Source of the DNA: Lysobacter sp. HDW10
GTDB taxonomy: Bacteria > Pseudomonadota > Gammaproteobacteria > Xanthomonadales > Xanthomonadaceae
Length of the DNA stretch: 64,000 nt
Reading direction: 5' to 3'
Assembly (NCBI RefSeq): GCF_011300685.1
Contig: NZ_CP049864.1
Span: 62,001 to 126,000, forward strand
Shown here: positions 1 through 64,000 of the stretch, piece by piece
Position numbering within the stretch: position 1 is the stretch's first letter
Layout of the letters: every line of letters starts with the position of its first letter
The notes under the pieces: model-generated
Database searches by the model: none
What the model saw: only the letters and a program-made list of their open reading frames with translations
Told to the model about the DNA's origin: nothing
Position numbers and translations under genes: made by a program

Positions 1-590
1 CCATTCGGGGTTACCCGGAGATTGGCACGGCGATTCGTGCGGCCGCCCCAGAACATACGTTTGAAATCAATTTCGTACGCGATGGCCAGCCGTTGACTGC
101 GCGCTTAAAGGCGCAGGTCTCCGGATCTAGCCACATCATCGGCATTGGCCCGGCGTCCACGGAAAGCCCCCCCTTCGATACTGTTTACGCATTGAGCCCG
201 CTCGCCGCAGTGCCCGCTGCTCTGAAGGAAACCGTTCAGTTAGGGCGGGATACGGTCACCCTGGTGATGCGCTTATTCAGCACTTCGAGCGCACGTGAAG
301 GGGTTTCAGGCCCAATCACCATCGCGCGCGTCGCCAATGAATCGGCCAGTCAGGGGCTTGCCTGGTTCTTGCGTTTCCTTGCGTTAATGTCTTTGAGTCT
401 TGCAGTCATTAACCTTATGCCTGTCCCATTCTTGGATGGCGGGCACCTGCTGTACTTGGCAATTGAAGCTGTTCGTGGCCGTCCGCTGGAACCAAATGCG
501 ATGATGGTGGGTCAATTGCTAGGTGCAACCTTAATCGTGTGCCTTATGGGGCTCGCGTTCTACAATGACATCTTAGGCCTGCTACGGTAG
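1..590 (+). CDS. rseP: Site-2 protease RseP, C-terminal part (5' end outside window)
   Basis: The reading frame is open from base 3 and stops with TAG at 588-590, so only about the last 195 residues are present. RseP is an inner-membrane zinc metalloprotease that cleaves anti-sigma-E factors inside the membrane during envelope stress. The visible part holds the end of the second PDZ domain (residues like TFEINFVRDGQPL), then the conserved C-terminal membrane region with the family motif NLMPVPFLDGGHLLY, whose Asp is the third zinc ligand. The HExxH motif lies upstream of the window. The gene ends 22 bases before bamA, the usual rseP-bamA order in gammaproteobacteria. Identification is strong despite truncation. 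Confidence 0.95.
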   Translation, partial: IRGYPEIGTAIRAAAPEHTFEINFVRDGQPLTARLKAQVSGSSHIIGIGPASTESPPFDTVYALSPLAAVPAALKETVQLGRDTVTLVMRLFSTSSAREGVSGPITIARVANESASQGLAWFLRFLALMSLSLAVINLMPVPFLDGGHLLYLAIEAVRGRPLEPNAMMVGQLLGATLIVCLMGLAFYNDILGLLR

Positions 591-612
591 CCGGTCAGAA
601 ATAACGGAAATC

Positions 613-2985
613 ATGATGACGAGACGTCCAACTCGCCGCCTCATTGCGCTTGCTCTTGCAGCAGCGCTCTCGGTCCCCGCCTTTGCACAAGAAATCGAGC
701 CTTTCCAGGTCAGCGATGTTCGCGTGGACGGTCTACAACGCATTTCCGCAGGCACGGTCTTCACCTACCTGCCGATTGAACGGGGTGACACCGTCAATCA
801 ATCCAATGCTGGCGACGCAATTCGTGCACTGTACAAGACCGGCTTCTTTGAAGACGTGCGTCTCAGTCGTGAAGGCAACATTCTCGTCGTCAATGTCGTT
901 GAACGTCCTGCGATCAACAAGATCGAAATGAAGGGCAACAAGGACATCAAAGAAGACGACCTTCGAAAAGGCCTGAAAGAAATCGGTCTGGAAGAAGGCG
1001 ACACCTTTGATCGCATGAGCTTGGACCGCGTGACGCAAGAATTGACGCGTCAATACAACAACCGCGGCAAGTACAACGTTGAAATCAATCCGGTGGTCAC
1101 CCAACTGGATCGCAATCGCGTTAACGTTGCCATCAATGTGAAGGAAGGCAAGGCCGCCAAGATCCGTCACATCAACGTGATCGGTAACGAGTTGTTTACC
1201 GATAAAGAATTGATGGACAACTGGGAATCGCATCCCACAGGTTGGCTATCTTGGTACAAGCGCGACGATCAGTATTCAAAAGAACGCTTGTCTGGCGATC
1301 TTGAGAAACTTCAGTCCTACTACCTCGACCGCGGCTACATTGACGCGGATGTGACACCTGACAACACGCAGGTCACCATTAGCCCGAACAAGCGTGATCT
1401 CTACATCACCGCGGGTTTGACCGAAGGTGAACAGTACAAGGTGTCCACCGTGACCGTCTCCGGTGACACGGTACTGCCGCATGAAGACATCGAAAAACAA
1501 GTGCAATTGTTTGTGGCACCCGACAAGGTGTTCTCTCGCCGTGGTTTGGAAGCCGCTAACGAATCTGTTGCTGCTGCGCTAAGCAATATTGGCTACGCGT
1601 TTGCTTCGGTGAACCCGGTACCGAATGTCGATCGCGAAAAACGTACCGTCTCACTGGATTTCCAAGTGAACCCGGGCCCGCGCGTCAACGTTCGCCGTAT
1701 CGTATTCGATGGCAACACCCGCACTGCAGACAACGTCTTGCGCCGCGAAATGCGTCAAATGGAAGGCAGCTGGTACTCGCAAGCCGCGATCGACCGCTCC
1801 AAGATCCGCTTGCAACAATTGGGCTTTTTTGAAGAAGTCAAAATCGAATCGAAACCTGTGCCGGGCACGCAAGACCAAGTGGATCTCGCTGTCAGCGTAA
1901 AGGAAACGAACTCAGGCACGATGAACTTCGGTGTCGGCTATTCGCAGTTGGGTGGCATCCAATTGAATGGTTCGATCTCTGAACGCAATTTCATGGGTTC
2001 GGGCAATCAGCTGTCCATGGCGTTGGCGCGTAGCAGCTACCAGAAGCAGGCATCGTTCCAGTTCTTGAATCCGTACTTCAGTAAGAACGGCATGTCGCTC
2101 GGTTACAACATCTACTGGAGTGAGTTCGATTACTCGAACTACAACACCGCGCAATACAACACCAGTGAAGGTGCCGCCAACGTCACGCTCGGTATCCCGC
2201 TGACAGAGTGGGACTCCATCAGCTGGTCTGTAGGCTATAGCCGCAAGCAAGTGTCGATCTTCCGCGGTTCGACGCCGCAATCGATTGTTGATTACATCGA
2301 TGCTGTGGGCACACGTACGTTTAATGCGTGGCGCACATCGGTATCGTTTGCGCGCGACACGCGTGACAACTACCTGCAGCCGACACGCGGTACCTATCAA
2401 CGCTTGGGTCTTGAAGTCACTTTGCCGAACTCGACCGTGAGCTATTACATGCTCGACTATCAATTGTCGAAGTTCTTCCCATTGAGCGACAAGTTCGTCT
2501 TGAACACGGTCGCCAATGTGGGCTATGGCAACTCGTATGGTAAGACTTATACGCGTACCCTCTCGGATGGCCGGGTGGTCACCGCGAAAGGCATGCCGTT
2601 CTATGAAAACTTCTACGCAGGCGGTGTCTCGCAAGCAGGCCGCGTGCGTGGTTTCGTCGACAACACCTTGGGCCCGACCGACGCCAGCAGCTGGGGTTAC
2701 AACCAACCGATCGGCGGTTCGATCAAGACCATCGGTTCACTCGAGTTGTTCTTCCCCAAACTGATCGACTCGCCTGCAGCGCGCGTTTCAGCCTTCCTCG
2801 ACTTCGGTAACGTGTTTGCCGATCGTTCGTCGATCAAGGCCAGCGAACTGCGTGCCTCAGCGGGTGTCGCGATGATGTGGCGTTCGCCGATGGGGCCCAT
2901 TTCCATCAGCTATGCCATCCCCGTGCGTAAATTCCCGGGCGACCGCATCGAACGCTTACAATTCTCCTTTGCAGGACAGTTCTAA
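613..2985 (+). CDS. bamA: Outer membrane protein assembly factor BamA
   Basis: BamA is the essential beta-barrel subunit of the BAM complex that folds and inserts outer-membrane proteins. The 790-residue product starts with a Sec signal peptide (MMTRRPTRR, hydrophobic stretch, cleavage after AFAQ near residue 26). About 400 residues of POTRA repeats follow, then a C-terminal barrel of the bacterial surface antigen family ending in Phe. The barrel carries the conserved loop-6 motif RVRGF (around residue 680). ATG at 613 or 616 are both possible starts. It follows rseP by 22 bases and precedes lpxD by 11 bases, so skp, which lies at this point in enterics, is absent here. Confidence 0.97.
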
Positions 2986-2996
2986 CGGAGACGTGC

Positions 2997-4049
2997 ATGC
3001 CGGCGACACGCAGCACCGACGCCGGCTATACGCTGGAAGACATCGCCCAACGGCTTGACCTCACCCTTCGGGGTGATGGTCGTGCGCGTATTACCGGTGT
3101 CGCTACTTTGGCCAATGCCGGCGCGACCGACATCGCGTTCCTCGCCAATCCGCTCTATCGCAACCAAGTGCCAGAAAGTTTGGCCGCCGCCGTGATTGTG
3201 CGTGCAGACGATGCTGAGCTCGTCACCCAAGCCGCGCTCATTGCGAAAGACCCTTACAGCGCGTTTGCAAAAGTTTCTGCGCTATTTGATGAAGAAGCGG
3301 ACATGCCCGCGGGTATTCATCCCAGCGCCGTCGTCGATCCTTCTGCGCATATCGATGCGAGCGCACATGTCGGTCCACACTGCGTCATCGGCGCAAGAAG
3401 TGTTGTGATGCCAGGCGCGCGCATCGGCCCGGGCTGCGTCGTGGGTGACGATTGCATCGTTGGCGAAAACAGTACCTTGGTGGCACGTGTGACCTTGGTG
3501 ATGCGCGTTCGAATTGGCAGCCGTGTGCGCATCCATCCGGGCGCCGTGATTGGCGCCGACGGTTTCGGCTTGGCGCAAGACGTGAGTGCCACTGGCGAAC
3601 GCCATTGGATCAAAGTGCCGCAACGCGGGGGTGTCGTGATTGGAGACGATTGCGAAATCGGTGCCAACACCACGATTGATCGCGGCGCGCTGGACGACAC
3701 CCAATTGGGCCGCGATGTGCGGCTCGATAATCAAATTCAAATCGGCCACAACGTCGTCGTCGGTGATCACACCGCGATGGCAGGCTGTGTGGCCGTCGCA
3801 GGCAGTACGCGCATTGGAAAGTACTGCCTGATCGGGGGTGCGGCTGGTATCGTAGGACATCTGGATATCTGCGATGGCGTCGTTATCACCGCGATGAGTT
3901 TGGTCACGCATTCGATTGATGCGCCGGGCCAATATTCATCGGGGACACCCTTGATGGAGAGTCGCAGTTGGCGCAGGAGTGCCACCCGTTTTAAACAGCT
4001 CGATGAACTGGCGCGAAGGATCGCCCGGCTCGCGAAGGAGTCGATGTGA
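2997..4049 (+). CDS. lpxD: UDP-3-O-acylglucosamine N-acyltransferase LpxD
   Basis: LpxD adds the second, N-linked 3-hydroxyacyl chain to UDP-glucosamine in lipid A synthesis. The 350-residue protein has the N-terminal uridine-binding domain and then a left-handed beta-helix made of hexapeptide repeats (for example [20 protein letters not shown]). The catalytic His region is visible as [13 protein letters not shown] near residue 250, matching the Enterobacteria motif around His239. The ATG at 2997 is preceded by GGAG at 2987-2990. The 3' end overlaps fabZ by 3 bases, so it is translated as part of the bamA-to-rnhB operon. Confidence 0.97.
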
Positions 4050-4498
4050 CCGCTTCAATGGAACTACCGCTTGACGTTGTACGTATCAGGGAACTTTTGC
4101 CGCACCGCTACCCATTTTTGTTCCTTGACCGTGTTGTCGAGTTCGAAGCGGGCAAGCGCATTGTGTGTATCAAGAACGTCACTGCAAACGAGCCTTATTT
4201 CGAAGGTCACTTCCCGAGCCAACCGGTGATGCCCGGCGTGCTCTTGATTGAAGCGATGGCGCAGGCCGGTGGTGTTTTGAGCCACCTTAGTCGTGAAACT
4301 ACGTATAACAACGGCTTGTCGTACTTGGTCAAAGTTGACGGTGCGCGTTTCTCGCGCATGGTGGGTCCGGGTGATCGCGTTGAACTTGAGGTCACCATCA
4401 AACGCGCCATTCGCAACATGGTGTTGTACGAAGGCGTGGCCCGCGTCGATGGCCAAGAAGTCGCCGCGGCCGAAATTCTCTGTGCAGAGGCCAAGTAA
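4046..4498 (+). CDS. fabZ: 3-hydroxyacyl-ACP dehydratase FabZ
   Basis: FabZ dehydrates 3-hydroxyacyl-ACP in fatty-acid elongation and competes with LpxA/LpxD for 3-hydroxyacyl-ACP. The product is 150 residues with a single hot-dog fold. The active-site His is in [12 protein letters not shown] and the Glu in [11 protein letters not shown]; the N-terminal [11 protein letters not shown] motif is typical. I chose GTG at 4046, which overlaps the lpxD stop codon and has AAGGAG at 4035-4040; an ATG at 4058 is an alternative. It sits between lpxD and lpxA as in most proteobacteria. Confidence 0.96.
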
Positions 4499-4501
4499 AG
4501 C

Positions 4502-5284
4502 ATGTCGAATCTGATCCACCCCACCGCTTCGATCGATCCCGGCGCACGTTTGGGTAAAGACGTACGCGTGGGCGCCTTCACCTTGATCGGCCCTGAGGTC
4601 GAGATCGGTGATGGCACACAGATCGGTTCGCACTGCAGTCTTCAAGGCCCGACGACGATCGGCAAGCACAATCTCATTCACGCACATGTGGCGATTGGTG
4701 GCGATCCGCAGGACAAGAAGTTTGAGGGTGAACGCACCACGCTTGTGATCGGCGATGGCAACACCTTCCGTGAGTTCTGCACGGTGAATCGTGGAACGGG
4801 CCAAGGGGGCGGCGAAACGCGCATTGGCGACGGCAATTGGTTCTTGGCCTATGTGCACATCGCGCATGACTGTCGCGTGGGCAATCAATGTGTGCTGTCA
4901 AACAATGCGACCCTCGCGGGACACGTCACCGTGGAAGACCACGTCATCTTGAGTGGCTTTGTGGGCGTGCATCAGTTCTGCCGCATCGGCGCACATGCAT
5001 TTGTCGGCATGGGCGCATTCGTCAATGGTGACGTTCCGCCATTTGTGATGGTTGCGCAAAGTGATTACAGCCGACCGCGCGGCATCAATTCGGAAGGCAT
5101 GAAGCGCCGCGGCTTCAGCAGCGAACGCATTGCCATGGTGAAGCGCGCCTATCGCGCGCTATATATGGGCGATGCCAAGTTGGACGAAGCGAAACTCGAA
5201 ATCGCCGAGATTGCGTCAAGCAGCGAAGACGTACGTGCATTCTTGGACTTTATTGAACGCGGCGAGCGGCCGCTTCTGCGCTGA
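4502..5284 (+). CDS. lpxA: Acyl-ACP--UDP-N-acetylglucosamine O-acyltransferase LpxA
   Basis: LpxA catalyses the first step of lipid A synthesis, moving a 3-hydroxyacyl chain from ACP to the 3-OH of UDP-GlcNAc in the cytoplasm. The 260-residue length is normal. The N-terminal two thirds are hexapeptide repeats forming a beta-helix; the catalytic His is in [13 protein letters not shown] near residue 123. The C-terminal helical part ([20 protein letters not shown]) is diagnostic of LpxA. The gene starts 3 bases after the fabZ stop and is followed directly by lpxB. Confidence 0.97.
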
Positions 5285-5285
5285 C

Positions 5286-6452
5286 GTGAACGACCTACCC
5301 CGCCCTTTGCGCATCGCCGTATGCGCCGGGGAAACCTCGGGCGACCAACTCGGCGCCGGCCTTGTGCATGCGCTCAAGCAACGCTTTCCAGACGCGCACT
5401 TTGCGGGGATCGCAGGCCCATTGATGCAAGCCGCAGGCGTAGAGGCATGGGAAGATGCCGATAGCTTGGCCGTGATGGGTCTTGCTGAAGTGTTGTCGCA
5501 TTTGCCGCGCTTGCTAAAACTTCGCAAGCACTTCCGTCAGCGCGTGTTGAATTGGCAACCGGATGTTTACGTTGGTATTGATGCACCCGATTTCAATTTG
5601 GGCGTAGAAGCGTGGCTGAAAGCGCGCGGCGTTCGCACCATGCATTACGTGAGCCCCAGCGTGTGGGCTTGGCGTGCCGACCGTGCGGAAAGGATCGGCG
5701 ACTCGGCGCACCGCGTGTTGTGCTTGTTCCCCATGGAGCCACCGATTTACGCCACCTATGGTGTGGATGCCGTGTTTGTGGGCCATCCATTGGCCGATGA
5801 GATTCCTTTGTCGACAGATCGCACTGCCGCGCGACGTGCATTGGGCGTCGAAGTGGAACGACCGGTACTCGCCGTTCTGCCCGGGTCTCGACTCAGTGAA
5901 ATCGAAAAAATGCTACCGATTTTTTTGTCGGCGGCACAACGCGTTGCGTCTCAGCAGGCGGGGCTTCAAGTATTGATTCCCGCAGCGAATAGCGCATGCC
6001 GCGCGCGCATCACCTCAATCTTGGCGAGCCATCCAAGCACCGACTTGGACGTGCGCGTGTTTGATGGTCAAGCGCAAGCCATCATGATTGCGAGCGACGT
6101 CGTGTTACTTGCTTCAGGCACCGCGGCACTCGAAGCGATGTTGTGCAAGCGTCCGATGGTCGTAGGACATCGCATTTCCGGCCTCACCTACGCCATTGTG
6201 AAAACCTTCGGTCTGTTGAAATCCGAATTTGTCAGTCTGCCCAATGTGTTGGCGAATTACCCTTGGGTGCCCGAGTTGCTTCAGGCCGAGTGCACGCCGC
6301 ACAACTTGGCGCATGCCGTGCAAGCGTGGTTTAACGATGCAGATCGCCGTGCACGAGCGCTGGCAACGTTTGAGCAAGTGCACCACACACTGCGAAAAGA
6401 CGCATCAAGCCGTGCCGCAGACGCGATCACCCAATTGATCACCCGCTCATGA
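5286..6452 (+). CDS. lpxB: Lipid-A-disaccharide synthase LpxB
   Basis: LpxB (family GT19) condenses UDP-2,3-diacylglucosamine with lipid X to give the lipid A disaccharide at the inner face of the inner membrane. The open frame extends upstream into lpxA, but GTG at 5286, two bases after the lpxA stop, gives 388 residues, close to the family length, starting just before the conserved [12 protein letters not shown] motif. Further signatures are [10 protein letters not shown] and the late donor-site segment [12 protein letters not shown]. It overlaps rnhB by four bases (ATGA). Confidence 0.95.
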
Positions 6453-7048
6453 GCGGTGACGTGCGCGTGGCGGGCGTAGACGAAGCTGGGCGCGGACCTC
6501 TAGCGGGCCCCGTTGTGGTTGCCGCTGTGGTGTTTCCTGCGGGTCGTGCGCCCTTGAATGGCTTGGATGATTCGAAGCAATTGACGGCACGCAAACGTGA
6601 GCAGTTGTATCCGCGCATTATCGAGCGCGCGCTCGCGTGGTCGATCGAAGTCGTAAGCGTCGAGGTGATTGATTCACGCAATATCTTGCAGGCCACCTTG
6701 CACGGCATGCGTTGTGTCATTGCACAAGTGCATTCGTTTGCCGATGAAGTTCGCATCGATGGCAATATCGTGCCGAGCGACCTTCCCTGTGAAGCCACCG
6801 CGTGGGTGGGCGGCGATGCACGCTGTCGCAGCATGATGGCCGCGTCCATTCTGGCCAAGGTCACACGAGATCGGATCATGATGGATCTCGATGCAGCCTT
6901 CCCGCAATACGGTTTTGCGTCCCACAAAGGCTATGGCAGCCCGCAACACCTCGCCGCGTTGCGTGCCCTTGGCCCCTGCCCTGCGCATCGGCGCTCCTAC
7001 GCGCCGGTTCAGGCGGCGCAAATCGAACAAACGAGCCTGGGGTTTTGA
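6449..7048 (+). CDS. rnhB: Ribonuclease HII
   Basis: RNase HII removes ribonucleotides embedded in DNA by cutting RNA-DNA hybrids. The 199-residue product carries the type 2 RNase H signature [14 protein letters not shown] at the N-terminus, which supplies the first Asp-Glu metal ligands, and the downstream [12 protein letters not shown] segment. A later conserved region, [13 protein letters not shown], fits the family. Its ATG overlaps the lpxB stop. It is followed by a 96-base gap before dnaE in which I recognise nothing convincing. Confidence 0.96.
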
Positions 7049-7144
7049 AGGGTGGTTCAAGGTCTGCCGCAGCTTCCAAATGTCAAGCCTTGTGGAGCGC
7101 CGCTGTGAACCCTACCCTCAATAGTCCCCGCGCGCTTTGATGGC

Positions 7145-10100
7145 ATGAGCACCCGTTTCGCACACCTCCAACTGCACAGCGAATACTCGCTGATGGACTC
7201 GGTCATCCGATTGGATGATCTCGTTGCGCGTGCGTGTGAATTGACGATGCCGGCCGTTGCGATTACCGACCGCAACAACATGTTTGCCTTGGTCAAGTTT
7301 TACGGCAAGGCGGAAAAGGCCGGGATCAAGCCGATTGCGGGTGCGGATGTTTCGGTTAAACATGCCGATGGCAGTCGATCGCAGCTGACCTTGCTGTGCC
7401 GCAATCGTGACGGCTATCTATCGCTTTCGCGCTTGCTGACACGCGCGTGGATGGAAGGCCATCAGACCGAAGGTGTGGCAGTTGAATTCGATTGGATTGC
7501 CCAAGAGGCGCCACGCGATCTGTTTGCCCTTGCGGGATTTGATTCGGCCATTGGGCGACATGCCCTGGCGCAGAAAGATGCGCTGGCCAAACAAGAAGCC
7601 GAAGCCTTGCGCGCCATTTTCGGCGAGCGTTTGTCCTTGGCCGTTGCGCGTGCACAGCGCGAGCATGACGATGCATTCAATGCGGCTGCTTTTGATTTGA
7701 GCAGCACGCTTTCAATCCCTGTGGTTGCGAGCAATGACGTTCGCTTCCTCGACGCCAGCGACTACGAAGCGCACGAAGCACGTGTCTGTATTTCCAGCAG
7801 CCGCGTGCTCGATGACCCAAGACGTCCGCGACTGTATACGCCGGAACAATCACTCAAATCTTCAGATGAGATGCGTGCGTTGTTTGCCGATGCGCCTGAT
7901 GCCATCGACAACGCCAACGCGATTGCGCGCGCCTGTAATCTTGAACTTCAGCTCGGCACTTACTTCTTGCCGGCCTTCCCGGTGCCCTCTGAAGAAACGC
8001 TTGAATCGTGGATGAAGTCGCAAGCCTATGAAGGCTTGACTGCACGTCTCGAAAAACAGCCTTTGGCCGAAGGCCATACGCGCGAATCGTACTTTGAGCG
8101 TCTAGATACTGAGCTTGGCGTGATCGCCAATATGGGCTTTGCCGGCTACTTCCTGATCGTGGCCGACTTTATTGGCTGGGCGAAGAAGCATCGCATTCCC
8201 GTGGGTCCGGGCCGCGGTTCGGGTGCGGGCTCGCTCGTCGCTTGGGCCTTGGGCATTACCGACTTGGATCCATTGCCCTACGACCTGCTGTTCGAACGCT
8301 TCTTGAACCCCGAGCGGGTCTCAATGCCCGATTTCGATATCGACTTCTGCATGGACAGACGCGATGAAGTCATCGAATACGTCGCGCGCAAATACGGCCG
8401 CGATCGCGTAAGTCAGATCATCACTTACGGCACGATGGCGGCGAAGGCTGTAGTACGTGACACCGGTCGTGTCATGGGCTTCGGTTACGGCTTTGTCGAT
8501 GGCATTGCCAAATTGATCCCGATGACTTTGGGCGTAGGGCTTGAAGACGCACTTGGCAGAACTGAGAAAGCCAAGAAGGACGCCAACTTTTTCAGCCCTG
8601 AGTTGCTATCGCGCTACGAAAAAGAAGATGGCGTGCGCGATCTGCTTGATCTCGCATTGAAACTTGAAGATTTGCCACGTAACGCCGGCAAGCATGCGGG
8701 TGGCGTGGTGATCTCGCCAACGCCTTTATCTGATTTCTGCCCGTTGTTTGCAGAACATGCGGGAGAAGGGATCGGCCGCAACCCCGTGACCCAGTTCGAC
8801 AAAGACGACGTTGAAGCTGTGGGCCTGGTGAAGTTCGACTTCTTGGGTCTGCGTACGCTCACGATCATCGATTGGGCAGTGAAGGCGATCAATACGCGGC
8901 TGCTCGCGCAAGATTCTAGTGCGACGCCTGTCGATATCTCAGCGCTGCCGCTCATCGATAGCGCAACCTTTGAACTGTTTGCGCGTGGCGACACGGTGGC
9001 GGTATTCCAGTTCGAATCGCGCGGTATGCGCGAGCTGTTGAAGAAGGCAAAGCCCGACACGTTCGAAGATTTGATCGCGCTCGTGTCTTTGTATCGTCCG
9101 GGCCCAATGGATCTGATTCCAGACTTCATTGATCGTAAGCACGGTGTTGCCGAAGTCAGCTATCCGCATCCCTTGTTGGAACCTGTCTTGGCGCCGACCT
9201 ATGGCGTGGTGGTCTATCAAGAACAGGTGATGCAAACGGCGCAGATACTCGCCGGCTATTCCTTGGGCGGCGCAGACCTGTTGCGTCGTGCAATGGGCAA
9301 GAAGAAAGTCGAAGAAATGGCGAAGGAACGCGCCAAGTTCGAAATCGGTGCGAAAGAGGTTCATAACATTGCGCCCGCCGTCGCGGGACCCATCTTCGAT
9401 TTGCTCGAAAAGTTTGCAGGCTATGGTTTCAACAAATCGCACGCCGCAGCCTATGCCCTTGTCTCCTATCAAACCGCATGGCTAAAAGCGCACTACCCGT
9501 CTGAATTTATGGCAGCGGTGTTGTCGTCCGATATGGACAAGACCGAAAAGGTCGTGGGCTTCCTCACCGAAGCGCGCGGCATGGGTTTGAATTTGTTGCC
9601 GCCGGACGTCAATGCCTCCAACTACATGTTTGACGCCATCGATTCGGAAACGATTCGACATGGCTTAGGCGCCGTCAAAGGCGTCGGGCAAAATGCGTGT
9701 GAAGCCATTTCTGAAGCGCGCGACGCGGACGGCCCGTTCAAAGACGTCATGGATTTCTGCGCGCGGGTCGATGCGACACGCGTGAATCGTCGTGCGATCG
9801 AAGCCTTGGTGAATGCTGGTGCCATGGACGGACTCGGTGGCAACCGTCCAACGCTGTTGCTGCAATTTCCTGAAGCAATGAAAGCGCAAGAGCAAGAAGC
9901 GAAGGCGCGCGCCGTGGGACAAGATTCATTGTTTGGCGGCATGGGTGACGCGACCCCGCCCTTACAAGTCGATCTGCCTACCGCTGCCGATTGGTCCTTG
10001 TCGCAACGTTTGAAGGCGGAGAAAGAAAGTCTCGGGCTGTACTTGTCGGGACATCCGGTCGATCCGTATCGCGACAGCTTGTTTGCGCTGACCGGGCATG

Positions 10101-10669
10101 ATCTCTCTCACCTGGACACCATTTGGAATAACCGCAGCGACCAAGAGCGTCGCGGCTGGCGTCCGGAAGCCAATGTCATTCTGGGCGGCATGATCACGGC
10201 CCTTCGTCGTCGTGGCGAAACGCAGACCATTGCCACGATGGAGGATGGCAAGGGGCATATCGAATGCATGTTCTTCCAAGAAGAGCTCGAGCAGTTCGGC
10301 CACATGTTGACCCAAGACGCGATCTTGATCATCGAAGGCGGTATGCGCGAAGACGACTTCAATGGCGGGTTTTCGTTGCGTGCAAGGAAGGTTTGGAACT
10401 TCCGCGAAATACACCCGGCCTACGCTGAACGCATTCTGGTGCGGCTCGATGCCCGCGATAAAGACGTGCCTGAGCGCTTCCTCAGCGCCCTCAAGGCCTT
10501 CCGCCCCGGCCTGACCCCCTTGCGCATCGAACTGCTCAGAGACGGCGTACGCGGCGCAATTGATCTGCGTGCGCCAAACGGCGTGTTGCCGGATATTGAG
10601 CTGCCAGGCACGCTACGGGCCGTGGAAGGCGTGCAATCGGTGGCCGTCTCGTTCAGAAAGCCTTGGTAG
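7145..10669 (+). CDS. dnaE: DNA polymerase III alpha subunit
   Basis: DnaE is the replicative polymerase catalytic subunit. The 1174-residue protein has the usual order: an N-terminal PHP domain ([13 protein letters not shown]), the palm and fingers with the catalytic Asp pair in [16 protein letters not shown] (near residues 397-399), the [14 protein letters not shown] motif, a helix-hairpin-helix region ([12 protein letters not shown]), an OB-fold ([14 protein letters not shown]) and a C-terminal tau-binding region. Length and motifs are typical of DnaE1. It lies between rnhB and accA as in many gammaproteobacteria. Confidence 0.98.
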
Positions 10670-10738
10670 AACCAAGCCCCCGCGTAGGGTGTGAAATCCG
10701 AAATCCGTTAAACTGAACGGCACTCTCGGAAGACCAAA

Positions 10739-11698
10739 ATGAATCCGAATTACCTAGATTTCGAAAAACCTATCGCCGATCTTGAGGCCAAGATCCAAGA
10801 ACTTCGCCAAGCAAGTACGGGTCCGGCGCTCAATATCGAAAACGAAGTCGTTGCTTTGCAGAACAAACTGCGTCAACGCACGGCACACATTTTCCGCGAT
10901 TTGAGCGACTGGCAGATTTCGCAGCTCTCGCGTCACCCGCAACGCCCCTACACGCTCGATTACATCAAAGTGATGTTCACCGATTTCGAGGAACTGGCTG
11001 GCGATCGCGCGTTCGCGGACGACAAAGCCATCGTGGGTGGCGTGGCGCGCTTGAATGGCGCGCCCGTCATGGTCATCGGCCATCAAAAAGGTCGCGACAC
11101 CAAATCCAAGGTCAAGCGCAATTTCGGTATGCCGCGTCCCGAGGGTTACCGTAAAGCATTGCGCTTGATGAAAATGGCAGAACGTTTTGATATGCCGGTG
11201 ATCACCTTCATCGACACTGCGGGGGCTTGGCCGGGTATTGATGCGGAAGAACGCGGTCAATCCGAAGCCATCGCGCGCAATTTGCTGGAAATGTCGGAGC
11301 TCAAAGTGCCGATCATTTGCTGCGTTGTGGGTGAAGGCGGTTCGGGTGGCGCATTGGCCATCGGCGTCGGTGACCGCACGATCATGCTCGAATACAGCAC
11401 CTACTCGGTCATTACGCCGGAAGGTTGCGCCGCTATTCTGTGGAAAGACTCAGCCAAGGCCAATGAAGCGGCCGAGCAAATGTCGATTACCGCAAAGAAA
11501 TTGAAAGGCCACGGTTTGGTCGACAAGGTCGTGCGTGAGCCGATCGGCGGGGCGCATCGCAACCCGGTGCAAACGGCGAAACGCTTGAAGGCCGTCATCG
11601 TCAATGAATTGACCGCACTCAGAGCCCTGCCTGTTGATCAGCTGTTGCAGCAACGCTATGAACGTCTGCGCGGTTATGGTGCCTACAGCAAAAGCTGA
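10739..11698 (+). CDS. accA: Acetyl-CoA carboxylase carboxyltransferase subunit alpha
   Basis: AccA pairs with AccD to form the carboxyltransferase that transfers CO2 from biotin to acetyl-CoA, giving malonyl-CoA for fatty-acid synthesis. The 319-residue length matches the family. The N-terminal segment [18 protein letters not shown] is characteristic, as are [13 protein letters not shown] and the oxyanion-forming glycine-rich stretches [15 protein letters not shown] and [18 protein letters not shown] 69-base gap separates it from dnaE and may hold a weak promoter, but no convincing boxes are present. tilS follows after 6 bases. Confidence 0.98.
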
Positions 11699-11704
11699 GC
11701 ACGT

Positions 11705-13018
11705 ATGTTGATGCCGCTCGAGCACTTTTTGCGGCATTTGCCTTCGGCATTTGTGCATGCGCACACACGCATGGTCGTGGGCTTTAGCGGTGGCATGGAC
11801 TCCACTGTGTTGTTACATGCTTTGCTGCAAGCCTTTGGCACGCGCGTGCATGCGGTCCATGTCCATCATGGGCTGCAGGCCGACGCAGATGCTTGGGCAG
11901 CACAGTGTTCGGACGTGTGTCGACAATGGCAGGTGCCGTTGGATGTCGTCCATGTACAGGTCACCGAAAACGGGCATGGCCTTGAAGCCGCCGCACGTGA
12001 TGCGCGTCACGCAGCTTTTGCCGGTGTGCTGCAGTCGGGCGATGCAGTTGTGCTCGCACATCATCAAGACGATCAAGCCGAGACGTTTTTACTGCATGCC
12101 TTGCGCGGTTCGGGTCCGGATGGCCTGTCGGCCATGCCGGCTTGGCAAGCGCGTGGCGACACCTTTGTGTGGCGTCCGCTGCTAGATGTGCCGCGCGCGC
12201 AGCTAGAAGACTACGCGCGTACGCATGCCCTCACTTGGATTGAAGATCCAAGCAATGCATCGACGCGTTTCGATCGCAACTATCTGCGCAATACGGTTTT
12301 CCCACTGTTGCAAGCACGTTGGCCGCAAGCCGCGGCCGCGCTCGCGCACGCTGCCGAGTTGCAATCCGAAACACGCGTGCAGCATGACGTACGCACAGCG
12401 CAGCAACTCGATGCCTGCCGTTTGCCGGGCGCTGATCTCAGTGTGGATGCGCTCATGCGCTTTGCGGTTCAAGACCGTGCACGCATGCTGCGTGCATGGG
12501 TGAACACGCTCGGCTTACCGCCCTTGGGCCGCGCGCATTTGCAGCATATTGAGCGCGATGTTTTAGCTGCACGCCACGACGCCGAACCCGCTTTCAATTG
12601 GGGCAATGCGCAGATCTTGCGCTGGCGTGATGTCTTGCATGCGTCTTTGCGCGCGGCACCTATGTCGATGCCCGTCGTGCCTTGGGATGGCCAGCGTCCT
12701 TACCCGTTACCGGACGGCCGCCAGTGGCGACTGTCGTTGCCGCTCACATTCCCGCAGGCGTACACAGTGGTCTCGCGCAAGGGTGGAGAACGGATTCAAT
12801 TGCCGGGGCGCCGCCATCGCACTGAAGTGAAGAAGCTGCTGCAAGCGATGGGTGTGCCGGTGTGGCAGCGCAAACCGCTGATGCTGCTGGTCGATGCTTC
12901 GGGGGAAGTCCACGCCATTCCTGGCCTAGCCATGTCGGAGACGCTCTCCAAATGGCTGCAAGCCCAAGGTGCCGAGCTCGTCATTGATGCCAAGATTGAC
13001 CCCGCCACACTTGATTGA
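11705..13018 (+). CDS. tilS: tRNA(Ile)-lysidine synthetase
   Basis: TilS modifies the wobble C of the CAU-anticodon tRNA-Ile to lysidine, allowing AUA decoding. The 437-residue protein has the ATP pyrophosphatase P-loop [14 protein letters not shown] near residue 28, the family motif [19 protein letters not shown], and the C-terminal TilS domain ([21 protein letters not shown]). The start is ATG 11705, 6 bases after accA. Co-location with accA is common in Xanthomonadaceae and enterics. Confidence 0.95.
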
Positions 13019-13031
13019 CACACTTGAACCT

Positions 13032-13310
13032 ATGGCTCGCAAATCCTCTTCTGAAAGCTCCGCCGACGCCAATCCGGTGGCCGAATTCGAAACCTCGTTG
13101 GATGCGCTGGAAGCATTGGTTGCCCGCATGGAAGGCGGACAGCTGACGCTGGAGGAGTCTCTGGCCTCTTACGAGACCGGCGTCGGCCTGTATCGCAAAT
13201 GCCAAGCCGCGCTTGAGCAGGCCGAACTGCGCGTCAAACTGCTGACCGATCTCGACAACCCCGCATCGGCACGCGATTTTCCGGGATTGACCGACCCCAC
13301 TTCGGAATGA
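13032..13310 (+). CDS. xseB: Exodeoxyribonuclease VII small subunit
   Basis: XseB is the small subunit of exonuclease VII, which degrades single-stranded DNA processively. The predicted 92-residue protein has the family core [19 protein letters not shown] followed by [20 protein letters not shown], a pair of helices that binds XseA. The start is uncertain: ATG 13032 gives a typical length but lacks a clear ribosome site, and upstream in-frame codons exist inside tilS. It overlaps ispA by four bases; xseB-ispA is a widely conserved pair. Confidence 0.93.
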
Positions 13311-14203
13311 GCCCCACCGCCTTAAACGCCAACCAGTGCCTTGAGACTTGGCACACAGCGATCCAAGCCGCGCTTGAAGTGTCGCTCGGCAGAGCCCAAG
13401 GCAACACGCGTCTGCAGTCCGCCATGCGTCATGCCGTCTTGAATGGCGGCAAACGCATGCGACCCCTGTTGTCGTTGGCAACCGCGCATGCCTTGGGACA
13501 TGACGCATTGACGGCCATGCAACCCGCCCTCGCCGTCGAGCTGGTTCACGCCTACTCCTTGGTGCACGACGATCTGCCCGCAATGGACGACGACGACCTG
13601 CGTCGCGGCCAGCCGACCGTCCACATCGCATTTGATGAGGCCACCGCCATTCTCGCAGGTGATGCGCTACAGACCTTGGCCTTTGAAGTGCTCAGCGCGG
13701 CGCCACACGCAGCCGATACGCGCATTGAGATGGTGCGTTTGCTGGCGAGTGCCTCCGGCATCGCAGGCATGTGCGGTGGCCAGATGATGGATCTCGAAGG
13801 CACCGGTCAAGCACAAGCGCATACCGTGCAAGGCTTGGAAACCTTGCACGCGATGAAAACCGGGGCCTTGATTCGTGCCGCGGTCTTGATGGGTGCGCTT
13901 TCCGCAAACGCGTCTTCAGCGCAGATCGCCATGCTGACAGCGTTTGCAGATCAATTGGGGCTCGCCTTCCAAATCAAAGACGACATCCTCGACATCGAAT
14001 CTGACAGCGTGACCTTGGGCAAGACGGCAGGCAAAGATGTCGAACAAGGCAAAACCACCTACCCGGCGCTGATCGGCATGCAGGCGTCAAAAGCCCGGCT
14101 TGGCGCATTAGAAAACGAAATGCACGCATTGCTGCGTGCATTCGGGGAAGCGGCGGATCCGCTCAGGCTGCTCGTTGCGCGCGTCGTTGAGCGCACGCAT
14201 TGA
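13307..14203 (+). CDS. ispA: Farnesyl diphosphate synthase (geranyltranstransferase)
   Basis: IspA makes farnesyl diphosphate from isopentenyl and dimethylallyl diphosphates for quinone side chains and undecaprenyl lipid carriers. The 298-residue product shows the first aspartate-rich motif in [17 protein letters not shown] and the second in [13 protein letters not shown], plus [10 protein letters not shown] near the N-terminus. Its ATG overlaps the xseB stop. dxs, which often follows ispA, is not present; instead a convergent DUF4870 gene ends 10 bases downstream. Confidence 0.95.
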
Positions 14204-14212
14204 CTCACTCGC

Positions 14213-14662
14213 TTACTTAAGAAAACGAAGTGTCATCGGGTAGCGATAGAGCTGCCCTTCGTAAGCCTTCATCGCAGCGATGATGCCAAAGACCACCCAC
14301 AAGATTGCGATAGCACCCAACGCCAGCACGATCACCAACACCATGGGTGCGGCCACCAATGCAGCCACGCCAAGCGTTGCAATCGTTGCAATGACGGCGC
14401 CCACGCCGAGAATCAAGCCAAGCACGACGGCCACACATGCGTAGAGGAACATCGACAAGTTGAAGTTGAAACATTCCTTTGCATGCGCCGCCGCAAAGGG
14501 ATTGCGATCACGCACCACAAACCAAACGCACAGTGCGACAACGGCACCTGCGATGCCCACCATCCAGCTCGTGAAGAATGCTGCAATCAATGCACCAATA
14601 TGTACGCCGGCACCCCACAGACGTTCGTCTTGGCTGACGGTGTTGTTTTCAATCGAATCCAT
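14213..14662 (-). CDS. DUF4870 domain-containing membrane protein
   Basis: A 149-residue protein with about four hydrophobic segments (WMVGIAGAVVALCVWFVV, a second near LSMFLYACVAVVLGLILGV, then two more). The mid-protein motif HAKECFNFNLSMFL is the recognisable signature of the DUF4870 (Tic20-like) family, whose function is not established. I selected ATG 14662 because GGAGGA lies just upstream (14671-14676); the open frame runs further but without a better site. It is 112 bases downstream of pmbA on the same strand. Confidence 0.85.
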   Translation of the reverse strand: MDSIENNTVSQDERLWGAGVHIGALIAAFFTSWMVGIAGAVVALCVWFVVRDRNPFAAAHAKECFNFNLSMFLYACVAVVLGLILGVGAVIATIATLGVAALVAAPMVLVIVLALGAIAILWVVFGIIAAMKAYEGQLYRYPMTLRFLK

Positions 14663-14774
14663 CTTTGTTCTCCTCCATTGATTCACGCTCACACTATGCG
14701 GACTGCTGACATGCGCTTCAACCCAACTGAAGGCCTGTGCGCCGTAGTATGACCTAGGCTGTGACAACCGCCGT

Positions 14775-16148
14775 TCAGCCAGCGTTGCCTGCGACCGTCA
14801 TCGAGGGCACGCGGATTGCGCCCACATGCACGTGCGAACGCGGATCGAAATCGGCGGAGATTGCATCGATGTCCGTAAACATTTTTTTAAGGTTGCCGGC
14901 GATCGTAATGCCGTCGACCGCGTAGGCAATCTCACCGTTCTCAACCCAGAACCCGGCTGCCCCACGGGAGTAGTCGCCGGTGATCGGATTGACGCCTTGG
15001 CCCATCAAACTGGTGGCCAAGAAACAGCGCGGCGTGTCTTTCAAAATAGCGGCGAGGTCAGTGGCATTCGCGTTGACACGCAGGTTGTGTACGCCGCCGG
15101 CATTGCCGGTGCTTTCCAAGCCCAATTTGCGCGCAGAGTAGCTCCCCAACAAGTAACGCTGCAGCACGCCGCCTGAAACAATCGGCGCCTCTTGCGTGGC
15201 CACGCCTTCGGCGTCAAAAGAACTTGAACGGAATCCGCCCGGAACGTGCGGCATTTCCAGAATATCGACCCAGTCAGGGAACACAGGCTTTCCTGCATGG
15301 TCGAGCAGGAAGCTTGCCTCGCGATACAACGCACTGCCGGAGATGGCGCCCAAGAACGCGCCGATGAGTCCACGGGCCATTTCTGCAGAGAACACAACAG
15401 GCACACTGCCCGTCGGCAAAGAACGGGGTGATAAGCGCGACACCGCTTCTTGCGCTGCACGCTCACCGACAGCACGCGCACTTTCCAAGGCGTCGCGGCG
15501 AATGGCTGTGGTGTACCAGCCTTCACGTTGCATTGCGTCGCCTTCGCCTGCAATTAGCGCGCAAGCCAAGGTGTATCCGGTATCGCGCTCGGTGCCGATA
15601 AAACCGTGCGAGTTCGCATAGACGCCGACGGCGGTGCTGGCTGCCATCGTGCAGCTGTCTGAGTTGCTGATGCGTGAATCAAATTCGCGACCCGCGGTTT
15701 CGCAGGCAATGGCTTCGGCCACAAAGGCATCGGCATCGAAGGTTGAGGGATGCCACAAATCAAAATCACGAATGTCGCGGGCCATACGATCAGCATTGGC
15801 CAATCCCGATGCGGGATCGGCTTCCGTGTACTTGGCGATTGCGCATGCCTGATCCACCGTGGCGCGCAAGCTTTCCACGCTCAAATCACCGGTGCTGGCT
15901 GTGCCCTTGCGTTGATCAAAATAGACCGTCAAAGACACGCCGCGGTCGCGATTGGATTCCACAGTTTCCGCGTCTCCCATGCGCACGGTCGCGGTGAGCC
16001 CCGTCGATTCGGAACAATCGACTTCCGCCTGGCTGGCACCCCGCCCTTTGCACATCTCCAAGACGTGCTCTGCCACCGAGGTCAGCGCTGCGATGCGTGC
16101 TTTGCTGTCGTCTGCGTGCGGGTCGTAGTTCTGGAGAACGGTGTTCAA
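14775..16148 (-). CDS. pmbA: Metalloprotease TldE/PmbA
   Basis: PmbA (TldE) forms a heterodimer with TldD that degrades unfolded peptides and matures some modified peptides such as microcin B17; this subunit lacks the HExxxH zinc motif found in TldD. The 457-residue product matches family length and ends GAIRVPSMTVAGNAG. Recognisable segments include RDRGVSLTVYFDQRKGTAS and DYSRGAAGFWVENGEIAYAVDGITIAGNL. The predicted start is TTG 16148 with AGGA a few bases upstream. tldD lies about 600 bases away on the same strand, beyond darP. Confidence 0.93.
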   Translation of the reverse strand: MNTVLQNYDPHADDSKARIAALTSVAEHVLEMCKGRGASQAEVDCSESTGLTATVRMGDAETVESNRDRGVSLTVYFDQRKGTASTGDLSVESLRATVDQACAIAKYTEADPASGLANADRMARDIRDFDLWHPSTFDADAFVAEAIACETAGREFDSRISNSDSCTMAASTAVGVYANSHGFIGTERDTGYTLACALIAGEGDAMQREGWYTTAIRRDALESARAVGERAAQEAVSRLSPRSLPTGSVPVVFSAEMARGLIGAFLGAISGSALYREASFLLDHAGKPVFPDWVDILEMPHVPGGFRSSSFDAEGVATQEAPIVSGGVLQRYLLGSYSARKLGLESTGNAGGVHNLRVNANATDLAAILKDTPRCFLATSLMGQGVNPITGDYSRGAAGFWVENGEIAYAVDGITIAGNLKKMFTDIDAISADFDPRSHVHVGAIRVPSMTVAGNAG

Positions 16149-16180
16149 TGGCGTATCCTATTCGAAGCAAGGAGAGAGTT

Positions 16181-16756
16181 ATGGCGCGCGGACGCGACGT
16201 TGAAACAGGTGAATTCATTGGTGAAAGTCGCAGCCAACAAAGGCGCGACGCGCTCGACGTTTTGGCGCTTGCCGAGGTGTTGACCGGCTTGTCCGAGGCG
16301 CAGCTGCAAAAACTGCCGATCCCCGAAGACGTGTTGCCGCATATTCGCGACGCGCAACGCATCACCTCGCATATCGCGCGCAAACGTCAAATCGCATTTT
16401 TGGCGAAGCAGATGCGTCGCGAAGACGATGATGCATTGCGCGCGATTCGCGATGCGATGGACGTCAACAGCGAAGGCTCGAAGCGACAAGTGGCCTTGAT
16501 GCATGGTGCGGAAGCTTGGCGTACGCGCTTGATTGAAGGCGGCGACGAAGCGCTCACTGCGTTTGTTGCAGAAATGCCCCATGCCGATGCGCAGCAATTG
16601 CGCCAACTCGCGCGCAATGCCAACACGGAAATGAAGGCGAACAAAGCGCCGCGTGCGTTTCGTCTGTTGTACAAGGAGATCCTTGCCTTGCTGACGGCAT
16701 TTGAATTGACGCAGGGAAACGAAGTCGATCATGACGATGACGAGGACGCGGCCTAA
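16181..16756 (+). CDS. darP: Ribosome biogenesis factor DarP/YjgA (DUF615)
   Basis: DarP (YjgA) associates with late 50S precursors and helps peptidyl-transferase centre maturation. The 191-residue prediction starts at ATG 16181 preceded by AAGGAG (16169-16174). It is rich in charged helices, with the family segment [20 protein letters not shown] followed by [14 protein letters not shown]. It is divergent from pmbA (32 bases between starts) and its stop codon overlaps the convergent tldD stop. In this lineage darP next to pmbA is common. Confidence 0.92.
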
Positions 16757-18216
16757 GCGCTCGTCCCACCGACGGTCAGTTCACTGATCAAGATCGACGG
16801 CTGACCCACACCGACCGGTACCGATTGTCCATCTTTGCCACACACGCCCACACCTGCGTCTAGCGCAAAGTCGTGGCCAATCATGGTGACCTTCTGCATG
16901 GTTTCCGGACCGTTGCCGATCAAGGTGGCACCCTTCACTGGCGCGGTCACTTTGCCGTCTTCAATCAAGTAGGCTTCGGTCGCCGAGAAGACGTATTTGC
17001 CATTGGTGATATCGACTTGGCCACCGCCGAAATTCACCGCATACAAACCACGTTTCACCGAGCGAATCATGTCTTCCGGATCATCTTGACCCGGCAACAT
17101 GTAGGTATTGGTCATGCGTGGCATGACGGTGTGCGCAAACGATTCGCGTCGTCCGTTACCGGTGGGTTTGGCGGACATCAGGCGCGCGTTCAAGCTGTCT
17201 TGCATGTAGCCCGTCAACACACCGTCTTCAATGAGCGTGGTGCATTGGGTTTGTTGGCCTTCATCGTCGCAGTTGAGCGAACCGCGGCGGCCACTCAGTG
17301 TGCCGTCATCCACAATCGTGACGCCGGGCGATGCAACGCGTTGACCCATGCGTCCGGCATAGGTCGACGTGCCCTTTCGATTGAAGTCACCTTCCAATCC
17401 GTGCCCGACCGCTTCATGCAAGAGCACACCTGTCCAGCCATTGCCCAGCACAACAGGCATGACACCTGCAGGTGCATCGACGGCTTCAAGATTCAGCAGC
17501 GCGGAACGCAACGCCTCGCGCGCAAACTTCTCAGGTTGTCCATCACTGAGCAACGTACGGTAGTCATAGCGACCCCCGAAACCGGCATAGCCGGATTCAC
17601 GGCGACCATTTTGCTCAACGATGACTTGCACGTTCATGCGAACCAAGGGGCGCACGTCCGCTGCAAGCACGCCGTCGCTGCGCGCAATCAGAACGGTGTC
17701 GACGGCGCCCGAGAGGCCGACAGTGACTTGGCGCACGCGTGGATCCAACGAGCGGACCAATGCATCGACCTGTCTCAGTGCTGCCACCTTTTCATCATTG
17801 GGGAGTGTGTCGACCGGATCGATCGCGGGATAGAGCGCATGCGACGTACGCGGTGCGAGTGCGCGCGGTGCCATGGCACGACCGTCGTGTGCAATTGCAC
17901 GGGCCGCACGCGCGGCGTCTTGCAAGGCGATCGCACTGATGTCGCCCGAATAGGCAAAGCCGGTTTTCTCACCGCTGATGGCGCGCACACCGACGCCCTG
18001 ATCAATCGCATGTGCACCGGTCTTGACGATGCCGTCTTCGATGCTCCAACTTTCACGTCGCGAATGTTGGAAGTAGAGATCACCGAAATCGATGCCCTGC
18101 CCCATCAAGGTGGAAAACGCCGGATCGATGCGTGCGATGTCGAGCTCAAATGGTTTGAGCAAACGCGACGTCGCGGCGTCCAACATCGAATCCGCAGAGG
18201 TTTCCACTTCAATCAT
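16753..18216 (-). CDS. tldD: Metalloprotease TldD
   Basis: TldD is the zinc-binding catalytic half of the TldD/TldE protease. The 487-residue protein has the metal and active-site motif [18 protein letters not shown] (HExxxH near residues 268-273), and the typical C-terminal segments [21 protein letters not shown] and [13 protein letters not shown]-like [19 protein letters not shown]. Its ATG overlaps the yhdP stop, placing it as last gene of the maf-rng-yhdP-tldD operon. The partner PmbA is encoded just beyond the convergent darP. Confidence 0.95.
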
Positions 18217-21200
18217 TTTCGCTTCCCGTTCTTGTCTATGGTCTCGACGTGTGGGTCACTCCAAGGACCCGTCACGCGATAGGTTTTTGCAGCCATTTGT
18301 CCCAACGGCTTCTTCAAGATTTGACCCGCTACGGCACCGATCGCCGCACCAATCGGGCCACCTGCTACGGCGCCCGCCACTGTCAGCATGTTTCCGGCTT
18401 TCGGATATACATCTATGGTTTGGTCAAAAGTTTGTGTTTCAAGGTTTGCGGTGCCGCGAATGTTGATATCTGCCGACGGGCCTTTGATCGAAAAATCGTC
18501 TGTTTTGGCAAATCCGGACTCAAAACGGATGTCGCCGTTCACCGAATCAAACGCAAACCCTTCAGCGAAGAAATCGCTGAAATCCAATGTCAATCGACGT
18601 GGCAATCGCGCGACGCTGAACAAACCGATGACACGACCCACACCAGGCTCCACTTTCACCAAGCTGCCTTGACGCATATCGACCGCGATCTTTCCGCTGA
18701 GTTTGGACGTTTGCAAATCCATGGGACTCGACGGCCACGCGACATCGGCGCTGAAGGTGCCGCGACCTTTCGACACCTGATCGGCCGCGCCCATGGCTGA
18801 CACGAGCTTGCCCAGATTGCGTGTATCTACCTTGAGCTTCAGCGCTGTTCGCGACTGCGATGCATCGCCGAACCAACTGCCTGTCGCCTCTAGCTGCGTT
18901 TGCGCTGCAGTGGCTGAGAATCGATCGATCAACGTCCCCGCGGCGACTTGCGACGTTTTCAAACGCACGCCGTTAAATTCGGTCTTGCCCAGCATCAATG
19001 ATTTGATTTCCAGATCTAATGGCGGCAGTTTTCGCGGATCTGACACCAATGCATTCGTGCGCGATGCACCCGACGTGGGCGACGCGCCCGTGAACTTCGG
19101 CATGGCCACGCGAACGCGATCAAAACGACCGACAATCGGCGCGTTGCGTGCACTGCCAATGTGCAGTGTGCCTTGCAACGCACTGCCGGAGACATCCACC
19201 TGATTGCCATCGCGAAGCGGTGTCAGGCGCAAGCGTGCACCGGGCAAAGCGGTGTCACCCAACAAGATTCGATCTGCTTGGACGTCCAAGCGATCGATGC
19301 TCATTGCGGTATTTGCACCGCTACTGCCATCCAAGATCGCCATCCATGCCAAGGCATCCATGGCAGGCACGGCACCGTTGATGCTGACACCGCGTGCCGG
19401 TGGTGTTGCAGCGGCGGCGCCACCTAACATCACCGCAACACCTATATTCGCGCCCGTCGTGCGTGCGCGAACGTTGGCAAGTTTTCCGAGCGTAACTTGT
19501 ACATCGCCGCGACCGTCCATCGACAATGGAATGCGCACCGTCGTGGGTAATCCGACTGATGCAGATTTATTGAACGGTGCGGGCAAGTTCAGTGCCGTGC
19601 CCACAAGGTTGGAACGCAGTTCCAATTCAGTTACGGCTTGTGCATCACTCCCGACAGGAATGGCCACACTCGCCGTCCAATCAGATCGACCTTCGACATG
19701 CGGCGCCATCCAATTCAAATTCGGCACGCGCGCGATCAAGCTGCGCACCGTGGCATTCACTTTTAAATCGCTTTCAAATGCATTCTGCGAATTTCTCACA
19801 CCACTGCCGACGCGCAAGCTGAGCTTTCCGGGCTGCCCTTCATGCATCACCGCAAGATCATCTGCCTTGAAGCCGCCGCGACCGAATCGACCTGTGCCGC
19901 GCACTTGATCGAAGGCTAACGCGTACGTTTGATGTTTTGTTTGTACGCCCTTCAAATCCACCTGACCGTCCAGTTCGAACGGCGCGTCGTTGTGCAGCGG
20001 CAAGGTGAGATCGACACGCGCACTCGCCGGGCCCGTCACGATCAGCGGGTCGGTATGCTCGCCAAATTCTTTCTGCAGCGGACTTGTACGAATCAGTTCG
20101 AGGAACTGCTTTGCGTCCCCGGACCCTTCGCCGTGAATAACGAGTACTGGCAAGCCTAGATGCTCAATGTCCGCGCTTGCCTTTGAAAGCTTGATGCCGC
20201 TGATGCTGCCATCTGAGGTGATGTGCATGCTATTCCCGACGAACTGAAGCACAGCGTGGTTGCCTGCCACCTCTGGCCATTCGGGATGAAACTTCATGCG
20301 GAAATCGCGCACATCCGCCAAGACTTCAAAGCGACCGTTGTGCTTATCCATTGGCCACTCATCCAAGTCGCCTGAAATCACAATCTGCGCGCGCTCCACC
20401 GTGCCGCCCAGCAAAGCGGTATTCAACCAGTGAATCGCCTCTTTCGACATCGTGTTGTGCACCCAAAAACCCTGCGCCTTCGTCACTTGCGCCGGCGCAG
20501 TGAGTTCTGCCGCGATGTCTATCTGAGGATGCGTACCATCGCCTTGCCAATACATGCCGCCACGCGCTTCAACAGACGCGTCAGGGCCGCGCAATGACAA
20601 ACTGCTTGTGCCGACACGGATGCCGTTGCCGTCACGCCACAGCACGACCGTACCTTCAGGCGTGAACTGATGCGGCACACCAAAGCCGGCCGGCCAATCA
20701 AAGGTCCACTCTGATTGCGACGAAAGCGCGATGCGCACGCCCGCTTCATCACCGCGCACGCGCCCTGACACGCCACGAATACCCGGCGCCGAACCCACGG
20801 GATTCACACTCAAATGATTGGCGTCGGCATCGAACTGGACACGCCCGCTGGCATTCCTGCGCAACACGATATCGTCCAAACTGCCTTCGGGTGCGGCGCG
20901 CGACAGCCATTGATGAAAATCGGGCGGCAGACGGTCAGTGAGATCGGCAAATGCCGCCACCAACTTGAGATGGATGCGATCCACGGCGACATACATCGAA
21001 TCGCCGTTGTTGATTTGCAAACCCTTGAGCGTTTGCGTTTCGCCTTGGCTTTGAATGGAGAGTTCAGGAATTTGCAGCGACCACTTGTCGGCATTGCGAT
21101 TGAAGAAGGTCTGCCCCTTCAAGCGATCCACTTTCATCGACTTCGGCGCTGCGTGTGATGCAAGGGATTGCAGACGCACATTGCTGAAATCGACGTTGCT

Positions 21201-21977
21201 TTGAACACCGGTGACAAACCGGTTCTTCACCGTGAGCCAAGCCTGCCCCAAGCCACGACCATCGGTGATGGCAATCCCTGCGAACTTCAACGCGGATGCT
21301 TGGCCCGAAAGATCCAGTGACTTGCCACCGACATAGACCTGCCCGTCGCCTTTCTTGCGATCGAAGCGCATGACGGCATCAATCGGCTGTTTTGATTTTT
21401 CCAACCAGGCACGCATGCCGACGCGCAGCATGTCGCCATTGACTTGGGTTCGCACATCCACATGCGGCGCATACACATCGACACCGAGAGAGGGTGCCAA
21501 TACGCGCAGCTTTCCGTTGATGACTTGAAGCTCGCCTAATCGCTCGAGCGTCGTGAACGGATCTTCGGTGGTAGGTCCTGGCAAGCCATGCACGCGCCAA
21601 TCACCGGCGACGCTGCGTTCAAGCGTAATTTCAACACCACGGATGCGAAGCTCGGTAAAGCGCCGACCGGGCCACCAACCGCTGTACTGCGACACCAACA
21701 GTTCCGCATCACCAACGCGCAGCGGGTTGCCTGTCGGCCCTACCGTCATGTTCTTGAGCTTCAAGAGCGGACCGGAGCGCGTCCATTGCGCTTGCAGTGC
21801 ATCGAAGTGCACGGGGCGACCCGCTTTTTGCGTGAGCCAAGCACTGACCCGTTGCGGATTGTTCTCAAGCCATGGCATGAAGCGTGACAAAGCCACCATG
21901 ACGACAGCCACTAACAGCAGCTTTGCGCCAAGCAGGTAGTAGACGCTCTTTCCGGCAAGATGCAGGTGACGCTTCAT
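18213..21977 (-). CDS. yhdP: YhdP family AsmA-like envelope protein
   Basis: YhdP-type proteins are long AsmA/TamB-like bridges anchored in the inner membrane and implicated in phospholipid transport to the outer membrane. The 1254-residue product has an N-terminal transmembrane anchor ([18 protein letters not shown]), a long beta-rich periplasmic body (DUF3971 region) and the C-terminal AsmA_2-like region ending with a glycine-rich segment [18 protein letters not shown] and [13 protein letters not shown], typical for this family. It starts 3 bases after the rng stop and overlaps tldD, an arrangement widespread in proteobacteria. Confidence 0.93.
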
Positions 21978-21980
21978 GCT

Positions 21981-23474
21981 TTAGAGCAGCACCACGTCGT
22001 ACTGCTCCTGCGAGTAGTGTTCGTCCATTTGGAATCGAATTGATTTGCCCAAGAACTCTTCAAGCTCGGCCACCGCGACCGACTCTTCGTCGGTAATACG
22101 ATTCACCACCTCAGCCGAGGCGATGACGAGGAGCTGATCGGCATCGAACTGCCGAACTGCACGGGTGATTTCTCGGAAGATCTCGTAGGTGACGGTCTCA
22201 GTGGTTTTCAACGTGCCGCGCCCATTGCAGGTCATGCAGGGTTCGCACAGTTGACGCTCCAAAGACTCCACTGTGCGCTTGCGCGTCATCTCGACCAGGC
22301 CCAAGGGCGAAAAGTCGTAGACCGTCGTCTTCGCATGATCCTTGACGAGTGAACGCTCCAAGGTGCGCAAGACTTGCCTGCGATGTTCGACGTCATGCAT
22401 ATCGATGAAGTCGATGATGATGATGCCGCCCAAGTTTCTCAGCCTCAACTGGCGCGCGACCGATTGCGCGGCTTCCAGGTTGGTTCTGAACACGGTCTCT
22501 TCCAAAGTGCGCTGACCTAAGAACGAACCGGTGTTGACGTCGACTGTGGTCATCGCTTCGGTTTGATCGATCACCAGATAGCCACCGGATTTCAGCGGCA
22601 CTTCTTTTTGCAGCGCACGCTGTATTTCGTCTTCAACGCCGTACAAATCGAAGATCGGTCGCGCACCCGTGTAGTGCTCCACCTTCTCCGCTAACTGTGG
22701 CATGTATTGCGCAGCAAATTCACGCAGGCGATCACAGGTCTCGCGTGAGTCGACGCGCACGCGTTCAACATTGCTGCGCATTAAATCCCGCACTGCACGC
22801 AATGGCAGGATCAAGTCTTCGTAGATGCATGCGCCCACCGGTGCGGTGCGTGCTCTTTCTTCGATCAGACCCCACACCCTGGACAAGTAAGCCAGATCTT
22901 CAGCGAGGGCTTCTGCCGGTTGGCTTTCCGCATTGGTGCGCACGATAAATCCGGAACCGCCGATCAATGACAGTTCTTGCACCAAACTCTTCAAGCGTGT
23001 GCGTTCGGCATCCAGCTCAATGCGCGAAGACACGCCAATCACCTTGGATTGCGGCAGCATCACCAGATAGCGCGACGGCACACTCAACTGTGTCGTCAAT
23101 CGTGCACCCTTGGTGCCGATCGGATCTTTCAACACCTGCACGATGATGTCTTGACCATCGCGTAGCAATTCTGAAATCGGACGCACCTGTTGCGGTGGCA
23201 CGGACGCGTCTTCGGGCAAGGCGTCATCGGCCGGCAGCTGTGTGCTGTTTCTGAAAATGTCGTTAGCGTGCAAGAAGGCAGCGCGCGGCAAACCGATATC
23301 GACGAACGCCGCTTGCATGCCAGGCATGATGCGTTGCACTTTGCCCTTGTAGATGTTGCCTACGACACCTCGACGCCAGCCCCGTTCAATGTGCAACTCT
23401 TGCAACATGCCGTTTTCGACAACAGCGACACGGGTCTCGCGCGGCGTGACATTGACCAGAATGTCTTCCGTCAT
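21981..23474 (-). CDS. rng: Ribonuclease G
   Basis: RNase G is an endoribonuclease that matures the 5' end of 16S rRNA and acts in mRNA decay. The 497-residue length fits RNase G and is too short for RNase E. An S1 RNA-binding domain lies at about residues 35-125. The catalytic Asp residues are in TVDVNTGSFLG and IIIDFIDMHDVEHR. A Zn-link cysteine pair is seen in CEPCMTCNGRGTLKT. Its start overlaps the maf stop (ATGA), so both are cotranscribed with yhdP and tldD. Confidence 0.96.
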   Translation of the reverse strand: MTEDILVNVTPRETRVAVVENGMLQELHIERGWRRGVVGNIYKGKVQRIMPGMQAAFVDIGLPRAAFLHANDIFRNSTQLPADDALPEDASVPPQQVRPISELLRDGQDIIVQVLKDPIGTKGARLTTQLSVPSRYLVMLPQSKVIGVSSRIELDAERTRLKSLVQELSLIGGSGFIVRTNAESQPAEALAEDLAYLSRVWGLIEERARTAPVGACIYEDLILPLRAVRDLMRSNVERVRVDSRETCDRLREFAAQYMPQLAEKVEHYTGARPIFDLYGVEDEIQRALQKEVPLKSGGYLVIDQTEAMTTVDVNTGSFLGQRTLEETVFRTNLEAAQSVARQLRLRNLGGIIIIDFIDMHDVEHRRQVLRTLERSLVKDHAKTTVYDFSPLGLVEMTRKRTVESLERQLCEPCMTCNGRGTLKTTETVTYEIFREITRAVRQFDADQLLVIASAEVVNRITDEESVAVAELEEFLGKSIRFQMDEHYSQEQYDVVLL

Positions 23475-24055
23475 TGCGCGCGGTCCTGCACAAAGAGTCC
23501 GAACTTTCGCAATGCCCGAGCCGTTTCAAACAATGGCAGGCCCATCACACCGCTCGGGCTGCCTTCCACGTGGGCAATGAATGCTTGTGCCGCACCTTGA
23601 ATGGCGTAAGCGCCGGCCTTGCCTTCCCATTCGTTGCCAGCCAAATAGAAGTCAAGCAGGGCCGCATCGAGGGCACCGAAACGAACGCGGGTCGTCGACA
23701 CTTCGCGAACCTCGTTGCCCGCAGACACCAGCCATAGCACTGTGATCACCTCGTGTGTTTCGCCTGACAGGGCTTGCAGCATCTCGCGGGCGTCGTCGCG
23801 ATCTGCCGGTTTGCCGAAGACGCGGTCGCCAAGGACCACTTCGGTGTCTGAACCCAGCACCACAGCACTGGGATTGGACATGACCTTCAACAAACCTGCA
23901 CCCGCCTTCTCGCGAGCGACCCGGCTGACGTAGTCGACCGGCGGTTCATTGGGCAAGCGAACCTCGGGCAAGTCCAGATCGAGCAGGCCAAAGGGGACGC
24001 CCAATCGGGCGAGCAGGTCTGCGCGTCTGGGGGATTTCGAGGCTAAATAGAGCAT
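23471..24055 (-). CDS. maf: Maf family nucleoside triphosphate pyrophosphatase
   Basis: Maf proteins hydrolyse non-canonical or pyrimidine nucleoside triphosphates (dTTP/UTP in the YhdE branch). The 194-residue product begins MLYLASKSPRRADLLARLG, the family signature, and has the catalytic Asp in VVLGSDTEVVLGDRVFGKP, with YAIQGAAQAFIAHVEGS near the C-terminus. ATG 24055 is the only good start. It is the first gene of the maf-rng-yhdP-tldD operon. The 146-base gap to the divergent SIMPL gene must contain its promoter, but no strong boxes are evident. Confidence 0.93.
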   Translation of the reverse strand: MLYLASKSPRRADLLARLGVPFGLLDLDLPEVRLPNEPPVDYVSRVAREKAGAGLLKVMSNPSAVVLGSDTEVVLGDRVFGKPADRDDAREMLQALSGETHEVITVLWLVSAGNEVREVSTTRVRFGALDAALLDFYLAGNEWEGKAGAYAIQGAAQAFIAHVEGSPSGVMGLPLFETARALRKFGLFVQDRAQ

Positions 24056-24201
24056 GGCTCAAGGATACCGTGTCCACCCGTATGCACGGGCGATTCGCTG
24101 AATCTTTGGCAACCTGCGACCTGGCCTTTAACCCATCTCCCCCTCACCGACCGTTCACCGCCTATGACGCACTGTGCGTTCATGAATTTAAGGACCCTCC
24201 C

Positions 24202-24951
24202 ATGAAAGTGATTCCGACCCTCTTGGCCGCAGCGCTGGCCGTCTCACTCACGAGTTATGCCATGCCTAGCAAAGCCCAGAACGCCGCCAACATTGCCGCG
24301 GGTACCCAAACGCAAGATGGCACCTTGATTTCCGTGTCCGCTCAGGCCTCGGCAAATCGCGTGCCGGACATTGCGACGATTTCAACGGGCGTTGTGACGC
24401 AAGCGACGGATGCCAATTCGGCCATGCGTTTGAATGCCGAACAAATGACCCGCGTGAATGCTGCGATCAAGGCCGCCGGCATTGAGACACGTGACATTCG
24501 CACCAGTGGCGTCAGCCTCAATGCGCGCTACGACTATGAGAACGGCAAAAGCCCGCGCATCACCGGTTATGAAGCGCGCAATACCGTCAGCGTCAAGGTG
24601 CGCGATCTGTCGAAGCTCGGTAAGTTGATGGATGCGCTGGTCGCGGCCGGTGCCAACGATTTGAATGGCCCGAGCTTTGAAGTGGACAAAGCCGATGAGG
24701 CATACGACGAAGCGCGCTTGGCTGCACTGAAGAAGGCACGTGCGCGTGCAGACTTGTATGCCAATGCATTGGGCTTGCGTGTGCGTCGCATCGTCAGCAT
24801 CGATGAAGGCGGCGGCATGATGAACCCGATGCCGGTGATGCGTGCCATGAGTGCCGATGGCTTTGCAGGCAAGGCGGCGAATACCGAGATCGCACCCGGC
24901 GAAAGCAGCCTCGGCGTGACGCTCAATATCGTTTACGAATTGGGTCGCTAA
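24202..24951 (+). CDS. SIMPL domain (DUF541) periplasmic protein
   Basis: A 249-residue exported protein: signal peptide MKVIPTLLAAALAVSLTS with likely cleavage near SKAQ (about residue 24), then one SIMPL/DUF541 domain with ISVSAQASANRVPDIATIS and LKKARARADLYANALGLRV, both characteristic. The family includes oxidative-stress related YggE in Escherichia coli, whose biochemical role is unclear. ATG 24202 has AAGGA at 24190-24194; longer upstream starts would bury the signal peptide. The gene stands alone, divergent from maf and convergent with rlmH, with a terminator directly downstream. Confidence 0.9.
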   Translation: MKVIPTLLAAALAVSLTSYAMPSKAQNAANIAAGTQTQDGTLISVSAQASANRVPDIATISTGVVTQATDANSAMRLNAEQMTRVNAAIKAAGIETRDIRTSGVSLNARYDYENGKSPRITGYEARNTVSVKVRDLSKLGKLMDALVAAGANDLNGPSFEVDKADEAYDEARLAALKKARARADLYANALGLRVRRIVSIDEGGGMMNPMPVMRAMSADGFAGKAANTEIAPGESSLGVTLNIVYELGR

Positions 24952-24967
24952 GCACCCGTTCAATGGA

Positions 24968-25003
24968 CCCTCGCCATCGCGTATGGCGGGGGTTTTATTT
25001 TTT
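24968..25003 (+). terminator. Rho-independent terminator of the SIMPL gene
   Basis: A 10-base stem (CCCTCGCCAT with ATGGCGGGGG, one T-G pair) with a 5-base loop is followed by TTTTATTTTTT. It starts 16 bases after the SIMPL stop codon and its T-run touches the convergent rlmH stop codon. Confidence 0.9.
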
Positions 25004-25472
25004 AGGCGCGATGATACGGATGGTTCGCCAACATCGAGCACGCGCGATACAGTTGTTCTGCCAGCACCACGCGCGCCAACATGTGCGGCAAGGTGAGCGG
25101 ACCTAAAGACCAAGATTCATCTGCACGTGCGCGCACTTCGTCTGCGTGACCTTCCGGGCCACCAATCAAGAAAACGAGATCCCGTCCTTGGCCACGCCAG
25201 TGCGCCATGCGTTGCGCCAGTTGTTCTGAAGACCAAGGTTTGCCCGGGCCATCGAGTGCCACCACCCACGCCCCTTTCGGAATGTGCTCAAGCACGCGCT
25301 GGCCTTCTTCATAGGTCGCGCGCACCGCATCGCGGCCTTTGCCGCGGATGCCCGGTGTCACTTCATGCAAATGCAGCGGCAAGTTGTGCGATAGCCGCTT
25401 TCTGAAATCTTCGAAGCCTTCACTCACCCATGCAGGTGGCTTTTCACCCACGGCAATGAGGTGGGCTTTCAT
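25002..25472 (-). CDS. rlmH: 23S rRNA pseudouridine-1915 N3-methyltransferase RlmH
   Basis: RlmH is a SPOUT methyltransferase that modifies pseudouridine 1915 in helix 69 of 23S rRNA, acting on complete 70S ribosomes. The 156-residue length is typical. The SAM-binding knot shows VFLIGGPEGHADEVRARAD and LGPLTLPHMLARVVLAEQLYRA, and the protein ends with the conserved HPYHR. It follows rsfS by 18 bases; rsfS-rlmH is a conserved pair of ribosome-related genes. Confidence 0.97.
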   Translation of the reverse strand: MKAHLIAVGEKPPAWVSEGFEDFRKRLSHNLPLHLHEVTPGIRGKGRDAVRATYEEGQRVLEHIPKGAWVVALDGPGKPWSSEQLAQRMAHWRGQGRDLVFLIGGPEGHADEVRARADESWSLGPLTLPHMLARVVLAEQLYRACSMLANHPYHRA

Positions 25473-25490
25473 GCGTTGGCCTTCGGCTGC

Positions 25491-25898
25491 TTAGCCGGCG
25501 TTTTGATCACGTGATGACGGCGGTTCATCGCCGACCGTCCAGAGGCGTTCCAAGGCGTAAAACTCGCGCACACGCGGCAACATCACGTGCACCACGACGT
25601 CGCCCAAATCGACCAGCACCCATTCGGCTTCGCGCTCACCTTCAACGCCCAACGGCTGGCAGTCGAGCTTCTTGGATTCACGCATGACTTCATCGGCGAT
25701 GGACTTGACGTGCCGGGTCGAAGTACCGGAGACGATGACCAAGTAATCGCACACGCTGGTCTTGCCACGTACATCGATTTCTGAGACTTCCAAGCCTTTC
25801 AAGTTGGCGACGGCGATATGCACGTGTTTCAAGAGCACATCGACAGGCGGCGGTGGATTAGGCAACTGGGTCTTAATGACGTGGGCTTGGTTGGTCAA
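25491..25898 (-). CDS. rsfS: Ribosomal silencing factor RsfS
   Basis: RsfS binds ribosomal protein uL14 and blocks subunit joining when nutrients run low. The conserved domain spans most of the 135-residue prediction: VANLKGLEVSEIDVRGKTS, CDYLVIVSGTSTRHVKSIAD and EWVLVDLGDVVVHVMLPRVREFY. I chose TTG 25898 because GGAG lies at 25908-25911; the open frame extends to a GTG at 25946, but a TATAAT box (25926-25931) falls inside that extension. nadD, the usual upstream neighbour, is absent; safE precedes it instead. Confidence 0.92.
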   Translation of the reverse strand: MTNQAHVIKTQLPNPPPPVDVLLKHVHIAVANLKGLEVSEIDVRGKTSVCDYLVIVSGTSTRHVKSIADEVMRESKKLDCQPLGVEGEREAEWVLVDLGDVVVHVMLPRVREFYALERLWTVGDEPPSSRDQNAG

Positions 25899-25925
25899 CA
25901 GTGGGTACTCCGGTGGATACCGCGA

Positions 25926-25959
25926 ATTATAGGGCAGCCTCGGCACACTTGGATGTCAA
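25926..25959 (-). promoter_or_regulatory. Putative promoter of rsfS-rlmH
   Basis: On the minus strand a perfect -10 hexamer TATAAT lies at 25926-25931, about 7-8 bases upstream of the expected transcription start and 14 bases upstream of the Shine-Dalgarno of rsfS. A perfect TTGACA is present at 25954-25959, but the spacing of 22 bases is longer than the usual 16-18, so it may not act as the -35 element. Confidence 0.55.
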
Positions 25960-26057
25960 AACCTCAACGTGAAACCCTGAACGAGCCAAGCGCAGGCGCG
26001 CTTGATGTGCCTCAGCGTATGACTGGCAGCGATACCCGAACGGGCTTAAAACGCGGG

Positions 26058-26789
26058 TTAACTGCCAACCGGCAGCGTTCGACACCCGAGCGCTTCCAGC
26101 ACGCCATGCAGGACGGGTGACTTTGCGAGCAAGGGTGCAGACAAGGTCAAAATGCCGAGCAACATCAAACCGGCCGCAGCAAATTTTTTGCCTTTGCCGC
26201 GTTGAAGGCCTTGCGCCACTCGGGCACCCGCCCACGTCAATGGCACCATCACGACACAGGTGCCAAGGCCGAACGCTGCCATTGTCAGTGCACCGTGCCA
26301 GACGTCGCCTTGCAGCCACGCGGCCGTCAAGAGCGTTGTACTCAAACCGCAGGGCAACCATCCCCAAAACAATCCGACCAACACGCGCTTAAGGGTCGTG
26401 TCGGCAGGAACGAGTTGTTTATGCAATGGCTGCAGCCAATGCCAAAGGCGACCGCCCGGTGATCGAAGTAAGCCCAAGCGTCCGCGCGTGTCGAGCATGC
26501 GCAGTGCCACGATGATCAATACAAGTCCGACCATCGCACGCAGCGTCAAACCCACGTTGGGATTGCGTGCAAACTGCAGCATACCGGCACCGATCGCACC
26601 GACCGCTGCACCCGCAACGGTGTAGCCTAAAACGCGTCCTAGATTTGGTTGAACCGCCATCCAGAACGAGGGTTTGGATGTGCGTGCATTGATGCTTGTT
26701 GCGATGCCACTGCACATCAACACACAGTGCGCGCTGCCCAACAAGCCGCTGAGCAAGGCACCACTGATCACGATCCAATCAATCGGCAT
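26058..26789 (-). CDS. Sulfite exporter TauE/SafE family membrane protein
   Basis: A 243-residue polytopic membrane protein with about six hydrophobic helices. The first helix holds GLLGSAHCVLMCSGIA, the HCxxxC-type motif typical of the TauE/SafE relatives that accompany cbb3 oxidase genes and are suspected to move metal ions or sulfur compounds. The start ATG 26789 overlaps the end of ccoS by 11 bases, so it is translationally linked to the cytochrome cluster. It is the last gene of that operon. The substrate cannot be told from sequence. Confidence 0.85.
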   Translation of the reverse strand: MPIDWIVISGALLSGLLGSAHCVLMCSGIATSINARTSKPSFWMAVQPNLGRVLGYTVAGAAVGAIGAGMLQFARNPNVGLTLRAMVGLVLIIVALRMLDTRGRLGLLRSPGGRLWHWLQPLHKQLVPADTTLKRVLVGLFWGWLPCGLSTTLLTAAWLQGDVWHGALTMAAFGLGTCVVMVPLTWAGARVAQGLQRGKGKKFAAAGLMLLGILTLSAPLLAKSPVLHGVLEALGCRTLPVGS

Positions 26790-26955
26790 CGGCCTTGCCG
26801 GAGGTCGATGTGTCTGTTTCGTCGTCTACGAGAATATCCAGTGCTGCGCTATCGAGATTCTCGAATTGACCTTTTTTCACGGCCCACACGAACATCAAGA
26901 TCGCCACGACCAAAAGCATCAAGCTGATTGGGATCAATAGCAGCAGCATGTTCAT
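26779..26955 (-). CDS. ccoS: cbb3-type cytochrome oxidase assembly protein CcoS
   Basis: Found by translating the gap between ccmI and the SafE gene. It encodes 58 residues: one N-terminal transmembrane helix (MLLLLIPISLMLLVVAILMF) followed by the CcoS hallmark FVWAVKKGQFENLDSAALDI and an acidic tail. CcoS is needed for cofactor (haem/copper) insertion in cbb3 oxidase. Its ATG overlaps the ccmI stop by four bases (26952-26955) and its end overlaps safE by 11, so it is translationally coupled on both sides. Normally ccoS follows ccoI; here three ccm genes intervene. Confidence 0.93.
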   Translation of the reverse strand: MNMLLLLIPISLMLLVVAILMFVWAVKKGQFENLDSAALDILVDDETDTSTSGKADAD

Positions 26956-27962
26956 TCGCGTTTTAGCTCCAGACTGACTGCCGACTTCGCAGGCAAAACA
27001 ACGCGCACCGGGGCTGTTTCGATATCGCCTTCACCGCGGTTCGCCGTGCCGCCGAAAGACAATCGCGCAAACACTTCAACGGATTTCACAGTGCTGAGTT
27101 TGGCGGTGGGCATCGGACTGTCGGCATCGGTCAGGTTGACCGTGGCAGGAAGTTCCGACAAGGCGAGTTTGCGTGCCGCGATGGGCATGGGTTGGCCATC
27201 CGGCAATCGCGCGATGACGTAGACAGCGGTGTCGGCTGTCACGCGCGAATCTTTTGCCAACGCCGGATCAATTTTCACGTGTACGTCGAGTCCACGCGCT
27301 TCACTGCTGGCGCGTGCCGGCATTTGAATTTCAGGCAGGCCTGCGGCAACGCGTGCCAAATTGACTTGTGGCAACAGTGCTTCGGCCGCTGCAGATTCAA
27401 CGCGTGCCAACAAGGGTGTCCACGTTTCTGCTGCCTCGGCATTCTTCCCTTGTTGTCGCAAGGCAACGCCTAGGAACCAACGGGCACGTTCGTTATTCGC
27501 ATCCTTGGTCGATGCGCGTTGCAGCATCTCTATGGCTTGAGGATCGAACCGATGTTGCGCATCCGCCATGGCGCGTGATTCCGCTGCATCGGTGAGGAAC
27601 GCCACATTGTCAGGTGCCAAGGCTGTCGCCTTTGCAAATGCATCGCGTGATTTCTCAAATTGGCCGTCTTGGCGATAGGACTGTGCAAGCAAGGCCCAGC
27701 CTTCGGGCTGCTTCTCATCTTTGGCCAGCGCCGTTTCCAACTGATAGATGGCGTCTTTCATGGAGCGGGGTTGGTTCACCAAGCGCGCATCCAAGGCTTC
27801 GGGTGTGCCCAATTGCCAATACAACGCGCCCGCACCCACTGCGCCGATAGCGAGGACGGCGAGTCCCACTTTGGCTTGTGCTTTTAGAACCGGATACAAC
27901 ACGAGTGCCAGGACGACGACGACCAGCACCGCCGCAATAACGATGAATTGAATGTTCACCAC
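26952..27962 (-). CDS. ccmI: Cytochrome c maturation protein CcmI (TPR)
   Basis: CcmI is a chaperone that delivers apocytochrome c to the haem-ligation complex. The 336-residue product has two N-terminal transmembrane helices (IQFIVIAAVLVVVVLALVL and VGLAVLAIGAVGAGALYW), TPR repeats from about residue 85 to 200 (GWALLAQSYRQDGQFEKSRD, ARWFLGVALRQQGKNAEAA), and a beta-rich C-terminal periplasmic domain. Start codons are tandem GTG 27962 and GTG 27959; the second overlaps the ccmH stop. It overlaps ccoS downstream. Confidence 0.9.
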   Translation of the reverse strand: MVNIQFIVIAAVLVVVVLALVLYPVLKAQAKVGLAVLAIGAVGAGALYWQLGTPEALDARLVNQPRSMKDAIYQLETALAKDEKQPEGWALLAQSYRQDGQFEKSRDAFAKATALAPDNVAFLTDAAESRAMADAQHRFDPQAIEMLQRASTKDANNERARWFLGVALRQQGKNAEAAETWTPLLARVESAAAEALLPQVNLARVAAGLPEIQMPARASSEARGLDVHVKIDPALAKDSRVTADTAVYVIARLPDGQPMPIAARKLALSELPATVNLTDADSPMPTAKLSTVKSVEVFARLSFGGTANRGEGDIETAPVRVVLPAKSAVSLELKRE

Positions 27963-28429
27963 TCTTCTTCCTCTTCCGGTACGCGAGCGTCACTGTGCGG
28001 CACAACGGTTTTGCGCTTTCTAACGAAGCCGAACAGGACGACAGCGCCACCTACAGCCAATAGCAAGGGGCCAAACCAAAGCAGCATATTCATGCCAGCC
28101 ATGCGCGGCTTGTACAGCACAAATTCGCCATAACGCTGTACCAAGAACGTCTTGATCTCGGCGTCGGTCATGCCCTTTCGCATCAGACCCAATACCTCTA
28201 CGCGCAAATCGCGCGCGATGACGGCATTGGAATCTGCCAAGGATTGGTTTTGACACATGACGCACCGCAGTTCTGATGACAGTGCATGAAAACGACTTTC
28301 TTCATGTGCGTCACGAAAGATCAACGGTGCTGCATTGGTATCTGTTTGCGCGCTCGCCTTCGGCGACATCACGCCCAGACCTGCACACAAGCACAGCATC
28401 ACGAGCAAGCTTTGCATCATGCGCATCAT
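27956..28429 (-). CDS. ccmH: Cytochrome c maturation thiol protein CcmH
   Basis: CcmH is a periplasm-facing thioredoxin-like protein that reduces apocytochrome c thiols before haem attachment. The 157-residue product has a signal peptide (MMRMMQSLLVMLCLCAG, cleavage near SAQ at residue 28), the signature LRCVMCQNQSLADS with the redox cysteine pair at about residues 55 and 59, and a C-terminal transmembrane anchor (LLWFGPLLLAVGGAVVLFGF). It overlaps ccmF (ATGA) and ccmI. It lacks the fused CcmI-like TPR half seen in Escherichia coli CcmH. Confidence 0.94.
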   Translation of the reverse strand: MMRMMQSLLVMLCLCAGLGVMSPKASAQTDTNAAPLIFRDAHEESRFHALSSELRCVMCQNQSLADSNAVIARDLRVEVLGLMRKGMTDAEIKTFLVQRYGEFVLYKPRMAGMNMLLWFGPLLLAVGGAVVLFGFVRKRKTVVPHSDARVPEEEEEW

Positions 28430-30384
28430 GATGTGGCGCCCCCCATGCCTTTGAAGCGTTTATCGGCAGCGGTCACAAAGGCACCCAAGGCCATCAAGAT
28501 GGCGCCGAACCAGATCCAACGTACAAAGGGTTTGATATGGATGCGCACGGCCCAGCTGCTACTGCCCTTGCTGCTATTGGCGGCATCTAGCGGCTCGCCC
28601 AATGCAACGTAGATGTCACGCAATGCATTGCGCGAAATCGCGGATTCCGTCATGACTTGTCCACCCGCAACGTACTTGCGTTTTTCAGGGAGCAAGGTGG
28701 TTTCTTTCATACGTGGTGTGCGCATGATCAAGATGCCCTGGTCCGAGACATAGTTGGGGCCTTCCACATGCTTCGCACCTTTGAACGTAAAGGTGTTGGC
28801 GCCGACGGTCACGGTATCGCCCGGCTTCATCGCAAGTTCGCGCTGTGTACTCAGCGCTTCGGTGAGCAATGCGCCGACCAAGAACACAGCAATGCCCATG
28901 TGCGCGAACGACATGCCCACCATTTCGAGCGTCATTTTCTGGCCCGCAGTTTTCGACTTCAGGCGGGAATAAATGAAGCGAGCGGTCCCTGCTGCCACCC
29001 AAACAGCGGCCGCAATACCGACGGCCGCTTTGAAGCGCCCTTGCGGTGCGATAAAGAATGCAAGTGCACCGCTCACGAGTGCCAACGCGGCCCACGGCCA
29101 CAACAGCTTTGCAACGCGACTGCCTTGCTCACGCTGCCAATAGGTCAAGGGACCGAAAGGCACCAGCAACACCAAGGGTGTCATCAACACGATGAACAAC
29201 AATCCGAAGTACGGCGGCCCCACGGACACTTTGCCGAGGTTCAACGCATCGGCCAACAGCGGATACAAGGTGCCGATCAACACCATCGCACTGGCAGACG
29301 TGAGCAACAAATTGTTTGCCATCAACAGCGTTTCACGCGAGTTGAGCGTGAACGGCTTTGGCGTTGAGGACGCTTGCGTCGTGTGCGCGCGTAAGGCGTA
29401 CAAGATGAGTGAGCCGCCGACCACGAGCCCCAAGAAAATCAGAATGAAAACGCCACGCGTTGGATCCGCTGCAAAGGCGTGCACACTGGTCAACACACCG
29501 GAACGCACCAGGAACGTACCGAGTAAGGACAGGGAGAACGCAGCGATCGCAAGCAGGATCGTCCACGCGCCAAAGCCACCGCGCTTTTCTGTCACGGCTT
29601 GCGAATGCAGCAAGGCAGCGCCCGCGAGCCAAGGCATGAAACTCGCATTCTCAACCGGATCCCAGAACCACCATCCGCCCCAACCGAGTTCGTAGTACGC
29701 CCACCACGAGCCGATCATGATGCCGAGCGTTAGAAAGCCCCAAGCCACATTCGTCCACGGCCGCGTCCAGCGCAGCCAACGTGCATCCAATTGGCCTTCC
29801 AACAAGGCGGCAACTGCAAACGCAAACGGCACGGCAAAACCGACATAGCCCAAGTACAGCATTGGCGGATGCGCGACCATGCCCGGGTCTTGTAACAAGG
29901 GGTTTAAGTCGTTGCCATCTGCCGCCGACGGCAGCAAGCGAACAAACGGATTGCTTGTGAAAAACAAGAACGCAAGGAAACCGGCAGAGACAAAGCCCAT
30001 CACGCCGAGCACGCGCGCCATCACGGTCAGCGGTAACTTGCGTGAGAACAGCGCGACGGCTGCGGTCCACACCGACAGAATCAATGCCCAAAGCAGCAAT
30101 GAGCCTTCATGCGAACCCCACACCGCCGTGACGCGATACAGCATCGGCAACAAAGAGTTGCTGTTATCGGCCACGTATTTGATCGAGAAATCTTGACGGA
30201 CGAAACCCAAGGTCAAGACGAGATAGGCCAAGCCCACCATCGCGAGCTGTGCCGCCGCGGCGGGTCGCGCGATCTCCATCCAGTCTCGACGTCCGCCGTG
30301 TGCGCCCCAAAGCGGCAAAACACACTGCAAGGTTGCAATAATCATCGCCAAGATCAGGGCGATTTGTCCAAGCTCTGGCAACAT
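28426..30384 (-). CDS. ccmF: Haem lyase CcmF/NrfE family, cytochrome c-type biogenesis protein
   Basis: CcmF is the membrane haem lyase that attaches haem from holo-CcmE to apocytochrome c. The 652-residue protein is rich in transmembrane helices and has the tryptophan-rich haem-handling WWD motif WGGWWFWDPVENASFMPWL near residue 235, as well as WGSHEGSLLLWALILS. It starts 58 bases after ccoI and overlaps ccmH by four bases. ccmG, which usually follows ccmF, is not present, nor are ccmA-E, so those must lie elsewhere. Confidence 0.95.
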   Translation of the reverse strand: MLPELGQIALILAMIIATLQCVLPLWGAHGGRRDWMEIARPAAAAQLAMVGLAYLVLTLGFVRQDFSIKYVADNSNSLLPMLYRVTAVWGSHEGSLLLWALILSVWTAAVALFSRKLPLTVMARVLGVMGFVSAGFLAFLFFTSNPFVRLLPSAADGNDLNPLLQDPGMVAHPPMLYLGYVGFAVPFAFAVAALLEGQLDARWLRWTRPWTNVAWGFLTLGIMIGSWWAYYELGWGGWWFWDPVENASFMPWLAGAALLHSQAVTEKRGGFGAWTILLAIAAFSLSLLGTFLVRSGVLTSVHAFAADPTRGVFILIFLGLVVGGSLILYALRAHTTQASSTPKPFTLNSRETLLMANNLLLTSASAMVLIGTLYPLLADALNLGKVSVGPPYFGLLFIVLMTPLVLLVPFGPLTYWQREQGSRVAKLLWPWAALALVSGALAFFIAPQGRFKAAVGIAAAVWVAAGTARFIYSRLKSKTAGQKMTLEMVGMSFAHMGIAVFLVGALLTEALSTQRELAMKPGDTVTVGANTFTFKGAKHVEGPNYVSDQGILIMRTPRMKETTLLPEKRKYVAGGQVMTESAISRNALRDIYVALGEPLDAANSSKGSSSWAVRIHIKPFVRWIWFGAILMALGAFVTAADKRFKGMGGATS

Positions 30385-30442
30385 GCGTGCCCTTCTCCGT
30401 TAGTGCGCCCAGACATTCCCGGTCGCCTTTATGCACAACGTA

Positions 30443-32842
30443 CTAGGATACCTTGCGCGTCAAGCGCGAGCGGGATAAACGCAGGGCGTTCAGGGTCACA
30501 ATCAGCGAAGACACCGCCATCCCGACCGCCGCCATCCACGGCGTCACCCAGCCCATCGCCGCAATTGGCAAGGCGACCACGTTGTAGGCCAAGGCCCAAA
30601 ACAGGTTCTGCGCAATGATTTTGCGCGTCGCGCGCGCCAATTCGATGGCACGGGGCAATTTCTCGAGTTGGGTGCCGGACAGCACCAAATCGGCAGCCCG
30701 CTGCGCGATGGCGGCACCCTCGCCCATGGCCACTGAGACGTCCGCACCGGCCAATACCGGCGCGTCATTGATACCGTCACCCACCATGCCCACGACATGT
30801 CCGAGCGCCTGCAAATTACGCGCCCGCATCAGTTTGTCTTCCGGGGTTTGTCTGGAGGCCCAGGCATCAATGCCCAATGCTTTTGAAATCTCGGCAACCT
30901 TTGCTTCAGCGTCGCCACTCGCCAAGTGCAGTTTGATGCCTTGCGCGTGGAGTTGACTCAAGGTTTCTCGCGCATCGTTGCGCGCGGTTTCGCCAAGTTC
31001 GAAGCTTGCAATGACCTCGCCGTCCAAAGACAACCACAGCTTGCCGTCATCTGCCTGACGTCCGCGCGTGACAAAGTTGGAATGACCAATTGACAGCGCA
31101 TGCGCACCCACGCTCCCCATCACACCCGCACCCGGCACAACTTTGACGTTGCGCGCGAACAAGCCTTGATCAAACGGTCTGAAGGCCAGCGCAATCGGAT
31201 GACCACTGCCTTGTTCAAGTGCCGCCACCCACGCCAACACCTCTGAGCGATCGAATCCGGAAGCAATTTCGACTTTTGTCAGTGTGGGCACACCGGTGGT
31301 GAGTGTGCCTGTCTTATCGAAAATGACATCGGTGACGCGCGACAGGCGCGTCAAGGCATCTGCACTCAGCGGCAATACACCCAGCTTCGACAATCGTCCG
31401 TTCGCCGCTGCAAGTGCAGCCGGAATGGCCAACGACAACGCGCATGGACAACTCACTACCAAGACGGCAAGCATCACTTCAAATGCGCGTTCCGGCGCAT
31501 GGATGCGCCACAACACATACACCGCACACGCGGCAATCACGAGTGCAACGACAAACCATGCGGCGATCTTGTCTGCGAACTCAGCAAGCTTCGGACGATG
31601 CGCTTGTGCGCGTTCAACCAATGCAGTGAGTTGCGAGATCCGCGTGGCTGTTCCGGTATGCGTCACCCTCAGTCGTGCGGGTGCGTCTGCACACATCGAG
31701 CCTGCCAGCACCGCGTCGCCTGCGGCTTTACGCACGGGCGCTGACTCTCCTGTGAGCAGACTTTCCGAGAACGCAGCGCTTTCGTCCAATAAGACACCAT
31801 CCGCCGGCACCACTTCCCCGGTGGATACAGCCACGATGTCATCCGTATTCAACTGCGACACAGGCACTTGGGCACGATGCACACGCCCTTCGTCGTCTTC
31901 CGTTTCCAAGGTTGCAAATCTTGGACGCGCGCGTGCGAGTGCGTCCACTTGTGCTGAAGCGACATTGCGCACGCTTTGTTCGAGCATGCGCGCAACCAGC
32001 AACAAGAACACAAACATGACTGCAGCGTCGTACCACACATGCGGTCCGCCGCGCACCGTTTCCCAGGCGCTGGCACCCCAGGCCAACACCGTTGAGAGCG
32101 ACACCAAGGTGTCCATGCCGGGTCGATGGCTTCGCAGCTCGCGCGATGCACCGGACAAAAACGGCCAGCCCGCCCAGAACACAACGGGTGTCGACACCAA
32201 GAACGTAATCCAACGGAAGAAGTCGCGCGTCGGCACGGGCATCTCGTTGTTTACGTCTAGATAGAGCGCTTCCGCAAACATCATGGCTTGCATACTGGCC
32301 AAACCGGCGATGCCAATGCGGATCAGCCAGAGATTCCGTTGCTTGCGTCGCGCCTCTTCGCGTTCGACGCCAGCGGCCAAATACGGGCGGTAGCCAAGCG
32401 CGTTTAGGCGTGCAAGTAAACGTGATAGCTGCGTCTTTTGCGTATCCCAAACGATGCGAACGCGCCCGGTCACGGCATTGGCACTGACGGATTGCACACC
32501 GGGTTCTTGCATCAATGCGCGATCGATCAGCCACGCACAGGCCGCGCAATGCATGCCATCGGTCAGCACCGTCATTTCCCGACCTTCACTGACATCACGC
32601 GCGTGTTCGCGCTGCACCTCTTCGCGATCCCACACGCCTAAATCAGCTGGTGTTTCGTCGATGCGCGGTGCAGGTGCCGTGCGCAATTGATAGTACGCAT
32701 CCAAGTGCGCATCTCGAATCCACTGCGCGGCCGTGGCGCACCCGTTGCAACAGAATACTTGCGGCTTGCCTTCAATCGCTGCGCGCACTGGGGATGCGCC
32801 CACGCGTTCATCGCAGTGGAAACACCGATCAGACGCAACCAT
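30443..32842 (-). CDS. ccoI: Copper-translocating P1B-type ATPase CcoI/FixI
   Basis: CcoI exports copper to the periplasm for cbb3 oxidase metallation. The 799-residue protein has an N-terminal cysteine cluster (CFHCDERV and FCCNGC), a heavy-metal-associated domain with GMHCAACAWLID (about residue 96), the ion-binding CPC in VVSCPCALSLA, the phosphorylation motif DKTGTLTTG and the ATP-binding hinge GDGINDAPVLAGADVS. Position between ccoH and the ccm block supports CcoI rather than a detoxification CopA. ccoS, its usual partner, lies after the ccm genes. Confidence 0.94.
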   Translation of the reverse strand: MVASDRCFHCDERVGASPVRAAIEGKPQVFCCNGCATAAQWIRDAHLDAYYQLRTAPAPRIDETPADLGVWDREEVQREHARDVSEGREMTVLTDGMHCAACAWLIDRALMQEPGVQSVSANAVTGRVRIVWDTQKTQLSRLLARLNALGYRPYLAAGVEREEARRKQRNLWLIRIGIAGLASMQAMMFAEALYLDVNNEMPVPTRDFFRWITFLVSTPVVFWAGWPFLSGASRELRSHRPGMDTLVSLSTVLAWGASAWETVRGGPHVWYDAAVMFVFLLLVARMLEQSVRNVASAQVDALARARPRFATLETEDDEGRVHRAQVPVSQLNTDDIVAVSTGEVVPADGVLLDESAAFSESLLTGESAPVRKAAGDAVLAGSMCADAPARLRVTHTGTATRISQLTALVERAQAHRPKLAEFADKIAAWFVVALVIAACAVYVLWRIHAPERAFEVMLAVLVVSCPCALSLAIPAALAAANGRLSKLGVLPLSADALTRLSRVTDVIFDKTGTLTTGVPTLTKVEIASGFDRSEVLAWVAALEQGSGHPIALAFRPFDQGLFARNVKVVPGAGVMGSVGAHALSIGHSNFVTRGRQADDGKLWLSLDGEVIASFELGETARNDARETLSQLHAQGIKLHLASGDAEAKVAEISKALGIDAWASRQTPEDKLMRARNLQALGHVVGMVGDGINDAPVLAGADVSVAMGEGAAIAQRAADLVLSGTQLEKLPRAIELARATRKIIAQNLFWALAYNVVALPIAAMGWVTPWMAAVGMAVSSLIVTLNALRLSRSRLTRKVS

Positions 32843-32882
32843 TACGGTCGACTCGACAAGACGCGCGGTTGCACGTCACGCT

Positions 32883-33386
32883 TCACTTTGAAGGGGTCAG
32901 AGAAGGCTTGAGAAGTGTTGCCTGCTGCGCCATCGGCCATCGCCCGTCCAAGCGCCAAAAGCCATCGTCAGGCATCAGTTCGACCACCCAATCGTGCGTC
33001 ATCGGGAGATCAGTCTCGACCGCCCAGCCGGTGACGGTGCCTTTCAGTGTCAGCGCTTTGTCTTCCGAAGCGGACACTGGGTGGTGCAGTTTTAAAACCA
33101 AATCACGCGAGCGATCAAACTCGCCCGACGCAGGAATGACTTCGATGCGCTTGCCATCGAACTTGATCACCGCGGATAGATTCAACTGCACGGCTTGTTC
33201 AACGGGCCCTGTATTGGCCGTTTGAATTTGACCGGTGCGTTGCACTGCGTCAGAGACGCCATCGACGCCGCCTGCGTGGTTGGACGCCCAGATCAGGCCA
33301 CCCACCGCAAAGAATGACAAGAGCGGAATCGCCGTGATCATCCACACCATCGGCTCGCGCCAGGGCGAGCGCTTTTGCGTATTCAT
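32883..33386 (-). CDS. ccoH: cbb3 oxidase accessory protein CcoH/FixH
   Basis: A 167-residue protein with one N-terminal transmembrane helix (MVWMITAIPLLSFFAVGGLIW) and a periplasmic beta-sandwich domain of the FixH family. CcoH stabilises the CcoP-containing assembly intermediate of cbb3 oxidase. It overlaps the end of ccoG by four bases (33383-33386) and is 40 bases upstream of ccoI. Sequence similarity within this family is low; the call rests on length, topology and position in ccoGHI order. Confidence 0.87.
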   Translation of the reverse strand: MNTQKRSPWREPMVWMITAIPLLSFFAVGGLIWASNHAGGVDGVSDAVQRTGQIQTANTGPVEQAVQLNLSAVIKFDGKRIEVIPASGEFDRSRDLVLKLHHPVSASEDKALTLKGTVTGWAVETDLPMTHDWVVELMPDDGFWRLDGRWPMAQQATLLKPSLTPSK

Positions 33387-34921
33387 TCCATCTTTCCGAA
33401 GAAGCTACTTTTCACGACGGCTTGACTTGCGCCGTCTGCAGATTGCACTTTGAATTCCACCGCATGGCGCCCTTCAATCGCTTTCGGGCCATCCACAAGA
33501 AGCGGTGATTCGACCACATCACCAGCGGCAACATGCACAGGTTTCATCGCACGCAAATTCAGCGGTGCACCTTTTGCATCCAGCGACACCAGATAGTCTT
33601 GCGATACATCCGTCTTGTTCGCAATCTTCAAGGTGTAGCCGTTTTCCAATCCTGTGGCGGTTTCGCGATATAGCGCATTTCGATCTCGCAGGATGTCAGC
33701 AATCATCGTGCTTCGATTGGCGAGGCCATACGTAAACGCAGAGAGCAGACCGAGCAACAAGAGACCGTACACCCAAATGCGCGGACGCATCACTGTGGTG
33801 ACACCGCCATCAATGGCGTTCTGCGTTGTATTGCGGATCAGGCCATGTGGATAGCCCATCTTGTCCATCACTTCGTCACAGGCGTCGATACACGCGCCAC
33901 AGGCAATGCACTCGTATTGCAGGCCGTTACGAATATCAATGCCAACGGGACAGACCTGCACGCAAATCGTGCAGTCAATACAGTCGCCCAGCTCCTCAGT
34001 GCTGAACTTCGGCAATGGCAGTGCGACATCCGAATCAAAGGTGATGGTGCCTTTGGCATGCGCGCGATTGTCTGCCGCAGTCGGGTGCTGCGCGACGCGG
34101 AAGACGTAGTCGTACGCAGTGAGCTTGTCGAGCAAACCTCTACCGCGCTCTAGCACGCTACCCAGGCCACGCTTACGCGGGCCGCGCGGTTCGCCGCGCA
34201 TGGGGTCATAGGCAATGATCAAAGTATTGCGGTCAAACATTGCGCTTTGGAAACGCGCATAGGGACACATGTACTTGCACACTTGCTCGCGCAAGAAGCC
34301 GGCATTGCCCCAAGTGGCTAATGCATAGAACAAAACCCAGAAGGTTTCCCAGCCACCCCACTCGCCGTGCGGCAAACGCAGCGCCAATTCACGAATCGGT
34401 GTGAAGAAACCCACAAAGGTGAAGCCGGTCCACAACGCAAACACCAACCAAAGCACATGTTTGCTGGTTTTACGCACGATCTTGTTGCGGTTCCACGGAC
34501 CCGCATCCAACTTCATGCGTGCGTTGCGATCACCTTCCGTCCAGCGTTCCATCCAAAGGAAGGTTTCGGTCCAGACGGTTTGCGGACAGGCATAGCCGCA
34601 CCAAAGACGACCCGCGAGTGCCGTAAAGAAAAACAAGGCCATGCCCGCGATGATCAAAAGCAAAGCCAGCAAGGGGAAATCTTGCGGCCATAGCGTAATG
34701 CCGAAAATATGGAATTTGCGCGCCGGCATGTCGAACAACACGGCCTGGCGGCCACCCCAGGCCAGCCAAGGGAACAGGTAATACATGCCAAGCAGCACGA
34801 ACACCGCAATTCTTCGCAGCCTATCGAATGTGCCGCGCACATCACGCGGATAGACTTTGCGCTCGCTCACATAGTTGGAGAGGTTTTCTTCGTCCAACGC
34901 AATGTCGATCGATTTTTTCAC
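33383..34921 (-). CDS. ccoG: Cytochrome c oxidase accessory protein CcoG (RdxA/FixG)
   Basis: CcoG is a membrane iron-sulfur protein with cupric reductase activity that supplies Cu(I) for cbb3 oxidase. The 512-residue product has several transmembrane helices in its N-terminal half, a membrane-embedded CGYACPQTVWTE and KYMCPYARFQ, and two 4Fe-4S clusters in CIDCTICVQVCPVGID and CIACGACIDACDEV. The C-terminal part is a periplasmic Ig-like domain. The start is a GTG at 34921 with GGAAAA nearby. It lies downstream of the small unknown membrane protein gene. Confidence 0.95.
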   Translation of the reverse strand: MKKSIDIALDEENLSNYVSERKVYPRDVRGTFDRLRRIAVFVLLGMYYLFPWLAWGGRQAVLFDMPARKFHIFGITLWPQDFPLLALLLIIAGMALFFFTALAGRLWCGYACPQTVWTETFLWMERWTEGDRNARMKLDAGPWNRNKIVRKTSKHVLWLVFALWTGFTFVGFFTPIRELALRLPHGEWGGWETFWVLFYALATWGNAGFLREQVCKYMCPYARFQSAMFDRNTLIIAYDPMRGEPRGPRKRGLGSVLERGRGLLDKLTAYDYVFRVAQHPTAADNRAHAKGTITFDSDVALPLPKFSTEELGDCIDCTICVQVCPVGIDIRNGLQYECIACGACIDACDEVMDKMGYPHGLIRNTTQNAIDGGVTTVMRPRIWVYGLLLLGLLSAFTYGLANRSTMIADILRDRNALYRETATGLENGYTLKIANKTDVSQDYLVSLDAKGAPLNLRAMKPVHVAAGDVVESPLLVDGPKAIEGRHAVEFKVQSADGASQAVVKSSFFGKME

Positions 34922-34944
34922 TTGTTTTCCAGCGAGAGGCCGGC

Positions 34945-35232
34945 TTAAGAATCCAGCCTGTGGTTAAAACGACTTGAGGGGCGCAACAGCAACCAAGTAA
35001 ACAAACTTGATGCTGCCGTTGCGCTCCAGAACATGAAAAACCCGATCGTGTATCCGAAGCCACGCGACATCGGCATATCCGGGAAGGTCATGTCACGCAT
35101 GACGATCGGATCAACAAACGCAAAGAACACCATCGTACAAACGCCTGCAGCGAAAAAACTCGGCCACAAAATGGCGCCGATGCGTTGCGCCAATGGGCGC
35201 GGCGGATGATCGAACTGGCGTTCTGCTTCCAT
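34945..35232 (-). CDS. Small membrane protein of unknown function in the cbb3 operon
   Basis: A predicted 95-residue protein with two hydrophobic helices (AILWPSFFAAGVCTMVFFAF and GFGYTIGFFMFWSATAASSL) joined by a short loop VDPIVMRDMTFPDMPMSRG. I do not recognise a named family. ATG 35232 shares one base with the ccoP stop (TGATG), indicating coupled translation; a longer frame to 35274 lacks support. Position between ccoP and ccoG suggests a role in oxidase assembly or stability, which is inference only. Confidence 0.8.
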   Translation of the reverse strand: MEAERQFDHPPRPLAQRIGAILWPSFFAAGVCTMVFFAFVDPIVMRDMTFPDMPMSRGFGYTIGFFMFWSATAASSLFTWLLLRPSSRFNHRLDS

Positions 35233-36161
35233 CAATTCGCCTCTGCGTTGTTTGCCTGATGAGATATTGACCACACGTAGGCACCGACCACGCGCGTCCG
35301 AGTGTCACCCAACAATTCCAAGTGCGGCGGCATGATGCCGTGGCGTCCGTTTTGAATCGACTCGCGAATGGCCGCGGTTGAATCACCGTAGAGCCAGTCT
35401 TTGTCAGTCAAATCAGGTGCGCCGATGGCGGTATTGCCCTTGCCGTCTTTCATGTGACATGCAACACAGACGCCGTCATACATGGACTTGCCGTTCGACG
35501 CCATGAAGTTGTTCTTCATCAACGACGGATCTGACAAGGTGCGCACATAGGCCGCAACAGAGTCGACCGCATTCGGGCCACCCATGCCGGTCAAGACCGT
35601 ACCCCAAGGGGTCATCAAGCCTTCGCGACCCTTTTGAATGCTGACGAGAATATCTTCAGGCGTACCGCCCCACTTCCAAATGGTGTCGGTGAGATTGGGG
35701 TAACCGTTGGTTGCACCCTTACCCGAAGAACCGTGGCAGGTTGCGCAGTTGTTGGCAAAGATTGCGCGGCCCATTTTCACGGCCGTCGGATCTTTCGCAA
35801 TTTGATCGATCGACAATCCCTTGTAGGGCGCGAAGGCTTTATCAATCTTTGCGTCTTCAATCTTCTTTTGTTGATCGTGTTCGGATGCAGACGTCCACTT
35901 CGAGACGCCCTTGAAGTTACCGAAACCCGGATACCACACCAGGTAGCCAATCGAGAAGACGATCGTGAGCCAGAACAGAATGATCCACCAACGCGGCAAC
36001 GGCTTGTTGTATTCGGTGATGTCGCCGTCCCACACGTGACTGGTGTCTGTCGGTTTCGGATCGCCCGGGCGACGTTTTGCCGTCCACATCAGCAAAGCCG
36101 CGACGCCGACAATGTTGAGCGTCACCAAGAAGATGACGTAAATCGACCAACCCGTTGTCAT
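35232..36161 (-). CDS. ccoP: cbb3-type cytochrome c oxidase subunit CcoP (FixP)
   Basis: CcoP is the dihaem c-type subunit that carries electrons to CcoO/CcoN. The 309-residue product has two N-terminal transmembrane helices (residues 5-27 and 57-77) and two haem c sites, CATCH at residues 139-143 and CVACH at 232-236, each in a cytochrome c fold. The start overlaps ccoQ by four bases. Two N-terminal helices indicate the long form of CcoP found in many proteobacteria. Confidence 0.96.
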   Translation of the reverse strand: MTTGWSIYVIFLVTLNIVGVAALLMWTAKRRPGDPKPTDTSHVWDGDITEYNKPLPRWWIILFWLTIVFSIGYLVWYPGFGNFKGVSKWTSASEHDQQKKIEDAKIDKAFAPYKGLSIDQIAKDPTAVKMGRAIFANNCATCHGSSGKGATNGYPNLTDTIWKWGGTPEDILVSIQKGREGLMTPWGTVLTGMGGPNAVDSVAAYVRTLSDPSLMKNNFMASNGKSMYDGVCVACHMKDGKGNTAIGAPDLTDKDWLYGDSTAAIRESIQNGRHGIMPPHLELLGDTRTRVVGAYVWSISHQANNAEAN

Positions 36162-36310
36162 TGTGCGTCCCCTTCCGATCCTTCCAGCGGCAGTCGTGCC
36201 GCAGCATCAAATACTTCGCGACGTTTGGGACTCCAAACCCAGAACCAACCGGCCACAAATAAGACCAGCAAGACTAGGGAAATCACGCCCGACAGTGCAC
36301 CCGGACTCAT
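36158..36310 (-). CDS. ccoQ: cbb3-type cytochrome c oxidase subunit CcoQ (FixQ)
   Basis: Found by translating the gap between ccoO and ccoP. It encodes 50 residues with a single transmembrane helix ([20 protein letters not shown]) followed by the CcoQ-like [17 protein letters not shown] and an acidic end. CcoQ stabilises the link between CcoP and the core oxidase. Both ends show four-base ATGA overlaps, with the ccoO stop (36307-36310) and the ccoP start (36158-36161), which fixes the boundaries well. Confidence 0.95.
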
Positions 36311-36993
36311 TTCGCACCTGCCGCAGCGGCGGCTGCATCATTGGCGCGATTTTGTGCACGTGCTTTGCCAAGCCCTTGCAGATAGGCCACGACCGCATCG
36401 AGTTCGGTCTTGCCCGCAAGCGCTTTCGGCACATTTTGAATATCAGCGTCGGTGTAGGGATCACCCAAGCGCTTCAGTGCGCGCATATGCGATTGCAACT
36501 GTTCGGCGTTCAAGGTGTTTTCTGCCAACCACGGGAAGGACGGCATGTTGGATTCTTGCACCAACGAACGCGGATCCTTCAAGTGTTCACGGTGCCATTC
36601 GTCGCTATAACGACCACCGACACGTGCAAGGTCAGGACCTGTGCGCTTGCTGCCCCATTGGAACGGACGGTCATAGACCGATTCACCTGCCAATGAGTAT
36701 TGGCCGTAGCGTTCGCTTTCGAAACGCAAGGTGCGAACCATTTGCGAGTGACAGTTGTAGCAACCTTCGCGCACATAAATGTCGCGGCCTGCCAACTGCA
36801 ACGCCGGATAGGGCTTTACACCTGGCAACGGTTTGATCGCTTCAGCTTGGAACATCATCGGCACGATTTCGGCCAAACCACCAAATGACACAGCGATGGT
36901 GATCAGGACCGCCAGCAAACCGACGTTGCGTTCGATCTTTTGGTGCGCGTTGGTACCGGCGACGTGCTCTGATTTTTTATCTTGTTTGCTCAT
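36307..36993 (-). CDS. ccoO: cbb3-type cytochrome c oxidase subunit CcoO (FixO)
   Basis: CcoO is the monohaem c-type subunit of cbb3 oxidase. The 228-residue protein has one N-terminal transmembrane helix (about residues 24-45) and the haem c site [10 protein letters not shown] (Cys78, Cys81, His82), with Met candidates for the sixth ligand near MPSFPWL. It starts 10 bases downstream of ccoN and overlaps ccoQ. Confidence 0.96.
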
Positions 36994-37003
36994 GTTCTTA
37001 TCC

Positions 37004-38485
37004 TTAGGCCACGCGTGCGTCCGACGGATCGGGTTGCAACACCGGGTTCAGTACCGGTTTCGTCGCGGCGAAGGTCTTCCAAACGTTGTAGGCCATCAGC
37101 AGCATGCCTGCGACCACCAGCAAACCGCCGGCTGCGCGGACAAAGTAATACGGGTACGTGGCATTCAAGGCTTCGGCAAAGCTGTAGGTCAAGGTGCCGT
37201 CGGCTTTCGTTTGACGCCACATGAAACCTTGCATGATGCCTGCGATCCACATCGAAGCGATGTACAGCAACACGCCGATCGTGTGCACCCAGAAGTGCGT
37301 ATCGATGAGCTTCACCGAATGCATTTCTTTCTTGCCGACCAATTTCGGAATCAAGGCATAGATCGAACCGATCGAAATCATTGCGACCCAACCCAAGGCA
37401 CCTGCGTGAACGTGGCCCACGGTCCAATCGGTGTAGTGCGACAACGAGTTCACCGTCTTGATCGACATCATCGGGCCTTCGAAGGTCGCGATCATGTAGA
37501 AGCTGATGGCCACGATCAGGAATTTCAAAATCGGATCTGTGCGCAATTTATGCCACACGCCGGAGAGGGTCAGAATGCCGTTCATTGCGCCGCCCCAGCT
37601 CGGTGCGAGCAAGATCAGCGAGAACACCATGCCAACGGACTGCGCCCAATCTGGCAACGCGGTGTAGTGCAAATGGTGCGGGCCTGCCCACATGTACACA
37701 GCGATCAATGCCCAGAAGTGGACGATCGACAGGCGGTAAGAATAGATCGGCCGACCGGCTTGTTTCGGCACGTAGTAGTACATCATGCCGAGGAAGCCTG
37801 CCGTCAGCAGGAAGCCGACTGCGTTATGGCCGTACCACCATTGCGCCATGGCGTCGACGGCACCGGCGTACGCGGAGTACGACTTCATGCCGCCAGCCGG
37901 CATGGAAATGTTGTTCACGATATGCAGCAATGCGATGGCCAGGATGTAGCCACCGAAGAACCAGTTCGCCACGTAAATATGGTTCACGCGACGCTTGGCG
38001 ATGGTGCCGAAGAACAGCACGGCGTACGCCACCCAAACAATGGCAATGGCGATATCGATCGGCCATTCGAGCTCTGCGTATTCCTTACCTTGCGTATAAC
38101 CCAATGGCAAAGAAATCGCGGCTGCAACGATGATCGCTTGCCAGCCCCAGAACACAAAGGCCGCAAGCTTGTCTGAAATTACGCGCGTATGACACGTGCG
38201 CTGAACCACATCGAGACTGGTCGCGAACAACGCACACCCACCAAACGCAAAAATCACCGCATTGGTGTGCAAGGGACGCAGTCGACCATACGATAACCAC
38301 GGAATCCCCTCGCCCAAGGTCGGCCAGTACAGCTGGGCGGCGATAAACAGGCCGACGGTCATACCGACGATGCCCCAAATCACAGTGGCTATGGCGAATT
38401 GTTTGACGACTTTGTCGTTGTAATAGCCCAGTGGCGCAGCGTTTTTTGTCGCTGCCACGGGTGCTTCAGCGGATGCATTTGTCAT
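37004..38485 (-). CDS. ccoN: cbb3-type cytochrome c oxidase subunit CcoN (FixN)
   Basis: CcoN is the catalytic haem-copper subunit of the high-affinity terminal oxidase. The 493-residue protein contains about twelve transmembrane helices. Haem and CuB ligating histidines are in motifs such as [29 protein letters not shown] and [17 protein letters not shown], and [16 protein letters not shown] is diagnostic. It is the first gene of the cco cluster; a perfect FNR/Anr palindrome is centred about 70 bases upstream of its ATG. No strong Shine-Dalgarno is visible. Confidence 0.97.
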
Positions 38486-38547
38486 TGCGTATCTCGATCC
38501 GGCGCAGTATCTATCGCATGATACTGCCCCATTTATAAAAAAGCTTC

Positions 38548-38561
38548 TTGATCTGTATCAA
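38548..38561 (-). promoter_or_regulatory. FNR/Anr-type binding site upstream of ccoN
   Basis: The sequence matches the consensus TTGAT-N4-ATCAA perfectly. A TATCAT hexamer on the minus strand (38518-38523) lies at nearly the spacing of a class II FNR promoter (24 bases after the site, where 22 is ideal). The site is 5 bases past the hemN stop codon, so the ccoN promoter begins right at the end of hemN. Confidence 0.85.
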
Positions 38562-38565
38562 TTAA

Positions 38566-39966
38566 TCAAAGTGAACGTGAATGCGTTGGCTTTTCAAGCG
38601 TCACGTTTTTGCTCAAATACCGGTCAAAACACATCGCAATGTTGCGCAGGAAAAAGCGGCCTTTGAGCGTGACGTGGATGCCACTTTCATCACGATGCAA
38701 GAGGCCATCCGCTTCAAACGCGGCCATTTGCGCGATTTCTTCGGCGAAATAGCGCTGTCCATCGATGTTGTGTCGCTTGGAGAGCGCATCAAGCGACACT
38801 TCGCCTTGACACATCAAGTTTTGAATCAAATCTGCACGAAGCTCATCGTCTTTGTCCAAGTTCATGCCTCGGAAGACGGGCAAACGATCTTCGTCGAGTG
38901 CGAGCTCCCAATCATTGAGATCACGCGGGTTTTGGCTGAAGGTTCCGCCGATCTTGCTAATCGCGCTGACACCAAAGCCAATGAGGTCTGTATTGGCGTG
39001 CGTCGTGTAGCCCATGAAATTTCGGTGCAAAGTCCCCGCTTCTCTTGCCTTCGCAAGGCTATCGCCGGGTAAAGCGAAGTGATCCATGCCGATGTAGACG
39101 TAGCCCGCGGCCGTCAAGGTTTCGATCGCACACCGCAACAGTTCCAATCGTGTGTGCGCCGTCGGTAGCAAGCTTGCATCCAGTTGTTTTTGCGGCTTGA
39201 ACAAGTGCGGCATATGCGCATAGCCGTACACAGCCAAACGATCGGGGCGAATCGCCAAGACTTCATCCAAAGTCTTGCGAAAACTTTCGACCGTTTGATT
39301 GGGCAGTCCGTAGATCAAATCCAGGTTCACGGACTCAAATCCGGAGGCGCGGCACGCATCGACAATGGCGCGCGTTTCTTCAATGGATTGCACGCGATTC
39401 ACCGCTTCTTGCACGGCCAAATCAAAATCCTGGACACCTAAGCTCGCGCGATTGAATCCAGCCTTGGCCAGCTTGAAGATGTCGTCCGGTTTGACGAATC
39501 GCGGATCCAGCTCGATTGAAATATCGCGGTCAGATGCGTTCGAGAAGTTGAACTGGTTGCGAAGCAAAGCCACCACTTCGTTCAATTGTTCGGGTGTCAA
39601 GAAATTGGGCGTGCCGCCACCGAAGTGCAGCTGCACCACTTCCCTGTCTTGATCGAAATGTTCCGCCAACAGCGCAAACTCTCGATAGAGTCGTTTGAGG
39701 TAGAGATCGGCCTTGGACTTGTCGCGCGTGATGATGCGATTGCAGCCGCAGTAGAAGCACGGTGATTCGCAGAATGGCACGTGGACGTAAAGCGATAGCT
39801 TTCGCGGAATCGGTTCGTCGTTGGATTGCGCGATAGCCGCGTAGAGTTCGGTCTGACCGAATGCATCCGTGAATCTTGGCGCCGTCGGATACGAGGTATA
39901 ACGCGGACCGGCCGTGTCATAGCGACGGAGCAATTCGGGATCAAAGCGTATTGGCGTGTCTTCCAT
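38566..39966 (-). CDS. hemN: Oxygen-independent coproporphyrinogen III oxidase HemN
   Basis: HemN is a radical SAM enzyme that decarboxylates coproporphyrinogen III to protoporphyrinogen IX without oxygen, feeding haem synthesis when air is scarce. The 466-residue product has the N-terminal GPRYTSYPTAPRF and the radical SAM cluster CESPCFYCGCN (CxxxCxxC), then LHFGGGTPNFL. The end of the start context carries no Shine-Dalgarno. A perfect FNR palindrome lies upstream at exactly the class II distance if transcription begins at the ATG. The gene precedes ccoN, matching haem supply with oxidase synthesis. Confidence 0.96.
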   Translation of the reverse strand: MEDTPIRFDPELLRRYDTAGPRYTSYPTAPRFTDAFGQTELYAAIAQSNDEPIPRKLSLYVHVPFCESPCFYCGCNRIITRDKSKADLYLKRLYREFALLAEHFDQDREVVQLHFGGGTPNFLTPEQLNEVVALLRNQFNFSNASDRDISIELDPRFVKPDDIFKLAKAGFNRASLGVQDFDLAVQEAVNRVQSIEETRAIVDACRASGFESVNLDLIYGLPNQTVESFRKTLDEVLAIRPDRLAVYGYAHMPHLFKPQKQLDASLLPTAHTRLELLRCAIETLTAAGYVYIGMDHFALPGDSLAKAREAGTLHRNFMGYTTHANTDLIGFGVSAISKIGGTFSQNPRDLNDWELALDEDRLPVFRGMNLDKDDELRADLIQNLMCQGEVSLDALSKRHNIDGQRYFAEEIAQMAAFEADGLLHRDESGIHVTLKGRFFLRNIAMCFDRYLSKNVTLEKPTHSRSL

Positions 39967-39970
39967 GCGA

Positions 39971-39987
39971 GCAGACTACGTGTCTGC
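39971..39987 (-). promoter_or_regulatory. Inverted repeat over the predicted hemN -10 region
   Basis: Arms GCAGAC and GTCTGC separated by five bases form a perfect dyad immediately upstream of hemN. It overlaps the hexamer expected to be the -10 element (TAGTCT, 39973-39978), so it could be an operator. It may also be chance. Confidence 0.35.
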
Positions 39988-40000
39988 GCTGGGAACCGCC

Positions 40001-40014
40001 TTGATTCAAATCAA
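40001..40014 (-). promoter_or_regulatory. FNR/Anr-type binding site upstream of hemN
   Basis: TTGATTCAAATCAA (plus strand) is a perfect FNR/Anr palindrome. On the minus strand 22 bases separate it from TAGTCT, the exact class II spacing, which predicts initiation at the A of the hemN ATG (39966). Confidence 0.85.
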
Positions 40015-40029
40015 TAATGGGTCTGAAGG

Positions 40030-40048
40030 CCACTTCCGAAGGAAGTGG
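40030..40048 (-). other. Hairpin at the 3' end of tRNA-Val
   Basis: Arms CCACTTCC and GGAAGTGG with a 3-base loop form a perfect 8-base stem in the transcript. The first three bases of one arm are the tRNA CCA end. No T-run follows, so this looks like a processing or weak termination structure rather than a standard terminator. Confidence 0.5.
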
Positions 40049-40120
40049 TGGGCGGTACAGGGTTCGAACCTGTGACCCCTACCATGTCAAGGTAGTGCTC
40101 TACCGCTGAGCTAACCGCCC
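40046..40120 (-). tRNA. tRNA-Val(GAC)
   Basis: A 75-base cloverleaf including encoded CCA. The acceptor stem pairs GGGCGGT with ACCGCCC; the D-arm is GCTC/GAGC; the anticodon stem CTACC/GGTAG encloses the loop TTGACAT with anticodon GAC; the T-arm ACAGG-TTCGAAC-CTGT is canonical. It is followed by a short hairpin whose 5' arm includes the CCA end. Confidence 0.96.
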
Positions 40121-40132
40121 GTGAAGCCGGCA

Positions 40133-40161
40133 AGTATAACGAAGGTTTGCGGTGAGCTCAA
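40133..40161 (-). promoter_or_regulatory. Promoter of tRNA-Val
   Basis: On the minus strand a -35 element TTGAGC (40156-40161) and a -10 element TATACT (40133-40138) are separated by exactly 17 bases. The predicted start lies about 5-6 bases upstream of the mature tRNA 5' end. Confidence 0.75.
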
Positions 40162-40166
40162 GCACG

Positions 40167-40190
40167 CAAAAGCCGCCCCGTGGGGCGGCT
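40167..40190 (-). terminator. Rho-independent terminator of the BON-LysM gene
   Basis: Arms AGCCGCCC and GGGCGGCT with a 4-base loop, followed on the minus strand by TTTTGC. It lies 34 bases after the gene's stop codon and just upstream of the tRNA-Val promoter. Confidence 0.75.
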
Positions 40191-40223
40191 CTGGGCTGTC
40201 GCTGGCGCGAAATCTAAGGAATC

Positions 40224-40733
40224 TTAGTCTTCGGCCGGAATGCGCAGTACCTGACCCGGATAAATCTTGTCCGGGTGCTTCAGCATCGGCTTATTGGCCT
40301 CGAAAATCCGGTTGTACTTATTGGCATCGCCGTACATTTCCTTGGAAATCTTGGACAAGGTATCGCCCTTTTCCACGGTGTAGGTGCGTGAGGTCCAGCC
40401 CTCGCCACCACCACCGCCGGAACCGATGTTTTGAACCGTCTCAACGGAACTCTGGACGTCGCTGAAATCGGCATTGCTCACCGGCACCGTGAGCTGATCA
40501 TCCACCTTATCGATGCCTTGCACATTGCCGGCAATCAGCACGGCCTTTTCCTTGCTCATGATGTCAGTGGCTTGTCCGCTCAGCGTGACCGTCGAGCCGT
40601 CCACTTCGATCTTCATACCTGAATGGTCAATGCCATTGTCGGTCAGTGCGGCTTGCAGCGCGCCTTCGGCTTTGGCTTCACCTGGCTTGAAGATTTTTTC
40701 ACCCGCATCTTTCACGAAATCAATAAAACTCAT
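40224..40733 (-). CDS. lysM: BON and LysM domain protein (Kbp/YgaU-like)
   Basis: A 169-residue protein with an N-terminal BON domain (about residues 20-90, with GSTVTLSGQATDIMSKEKAV) and a C-terminal LysM domain (about 117-165, YTVEKGDTLSKISKEMYGD and IYPGQVLRIP), joined by a glycine-rich linker (GSGGGGGEG). No signal peptide is seen. The same architecture occurs in Escherichia coli Kbp (YgaU), a cytoplasmic potassium-binding protein. ATG 40733 has AAGGA upstream. The gene has its own terminator and appears monocistronic. Confidence 0.9.
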   Translation of the reverse strand: MSFIDFVKDAGEKIFKPGEAKAEGALQAALTDNGIDHSGMKIEVDGSTVTLSGQATDIMSKEKAVLIAGNVQGIDKVDDQLTVPVSNADFSDVQSSVETVQNIGSGGGGGEGWTSRTYTVEKGDTLSKISKEMYGDANKYNRIFEANKPMLKHPDKIYPGQVLRIPAED

Positions 40734-40824
40734 GAGTCATCCTTGTTGGCAGTGTCGTGGAGAAGTTCACCACCTCAGCGTCGCACGGTGATTGTTAGGG
40801 GCACATCAAGATGCGCCGTACGCA

Positions 40825-42849
40825 TCAACTCAGTTCAGCTTCTCTCAATATGCGCAACTGATCTCGCGTACTTGCGGCCTCTTCGAACTCGAGATCTCGC
40901 GCGTGCTGGTACATCTTTTGCTCGAGCGCTTTGATTCGCTTTGCCAAGGCTTCAGGTGTGAGTGTCCGCGGATCGAATTCGGGCTCTGCCACACGGCGTG
41001 TGCCCTTTCCTTTTGCGTTGCGTGCGGAAGCCGCATCCTCACGCGCCCCCTCCATGATATCGACGATCGGCTTGCTCACCGACTTGGGTACGATGCCGTG
41101 TTCAAGGTTGTAGGCTTCTTGCTTTTCGCGACGGCGCTTCGTTTCATCCAGCGCAACTTGCATGGATTTCGTGATGCGGTCTGCATACAAGATGGCTTTG
41201 CCGCGGACGTTACGCGCCGCACGACCAATCGTTTGAATCAGCGCACTGGCCGAGCGCAGGAAGCCTTCTTTATCTGCATCAAGCACGGCCACCAATGACA
41301 CTTCGGGCATGTCCAAACCTTCGCGCAAAAGGTTGATGCCGACCAACACATCGAACTTGCCAAGTCGCAAATCACGAATGATTTCCACGCGCTCGACCGT
41401 ATCGATATCGGAATGCAAATAGCGCACGCGAACGCCATGCTCATCCAAGTATTCGGTGAGGTTTTCAGACATGCGCTTGGTGAGTGTCGTCACTAGCACG
41501 CGGTCACCCATCTCTACGCGTTCTTTGATTTCACCCAAGAGGTCATCCACTTGTGTTCCCACCGGTCGAATCTCAACTTCCGGATCCACCAAGCCCGTCG
41601 GGCGCACCACGAGTTCGACGACTTCTTCGCCACTCTTTTCAATTTCATACTTGCCGGGCGTTGCGGACACGAAGATCGTTCTGGGTGCGCGCTCTTCCCA
41701 TTCCTCAAAGCGCAAGGGACGATTGTCGAGCGCTGAAGGCAGGCGGAACCCGAAATCCACCAGCGTTTCCTTTCGTGCGCGGTCGCCGCGATACATCCCA
41801 CCGATTTGCGGCACGGTCACGTGCGATTCGTCCACGACCAAGAGTGCATCGGGCGGCAGGTAGTCAAACAACGTGGGCGGTGGCTCGCCCTCGAGCCTGC
41901 GCGTGAGATGGCGAGAGTAGTTCTCGATGCCGTTGCAGAAACCCACTTCTGCCATCATCTCCAAATCAAATCGCGTTCGTTGCGCCAACCGTTGTGCTTC
42001 TAACAATTTGTTCTGCGCAGTGAGTTCTGCCAACCGATCTGCCAACTCACTCTTAATGGTTTCGATCGCGTTCAATACACTTTCGCGCGTACTCGCGTAG
42101 TGCGTTCTGGGATAAATCGTGTAGCCACGCACCTTGCGTTTGATTGCGCCCGTGAGCGGGTCAAACAGCGACAAACCTTCGACCTCGCCATCAAAGAGTT
42201 CAATGCGCAAGGCTTCTTCTTCACTTTCCGCGGGATGCACGTCAATGACTTCACCGCGTACGCGGAAGGTACCGCGACGCAGTTCGACATCATTGCGAAC
42301 GTACTGCAATTCGGTGAGGTGTTGAATCAACGCACGCTGTTGAATGCGTTCACCGACGGCCAGAATCAAGCGCAACTTCAAATAGTCGTCTGGATCGCCC
42401 AAACCATAGATGGCAGAAACAGTTGCGACGATCAGGGCATCCGGCCTCGACAACAATGATTTTGTTGCAGACAAACGCATCTGTTCGATGTGCTCGTTGA
42501 TGGCGCTGTCTTTCTCAATAAATGTGTCGGACGACGGCACATAGGCTTCCGGCTGGTAGTAGTCGTAGTAACTGACGAAATATTCCACCGCATTCTTGGG
42601 AAAGAACGACTTGAACTCACCATAGAGTTGCGCGGCCAATGTCTTGTTGTGCGCCATGACGAGCGTGGGGCGCTGAATCGCCTGCACCACGTTTGCGATC
42701 GTGAACGTTTTGCCTGACCCGGTAACGCCCAACAATGTTTGGTGCGCGAGACCCGATTCGAATCCCTGAATCAGTCTACTGATGGCTTGCGGTTGCTCGC
42801 CTGCGGGTTGATAGGGGGAATAGAGCTGAAAACCTGCGTCTTCTGACAT
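40825..42849 (-). CDS. uvrB: Excinuclease ABC subunit B
   Basis: UvrB verifies DNA damage after delivery by UvrA and recruits UvrC for incision. The open frame runs to 43014, but ATG 42849 gives 674 residues, the normal length, beginning just before [17 protein letters not shown]. Visible are Walker [15 protein letters not shown], the beta-hairpin region [18 protein letters not shown], the DESH box [13 protein letters not shown], helicase motifs at [16 protein letters not shown] and QTIGRAARN, and the C-terminal UVR motif ([20 protein letters not shown]). Confidence 0.97.
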
Positions 42850-42955
42850 GGTGCAATTCAATCCAATGAGCCAAGGCGTCGCGCGCCGTCTTCGACCAAC
42901 TAGTCTAAGCCCCGAGCGACTACGCCCCGTGTAGGCATCGCGGAGGAAAGACTGA

Positions 42956-42976
42956 CAGCAGATACAGAGTCTGCTG
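42956..42976. repeat. Inverted repeat between uvrB and the orphan fimT
   Basis: Arms CAGCAGA and TCTGCTG (7 of 7) flank a 7-base loop; CTTTT follows on the plus strand, giving a weak terminator look, although no plus-strand gene lies upstream. It could be an operator for uvrB or fimT. Confidence 0.4.
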
Positions 42977-42983
42977 CTTTTCC

Positions 42984-43000
42984 GTCTCAAGTTATGAGAC
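42984..43000. repeat. Second inverted repeat upstream of the orphan fimT
   Basis: Arms GTCTCA and TGAGAC (6 of 6) flank a 5-base loop, 7 bases from the preceding inverted repeat and 32 bases upstream of the fimT start. Confidence 0.35.
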
Positions 43001-43031
43001 CAAGATGACCGCAAGGAAGAAGGAGTACGCC

Positions 43032-43559
43032 ATGGATGGCAAGCAGGCCGGATTTACCTTGATTGAGCTGTGTATGACCGTGGTGGTCGTCGCCCTGCTA
43101 TCGGGCTTTGCGGCACCTGCATTTGCGGGCTTGATGCACAGGTTGAGGGCAGACACATTGCTCTCCGCAATGACGGTGGATTTCGCGACAGCACGGGTAC
43201 GCGCCATTTCGAAAGGCACCGACGTGGTGGTGTGCCCAAGTCAGAACGGCGAAACCTGTGACCTCACGACCGATTGGCTACAGGGCTGGGTGTCGTTTGA
43301 GGATCGAAACCACAATCGTCGTCGCGATGCTGACGAAGCCATCGTTTACGTCCACCAGAAGGGCAAGACGGGCGGTTTATCGGTTCGTTCGACGGCAGGT
43401 CGCAAATCGATCGTGTACCGCCCTGATGGTCTCAGCATGGGCGCGAATCTAACGGTGACTTACTGCGTGAAATCGCGTATTCATGCCAAATTGGTGGTCA
43501 ACAACGGCGGGCGTGCTCGCGTCGAGCGTCCTCAGCGGGAAAGCACCTGTCCCGCTTGA
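43032..43559 (+). CDS. fimT: Orphan FimT/GspH-family minor pilin
   Basis: A 175-residue type IV prepilin: leader MDGKQAG, cleavage before [19 protein letters not shown] with Phe+1 and Glu+5, then a globular GspH/FimT domain with four cysteines. The C-terminal tail contains [11 protein letters not shown], an arginine-rich segment with a GRxR pattern like that reported for DNA-binding FimT proteins in competent gammaproteobacteria. ATG 43032 has AAGAAGGAG seven bases upstream, preferred over 43005. It stands apart from the main minor-pilin operon, beside uvrB and tRNA-Asn. Confidence 0.87.
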
Positions 43560-43584
43560 TCTTCCGGTCAGGACTCTTTAAAAT
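43556..43584 (+). promoter_or_regulatory. Promoter of tRNA-Asn
   Basis: TTGATC (43556-43561) and TAAAAT (43579-43584) are separated by 17 bases, followed by a GC-rich discriminator (CCCCG) typical of stable-RNA promoters. The -35 element overlaps the fimT stop codon. Confidence 0.75.
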
Positions 43585-43594
43585 CCCCGTTCCC

Positions 43595-43671
43595 GCCCGA
43601 ATAGCTCAGCCGGTTAGAGCACTTGACTGTTAATCAGGGGGTCGTTGGTTCGAGTCCAACTTCGGGCGCCA
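43595..43671 (+). tRNA. tRNA-Asn(GTT)
   Basis: A 77-base cloverleaf with encoded CCA. The acceptor stem pairs GCCCGAA with TTCGGGC; the anticodon loop CTGTTAA has anticodon GTT; the T-arm GTTGG-TTCGAGT-CCAAC is canonical. It has a promoter upstream and a terminator 10 bases downstream. Confidence 0.97.
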
Positions 43672-43681
43672 GTTTTGAATG

Positions 43682-43715
43682 AAAAGGGTTGCGAGCGATC
43701 GCAGCCCTTTTTTAT
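43682..43715 (+). terminator. Rho-independent terminator of tRNA-Asn
   Basis: A 13-base stem (AAAAGGGTTGCGA with TCGCAGCCCTTTT, one wobble pair) and a GCGA tetraloop, running into a T-rich tract TTTTTTATT. Confidence 0.9.
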
Positions 43716-43856
43716 TGCGGAAATGCACGAAAGTCGTGTTTATTGCTCCGCGCTGAATGAAATGCATTCCTGTATGCCCAACGTGCGATTGACGCGTTGA
43801 CGGCATGGGCATCCCTTAAACGTGGATTGCCCTTCCCCCCACACAGGAAATGCCTC

Positions 43857-44756
43857 ATGAAATCATTGCCCTGGATTTTGTTAGCCGCCCTACTCTTCGC
43901 GCCCGCCCTTGAGGCGCAGTCCTTTGGTGATCGCATCACGCGCATGCGCGCAGCAAGCCGACAGGATCGGCCCGTCAAAACGCCACCCGGTACCGAAGCC
44001 ATTTTGAATGTCGCTTATGGCCGAGATCAGGCCCAGCGATTCGACATATGGTTGCCGGCACGTGCACGCAACGCACCCGTAATTTTTTATGTCCATGGCG
44101 GCGGATGGGCAAACGGGGGCAAGGACAACCCGGGCATTGAGAACAAGCTCGCGTATTGGATTCCCAAAGGCTATGCGGTCGTGTCTACGAACTACCGTTT
44201 GGTGCCAGACGCAGATCCCGTGTCACAAGCGAAAGATGTGGCACGTGCCTTGGCTGTTGTACAAAGTCGCGCGCGCGAATGGCAGATCGATGATTCAAGA
44301 GTGGTCTTGATGGGACATTCTGCGGGCGCACATCTGGTTGCACTACTCGGTGCAGATCCGCGCCTCCTGCGGGAATCGGGTGCGAAACGACCGCTTGGCG
44401 TGGTCTCTTTGGATAGCGGCGCACTGAATGTTCCAAGCTTGATGTCGCAACGCAGGGTGCCTCAGCTGTACAAGAATGCCTTCGGTGATAACCCGCGTTA
44501 TTGGGCGAAGAGCTCGCCCTATGACCAGCTCGCGCGTAATGCGCTGCCCATGTTGATCGTGTGTTCAAGCACGCGGCATGTACCGACTTCGCCCTGTGAT
44601 GAGGGGCGCGCATTCGCAGATAAAGCACAGCGTCTTGGCGTGTCCATGCGTGTGCTGCCTGAAGCCATGGATCACGGTGAAATCAATCATGATTTGGGCG
44701 AACCTTCGGCCTACACGCGAGAGGTGGCACGCACAATTGCTGCTTGGGTGAACTAA
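43857..44756 (+). CDS. Secreted alpha/beta hydrolase (esterase/lipase-like)
   Basis: A 299-residue protein with a signal peptide (MKSLPWILLAALLFAPA, cleavage near LEAQ) and an alpha/beta hydrolase fold of the acetyl-esterase/kynurenine formamidase-like type. The oxyanion motif HGGGW (near residue 80) and nucleophile elbow GHSAGAH (near residue 150) are plain; DHGEINHDLG near the C-terminus holds the likely catalytic His. ATG 43857 follows CAGGAAA. The natural substrate cannot be predicted. It stands alone between tRNA-Asn and a strong terminator. Confidence 0.87.
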   Translation: MKSLPWILLAALLFAPALEAQSFGDRITRMRAASRQDRPVKTPPGTEAILNVAYGRDQAQRFDIWLPARARNAPVIFYVHGGGWANGGKDNPGIENKLAYWIPKGYAVVSTNYRLVPDADPVSQAKDVARALAVVQSRAREWQIDDSRVVLMGHSAGAHLVALLGADPRLLRESGAKRPLGVVSLDSGALNVPSLMSQRRVPQLYKNAFGDNPRYWAKSSPYDQLARNALPMLIVCSSTRHVPTSPCDEGRAFADKAQRLGVSMRVLPEAMDHGEINHDLGEPSAYTREVARTIAAWVN

Positions 44757-44790
44757 AAAAGAACGGGTGCCTAAGCACCCGTTCTTCATT
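44755..44790. terminator. Bidirectional terminator between the hydrolase and rhlE
   Basis: Arms GAACGGGTGC and GCACCCGTTC with a CTAA loop. On the minus strand it is followed by TTTTTT (for rhlE), and on the plus strand by TTCATTT (for the hydrolase). Confidence 0.88.
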
Positions 44791-44809
44791 TCAAACGTGA
44801 GACAGCTTA

Positions 44810-46159
<1,350 letters not shown>

Positions 46160-46377
46160 GATGACTCCAAAGTGATGCACAACCCTGGACATCAGGGCAG
46201 TGTTTTGACTCGGAGCGATCCACATTCGCGCTGCAAGCCTAAAAGTAATGACGATGCTGAAAGTAGATCAGATCGTGTTCGTGCTGCGAAAGACGTGCGA
46301 TAGAAGAGCCGGATGATGCAATGGCATCACGCGGCGGGCTGCCTGGGAAAACGGACCAGCCGAGCGCGAACTTTTAA

Positions 46378-46386
46378 ATTATAGCA
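46378..46386 (-). promoter_or_regulatory. Extended -10 promoter, probably for rhlE
   Basis: The minus strand reads TGCTATAAT, a perfect extended -10 element (TGnTATAAT). No good -35 hexamer is found 16-18 bases upstream. Transcription from here would give rhlE a leader of roughly 210 bases. This stretch (46160-46450) otherwise holds only the palindrome at 46400-46422. Confidence 0.6.
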
Positions 46387-46399
46387 GAACCGCGGGCTC

Positions 46400-46422
46400 C
46401 CCTCTCCGCACTGCGGAGAGGG
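46400..46422. repeat. Perfect intergenic palindrome, possible dispersed repeat or pilE terminator
   Basis: Eleven-base arms CCCTCTCCGCA and TGCGGAGAGGG around a single central C. It lies 29 bases beyond the pilE stop codon. It resembles CCCTCTCC-type intergenic repeats that I recall from Xanthomonadaceae genomes. No T-run follows on the pilE strand. Confidence 0.55.
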
Positions 46423-46450
46423 TGCCAAAGTTTGAACGTATCAGATGACG

Positions 46451-46864
46451 TCAGAAGCACTGTGCAACGTTTGATGCCGACCCGGACTTGGTCTTGGTGC
46501 CCTTCTGATCAATGGTCAGGGTGCCGCACTTAGCGTCATTTTGTGCACCCGTCGGCACGCCTTGGACCGTGAACGTCGTCGCGGTCGCTGCGCCGTTCAA
46601 GCCGACCGTGTAGTACTGCGACACTTCATTGATGCAACCCAAGTTTGGCAACGCGCCGCCCAAGTAGGTCATGTTGGTGGTGTAGTAGCGCTCCATGAAC
46701 TGGCTGGCTTCCATCATGCAACCGGCTGCCGCCGCACGACGCGTCTTGCGCACGTGCTCAATGTAGCTCGGATAAGCGACCGCACCCAAGATGGCGATGA
46801 TCGCAACTACGATCATCAATTCCACCAGCGTGAAGCCTGCAACGCGACGGTTCGAATGCATCAT
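46451..46864 (-). CDS. pilE: Type IV minor pilin PilE
   Basis: A 137-residue prepilin: leader MMHSNRRVAG, cleavage before FTLVELMIVVAIIAILGAVA (Glu+5), then a small globular domain with a C-terminal cysteine pair (CGTLTID and VAQCF) that could form the D-loop disulfide. ATG 46864 is preferred since AAGGA lies 8 bases upstream; an ATG at 46882 overlaps the pilY1 stop. It is the last gene of fimT-pilVWXY1E. PilE is a minor, not major, subunit in this context. Confidence 0.92.
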   Translation of the reverse strand: MMHSNRRVAGFTLVELMIVVAIIAILGAVAYPSYIEHVRKTRRAAAAGCMMEASQFMERYYTTNMTYLGGALPNLGCINEVSQYYTVGLNGAATATTFTVQGVPTGAQNDAKCGTLTIDQKGTKTKSGSASNVAQCF

Positions 46865-46881
46865 TGTGAGTGTCCTTTTCA

Positions 46882-49800
46882 TTAGTCGTCCTGCGGCACA
46901 ATTTCACGCCAAGTCATGCGCTGCGGGATACCACCCAGCGGAAGCGTACGCTTGAAGCTGACCGGCGAACCACCACCACCGTCACCGACCGTGGCCAGTT
47001 GCGAGGTGACGTTCACTTCGGTCGGCATACCACCGACGATACCCATCGAGCCGATCAAACCCGCCGGATTGCTACCACTCCCCGGAATCGTTGCCGTTGT
47101 GTCGAAGAAGCTGTTTTGCAAGGGGCTGGTGCCGGTGAAAATATTCAGCACGTTCAAGTAACCACTGCCCAATGCACCCGAGCAATCACTGCCCTGGGCG
47201 GGGATGACTGAGGTGAGCCACATCGCTGAACCCACAACAGTAGGCGCAGTGATGACGCGCTCGCCCGCCGAAGTTGCCGCCGGAATACCTAAATCGATAT
47301 ACCAACCTTTCGCGCTCGTCGGCAAATCCGAATAAGCCTCGAACCCACGCACGGGCAAGCTATTGACCGTGCCTGTGTAAGGAATCGTTCGTGCTTGCAA
47401 GTTAGCGCGTGTGACCAAGGTGCCATTGTCCTTGATGCCATACATACTCTGCGTCTGCGCGACATAACCGGTATTGCCGGGCAAGTCAGATAGCGACAGC
47501 AATCGACCCGTACCAAAACCAAGGAAGATTTGGCCGGCCGTGTCACGCGCAACACCAATGCCACCCGTGATCGGTTGAGCCGTAGTGCCGTCTGTTGCTG
47601 CGAAGATCTTGGTACCCGCGGTCGGCATGGCATGCGTTGAATCGAGCACCGAAATGTCCCACTTCCAAACGCGACCCAATAGATCGCCACCATACAGGGT
47701 GTCAATCGTACCGTTGCCATCCAAATCAGCCAAACCCGTGGACATCATGCCGTTGCCCGTGGCAGTGTCAGTTGTTAGCTTATAAGTCGCATCAACGCCA
47801 CCTGCGCTATTGAGCTCATATACGAACAAGATGGCACGTCCATTCGTGCTGTCGATGCCATTGGGAACAATCGCAAAGATCACCGGCTTGTTCGACGAGT
47901 CTTTCTTATTGCTTTGACGCAGTCTGACATTCCCCAGCACATAGCCCATGTCGTTGTCGACCGTGCCGTTTGTTGTGTCAAATGTCTTGTCCCACAGCAA
48001 ACCGTAATTTGCAGCTGAAGACATTCCCGTTCCCGTCGGGGTGGTGACATCCAAAGCGAAGACACCCTTGGCACCACGCCCTGGTGCTGCCACCAAGATG
48101 TTCTTGCTGCTGCCTTGTTTCTGCCGGGTGATGACGTCAATCTGACCGTCCACGAAATACCGGTGAGAATAGTCCGTGCTGCTGAGCGTCTTTAAATCAT
48201 TGGCTGACACGCCTCTCGGAATATATGAGAAGAGTACTTGGCCGGTTTGCGCGTTGATGGCATGAAGCATGCCGTCATTGGCGCCTACAAACACCGTACC
48301 CGTGTCTGGACTATAGGACGGCGAAGAATCGACAATATCGCCCATCGGGTACGCGCGGGCGCGCAACGTGCCGTTCACACGGCCAACTTCTTTGGTTTGA
48401 TCGCCCAGAATGTAGCTGATGTTGTCCGCACCTGTGACGGCATCCACGCCGCCGGTACGCTCAAAGGAACTCGCACCCGCATAGTTACGATCAAAACGAA
48501 CTGCCGAGGTGCTACCGGCCGTGAAGACGAAGCGACTGGCGAAGCTTCCATTGGCCCCTGACGCCCCGAAGGTATTTGAAAGCGTCCACAAGGGCGTCGT
48601 GGAAACGCCGGTCAATGCCGCATTGAACGGACTCGCAGACAAGTCGCCAATCCACGAACCGGAGGTGAACTTCGCAGCAAAGGTCAGCGTCCCTGCATCG
48701 GTCTTAGTCGAACTCGATGCAATGTTCGAGCCAGAGGCTGTGCGTTCGGAAATCGTATCCAACGCTGATTTCAATGCGTCTGCAAAGGCATCTGCGTCAC
48801 CTGCAACAACGAACTTGCCATGACCATTGAGTGCGGCATGCCACAAGTCGTCAATACGATCCGCGTCTTCTCGATCCGTTGGATCTGCCCAGGTCGCCGG
48901 CGGCGGGTTGTTCGGATTCAGTCGACCTTGAAGACCAATCGACACACCGAAAGTCACCATGTGCTGGTGCGTCGCCGGATCGCCCGTTGACGGTCTGACG
49001 TTATTCGGCCAGCTCGCGCCCGGCTTCAGGTCTTCATTCCAGTATTTGTACGCGACGTCGGCCAAAGTGTTGGCGTAACTGTCGCCGTACTGACTGCCCG
49101 AATCCGCGTTACCTACACTGGAGTAACCAGCGCCGTCATTCCAAAAGCCGTCTGTCGTCAAGATCGAGTAGTTCTGACGGCAGCTCAACATCCGACCGGA
49201 CGAGTCCTTCCACGGATCATCCGTCATGTAGTAGCGCGCAGCGCGCTGGAGCGCGCCAAGCAACGGCGTACCGCTTTGGGCGCCTGCACCTTGCAATCTC
49301 GAGTAGAAGGTGGATCTGTTCGTACCAGAGAACAGCCCATCGTCCGTTGCAAAAGGAATCGGATAGGACGGTGAGCTACCAGAGGTATTGGTGACAACAT
49401 TGCCACGATTCCAAATCGTGTCGAAACCCACGCGGTATCGTGAACCCAAGCGACCAAAGGCTTCCGAAGCACCTGCTTTAGCGGTCTTCGCGCGCGTTCT
49501 GAAATACTGGTACCAGTTGGCTACGTTCTGAAGCTCTTCTGCTTGCGTGCGCTGTTGATTCGTACCGGCCTTGTCTTTATAGAGCGGCGTCGCATCAACC
49601 CAACTCCTGCGACTGACGGTGATCGTGATATTGGTAACAGCCGAATACGCGTAGACGCGGTAGCTGTAGTCACGATTCGGCGAATTGATCGTGATTTTCT
49701 CGTTGTTGTTATTGCCACGACTATTGTAGTCTTCGCCGCCACTACAGTTGCCACCCTTCCAAACATAGAGATCGGCGTCTCCAGTTCCACCCGACGTTTC

Positions 49801-50439
49801 GAAAACGACGTTTTCCCAGCCATTGGCGGGAACCGTCACGCACGGCGTATAGGTGCTCTTTGCCAAAGAGGCCACGACGACCGAGCTGTAGTTTTCGGTC
49901 GAAACCTTTTGAACGACAGAGCCGTTGACCGAGTTTGACGATGAGGAAGTGGCGACACGAAACTTCTCGTAATTGTTCGCATCGGTGCCAGGCGACGTCA
50001 CCGTGGTCTTCGGCACGTAATAGTAGAGCTCTGAAGAATTTCTAAGGTCTCCAAACGACGTCAGCTGAGACGTGTGTGTCGAAAGTGACGCGATGTCGGC
50101 CGCAGCCAAGCGCGCGTTGACATCCGTGCTTGATGTTCTCCACGGACGATAGTTCGTGGCTGCGTTGTAGTAGATCGTGTTGTTGACGGCCGAACGATCC
50201 GAAGGATTGTCGTCAAGGTTTCCGTCAGAAGCGTCATCCGGCATCTTGACGAACGCCATGGATCCCGAATCGTCGAGGATCATCAGAATGTTCGGCGGAA
50301 TGCCTTCACCACCCGTGATCAAAGGCGAATTCGGAAAGGTCGCCGCGCTGACTGGCAAACCCAACACTGTGCATGCAACAACCGACGCCGCGAGTAGCGC
50401 GCGCTGCTTCAAAGGGGAATGCTTACGCTTCATATTCAT
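46882..50439 (-). CDS. pilY1: Type IV pilus tip adhesin/assembly protein PilY1
   Basis: PilY1 sits at the pilus tip, primes pilus assembly with the minor pilins and acts in adhesion and surface sensing. The product is 1185 residues from ATG 50439 (AGGTG upstream; the frame opens at GTG 50448). A signal peptide (ALLAASVVACTVLGLPVSAA) is followed by a VWA-like region with the MIDAS-type DDSGSM, a PPC-like insertion (about 205-282, numbering from 50448), and a C-terminal PilC-type beta-propeller. A calcium site DLDGNGTID (DxDxNxxxD, 908-916) matches the one regulating pilus retraction in Pseudomonas. It overlaps neither neighbour in frame but is tightly packed with pilX and pilE. Confidence 0.93.
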   Translation of the reverse strand: MNMKRKHSPLKQRALLAASVVACTVLGLPVSAATFPNSPLITGGEGIPPNILMILDDSGSMAFVKMPDDASDGNLDDNPSDRSAVNNTIYYNAATNYRPWRTSSTDVNARLAAADIASLSTHTSQLTSFGDLRNSSELYYYVPKTTVTSPGTDANNYEKFRVATSSSSNSVNGSVVQKVSTENYSSVVVASLAKSTYTPCVTVPANGWENVVFETSGGTGDADLYVWKGGNCSGGEDYNSRGNNNNEKITINSPNRDYSYRVYAYSAVTNITITVSRRSWVDATPLYKDKAGTNQQRTQAEELQNVANWYQYFRTRAKTAKAGASEAFGRLGSRYRVGFDTIWNRGNVVTNTSGSSPSYPIPFATDDGLFSGTNRSTFYSRLQGAGAQSGTPLLGALQRAARYYMTDDPWKDSSGRMLSCRQNYSILTTDGFWNDGAGYSSVGNADSGSQYGDSYANTLADVAYKYWNEDLKPGASWPNNVRPSTGDPATHQHMVTFGVSIGLQGRLNPNNPPPATWADPTDREDADRIDDLWHAALNGHGKFVVAGDADAFADALKSALDTISERTASGSNIASSSTKTDAGTLTFAAKFTSGSWIGDLSASPFNAALTGVSTTPLWTLSNTFGASGANGSFASRFVFTAGSTSAVRFDRNYAGASSFERTGGVDAVTGADNISYILGDQTKEVGRVNGTLRARAYPMGDIVDSSPSYSPDTGTVFVGANDGMLHAINAQTGQVLFSYIPRGVSANDLKTLSSTDYSHRYFVDGQIDVITRQKQGSSKNILVAAPGRGAKGVFALDVTTPTGTGMSSAANYGLLWDKTFDTTNGTVDNDMGYVLGNVRLRQSNKKDSSNKPVIFAIVPNGIDSTNGRAILFVYELNSAGGVDATYKLTTDTATGNGMMSTGLADLDGNGTIDTLYGGDLLGRVWKWDISVLDSTHAMPTAGTKIFAATDGTTAQPITGGIGVARDTAGQIFLGFGTGRLLSLSDLPGNTGYVAQTQSMYGIKDNGTLVTRANLQARTIPYTGTVNSLPVRGFEAYSDLPTSAKGWYIDLGIPAATSAGERVITAPTVVGSAMWLTSVIPAQGSDCSGALGSGYLNVLNIFTGTSPLQNSFFDTTATIPGSGSNPAGLIGSMGIVGGMPTEVNVTSQLATVGDGGGGSPVSFKRTLPLGGIPQRMTWREIVPQDD

Positions 50440-50459
50440 CTTGATCACCTAACAACGCT

Positions 50460-51029
50460 TTAGCGGCGGTACAACGATTGCAGCATCACCTGTGCGCCGT
50501 TTGGCGTACTGGCGTAGGAAGTAATACGGAACACGGCTTGATCCGGTGGTGACTCAACCGGCTCTTTGGATCCGTCGACACCTTGGCCACCTGCGGCAGC
50601 ACCTCCGGTCGACATGCCGTAGTCTTCGATGACATATCGCGGTTGAATCGCCGTCGGCCCTGAACCCAATGCCGTACCTTGGCGATAGCCGGGTGAAGAT
50701 GTATTTGTCCAGAAGGTATTGAGGTCCCACGGCGGTGTTGCCGTGACAACCGGACTTGCGCAACGACCCGCCGAACAGCCACTGGTCGGCGCGACAGCGA
50801 TCGTGCCATCACGCACGGAAAGCTCAGCTTCACGCATGCCCGCTTCCGCTGCCTGGAATGCAGCGGCGCGCGCCAAGGTATTCGCTGCCATGCGCTCTTG
50901 CATGATGGCGCCGCGCATGGACGCGAGTCCAAGCAAAGTTACGACGATCAGCAGCATCAATACAACGATCAATGCGGCACCTTGTTGGCCTTGACGGCCT
51001 TGAATCCCATAGAAGCTCGGCGTGTTCAT
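50460..51029 (-). CDS. pilX: Type IV pilus minor pilin PilX
   Basis: A 189-residue minor pilin with the PilX_N signature: GQQGAALIVVLMLLIVVTLL, cleaved after Gly, then GLASMRGAIMQERMAAN and FQAAEAGMREAE. It has no Glu at +5, as in GspK-like tip subunits. PilX joins PilV, PilW and PilE to prime pilus assembly. Its ATG overlaps the pilW stop by four bases; pilY1 follows after 20 bases. Confidence 0.93.
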   Translation of the reverse strand: MNTPSFYGIQGRQGQQGAALIVVLMLLIVVTLLGLASMRGAIMQERMAANTLARAAAFQAAEAGMREAELSVRDGTIAVAPTSGCSAGRCASPVVTATPPWDLNTFWTNTSSPGYRQGTALGSGPTAIQPRYVIEDYGMSTGGAAAGGQGVDGSKEPVESPPDQAVFRITSYASTPNGAQVMLQSLYRR

Positions 51030-52042
51030 TGGATGTCCAAATGATTGCGGAGTGCGATGACATCGACCGCAGATCGGGTCAGCGCAGCATTATTGGTGCC
51101 ACGTACATCTGTCGTGGATTGCGCACCTTGCACAGAAGTGAATGTCATCGCAACACGCACCGCGGTCACTGTTGCCCATTGCGTGCCTGTGACTGAACTA
51201 GCATTAACGAATGTGGTTGCGTTGCCGATCTTGTAAGAGAGCTGAAGGCTCTGCACACCTTCGGCAATTTCACTGGCAGTGCCATTGACCGTCCTGAACA
51301 AGGAATTGCTGCCGCGTCCGTTGGCCGCAATCGTCCATTGAATGGCCGAAGGCACAAGAAGCATTGCCGGTGAGCGACCGCGTTCTGCGCTGGCACCACA
51401 TGTGGTTTGGTCGACACTGTTGAAGCAGTAACCCACCGTACTGGCCACGGCATCGCTACACCTTGCGTAATCGGGCTGACGTGTAAAGCCACGGCCACAA
51501 TTTGCAGTGCCATCATGGCCAACCGTCGTTCCGCCACTGGTGATCTTCGTTGCCGAGAACAGAATGGCGGTGTCTGCGTTGCAGACCATCAAGGTTTGAC
51601 CATTCACCAATCCCGCCGTGTCACTGACGGTCAGGTCTGCACCGGGTGTCGAATGGCTGGTGACGCGCGAACGCCCGCTTGCGTTGAACACGGTGACAGA
51701 ATCGCTCGTTCCGTTTTCAGTACCCGTCAAACCCATTTGATAGGTCGTCCAAACAGGATTACTACGATCGGCCAAGAGATTGATCGGGCCTGCAGTCGCT
51801 GTGAAGCGCGTACATGGATTCGAACCTGCTTCGCGAACGTCCCGCGACATCATTTCAAACGCTGCGCGTTGGTTTTCTTGAATCCGATTGGTGGCTTCCG
51901 TCGAACCATAGACACGCTTGTTCGATAGGAAAATGCCGCCGGCCGCAGCAATCACCAGCAAACCCAGCACGAGTGAAATCATCAGCTCCACCAGGGTGAA
52001 GCCGGATTGCGCCGCAGGCATTTTGGAACGTTCGAAACTCAT
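51026..52042 (-). CDS. pilW: Type IV pilus minor pilin PilW
   Basis: A 338-residue prepilin with leader MSFERSKMPAAQSG and cleavage before FTLVELMISLVLGLLVIAAA, then the PilW segment TEATNRIQENQRAAFEMMSR and VREAGSNPC. It is the large GspJ-like minor pilin of the priming complex. It overlaps pilV upstream (52039-52042) and pilX downstream by four bases each. Confidence 0.94.
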   Translation of the reverse strand: MSFERSKMPAAQSGFTLVELMISLVLGLLVIAAAGGIFLSNKRVYGSTEATNRIQENQRAAFEMMSRDVREAGSNPCTRFTATAGPINLLADRSNPVWTTYQMGLTGTENGTSDSVTVFNASGRSRVTSHSTPGADLTVSDTAGLVNGQTLMVCNADTAILFSATKITSGGTTVGHDGTANCGRGFTRQPDYARCSDAVASTVGYCFNSVDQTTCGASAERGRSPAMLLVPSAIQWTIAANGRGSNSLFRTVNGTASEIAEGVQSLQLSYKIGNATTFVNASSVTGTQWATVTAVRVAMTFTSVQGAQSTTDVRGTNNAALTRSAVDVIALRNHLDIQ

Positions 52043-52485
52043 ATGCGGCTCCGGATAACAATTTCTTGCGTTTGGCTGCCGCCGGTTGCGCGTTCATCAC
52101 TCCAACGGACACCCACTTCGCAAATTTGCGTGTCAGGCGTGCAGATGACGCGACCCATTGCGTCGGGTGCGATCGTGGTCTGCAAGCTATTGAGCCATGC
52201 GGCCATCGAACCCGGGTCACCGGTGCCGTCGCCCGCCACAAAGGTGTTGGTGTTGTAGCCCGAAATATTGCCGCGATTGCCGCGAATAATGTCGAACATC
52301 GAATACACCTGAATCGACGCTTGCGTGCGCGATGCCGAACTGCCAGCGTTCTTCAACGTGATGGCTTGCAACGCCGCAATACCCAAAATGCCGATGGCCA
52401 ACACCAGCACCGAAATCAAGACTTCCAACAAGCTGACGCCTGCTTGGTCGCTTGGACGTTTAAATGAGTTCAAACGCATCTTCAT
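52039..52485 (-). CDS. pilV: Type IV pilus minor pilin PilV
   Basis: A 148-residue prepilin from ATG 52485: leader MKMRLNSFKRPSDQAG, then VSLLEVLISVLVLAIGILGI with Glu+5, the PilV/GspI hallmark, and ALQAITLKNAGSSASRTQAS. The open frame extends upstream but runs through fimT/fimU; the chosen ATG lies 7 bases after that gene's stop, with GAGGA nearby. It is a core component of the minor-pilin priming complex. Confidence 0.92.
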   Translation of the reverse strand: MKMRLNSFKRPSDQAGVSLLEVLISVLVLAIGILGIAALQAITLKNAGSSASRTQASIQVYSMFDIIRGNRGNISGYNTNTFVAGDGTGDPGSMAAWLNSLQTTIAPDAMGRVICTPDTQICEVGVRWSDERATGGSQTQEIVIRSRI

Positions 52486-52492
52486 CGTGTCC

Positions 52493-53074
52493 TCAATGTT
52501 CCGTGGGGTTCGAGCACGCGGCGGTTGCTGTACGACGTGCTGTGGTGACGCGTCCCATGGACGAAGTGATATCCATTGCGTTGCTGCCCGTGATATTGCT
52601 GCCACACACAGCCACGGTAGCCGTTGTGGGCGCTGCAGCACCGGTGCCTGCTTTGGAGAAACCGGAGGGTCCAAAGGTCACGCGAAAATTAGCTGAGACC
52701 AAATTCGGGCTACCTTGCGCTGTCACACCTGTCGGCAAGGTGATCTCCCGGATCACCTCATTGCCGGCAGTGCGGACAATCCAACGTGTACCCGCTGCGT
52801 TCGAACAGGAGGAACCGTCGGCCGTCGGGCACAGCGTGACCGTTTGTGCTCGAGAAATCGCGGTCATTCGTGCGGTTTGTAGCGCACCCACAAACTCATT
52901 CCCTGCACTGGTCAAGCGCGCGCGCCGCGTCATTTGGGTGAAGCTCGGCGCGGCAATGGCACCAATGATTGAAATCAAAGCGACCACAACCATCAGTTCG
53001 ACCAATGAGAAGCCGAATTGACCTTGTTTGGATTTAACGCCAGCACTGCGCACGTGGTATCCCCTACTCGTCAT
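52493..53074 (-). CDS. fimU: FimT/FimU (GspH-like) minor pilin, first gene of the pil operon
   Basis: A 193-residue prepilin: leader ending QGQFG, cleavage before FSLVELMVVVALISIIGAIA, then the GspH domain with ARLTSAGNEFVGALQTARMTAISR. ATG 53074 has AAGG upstream; an in-frame GTG seven codons later is also possible and would give a shorter leader. As the first gene before pilV it corresponds to FimU in Pseudomonas order, which couples the tip complex to the major pilin. The tail contains GRVTTARR, less like the DNA-binding GRxR pattern than the orphan fimT. Confidence 0.87.
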   Translation of the reverse strand: MTSRGYHVRSAGVKSKQGQFGFSLVELMVVVALISIIGAIAAPSFTQMTRRARLTSAGNEFVGALQTARMTAISRAQTVTLCPTADGSSCSNAAGTRWIVRTAGNEVIREITLPTGVTAQGSPNLVSANFRVTFGPSGFSKAGTGAAAPTTATVAVCGSNITGSNAMDITSSMGRVTTARRTATAACSNPTEH

Positions 53075-53175
53075 AAAGCACCTTAGATTGTCCCCGCGCC
53101 CTTTGTACCGTGACCCGACGGGCGGCCTTTCATGGTAGCTGAACGGCCAGACATCAAGGACGGCTAAGATGGGAC

Positions 53176-54177
53176 ATGACCACCGAACGTCGCCATCCCC
53201 TGGACACGCTTTTTGAACCCGCCACGCTGATCAGTGTGTTTGCGGCGGGCGAATTGCTGGCGGTGATCCTGGTTTTGGCCCCGGAACTTCAGGAGGCACG
53301 ACTGATTCGCTTTGGCGTGCTCTCCTTTGCCATCCAGTGGATTTGCCTCTTCACCCTGTCGGTGCTGTATCTCTTCCGCAAACCGTTGCGGAGCTGGCCT
53401 GTTTGGGGTGTGATTGCGCTGGCGATCAGCTTGCTCTTCCTACTCACGGTCGTGTCGTCTGGGATTGCCCAATGGCTGATTGCGCCGACACAACAGGTGA
53501 TGGCCACCGGCGTGCGGCTATTCGGCGCCTTGTTATGCATGTTGCTGTTCGGCTTGCTTGCGCTCCGCAGCCACTGGGCCGCGCAAACACAAGAGTACCG
53601 GGCCAAGCAATCCGAGCTCTCCGCACTTCAAGCGCGCGTCGATCCGCACTTTCTATTCAATACGTTGAATACCGCGATTGCCTTGGTCCACGACCGACCC
53701 GATGCTGCAGAACATGTGTTGCTGGATTTGTCTGATCTTTTCCGCGCCGCGCTCGCAGAAACGCAAGTCGTGTCTTTGGTAAAAGAACTCGAATTGACAG
53801 ATCGGTATCTTGAAATCGAGCAAATCCGATTCGGCGAACGTCTCAAGGTCATCCGTCAGTACCCAGAGCTGATGCCCGACATCACCCTGCCCTCGCTCTC
53901 TATTCAACCGCTCGTTGAAAACGCCATTCGACATGGCATCGAGCCTCTGTTGTCCGGAGGCAGTGTCGTCATTCGCGTGGTGACTGAGCGCAATTCAGTC
54001 AAGATTGAGATTGAGAACGATCGCGATGCGCAAAGCATGGTGTCCGCAAGAACCGGACACAAAGTCGGCATAGCAGGCGTCAAGGCAAGAATCCTTGCAG
54101 CAACACAAGGCAAAGGTTTTCTGGAAACCGAAAACAACGATGCGCGCCATGTAGCGCGCATCGTCTTACCGCGTTGA
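53176..54177 (+). CDS. algZ: LytS/AlgZ-type sensor histidine kinase (FimS-like)
   Basis: A 333-residue membrane kinase of the His_kinase (LytS/YehU) class. Four hydrophobic helices occupy about residues 15-135, with no large periplasmic domain. The phospho-acceptor motif ALQARVDPHFLFNTLN places His158; the N box is LSIQPLVENAIRHGIEP and the G box GHKVGIAGVKARI. In Pseudomonas the homologous AlgZ/FimS with AlgR controls the fimU-pilVWXY1E operon, and here the gene diverges from that operon. No response regulator gene is adjacent; downstream is the convergent ppnN. Symbol assigned by similarity and context. Confidence 0.82.
   Translation: MTTERRHPLDTLFEPATLISVFAAGELLAVILVLAPELQEARLIRFGVLSFAIQWICLFTLSVLYLFRKPLRSWPVWGVIALAISLLFLLTVVSSGIAQWLIAPTQQVMATGVRLFGALLCMLLFGLLALRSHWAAQTQEYRAKQSELSALQARVDPHFLFNTLNTAIALVHDRPDAAEHVLLDLSDLFRAALAETQVVSLVKELELTDRYLEIEQIRFGERLKVIRQYPELMPDITLPSLSIQPLVENAIRHGIEPLLSGGSVVIRVVTERNSVKIEIENDRDAQSMVSARTGHKVGIAGVKARILAATQGKGFLETENNDARHVARIVLPR
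54138..54163. repeat. Inverted repeat at the 3' end of the histidine kinase gene
   Basis: Nine-base arms CGATGCGCG and CGCGCATCG with an 8-base loop, inside the last codons of the kinase gene and next to the convergent ppnN stop. It lacks a T-run, so any termination role is weak. Confidence 0.4.
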
Positions 54178-54178
54178 A

Positions 54179-55597
54179 TTAACGAACGACGCGATAGCAG
54201 GGCTGATATTCGCCACTGATTTTCATGCGGCGCTGATCGACAAAAGCACGCAACAGATGGTCCATCGCTTCCATGATTTCAGGGTCGCCATGGATCTCAA
54301 ATGGCCCGCGTTCTTTGATTCTGCGCACGCCCTGCTCTTTCACGTTGCCGGCCACGATGCCTGAGAATGCGCGACGCAAGTCGGCCGCGAGATCTTGCGG
54401 TGCCCTGCCCTTGTGCAATTGCAGTCCCGCCATTTCTTCGTGGGTCGGATCAAACGGCACTTGGAATTCAAAGGGAATTTCCATGGCCCAATTGAAGAAG
54501 AACGAATCGCGATTGGCGATGCGGTATTCACGTACAGCGCGAATGCCCTTCACCATCGTGCGTGCAACCAACTCAGGTTGACCAACGATGATTTCGTAGC
54601 GTGAAGCCGCATCATCGCCCAAGGTCAAACGAATGAACCGGTCGATCTGTTCGAAGTACGCCGCTGCGGATTTTGGACCTGCCAAGATCAACGGCATCGG
54701 CAGCTTGCGATTTTCTTCGCGCAACAGAACGCCGAGCAAATACAAGATTTCTTCGGCGGTACCGACACCCCCCGGGAACACGATGATGCCGTGTGACATC
54801 CGCACGAAGCCTTCAAGACGCTTCTCGATGTCCGGCATGATCACCAAGTTGTTGACGATCGGGTTCGGCGATTCAGCTGCAATGATGCCGGGCTCGGTCA
54901 AACCGATATAGCGAGAATTGCTTCTACGTTGCTTGGCGTGCGCAATCGTTGCGCCTTTCATTGGGCCCTTCATTGCGCCCGGACCGCAGCCGGTGCAAAT
55001 ATCGAGCGCGCGCAAGCCGAGTTCATAACCGACTTGCTTGGTGTATTCGTATTCTTCGCGTCCAATTGAATGGCCGCCCCAACACACGACCAAATTCGGA
55101 TCGCCCGGTTTCAATACACGTGCGTTGCGCAGCAAGCGAAACACGTTGTCTGTGATGCCGGCGGATGTTTCCAGTTCTTGTGCGTACTCCGGCCCCATTT
55201 CAATTGCGGTGTAGACCAAGTCACGCACTACGGCGAATAACAAGTCCGCGATACCGCGAATGATGCGTCCATCGACGAATGCCATGCCGGGTGCATTGAC
55301 CAGATCAATGCGAATGCCACGGTCTTGTTGATGGACTTGGATGTCGAAGTCCGGATACGCATTGGCCGCAGCGTTGGGGTCGTCGGAATGCGCGCCACTG
55401 GTCAACACTGCCAGTGCGCAATTACGGAGCAAGCCATGCATGCCGCCGGCCGATGCATCGCGCAATCGGGCCACTTCTTCGCGGGAGAGAATGTCCAGAT
55501 GTCCTTTCGGATACAAGCTGGCGTTTACGGTGGTCAATACTTCATCTAGGGTAGGCAACGGGTCGGTTGCCGAGTCGTCTGCTTTTTTATCATTCAT
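54179..55597 (-). CDS. ppnN: Nucleotide 5'-monophosphate nucleosidase PpnN (LOG family)
   Basis: PpnN cleaves purine and pyrimidine nucleoside monophosphates to base and ribose 5-phosphate and is bound by (p)ppGpp in Escherichia coli. The 472-residue protein has a central LOG-type Rossmann domain with FPGGVGTAEEILYLLGVL and an N-terminal region with VNAPGMAFVDGRIIRGI, plus a C-terminal extension (DUF3412-like). The TGCGPGAMKGPMKGA segment is also typical. It has no operon partners; its upstream gap to oar holds a bidirectional terminator. Confidence 0.93.
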   Translation of the reverse strand: MNDKKADDSATDPLPTLDEVLTTVNASLYPKGHLDILSREEVARLRDASAGGMHGLLRNCALAVLTSGAHSDDPNAAANAYPDFDIQVHQQDRGIRIDLVNAPGMAFVDGRIIRGIADLLFAVVRDLVYTAIEMGPEYAQELETSAGITDNVFRLLRNARVLKPGDPNLVVCWGGHSIGREEYEYTKQVGYELGLRALDICTGCGPGAMKGPMKGATIAHAKQRRSNSRYIGLTEPGIIAAESPNPIVNNLVIMPDIEKRLEGFVRMSHGIIVFPGGVGTAEEILYLLGVLLREENRKLPMPLILAGPKSAAAYFEQIDRFIRLTLGDDAASRYEIIVGQPELVARTMVKGIRAVREYRIANRDSFFFNWAMEIPFEFQVPFDPTHEEMAGLQLHKGRAPQDLAADLRRAFSGIVAGNVKEQGVRRIKERGPFEIHGDPEIMEAMDHLLRAFVDQRRMKISGEYQPCYRVVR

Positions 55598-55631
55598 CTA
55601 CAGAGTTTAGACAATTTCGCCTCGCAAAAAC

Positions 55632-55664
55632 AAAAACGGCCGGGTTTCCCCGACCGTTTTTTTT
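55632..55664. terminator. Bidirectional terminator downstream of the Oar-like receptor gene
   Basis: Arms ACGGCCGGG and CCCGACCGT (one wobble pair) with a TTTC loop. T-runs occur on both sides: eight T on the plus strand, and TTTTTG followed by TTTTTG on the minus strand. On the minus strand it ends the oar transcript, 14 bases after its stop. Confidence 0.9.
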
Positions 55665-55677
55665 GCGCTTCGTTCGA

Positions 55678-58600
55678 TTAGAACTTGTAGCGCAGGCCCA
55701 CCGAGATCGACCACTGCGAGATGCCGACGTTGAAGCCGTCTGCGTCGCCGTTGGCCACGTTCGGATTTTGTGCGCCCGTGAAGCTGTACACGTACTTGCC
55801 GGTTGCCGGATTGATGCCTTGGTAGTTGGCAACACCGGTGGTCGCAAAGAAGCCGTAATCGACCACATTGCCCCAATCGCGGCTGATCATGTTGCCGACG
55901 TTTTGGATGTCGGCCCAGATTTCAGCCTTGTGACCTTTCCAGAAGCCCGGCAATTCTTGCGAAATGCGAACGTCGAACAAGTTCACCCAGCCTGCACGGC
56001 CTCCGTTAGCCGGTGCAATGGTGCCGCGGTAGCGGTTCAGCTGCTTGTTGTTGTTGAGGTACTCGAAGAACGCTGCTTCCATACCCGGGTTCGCGGTGTA
56101 AACGCCTGCACTCGACAAGGTGCCGAATTGGACGTCGCCCGGGCCCGACGGCACGTACAACAAGTCGTTGAAGGAGCGGCTGTCACCGTTCATGTCGCTG
56201 TAGTACACCCAGCTGTACGGACGACCGCTACGGCCTTCATAGACCAAACCAATTTTGGTTTCGTAGTTGCCGAAGAAGTTGTGCTTCCAGGTCAGGTTGC
56301 CCGACACGCGGTCACGAATTTCGTAACGCGAACGGTTAACGGTTTCAGCATTGGCGCTGGCGATCGGGCTATAGGTGTAACCCGAGCTTGCGGTCGAGCT
56401 GGTCAAGGAACCGACTTCATTCGCATTGGTGTAGGTGTAAGCCAAGCTCCACGACCAATCGCTGGCCTTGGTCATCGGCTTCGACAAACTCACCGTGAAC
56501 TGCTGGGTCGAACCCTTGTCGGTGCTGTCGATCATGTACACGTCACCCCAGCCCGACGGGCGGTTGGCACGTGCGGTGCTGTTTTGGGCGGTGTTACCCC
56601 AGAACAAATCACGGCCGTCCGGACCAACACGGCTGACGCGGTACATATCAAGCTTCTTGTAGTACAGCGCGGAGTTCACTTCCGTGGCCATCATTTCAGC
56701 CGAGAAGATCATGCCGTACCACGGCAAGCCGAAGTCGACGGCCAAGTTCGCTTTCCACACCGACGGTTGTTCGAAATCAGGCGATGCGAAGTTGACGCTT
56801 TGCGCAGGGCGGCTCGGCGGACGCGATGAGAAGTAGTACTGCTCAACTTGCGTGTAGTTCGGGCCGTAGGTGTTGTAGGAGTTGCTCAACCACACTTGCG
56901 GGGAGTCGCCTTGGAACAAGCCCAAGCCACCACGGATTTGTGCCAGCGACTCGTCGCTCAACTTGTAGTTGAAACCAATACGCGGTTGCAGCAAGAACTT
57001 GCCACCACCCACGTCGGAGTTGTTGTAACCCCACACAGCTTCTGCTTGTGCGTTGTACGGCGGCTTGTGGTCAACCGTGTAACGGTCTGCACGCAAGCCG
57101 TAGGTCAAGGTCAATGCGTCGTTGACATACCACTGATCTTGAACGAACAAACCGAGCGCGTTGTACTTGTACTTCGCAGCCATGTTGTCCACATCACCGT
57201 TCAACGGGTTGCGGATCATCGAGAAGCTCGGGTTGTTGTTTACGAAATCATTGACGCTGTTGTAATACAGCTGACCATCTACGAACGGTGCATAGATGTT
57301 GTAGATGTCATTCGTCGAGTAATCAGCACCAAACTTGATGTTGTGGTTGCCGACGACCCAAGTGGCCGCACCGAAGTAGTTCCAAGTCTTCGTGTACAGC
57401 TCGTTGTACTGCGAGTTCGACTCGGTACCCACGAACAAGTACGGGGACGAAGCAACACCGTCGGTCAGACGCGTGCCGTAGCTGATGCGGATTTCAGGGG
57501 TGCCTTCGGTCGGCGTGTTACGCACAGCGGCGTAGTCACGGAAGCTGACCTTGAATTCTGTCGAGAACGAATCGGTCCAATCGCTAAAGACTTGGGCGAC
57601 ATAGTTCTTGATGTTTTTGTCGTGCTGATACCAGTACGAGCTCAACGAAGCGCCGGTGCTGTTGAAGCCGTTCAAGCGCAGCTTGCTTTGTTCGAGGTCG
57701 CTATAACGGAAGCTCATGCGATGTGCGTCGCTGATGTTCCAGTCAAGCTTCAAAGCACGTTCAGTCAGCGTGGTATCACCATTGCTTGCGAGACCGCCGG
57801 CCGGCACGCCGTAACGCGCTTGGAATGCACTTTGAACGCGCGCGATATCGGCATCAGAGATGACGCCGGCGCCATAAGGCGAACCTGCGAGATCAGCACC
57901 CGGTGCTGCTTGTTCGTACTTTTCGTAGTTCGCGAAGAAGAACAGCTTGTCCTTCACGATCGGGCCGCCCAAGGTTGCGCCCAAGGTCTTTTCTTGGGTG
58001 AAACCATTGAACTTGTCGCCGTTGATCTTGTCCGAGCCATAGCCCTTCGGTGCGCGGCCGAACCATTCGCCATCACGGAAAGTGCCATATACCGAACCGT
58101 GGAATTCGTTCGTACCCGACTTGGTCACAGCATTCACAACAGCGCCGGTGGCGCCAGAAATCGTGACGTCGTAGTTCGACAAGTCGATGTCGAGTGCTTC
58201 GATCGCGTCCATGGCCACCGGTTGGCGACGGGTCGGCATATTGTTGCCTTCCAAGCCGAAGGTATCGCTGGCCGACACGCCGTCAACGCGAATGCTGTTG
58301 TAGCGCGGGTTTTGACCAGCGGCACTGATCGAGCCCGATGCGCGGTCAACAAAAGTCACGCGCGGATCGAGGCGCATGTAGTCCTGGATGTTGCCACTGG
58401 AAGACGGCAAAGCTTCAAGCGTTTGACGGGTAACGTTGGTGCCCGCGCCCGCTTTCAGGGGCGAGAACACGGCGGCGTCGATCGCAGACACGCTAATGGC
58501 GTCAAAGGTGTTGTTGGCCGCACCCGCAAGTTGTGCGTCCACTTGCGTGGTTTGATTCACGCTGAGGTAAACATTGCTTTCGGTGTCGTTACCCGAGCCG

Positions 58601-58866
58601 GCTTTGGATACAGCGATCGTGTACGGACCACCCACGCGCAAACCGCGTGCGTTATAGCGACCGTTCGCATCCGTCGTGACGCGGCTGGTGGTGCCGGACT
58701 CTACGTGCGTAATAACAACTTCGGCACCTGCGACAGGCGCGCCGTTAGCGGTGACTTGACCGCCGACACTAGCCGACGTGCTTTGAGCAAAAACAGGTGC
58801 AGCGACCAACGCTGCCATCAAGCCAAGTGCCAACTTGGACTTGCGGAGTTGATTCGGATTTCGCAT
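55678..58866 (-). CDS. oar: TonB-dependent receptor with carboxypeptidase-like domain (Oar-like)
   Basis: A 1062-residue outer-membrane protein from ATG 58866: signal peptide (KLALGLMAALVAAPVFAQS), an N-terminal carboxypeptidase-regulatory-like fold (SVGGQVTANGAPVAGAEVVI, TTDANGRYNARGLRVGGPY), a TonB plug (LEALPSSSGNIQDYMRLDPR), and a large beta-barrel ending in RYKF. This is the Oar architecture first described in Myxococcus and widespread in Xanthomonadaceae, with unknown ligand, likely proteins, peptides or other large substrates. It is monocistronic, with a possible Clp/CRP-like site upstream and a strong terminator. Confidence 0.9.
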   Translation of the reverse strand: MRNPNQLRKSKLALGLMAALVAAPVFAQSTSASVGGQVTANGAPVAGAEVVITHVESGTTSRVTTDANGRYNARGLRVGGPYTIAVSKAGSGNDTESNVYLSVNQTTQVDAQLAGAANNTFDAISVSAIDAAVFSPLKAGAGTNVTRQTLEALPSSSGNIQDYMRLDPRVTFVDRASGSISAAGQNPRYNSIRVDGVSASDTFGLEGNNMPTRRQPVAMDAIEALDIDLSNYDVTISGATGAVVNAVTKSGTNEFHGSVYGTFRDGEWFGRAPKGYGSDKINGDKFNGFTQEKTLGATLGGPIVKDKLFFFANYEKYEQAAPGADLAGSPYGAGVISDADIARVQSAFQARYGVPAGGLASNGDTTLTERALKLDWNISDAHRMSFRYSDLEQSKLRLNGFNSTGASLSSYWYQHDKNIKNYVAQVFSDWTDSFSTEFKVSFRDYAAVRNTPTEGTPEIRISYGTRLTDGVASSPYLFVGTESNSQYNELYTKTWNYFGAATWVVGNHNIKFGADYSTNDIYNIYAPFVDGQLYYNSVNDFVNNNPSFSMIRNPLNGDVDNMAAKYKYNALGLFVQDQWYVNDALTLTYGLRADRYTVDHKPPYNAQAEAVWGYNNSDVGGGKFLLQPRIGFNYKLSDESLAQIRGGLGLFQGDSPQVWLSNSYNTYGPNYTQVEQYYFSSRPPSRPAQSVNFASPDFEQPSVWKANLAVDFGLPWYGMIFSAEMMATEVNSALYYKKLDMYRVSRVGPDGRDLFWGNTAQNSTARANRPSGWGDVYMIDSTDKGSTQQFTVSLSKPMTKASDWSWSLAYTYTNANEVGSLTSSTASSGYTYSPIASANAETVNRSRYEIRDRVSGNLTWKHNFFGNYETKIGLVYEGRSGRPYSWVYYSDMNGDSRSFNDLLYVPSGPGDVQFGTLSSAGVYTANPGMEAAFFEYLNNNKQLNRYRGTIAPANGGRAGWVNLFDVRISQELPGFWKGHKAEIWADIQNVGNMISRDWGNVVDYGFFATTGVANYQGINPATGKYVYSFTGAQNPNVANGDADGFNVGISQWSISVGLRYKF

Positions 58867-59016
58867 GTATGGCCTCGATTCCAGGGCTACGACTAAAAAA
58901 GGTGCGGCCGTAGTCATGCCAAAGCACACGGTCGCGCATGTATTAAAACTGCGTTAAATAGTATGCCATTTCAGTGACATTCATGTGACACGTCTTGGAG
59001 GATGCGCTCCCGAATG

Positions 59017-59032
59017 TGTGCGCTCCGTCACA
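59017..59032 (-). promoter_or_regulatory. Clp/CRP-like binding site upstream of oar
   Basis: TGTGC-N6-TCACA matches 9 of 10 consensus positions of CRP and the Xanthomonas homologue Clp (TGTGA-N6-TCACA). It lies about 150 bases upstream of the oar start and just past the marC stop codon. Whether it is bound is unknown. Confidence 0.45.
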
Positions 59033-59049
59033 CTATTTTGAGCCTTGGA

Positions 59050-59643
59050 TTAGGGCACGGAACCCAAATAGGTCTTAATGCCGTCCAGAAACATCTGCAC
59101 TGAGATGGCGACCAAGATCATGCCCATCAGGCGCTCCACCGCCGTGAGGACACGAGGACCCAGGACTTTGTACAGCGCCGTCGAGGATAGAAGGATGACA
59201 GCCGTGGCGATAATCGCGATCAGCAGTGCGAGGCTCCACTCCCATTCACGTCCGGGATATTGCGTCCCCATCAGCATCACGGTCGCCATGCCGGAGGGCC
59301 CAGCAATCATGGGCACGGCCAGCGGCACGATGAAGGGCTCGCCGTCTGGCAGCTCGCCCATGATCCCTTCCGGTGGCGGAAAGATCATTCGAATACCGAT
59401 CAAGAACAACACGATGCCGCCGGCGATGGCCACCGACTGCTGCTCGAGATGCATGACTTCGAGTGCATAACGGCCGAACCAAAGGAAAATCATCAGTACA
59501 ACGAACGCGATCAAGATTTCGCGCATGATGATTTTGCGTTGACGCGCAGCGGGCAAAGGTCGCAGCAGTCCCAACACGATAGGCACGTTGCCCAGCGGAT
59601 CAAGGATCAGGAACAACAGCAAGGCAGCGGAGATGATGGTCAT
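59050..59643 (-). CDS. MarC family integral membrane protein (YhgN-like)
   Basis: A 197-residue protein with six predicted transmembrane helices. It starts MTIISAALLLFLILDPLGNVP, has the signature IAGGIVLFLIGIRMIFP, and the repeated VPLAVPMIAGPSGMATVML, all diagnostic for the MarC family. Despite the name, the family's function is not established; YhgN is the closest-looking Escherichia coli relative. It overlaps the SDR gene by four bases. Confidence 0.92.
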   Translation of the reverse strand: MTIISAALLLFLILDPLGNVPIVLGLLRPLPAARQRKIIMREILIAFVVLMIFLWFGRYALEVMHLEQQSVAIAGGIVLFLIGIRMIFPPPEGIMGELPDGEPFIVPLAVPMIAGPSGMATVMLMGTQYPGREWEWSLALLIAIIATAVILLSSTALYKVLGPRVLTAVERLMGMILVAISVQMFLDGIKTYLGSVP

Positions 59644-60350
59644 GCGTCTGCAATGTCCGTAGTGGCTTCGCCCATCATGGCGCGAATACAGAGCTCTGCA
59701 TACTCACCGGGCATTTTGGCCGTGAAGTCGCGCTCCGCGATGTAGGCGCGCGAACGCAGCCCGGTACGCATCGGGCCCGGCGTGACCGCCACAACTTGGA
59801 TGGCGGTATTGCTGAGCTCCCCTTTGAGCATCGGCACCAAGGCATGGCGTGCAGCATTGGCCAAGCCGTAACCGCCCCAGTAGGGTTTTGAGGTGCGCGT
59901 GGTGTCATCGAGTGCAATTGCAACAACACCCGCTTCCGATTTACGCAGGGCGGGCAAGCACGCCATGGTCGCCCAGACGCTGGCGGTCAAATTGACGTGG
60001 ATCGCGCGCGCGACTTCTGCCGGATCGGTCAGTTCAATCGGCGTCAGGCCTGGAAAATGGGCCGCGGCATGAAAGACGCCATCAATTCGACCGTGCGCCT
60101 CATCGATTCGCTCAACCATTTCCGCCAGTTGTTCGGGCGATGCACCTTCCAAATCCAACGGGTACATCTGCACGAAGTGGCCTTCAGCCTCGATCGACTT
60201 CGCCACTTTTTCCAGCATGCGCACACTGCGCCCCGAAATAATGACCTGCGCGCCTTCGCTGGCGAAGCTACGCGCCGCTTCCGAACCCAGCCCACCTTGT
60301 GCGCCCAAGACAAGGATGACCTTGTCTTGCAGTCGCTTCGTTGCTGTCAT
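59640..60350 (-). CDS. Short-chain dehydrogenase/reductase family protein with degenerate active site
   Basis: A 236-residue Rossmann-fold protein resembling YciK-type SDRs. The nucleotide-binding motif VLGAQGGLGSEAA and the Asn of HVNLTASVW (Asn120) are kept. However, at the catalytic Tyr161 (YWGGYGLANAARHA) the Lys of YxxxK is Asn165, and the Ser expected 13 residues before Tyr is Asp148. It may still bind NAD(P) but is unlikely to be a normal dehydrogenase. It overlaps both grxD and marC by four bases, so it is part of grxD-SDR-marC. Confidence 0.88.
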   Translation of the reverse strand: MTATKRLQDKVILVLGAQGGLGSEAARSFASEGAQVIISGRSVRMLEKVAKSIEAEGHFVQMYPLDLEGASPEQLAEMVERIDEAHGRIDGVFHAAAHFPGLTPIELTDPAEVARAIHVNLTASVWATMACLPALRKSEAGVVAIALDDTTRTSKPYWGGYGLANAARHALVPMLKGELSNTAIQVVAVTPGPMRTGLRSRAYIAERDFTAKMPGEYAELCIRAMMGEATTDIADA

Positions 60351-60667
60351 GCGTGCTGTGCTTCGGCCACGAGTCGGGAGAGCTCGCCGGATTCGTGCAA
60401 TTCGGTGACGATGTCGCAGCCGCCGATCAGTTCACCCTTAATGAACAACTGCGGGAAAGTCGGCCAATTCGAGAAACGCGGCAAATTGGCACGGATCTCG
60501 GGATCTTCCAACACATTGACCGAAGCGAGGTTTTCGACACCTGCGGCTTTCAAGGCTTGCACCGTCCGACTTGAGAAACCACACATCGGGAATTGCGGCG
60601 TACCTTTCATAAACAGCACGATCGGCTTCGATTCAACGGTTTCTTTGATGCGGTCGATCACATTCAT
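60347..60667 (-). CDS. grxD: Monothiol glutaredoxin GrxD
   Basis: GrxD transfers 2Fe-2S clusters and works in iron homeostasis. The 106-residue protein has the monothiol active site in MKGTPQFPMCGFSSRTVQAL (CGFS) and the later FSNWPTFPQLFIKGELIGGCD, both classical. ATG 60667 is preceded by GGAG with 5-base spacing; a longer frame to 60688 is less likely. It is the first gene of grxD-SDR-marC and divergent from sodB, sharing a 94-base intergenic region with a palindrome. Confidence 0.94.
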   Translation of the reverse strand: MNVIDRIKETVESKPIVLFMKGTPQFPMCGFSSRTVQALKAAGVENLASVNVLEDPEIRANLPRFSNWPTFPQLFIKGELIGGCDIVTELHESGELSRLVAEAQHA

Positions 60668-60712
60668 GTCAGCTCCAAGGTTGGTCATGACAGCACGCCA
60701 ACGCCAGTGAAA

Positions 60713-60731
60713 TTACAATGAGCCATTGTAA
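60713..60731. promoter_or_regulatory. Perfect palindrome between grxD and sodB
   Basis: TTACAATG-AGC-CATTGTAA is an 8-base perfect inverted repeat. Each arm contains TACAAT, a good -10 hexamer reading in opposite directions, so the dyad may be a divergent promoter core or the operator of an iron- or redox-responsive regulator. Confidence 0.5.
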
Positions 60732-60761
60732 ACCCGCAGCATTCAAACTTGGAGTCGCCGC

Positions 60762-61343
60762 ATGGCCATCGAACTGCCCGCACTACCCTACGACCGCACC
60801 GCACTTGAACCGCATATTTCGGGCGAAACGATCGACTTCCACTACGGAAAACATCACAAGTCGTATGTTGACAACCTCAACAAGTTGATTGACGGCACGA
60901 AATTCGCCGATATGTCACTCGAAGACATCGTCAAGCAATCGGACGGTGGCGTGTTCAATAACGCAGCCCAGATCTGGAACCACACGTTCTATTGGAACTG
61001 CATGAAGCCGCAAGGCGGCGGCGAACCGACCGGCAAGTTGGCCGATGCCATCAATGCCGCTTTCGGTGACTTTGAAAAGTTCAAAGCACAATTTACCGAC
61101 ACCGCAGTGAAGACCTTTGGTTCGGGCTGGGCTTGGTTGGTTCAACGTAAAGACGGCACGGTGGCTTTGGTCAGCACGTCGAATGCTGCGACACCGCTCA
61201 CCGGTGACGACACGCCGCTGATGACCTGCGACGTGTGGGAACACGCGTACTACATCGACTATCGCAATCTGCGCCCGAAGTATCTGGAACACTTCTGGAA
61301 CTTGGTGAATTGGGATTTTGTTGCTGGAAACATGAAGGCCTAA
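60762..61343 (+). CDS. sodB: Iron superoxide dismutase
   Basis: SodB converts superoxide to peroxide and oxygen in the cytoplasm. The 193-residue product matches Escherichia coli SodB in length and in metal ligands: His27, His74 ([12 protein letters not shown]), Asp157 and His161 ([11 protein letters not shown]). Gln70 in AAQIW is the residue typical of iron rather than manganese enzymes. ATG 60762 has GGAG 7 bases upstream. Divergent grxD suggests a shared iron or oxidative-stress theme. Confidence 0.97.
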
Positions 61344-61359
61344 ACGCATCACATCGCAT

Positions 61360-61400
61360 CTCAGCCGCGCTAAAACGCGGCTGAGTGCTTTTGCTGTTTT
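61360..61400 (+). terminator. Rho-independent terminator of sodB
   Basis: A perfect 10-base stem (CTCAGCCGCG with CGCGGCTGAG) and a 6-base loop, followed by TGCTTTTGCTGTTTT. It lies 16 bases beyond the sodB stop and reaches the convergent lipoprotein gene's end. Confidence 0.85.
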
Positions 61401-62001
61401 ACTTCAAGTTATACCCATACTTGGCCGCCAGCGAGGCATCGTCGCCTGACTCACCATGGCAGGCCGCAAAGTAAGTATTCGCCGGAATTTGCAGCGCACC
61501 GCCGACACCTGCGGGTGACAATTTCAAATCATCACCCTGCCCGCCAATCGATGCATACGGGTGCTGGCGCGAGCACACCACGACACCTTTCGGTTTGTCG
61601 CTCAACCAACGAATTTGAACGCCCTTCGCATCGACCGGGTAGTCGGACGAATGCATGGTTTCGCCGCGTTGAAAATCGAAATTGAACTTGGGTTCTGAGT
61701 CGATGCCGCCGCGTTCGACCTGCGTGACTTTCAACCAATCACACGTACCGGATTCACATGTGGCACGGATCACAAAACCGACCGGCAAGCGGTCGATGAA
61801 CGCCATAGAGGGCTGACCCTGGGCATCGGTCACAGCCACCGAGGTCACTGGATTGTTGACGATTGCAACATCGTTCTTTTTGGCGGACTTTTTTGCCGCG
61901 GCCGCCGCATGTGTGGGGTTTTCAGAGTTATCTGCACTACTGCATGCAGTGAATGCAAACGCGAGGAATGAAACGGAGAGTAAGTGGGGGATTTTTTTCA
62001 T
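61399..62001 (-). CDS. Hypothetical lipoprotein
   Basis: A 200-residue protein from ATG 62001: signal peptide MKKIPHLLSVSFLAFAF and a probable lipobox ending TAC before SSADN, so Cys about 21 would be lipidated. A low-complexity Ala/Lys linker (THAAAAAKKSAKK) follows, then a folded domain with four Cys in CESGTC, VVCSRQH and AACHGE. I do not recognise the family. No c-type haem CxxCH is present. It lies 19 bases downstream of purK, so it may be in the purEK transcript. Confidence 0.8.
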   Translation of the reverse strand: MKKIPHLLSVSFLAFAFTACSSADNSENPTHAAAAAKKSAKKNDVAIVNNPVTSVAVTDAQGQPSMAFIDRLPVGFVIRATCESGTCDWLKVTQVERGGIDSEPKFNFDFQRGETMHSSDYPVDAKGVQIRWLSDKPKGVVVCSRQHPYASIGGQGDDLKLSPAGVGGALQIPANTYFAACHGESGDDASLAAKYGYNLK

Positions 62002-62020
62002 CCCCATATCTTGCAACGAA

Positions 62021-63169
62021 TTAATTCGAGAGTGCGTGAATCACCGGTAAAACTTGTTCTTTTCGTGACAGCTCTCCCCCTACGCGCTCGAGCGCACGCG
62101 AAAGTTCCTGCGCTGAATCTGCACGCAAGGTCGCATGACCCACTTTGCGACCCGCACGCGGTTGTTTTCCATAGTCGTGCCAATGGCCGCACGCATCACG
62201 CAGGATGGGTGTCGGATCGGGCATGTCGCCGATCCAATTCAACATGCACGCATGGCCGATCATACGTGTGCTGCCCAAGGGCAGGCCGAGCACGGCACGC
62301 AGGTGATTTTCGAACTGCGAGGTCTCGCTACCTTCCAATGTCCAATGGCCCGAATTGTGCACGCGTGGTGCCAATTCGTTGGCCATGAGTTCGCCGTCTT
62401 TGCAAAAGAGTTCGAGCGCGCAAACACCCACGTAGTCCAATGCTTCAACCAATGCTTTGGCATAGCCGGTCGCGCGCGCTGCCAGCGCATCATCGACGCG
62501 TGCCGGGGCAAGGCTCGCCGACAGCACACCATCGACGTGCCAGTTTTCGGTCAGCGGCCAGGTTTGGAATTCGCCATTGCGCCCGCGCACTGCCACGACG
62601 CTCAACTCGCGATCGAAATGCACAAACGCTTCGAGAATGAGGCCGGTTGAAAACGCTTGTGCACCCAGCGCATCCCATGCCGCATCAATGGACGCGGGCG
62701 AATTGTCGCGAATGCGATGTTGCCCTTTGCCGTCATAGCCAAGTCGACGCGTTTTCAGAATGCAGGGTGCGCCCAAGGTGTGCACCGCGGCTTCAAGATC
62801 TGCACGCGAGGTGATGTCTGCGAATGCCGGCACCGGAATGCCGAGTTGTTGGAACAAAGTTTTCTCGGCCAAGCGATCTTGCGCGGTGGCTAAGGCGCGC
62901 GGGTTCGGGAAGACAGGCACGAATTGCGTGAGCCATTCGGCGCTTTCAGCGGGTACGTTTTCAAAATCAAAGGTGGCGACATCCACTTCTGAAGAGAACT
63001 GTGCCAATGCATTCTCATCGCGATAGTCACCCAGCAAGAGCGGCGCAAATTGACCCGCACACGCATCTTCCACGCTGTCCAACACCAGAAATCGCAAGCC
63101 CAAAGGCGCACCGGCCAAGGCCATCATGCGCGCGAGTTGTCCCCCGCCGAGAATGCCAACGGTGGTCAT
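62021..63169 (-). CDS. purK: N5-carboxyaminoimidazole ribonucleotide synthase PurK
   Basis: PurK is an ATP-grasp ligase that carboxylates AIR to N5-CAIR in purine synthesis. The 382-residue protein starts [20 protein letters not shown], with ATP-grasp features [18 protein letters not shown] and [23 protein letters not shown], both diagnostic. The start overlaps the purE stop by four bases. purEK order is standard. Confidence 0.97.
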
Positions 63170-63669
63170 TTGCGCGGATCGTCGTTTTGCAAGACGGCTT
63201 CGGTTTGTTCTGTTCTAAATGCGTCAAGCGCCTTGGCGATTTCGGGATGATCGTGCGCCAACAGTGAGGCAGCGAAGAGTGCGGCATTCGCCGAGCCCGC
63301 CACGCCAATTGCGAAGGTGGCGACGGGAATACCGGCCGGCATTTGCACAATTGAAAGCAAGGAATCCAAGCCGTTCAGTGCGCGAGACTGCACGGGCACC
63401 CCGAGGATCGGCACGCGCGTCTTCGACGCCAGCATGCCCGGCAAATGCGCTGCACCGCCGGCGCCCGCAATAATTGCGCGCAATCCGCGGCCCTGGGCAT
63501 CTGCGGCATAGGAGAACAGCAGGTCAGGCGTCCGGTGCGCTGAAACCACGCGCACTTCGTGTGGAACGCCCAGAGCATCGAGCTTTTCGGACGCAGGCCG
63601 CATGGTTTCCCAGTCTGAGCGGGAGCCCATCACGATGCCCACCAAAGGGGTCTTGGAATCGGACAACAT
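63166..63669 (-). CDS. purE: N5-carboxyaminoimidazole ribonucleotide mutase PurE
   Basis: PurE converts N5-CAIR to CAIR. The 167-residue protein has the class I signatures [29 protein letters not shown] and [18 protein letters not shown] 63669 has GGAG six bases upstream, whereas the GTG at 63681 would be embedded in that site. It heads the purE-purK transcript. A weak -10-like TAGAAT lies near 63690-63695 on the minus strand, with no good -35. Confidence 0.96.
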
Positions 63670-63727
63670 TATGTTCTCCACAGCTAAAGACGTATTCTAG
63701 CCATCACCCACGCAATCGCGAAATTCA

Positions 63728-63991
63728 ATGGATAAGAAATTGCTCGACCTGTTGGTGTGCCCCGTGACTCGCCAGCCGCTTTCGCTGCTCGATCCGACAC
63801 AACTCAAGACGCTTAATACCGCGATTGAAGCCAATGGTGTGGCATTCGGCGACGATCTCCAAAGCGAAACACTGAAGGAAGCCCTGATCACCCGCGATGG
63901 CAAACGCCTGTATCGCGTGGACGACGGAATTCCCGTTTTGCTGCCGGAAGCCTTCGCAGATGCGGCGGCGCTGGGATTCAAGGCCGCATGA
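63728..63991 (+). CDS. Trm112 family protein
   Basis: An 87-residue protein with the Trm112-like beginning MDKKLLDLLVCPVTRQPLSL and the family ending YRVDDGIPVLLPEAFADA. Escherichia coli YcaR (60 residues) is a short member. Only one cysteine of the usual zinc-binding CPxC pair is kept (CPVT), so metal binding is doubtful, and a roughly 25-residue insertion (AIEANGVAFGDDLQSE) separates the halves. It overlaps the next start codon by four bases. Confidence 0.85.
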   Translation: MDKKLLDLLVCPVTRQPLSLLDPTQLKTLNTAIEANGVAFGDDLQSETLKEALITRDGKRLYRVDDGIPVLLPEAFADAAALGFKAA

Positions 63992-64000
63992 GCCGTAGTC
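63988..64000 (+). CDS. Possible start of the next gene, cut by the window end
   Basis: ATG at 63988 overlaps the Trm112-like stop codon in an ATGA arrangement used throughout this window. Only four codons are visible (MSRS), so the product cannot be named; kdsB follows the Trm112 gene in many relatives. Confidence 0.3.

Follow-up and report, generated by a model that had tools for sequence, protein, structure and literature searches.

The hemN gene of Lysobacter sp. HDW10 very probably has a class II FNR promoter that runs directly into the coding sequence, such that the A of the AUG would be the first base transcribed and the mRNA would be leaderless. At low oxygen, FNR would bind a palindrome centred at -41.5, RNA polymerase would use TAGTCT as the -10 element, and transcription would begin at the A of the hemN ATG, with a pyrimidine at -1 and a purine at +1, as is favoured at initiators. 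The message would have no 5′ leader and would be read by ribosomes accepting a 5′-terminal AUG. The layout was found in the window, i.e. the whole stretch of 64,000 nucleotides that was analysed (Table 1), and was compared with that of hemN loci in relatives.

Layout of the hemN promoter

The sequence-only reading had placed a perfect FNR palindrome 41.5 nt, measured from its centre, from the A of the hemN ATG, with 22 bases between the site and TAGTCT and 6 more before the ATG at 39966; all of these distances proved exact to the base on the minus strand (site 40014-40001). In class II FNR promoters of the E. coli type, TTGATNNNNATCAA is centred at -41.5, followed by 22 nt to the -10 and with no -35. 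Relative to its predicted +1, hemN has the palindrome and the -10 at these positions, and it differs from such promoters in that the predicted +1 coincides with the A of the start codon, leaving neither a leader nor a Shine-Dalgarno sequence. TAGTCT is identical to TATAAT at only 3 of 6 positions by our own count, and no sigma-70 hexamer pair was found at hemN.

Table 1. Coordinates of features at the hemN-ccoN region (window positions)
Feature	Position	Strand	Remarks
FNR-type palindrome TTGATTTGAATCAA	40001..40014	minus	0 mismatches to TTGATNNNNATCAA; centre 40007.5; class II position
22-nt spacer, FNR site to -10	39979..40000	minus	length conserved, sequence not; initial GGCG often kept
-10 hexamer TAGTCT	39973..39978	minus	TAG is also an in-frame stop
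6-nt GCTCGC, -10 to ATG	39967..39972	minus	C at -1 conserved
hemN start codon ATG	39964..39966	minus	predicted transcription start 39966, +/-1, from geometry
hemN, oxygen-independent coproporphyrinogen III oxidase, 466 aa	38566..39966	minus	TIGR00538
Second perfect FNR palindrome	38548..38561	minus	69.5 nt from ccoN ATG; with a leader, in contrast to adjacent hemN
ccoN, cbb3 oxidase subunit I	37004..38485	minus	directly downstream of hemN; TIGR00780, 732.7 bits
tRNA-Val (GAC)	40046..40120	minus	immediately upstream of hemN, same strand

The product scored 567.9 bits against TIGR00538 (cut-off 324.95), which places it in the HemN family, and several relatives align with it from residue 1, in agreement with the earlier claim that the protein is HemN from the ATG at 39966. 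TAGTCT supplies an in-frame stop (its TAG), and from there to this ATG no alternative start codon occurs, so the ATG is the earliest possible start and an upstream one is ruled out. The absence of a Shine-Dalgarno sequence, also claimed earlier, was borne out by a pairing energy with the anti-Shine-Dalgarno of +0.4 kcal/mol upstream of hemN. Together with the AUG start and a -10 at a fixed short distance in relatives, this gives hemN some of the marks of a leaderless mRNA. A putative FNR-type regulator is encoded in the genome (L209); it has a CX2CX5C motif as judged by eye, and its best NCBIfam family was Fnr (NF008365), at 175.9 bits against a cut-off of 228. A CRP homologue is also encoded (292.6 bits, cut-off 266).

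Distance from site to start codon in relatives

Loci for comparison were drawn from five sources: 1) the best 80 of 581 relatives (named records), 2) 30 hemN loci from the window's family, in which 286 of 395 genomes matched, 3) 17 loci, from 17 matching genomes out of 20, of a genus identified as that holding Xanthomonas sp. AmX2 because L111 and L035 have common upstream DNA, 4) 60 places taken from the order, in which 184 of 250 genomes matched, and 5) 18 more loci. Including the window there were 206 loci, 203 with the protein motif and 192 with distinct upstream DNA; L140, L175 and L178, which are without the motif, and 11 loci with upstream DNA identical to that of another were left out of the counts. 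A locus was counted as having the geometry if it had an FNR-like site (3 mismatches at most) and, 40.5-43.5 nt from it, an in-frame start. A set of 126 loci represented Lysobacteraceae and relatives, mainly Rhodanobacteraceae (groups f1, f2 and f12 and the named loci grouped with the order from their titles and rank); f12 was assigned to Rhodanobacteraceae because the upstream DNA of L187 is identical to that of the Luteibacter locus L048.

The sequence-only reading had proposed a comparison of the spacing in related genomes, and within this clade the spacing was found to be kept rather than variable: 121 of the 126 distinct loci had the geometry, at 42.5 nt in 60, 41.5 nt in 50 (either distance in 110), 40.5 nt in 8 and 43.5 nt in 3, with ATG as start codon in 119 and GTG in 2. 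By group, it was present in 55/56 loci of the window's family (f1), 3/3 of f2, 17/19 of f12 and 46/48 of the named order loci. Among further families of the order, f3 (3/8) and f11 (4/6) were mixed, and f4, f6, f7, f8 and f9 together had 0/20, the distance being longer there. The other named loci, outside the order grouping, gave 5/32, among which L047 falls inside the clade on the HemN tree, L071 is a plausible separate case, and three are doubtful (L068, a GTG beside other GTGs; L059, with a second ATG at 76.5; L076, which needs 3 mismatches). The loci failing the count of 121 were L038, L045, L172, L186 and L190. L172 and L186 carry sites with 4 mismatches at 43.5 and 42.5, respectively, L045 lies outside the clade on the tree, and L190 is a second hemN copy. 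The genome holding L190 and L191 has one hemN with the leaderless geometry and the other with its site 109.5 nt from the ATG.

Taking the single best site per locus gave a similar picture. Such a site with 0-2 mismatches was present at 120 of the 126 loci, and an in-frame ATG stood at 40.5-43.5 in 114 of these 120, an out-of-frame ATG in none. The six failures were L089 and L197, with GTG at 40.5 and 42.5, respectively, L023 and L026, explained by a second site, and L045 and L190, which are true exceptions. It was also noticed that L023 and L026 have tandem FNR-like sites upstream of hemN, the gene-proximal one at 42.5 and 41.5, respectively. ATGs at other distances were few, the largest class being the 7 in-frame and 13 out-of-frame ATGs at 30.5; the further in-frame ATG at 30.5, in 7/120 loci, lies inside the -10 hexamer, which is then often CATGCT or GATGCT. 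Distances were unchanged in 56 loci thinned to <60% identity. When applied to 16 further loci of the genus that includes Xanthomonas, the geometry pointed in 15 to an ATG lying 20 codons ahead of the conserved motif.

The standard deviation of the site-to-start distance was 0.66 nt, as against 10.4 nt for the distance from the start to the protein motif (range 33 to 81 nt), which argues that the hemN start tracks the promoter and not the protein; the ATG would have stayed with the promoter as the N-terminus grew or shrank. Shared ancestry does not account for the fixed distance by inertia, because spacer identity between loci is saturated (0.355 vs 0.349 expected from composition). A GGCG directly after the FNR site (40000-39997 in the window) was found in 48 of the 121 loci, each base being kept in 61-77%.

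Conservation extends to the -10 and to the base at -1. With the -10 placed 22 nt after the site, its A (hexamer position 2, position 24 from the site) was kept in 90% and its T (hexamer position 6, position 28) in 89% of the 121 loci, the two being jointly present in 108, and the -10 was 5-8 nt from the start (7 nt in 60 loci, 6 nt in 50). A C at -1 was found in 116/121 clade hemN loci, in 20/43 hemN outgroups and before the ATG in 20/29 ccoN loci (Fisher p about 1e-4 vs hemN, kinship ignored). Anti-Shine-Dalgarno pairing of clade hemN averaged -1.55 kcal/mol, weaker than the -3.16 of shuffled sequences, and reached -4.5 or below in 7/121. The first 30 nt of hemN are weakly folded (-1.91 vs -4.5 to -8.9 further in), and their G+C content is also lower (0.63 vs 0.66-0.73). 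In the hemN outgroups pairing averaged -3.15 vs -2.31 for shuffled sequences, with 12/43 at -4.5 or below; these loci being a weak control for a Shine-Dalgarno, ccoN was taken as the control instead.

The two genes, together with ccoO and ccoP as identified by eye, form one cluster. For ccoN, 40 of 60 family genomes matched, and 30 loci were taken, of which 29 were readable (L232, with a broken frame, was left out); the start was taken as the in-frame ATG nearest the aligned region. The site-to-ATG distance was 58.5-78.5 nt in 27/29 loci, 33.5 in one and 146.5 in one, and 0/29 fell at 40-44. Mean pairing was -5.69 kcal/mol, with 21/29 at -4.5 or below. An FNR promoter in the window's family therefore does come with Shine-Dalgarno leaders, and hemN differs. 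Outside the clade, the f3 hemN loci L135 and L138 have, by eye, GGAG-like stretches before a TTG or GTG 57.5 or 58.5 nt from the site.

For HemN, a tree with 87 rows was built by a quick method with SH-aLRT support only, the f3 and f11 loci being left out as too short. Lysobacteraceae and Rhodanobacteraceae formed a clade with support of 89 (its halves, 99 and 98), and 54/55 rows in it had the geometry; the sole exception, L038, is without an FNR-like site and has a purine-rich GGCAGG before the ATG. Five changes in all are needed on the tree, doubtful outliers included. One gain at the base of the clade with rare loss is the simplest reading, and a leaderless hemN is thus probably ancestral to the clade, as judged from the distribution of the predicted geometry. 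L071, on a contig labelled as a Bordetella parapertussis MAG, has the leaderless geometry (43.5) and groups with Betaproteobacteria; its label or origin is uncertain.

Chance and alternative readings

The perfect FNR palindrome occurs at 4 places in the 2.18-Mb genome, where 0.83 would be expected from the base composition of the window. Two of these precede hemN and ccoN. The other two fall within coding DNA (ftsY and the beginning of dcd, as named by eye), so that the palindrome carries little weight by itself. A pattern of site, 33-36 nt and ATG was found at 3 places in the genome: before hemN, within an ORF, and antisense to a stretch spanning two ORFs. Since the FNR-to-ATG geometry recurs across relatives, chance is not an explanation for it at hemN. 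The perfect sites at 1409465 and 1711635 were rejected as regulon members, both being in the coding DNA whose genes were named by eye, and the match at 540199, which falls inside an ORF, was rejected as a second leaderless FNR gene.

Read-through from tRNA-Val is the main local rival. This same-strand gene (40120-40046) has a promoter-like site at 40161-40133, no terminator-like site was found between it and hemN, and the tRNA was the only Rfam element in 38300-40300, so that a longer message may also exist; co-directional tRNAs were likewise found upstream of hemN in L010 (Met) and L036 (Gly, Cys). It is nevertheless very unlikely that hemN is translated mainly from such a message, started near 40133 at the promoter of tRNA-Val or at a different promoter upstream, with the FNR site only modulating. 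Among 44 chosen loci, a co-directional tRNA-Val was seen only in the close relative L082, those of L088 and L098 being on the other strand, whereas the FNR-to-ATG geometry is clade-wide, and a leadered hemN message would be without a Shine-Dalgarno. An upstream tRNA was also rejected as a conserved part of the hemN locus, most of the 44 loci scanned having none there. A further possibility is that the site binds a repressor or another member of the CRP/FNR family, the CRP homologue being at hand, and that the spacing reflects repression. We regard this as most improbable, given that the consensus is of the FNR type, that the -10 follows the site after 22 nt, the arrangement of class II activation, with no sigma-70 hexamer pair at hemN, and that hemN is needed when oxygen is low, as established for the pathway.

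Two other readings concern the exact start. Transcription from 1-3 nt upstream of the ATG, giving a very short leader, or from mixed start sites would fit the 63/121 loci with the ATG at 42.5 or 43.5 from the centre, where a +1 held at 41.5 would put 1-2 nt before the ATG, and class II promoters do tolerate small shifts. This is unlikely, however, in that the A and T of the -10 keep their position relative to the site in about 90% of loci, whichever of the two distances applies, the extra base lying between the -10 and the ATG. The conserved base before the ATG is C, a poor initiator, so the A is the likelier +1; a leader of 1-3 nt would in any case be near-leaderless in function. That the ATG is misassigned, with translation starting further in and the first codons serving as leader, finds a candidate start in the TTG at codon 12 of the window hemN. 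It is scarcely credible beside the in-frame ATG held at a fixed distance in 114/120 loci, which stays in frame whether that distance is 41.5 or 42.5, with out-of-frame ATGs missing there. The reading in which a class II FNR start falls at the ATG is supported by the clade-wide spacing, the -10 at the class II position, the C at -1 and the missing Shine-Dalgarno. The claim that a leaderless hemN would be unusual stands against the other proteobacteria sampled and fails within the clade, in which the hemN geometry is the rule.

Further candidate genes and known systems

A strict search of 60 family genomes, requiring in this order the site, 23 nt, an A, 3 nt, a T, 6-7 nt and an ATG, gave 53 places; the pattern in reverse gave 0. 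Of the 53, at least 33 were hemN, as identified by coordinates, by translation or as being identical to L022 or L027 among the named loci. Two were nnrS (PF05940), two were sub-threshold matches to PF00282 (pyridoxal decarboxylases), and four, from four genomes, were short ORFs alike by eye with signal-like N-termini (L247, L248, L249, L257), of which the three scanned had no Pfam match. Some of the remaining places are probably chance. For nnrS, 34/60 family genomes matched, and the geometry was present in 15 of 30 loci (L261-L290) as a raw count, with sites of 0-2 mismatches that were often of the CTGA type; the window genome's own nnrS (L272) is without such a site. These counts suggest that nnrS may be a second leaderless FNR target. 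By extension, a small FNR-leaderless regulon of the clade is conceivable, if doubtful, in which hemN, nnrS and perhaps others would have their translation start created by the choice of start site under FNR, and others such as ccoN would keep leaders.

Leaderless mRNAs are known from lambda cI and from mycobacterial and Deinococcus genes. The hemN message resembles them in its predicted 5′-terminal AUG, the lack of a Shine-Dalgarno, the use of ATG in 119/121 loci and the weakly folded 5′ end, and differs from them as an activator-controlled anaerobic gene whose predicted 5′ end is kept across a gammaproteobacterial clade. Class II FNR promoters, FNR control of hemN (PMC2908626) and leaderless mRNAs are each already known. 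The hemN of R. sphaeroides is in the FNR target table of PMC2908626, and nnrS is DNR-regulated (PMC1274295); these are the same genes under regulators of the FNR family, and the portions of both papers that were examined mention neither leaderless messages nor a fixed distance to the ATG. As reported in PMC3469484, the mRNA of Chromobacterium violaceum ohrR, a redox-regulated gene, is leaderless, its transcription start overlapping the start codon, and the authors liken its poor translation to that of X. campestris ohrR; it differs from hemN in being under OhrR rather than FNR and in belonging to another gene and class. The FnrS RNA of Neisseria gonorrhoeae has AUG at its 5′ end and a predicted class II FNR site before it, and a translational fusion was reported to be inactive (PMC3032703), so a 5′ AUG is no proof of translation; FnrS, however, is a small RNA, whereas hemN is a full conserved ORF. 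No record of a leaderless hemN, or of a hemN start codon tied to its promoter throughout a clade, was recognised in the literature searched; the 5′ end of hemN may be included in a transcript map of Xanthomonas (Schmidtke 2012).

The geometry may help to place hemN gene starts. If the FNR-leaderless regulon were true, low oxygen would favour such messages at promoter and ribosome alike. If the leaderless hemN is true, an activator-controlled gene would have its start codon tied to its promoter throughout a large clade, beside a comparable FNR promoter, that of ccoN, with a Shine-Dalgarno leader. The two genes would then be a natural pair for asking why a leaderless message is kept and whether low oxygen favours leaderless translation.
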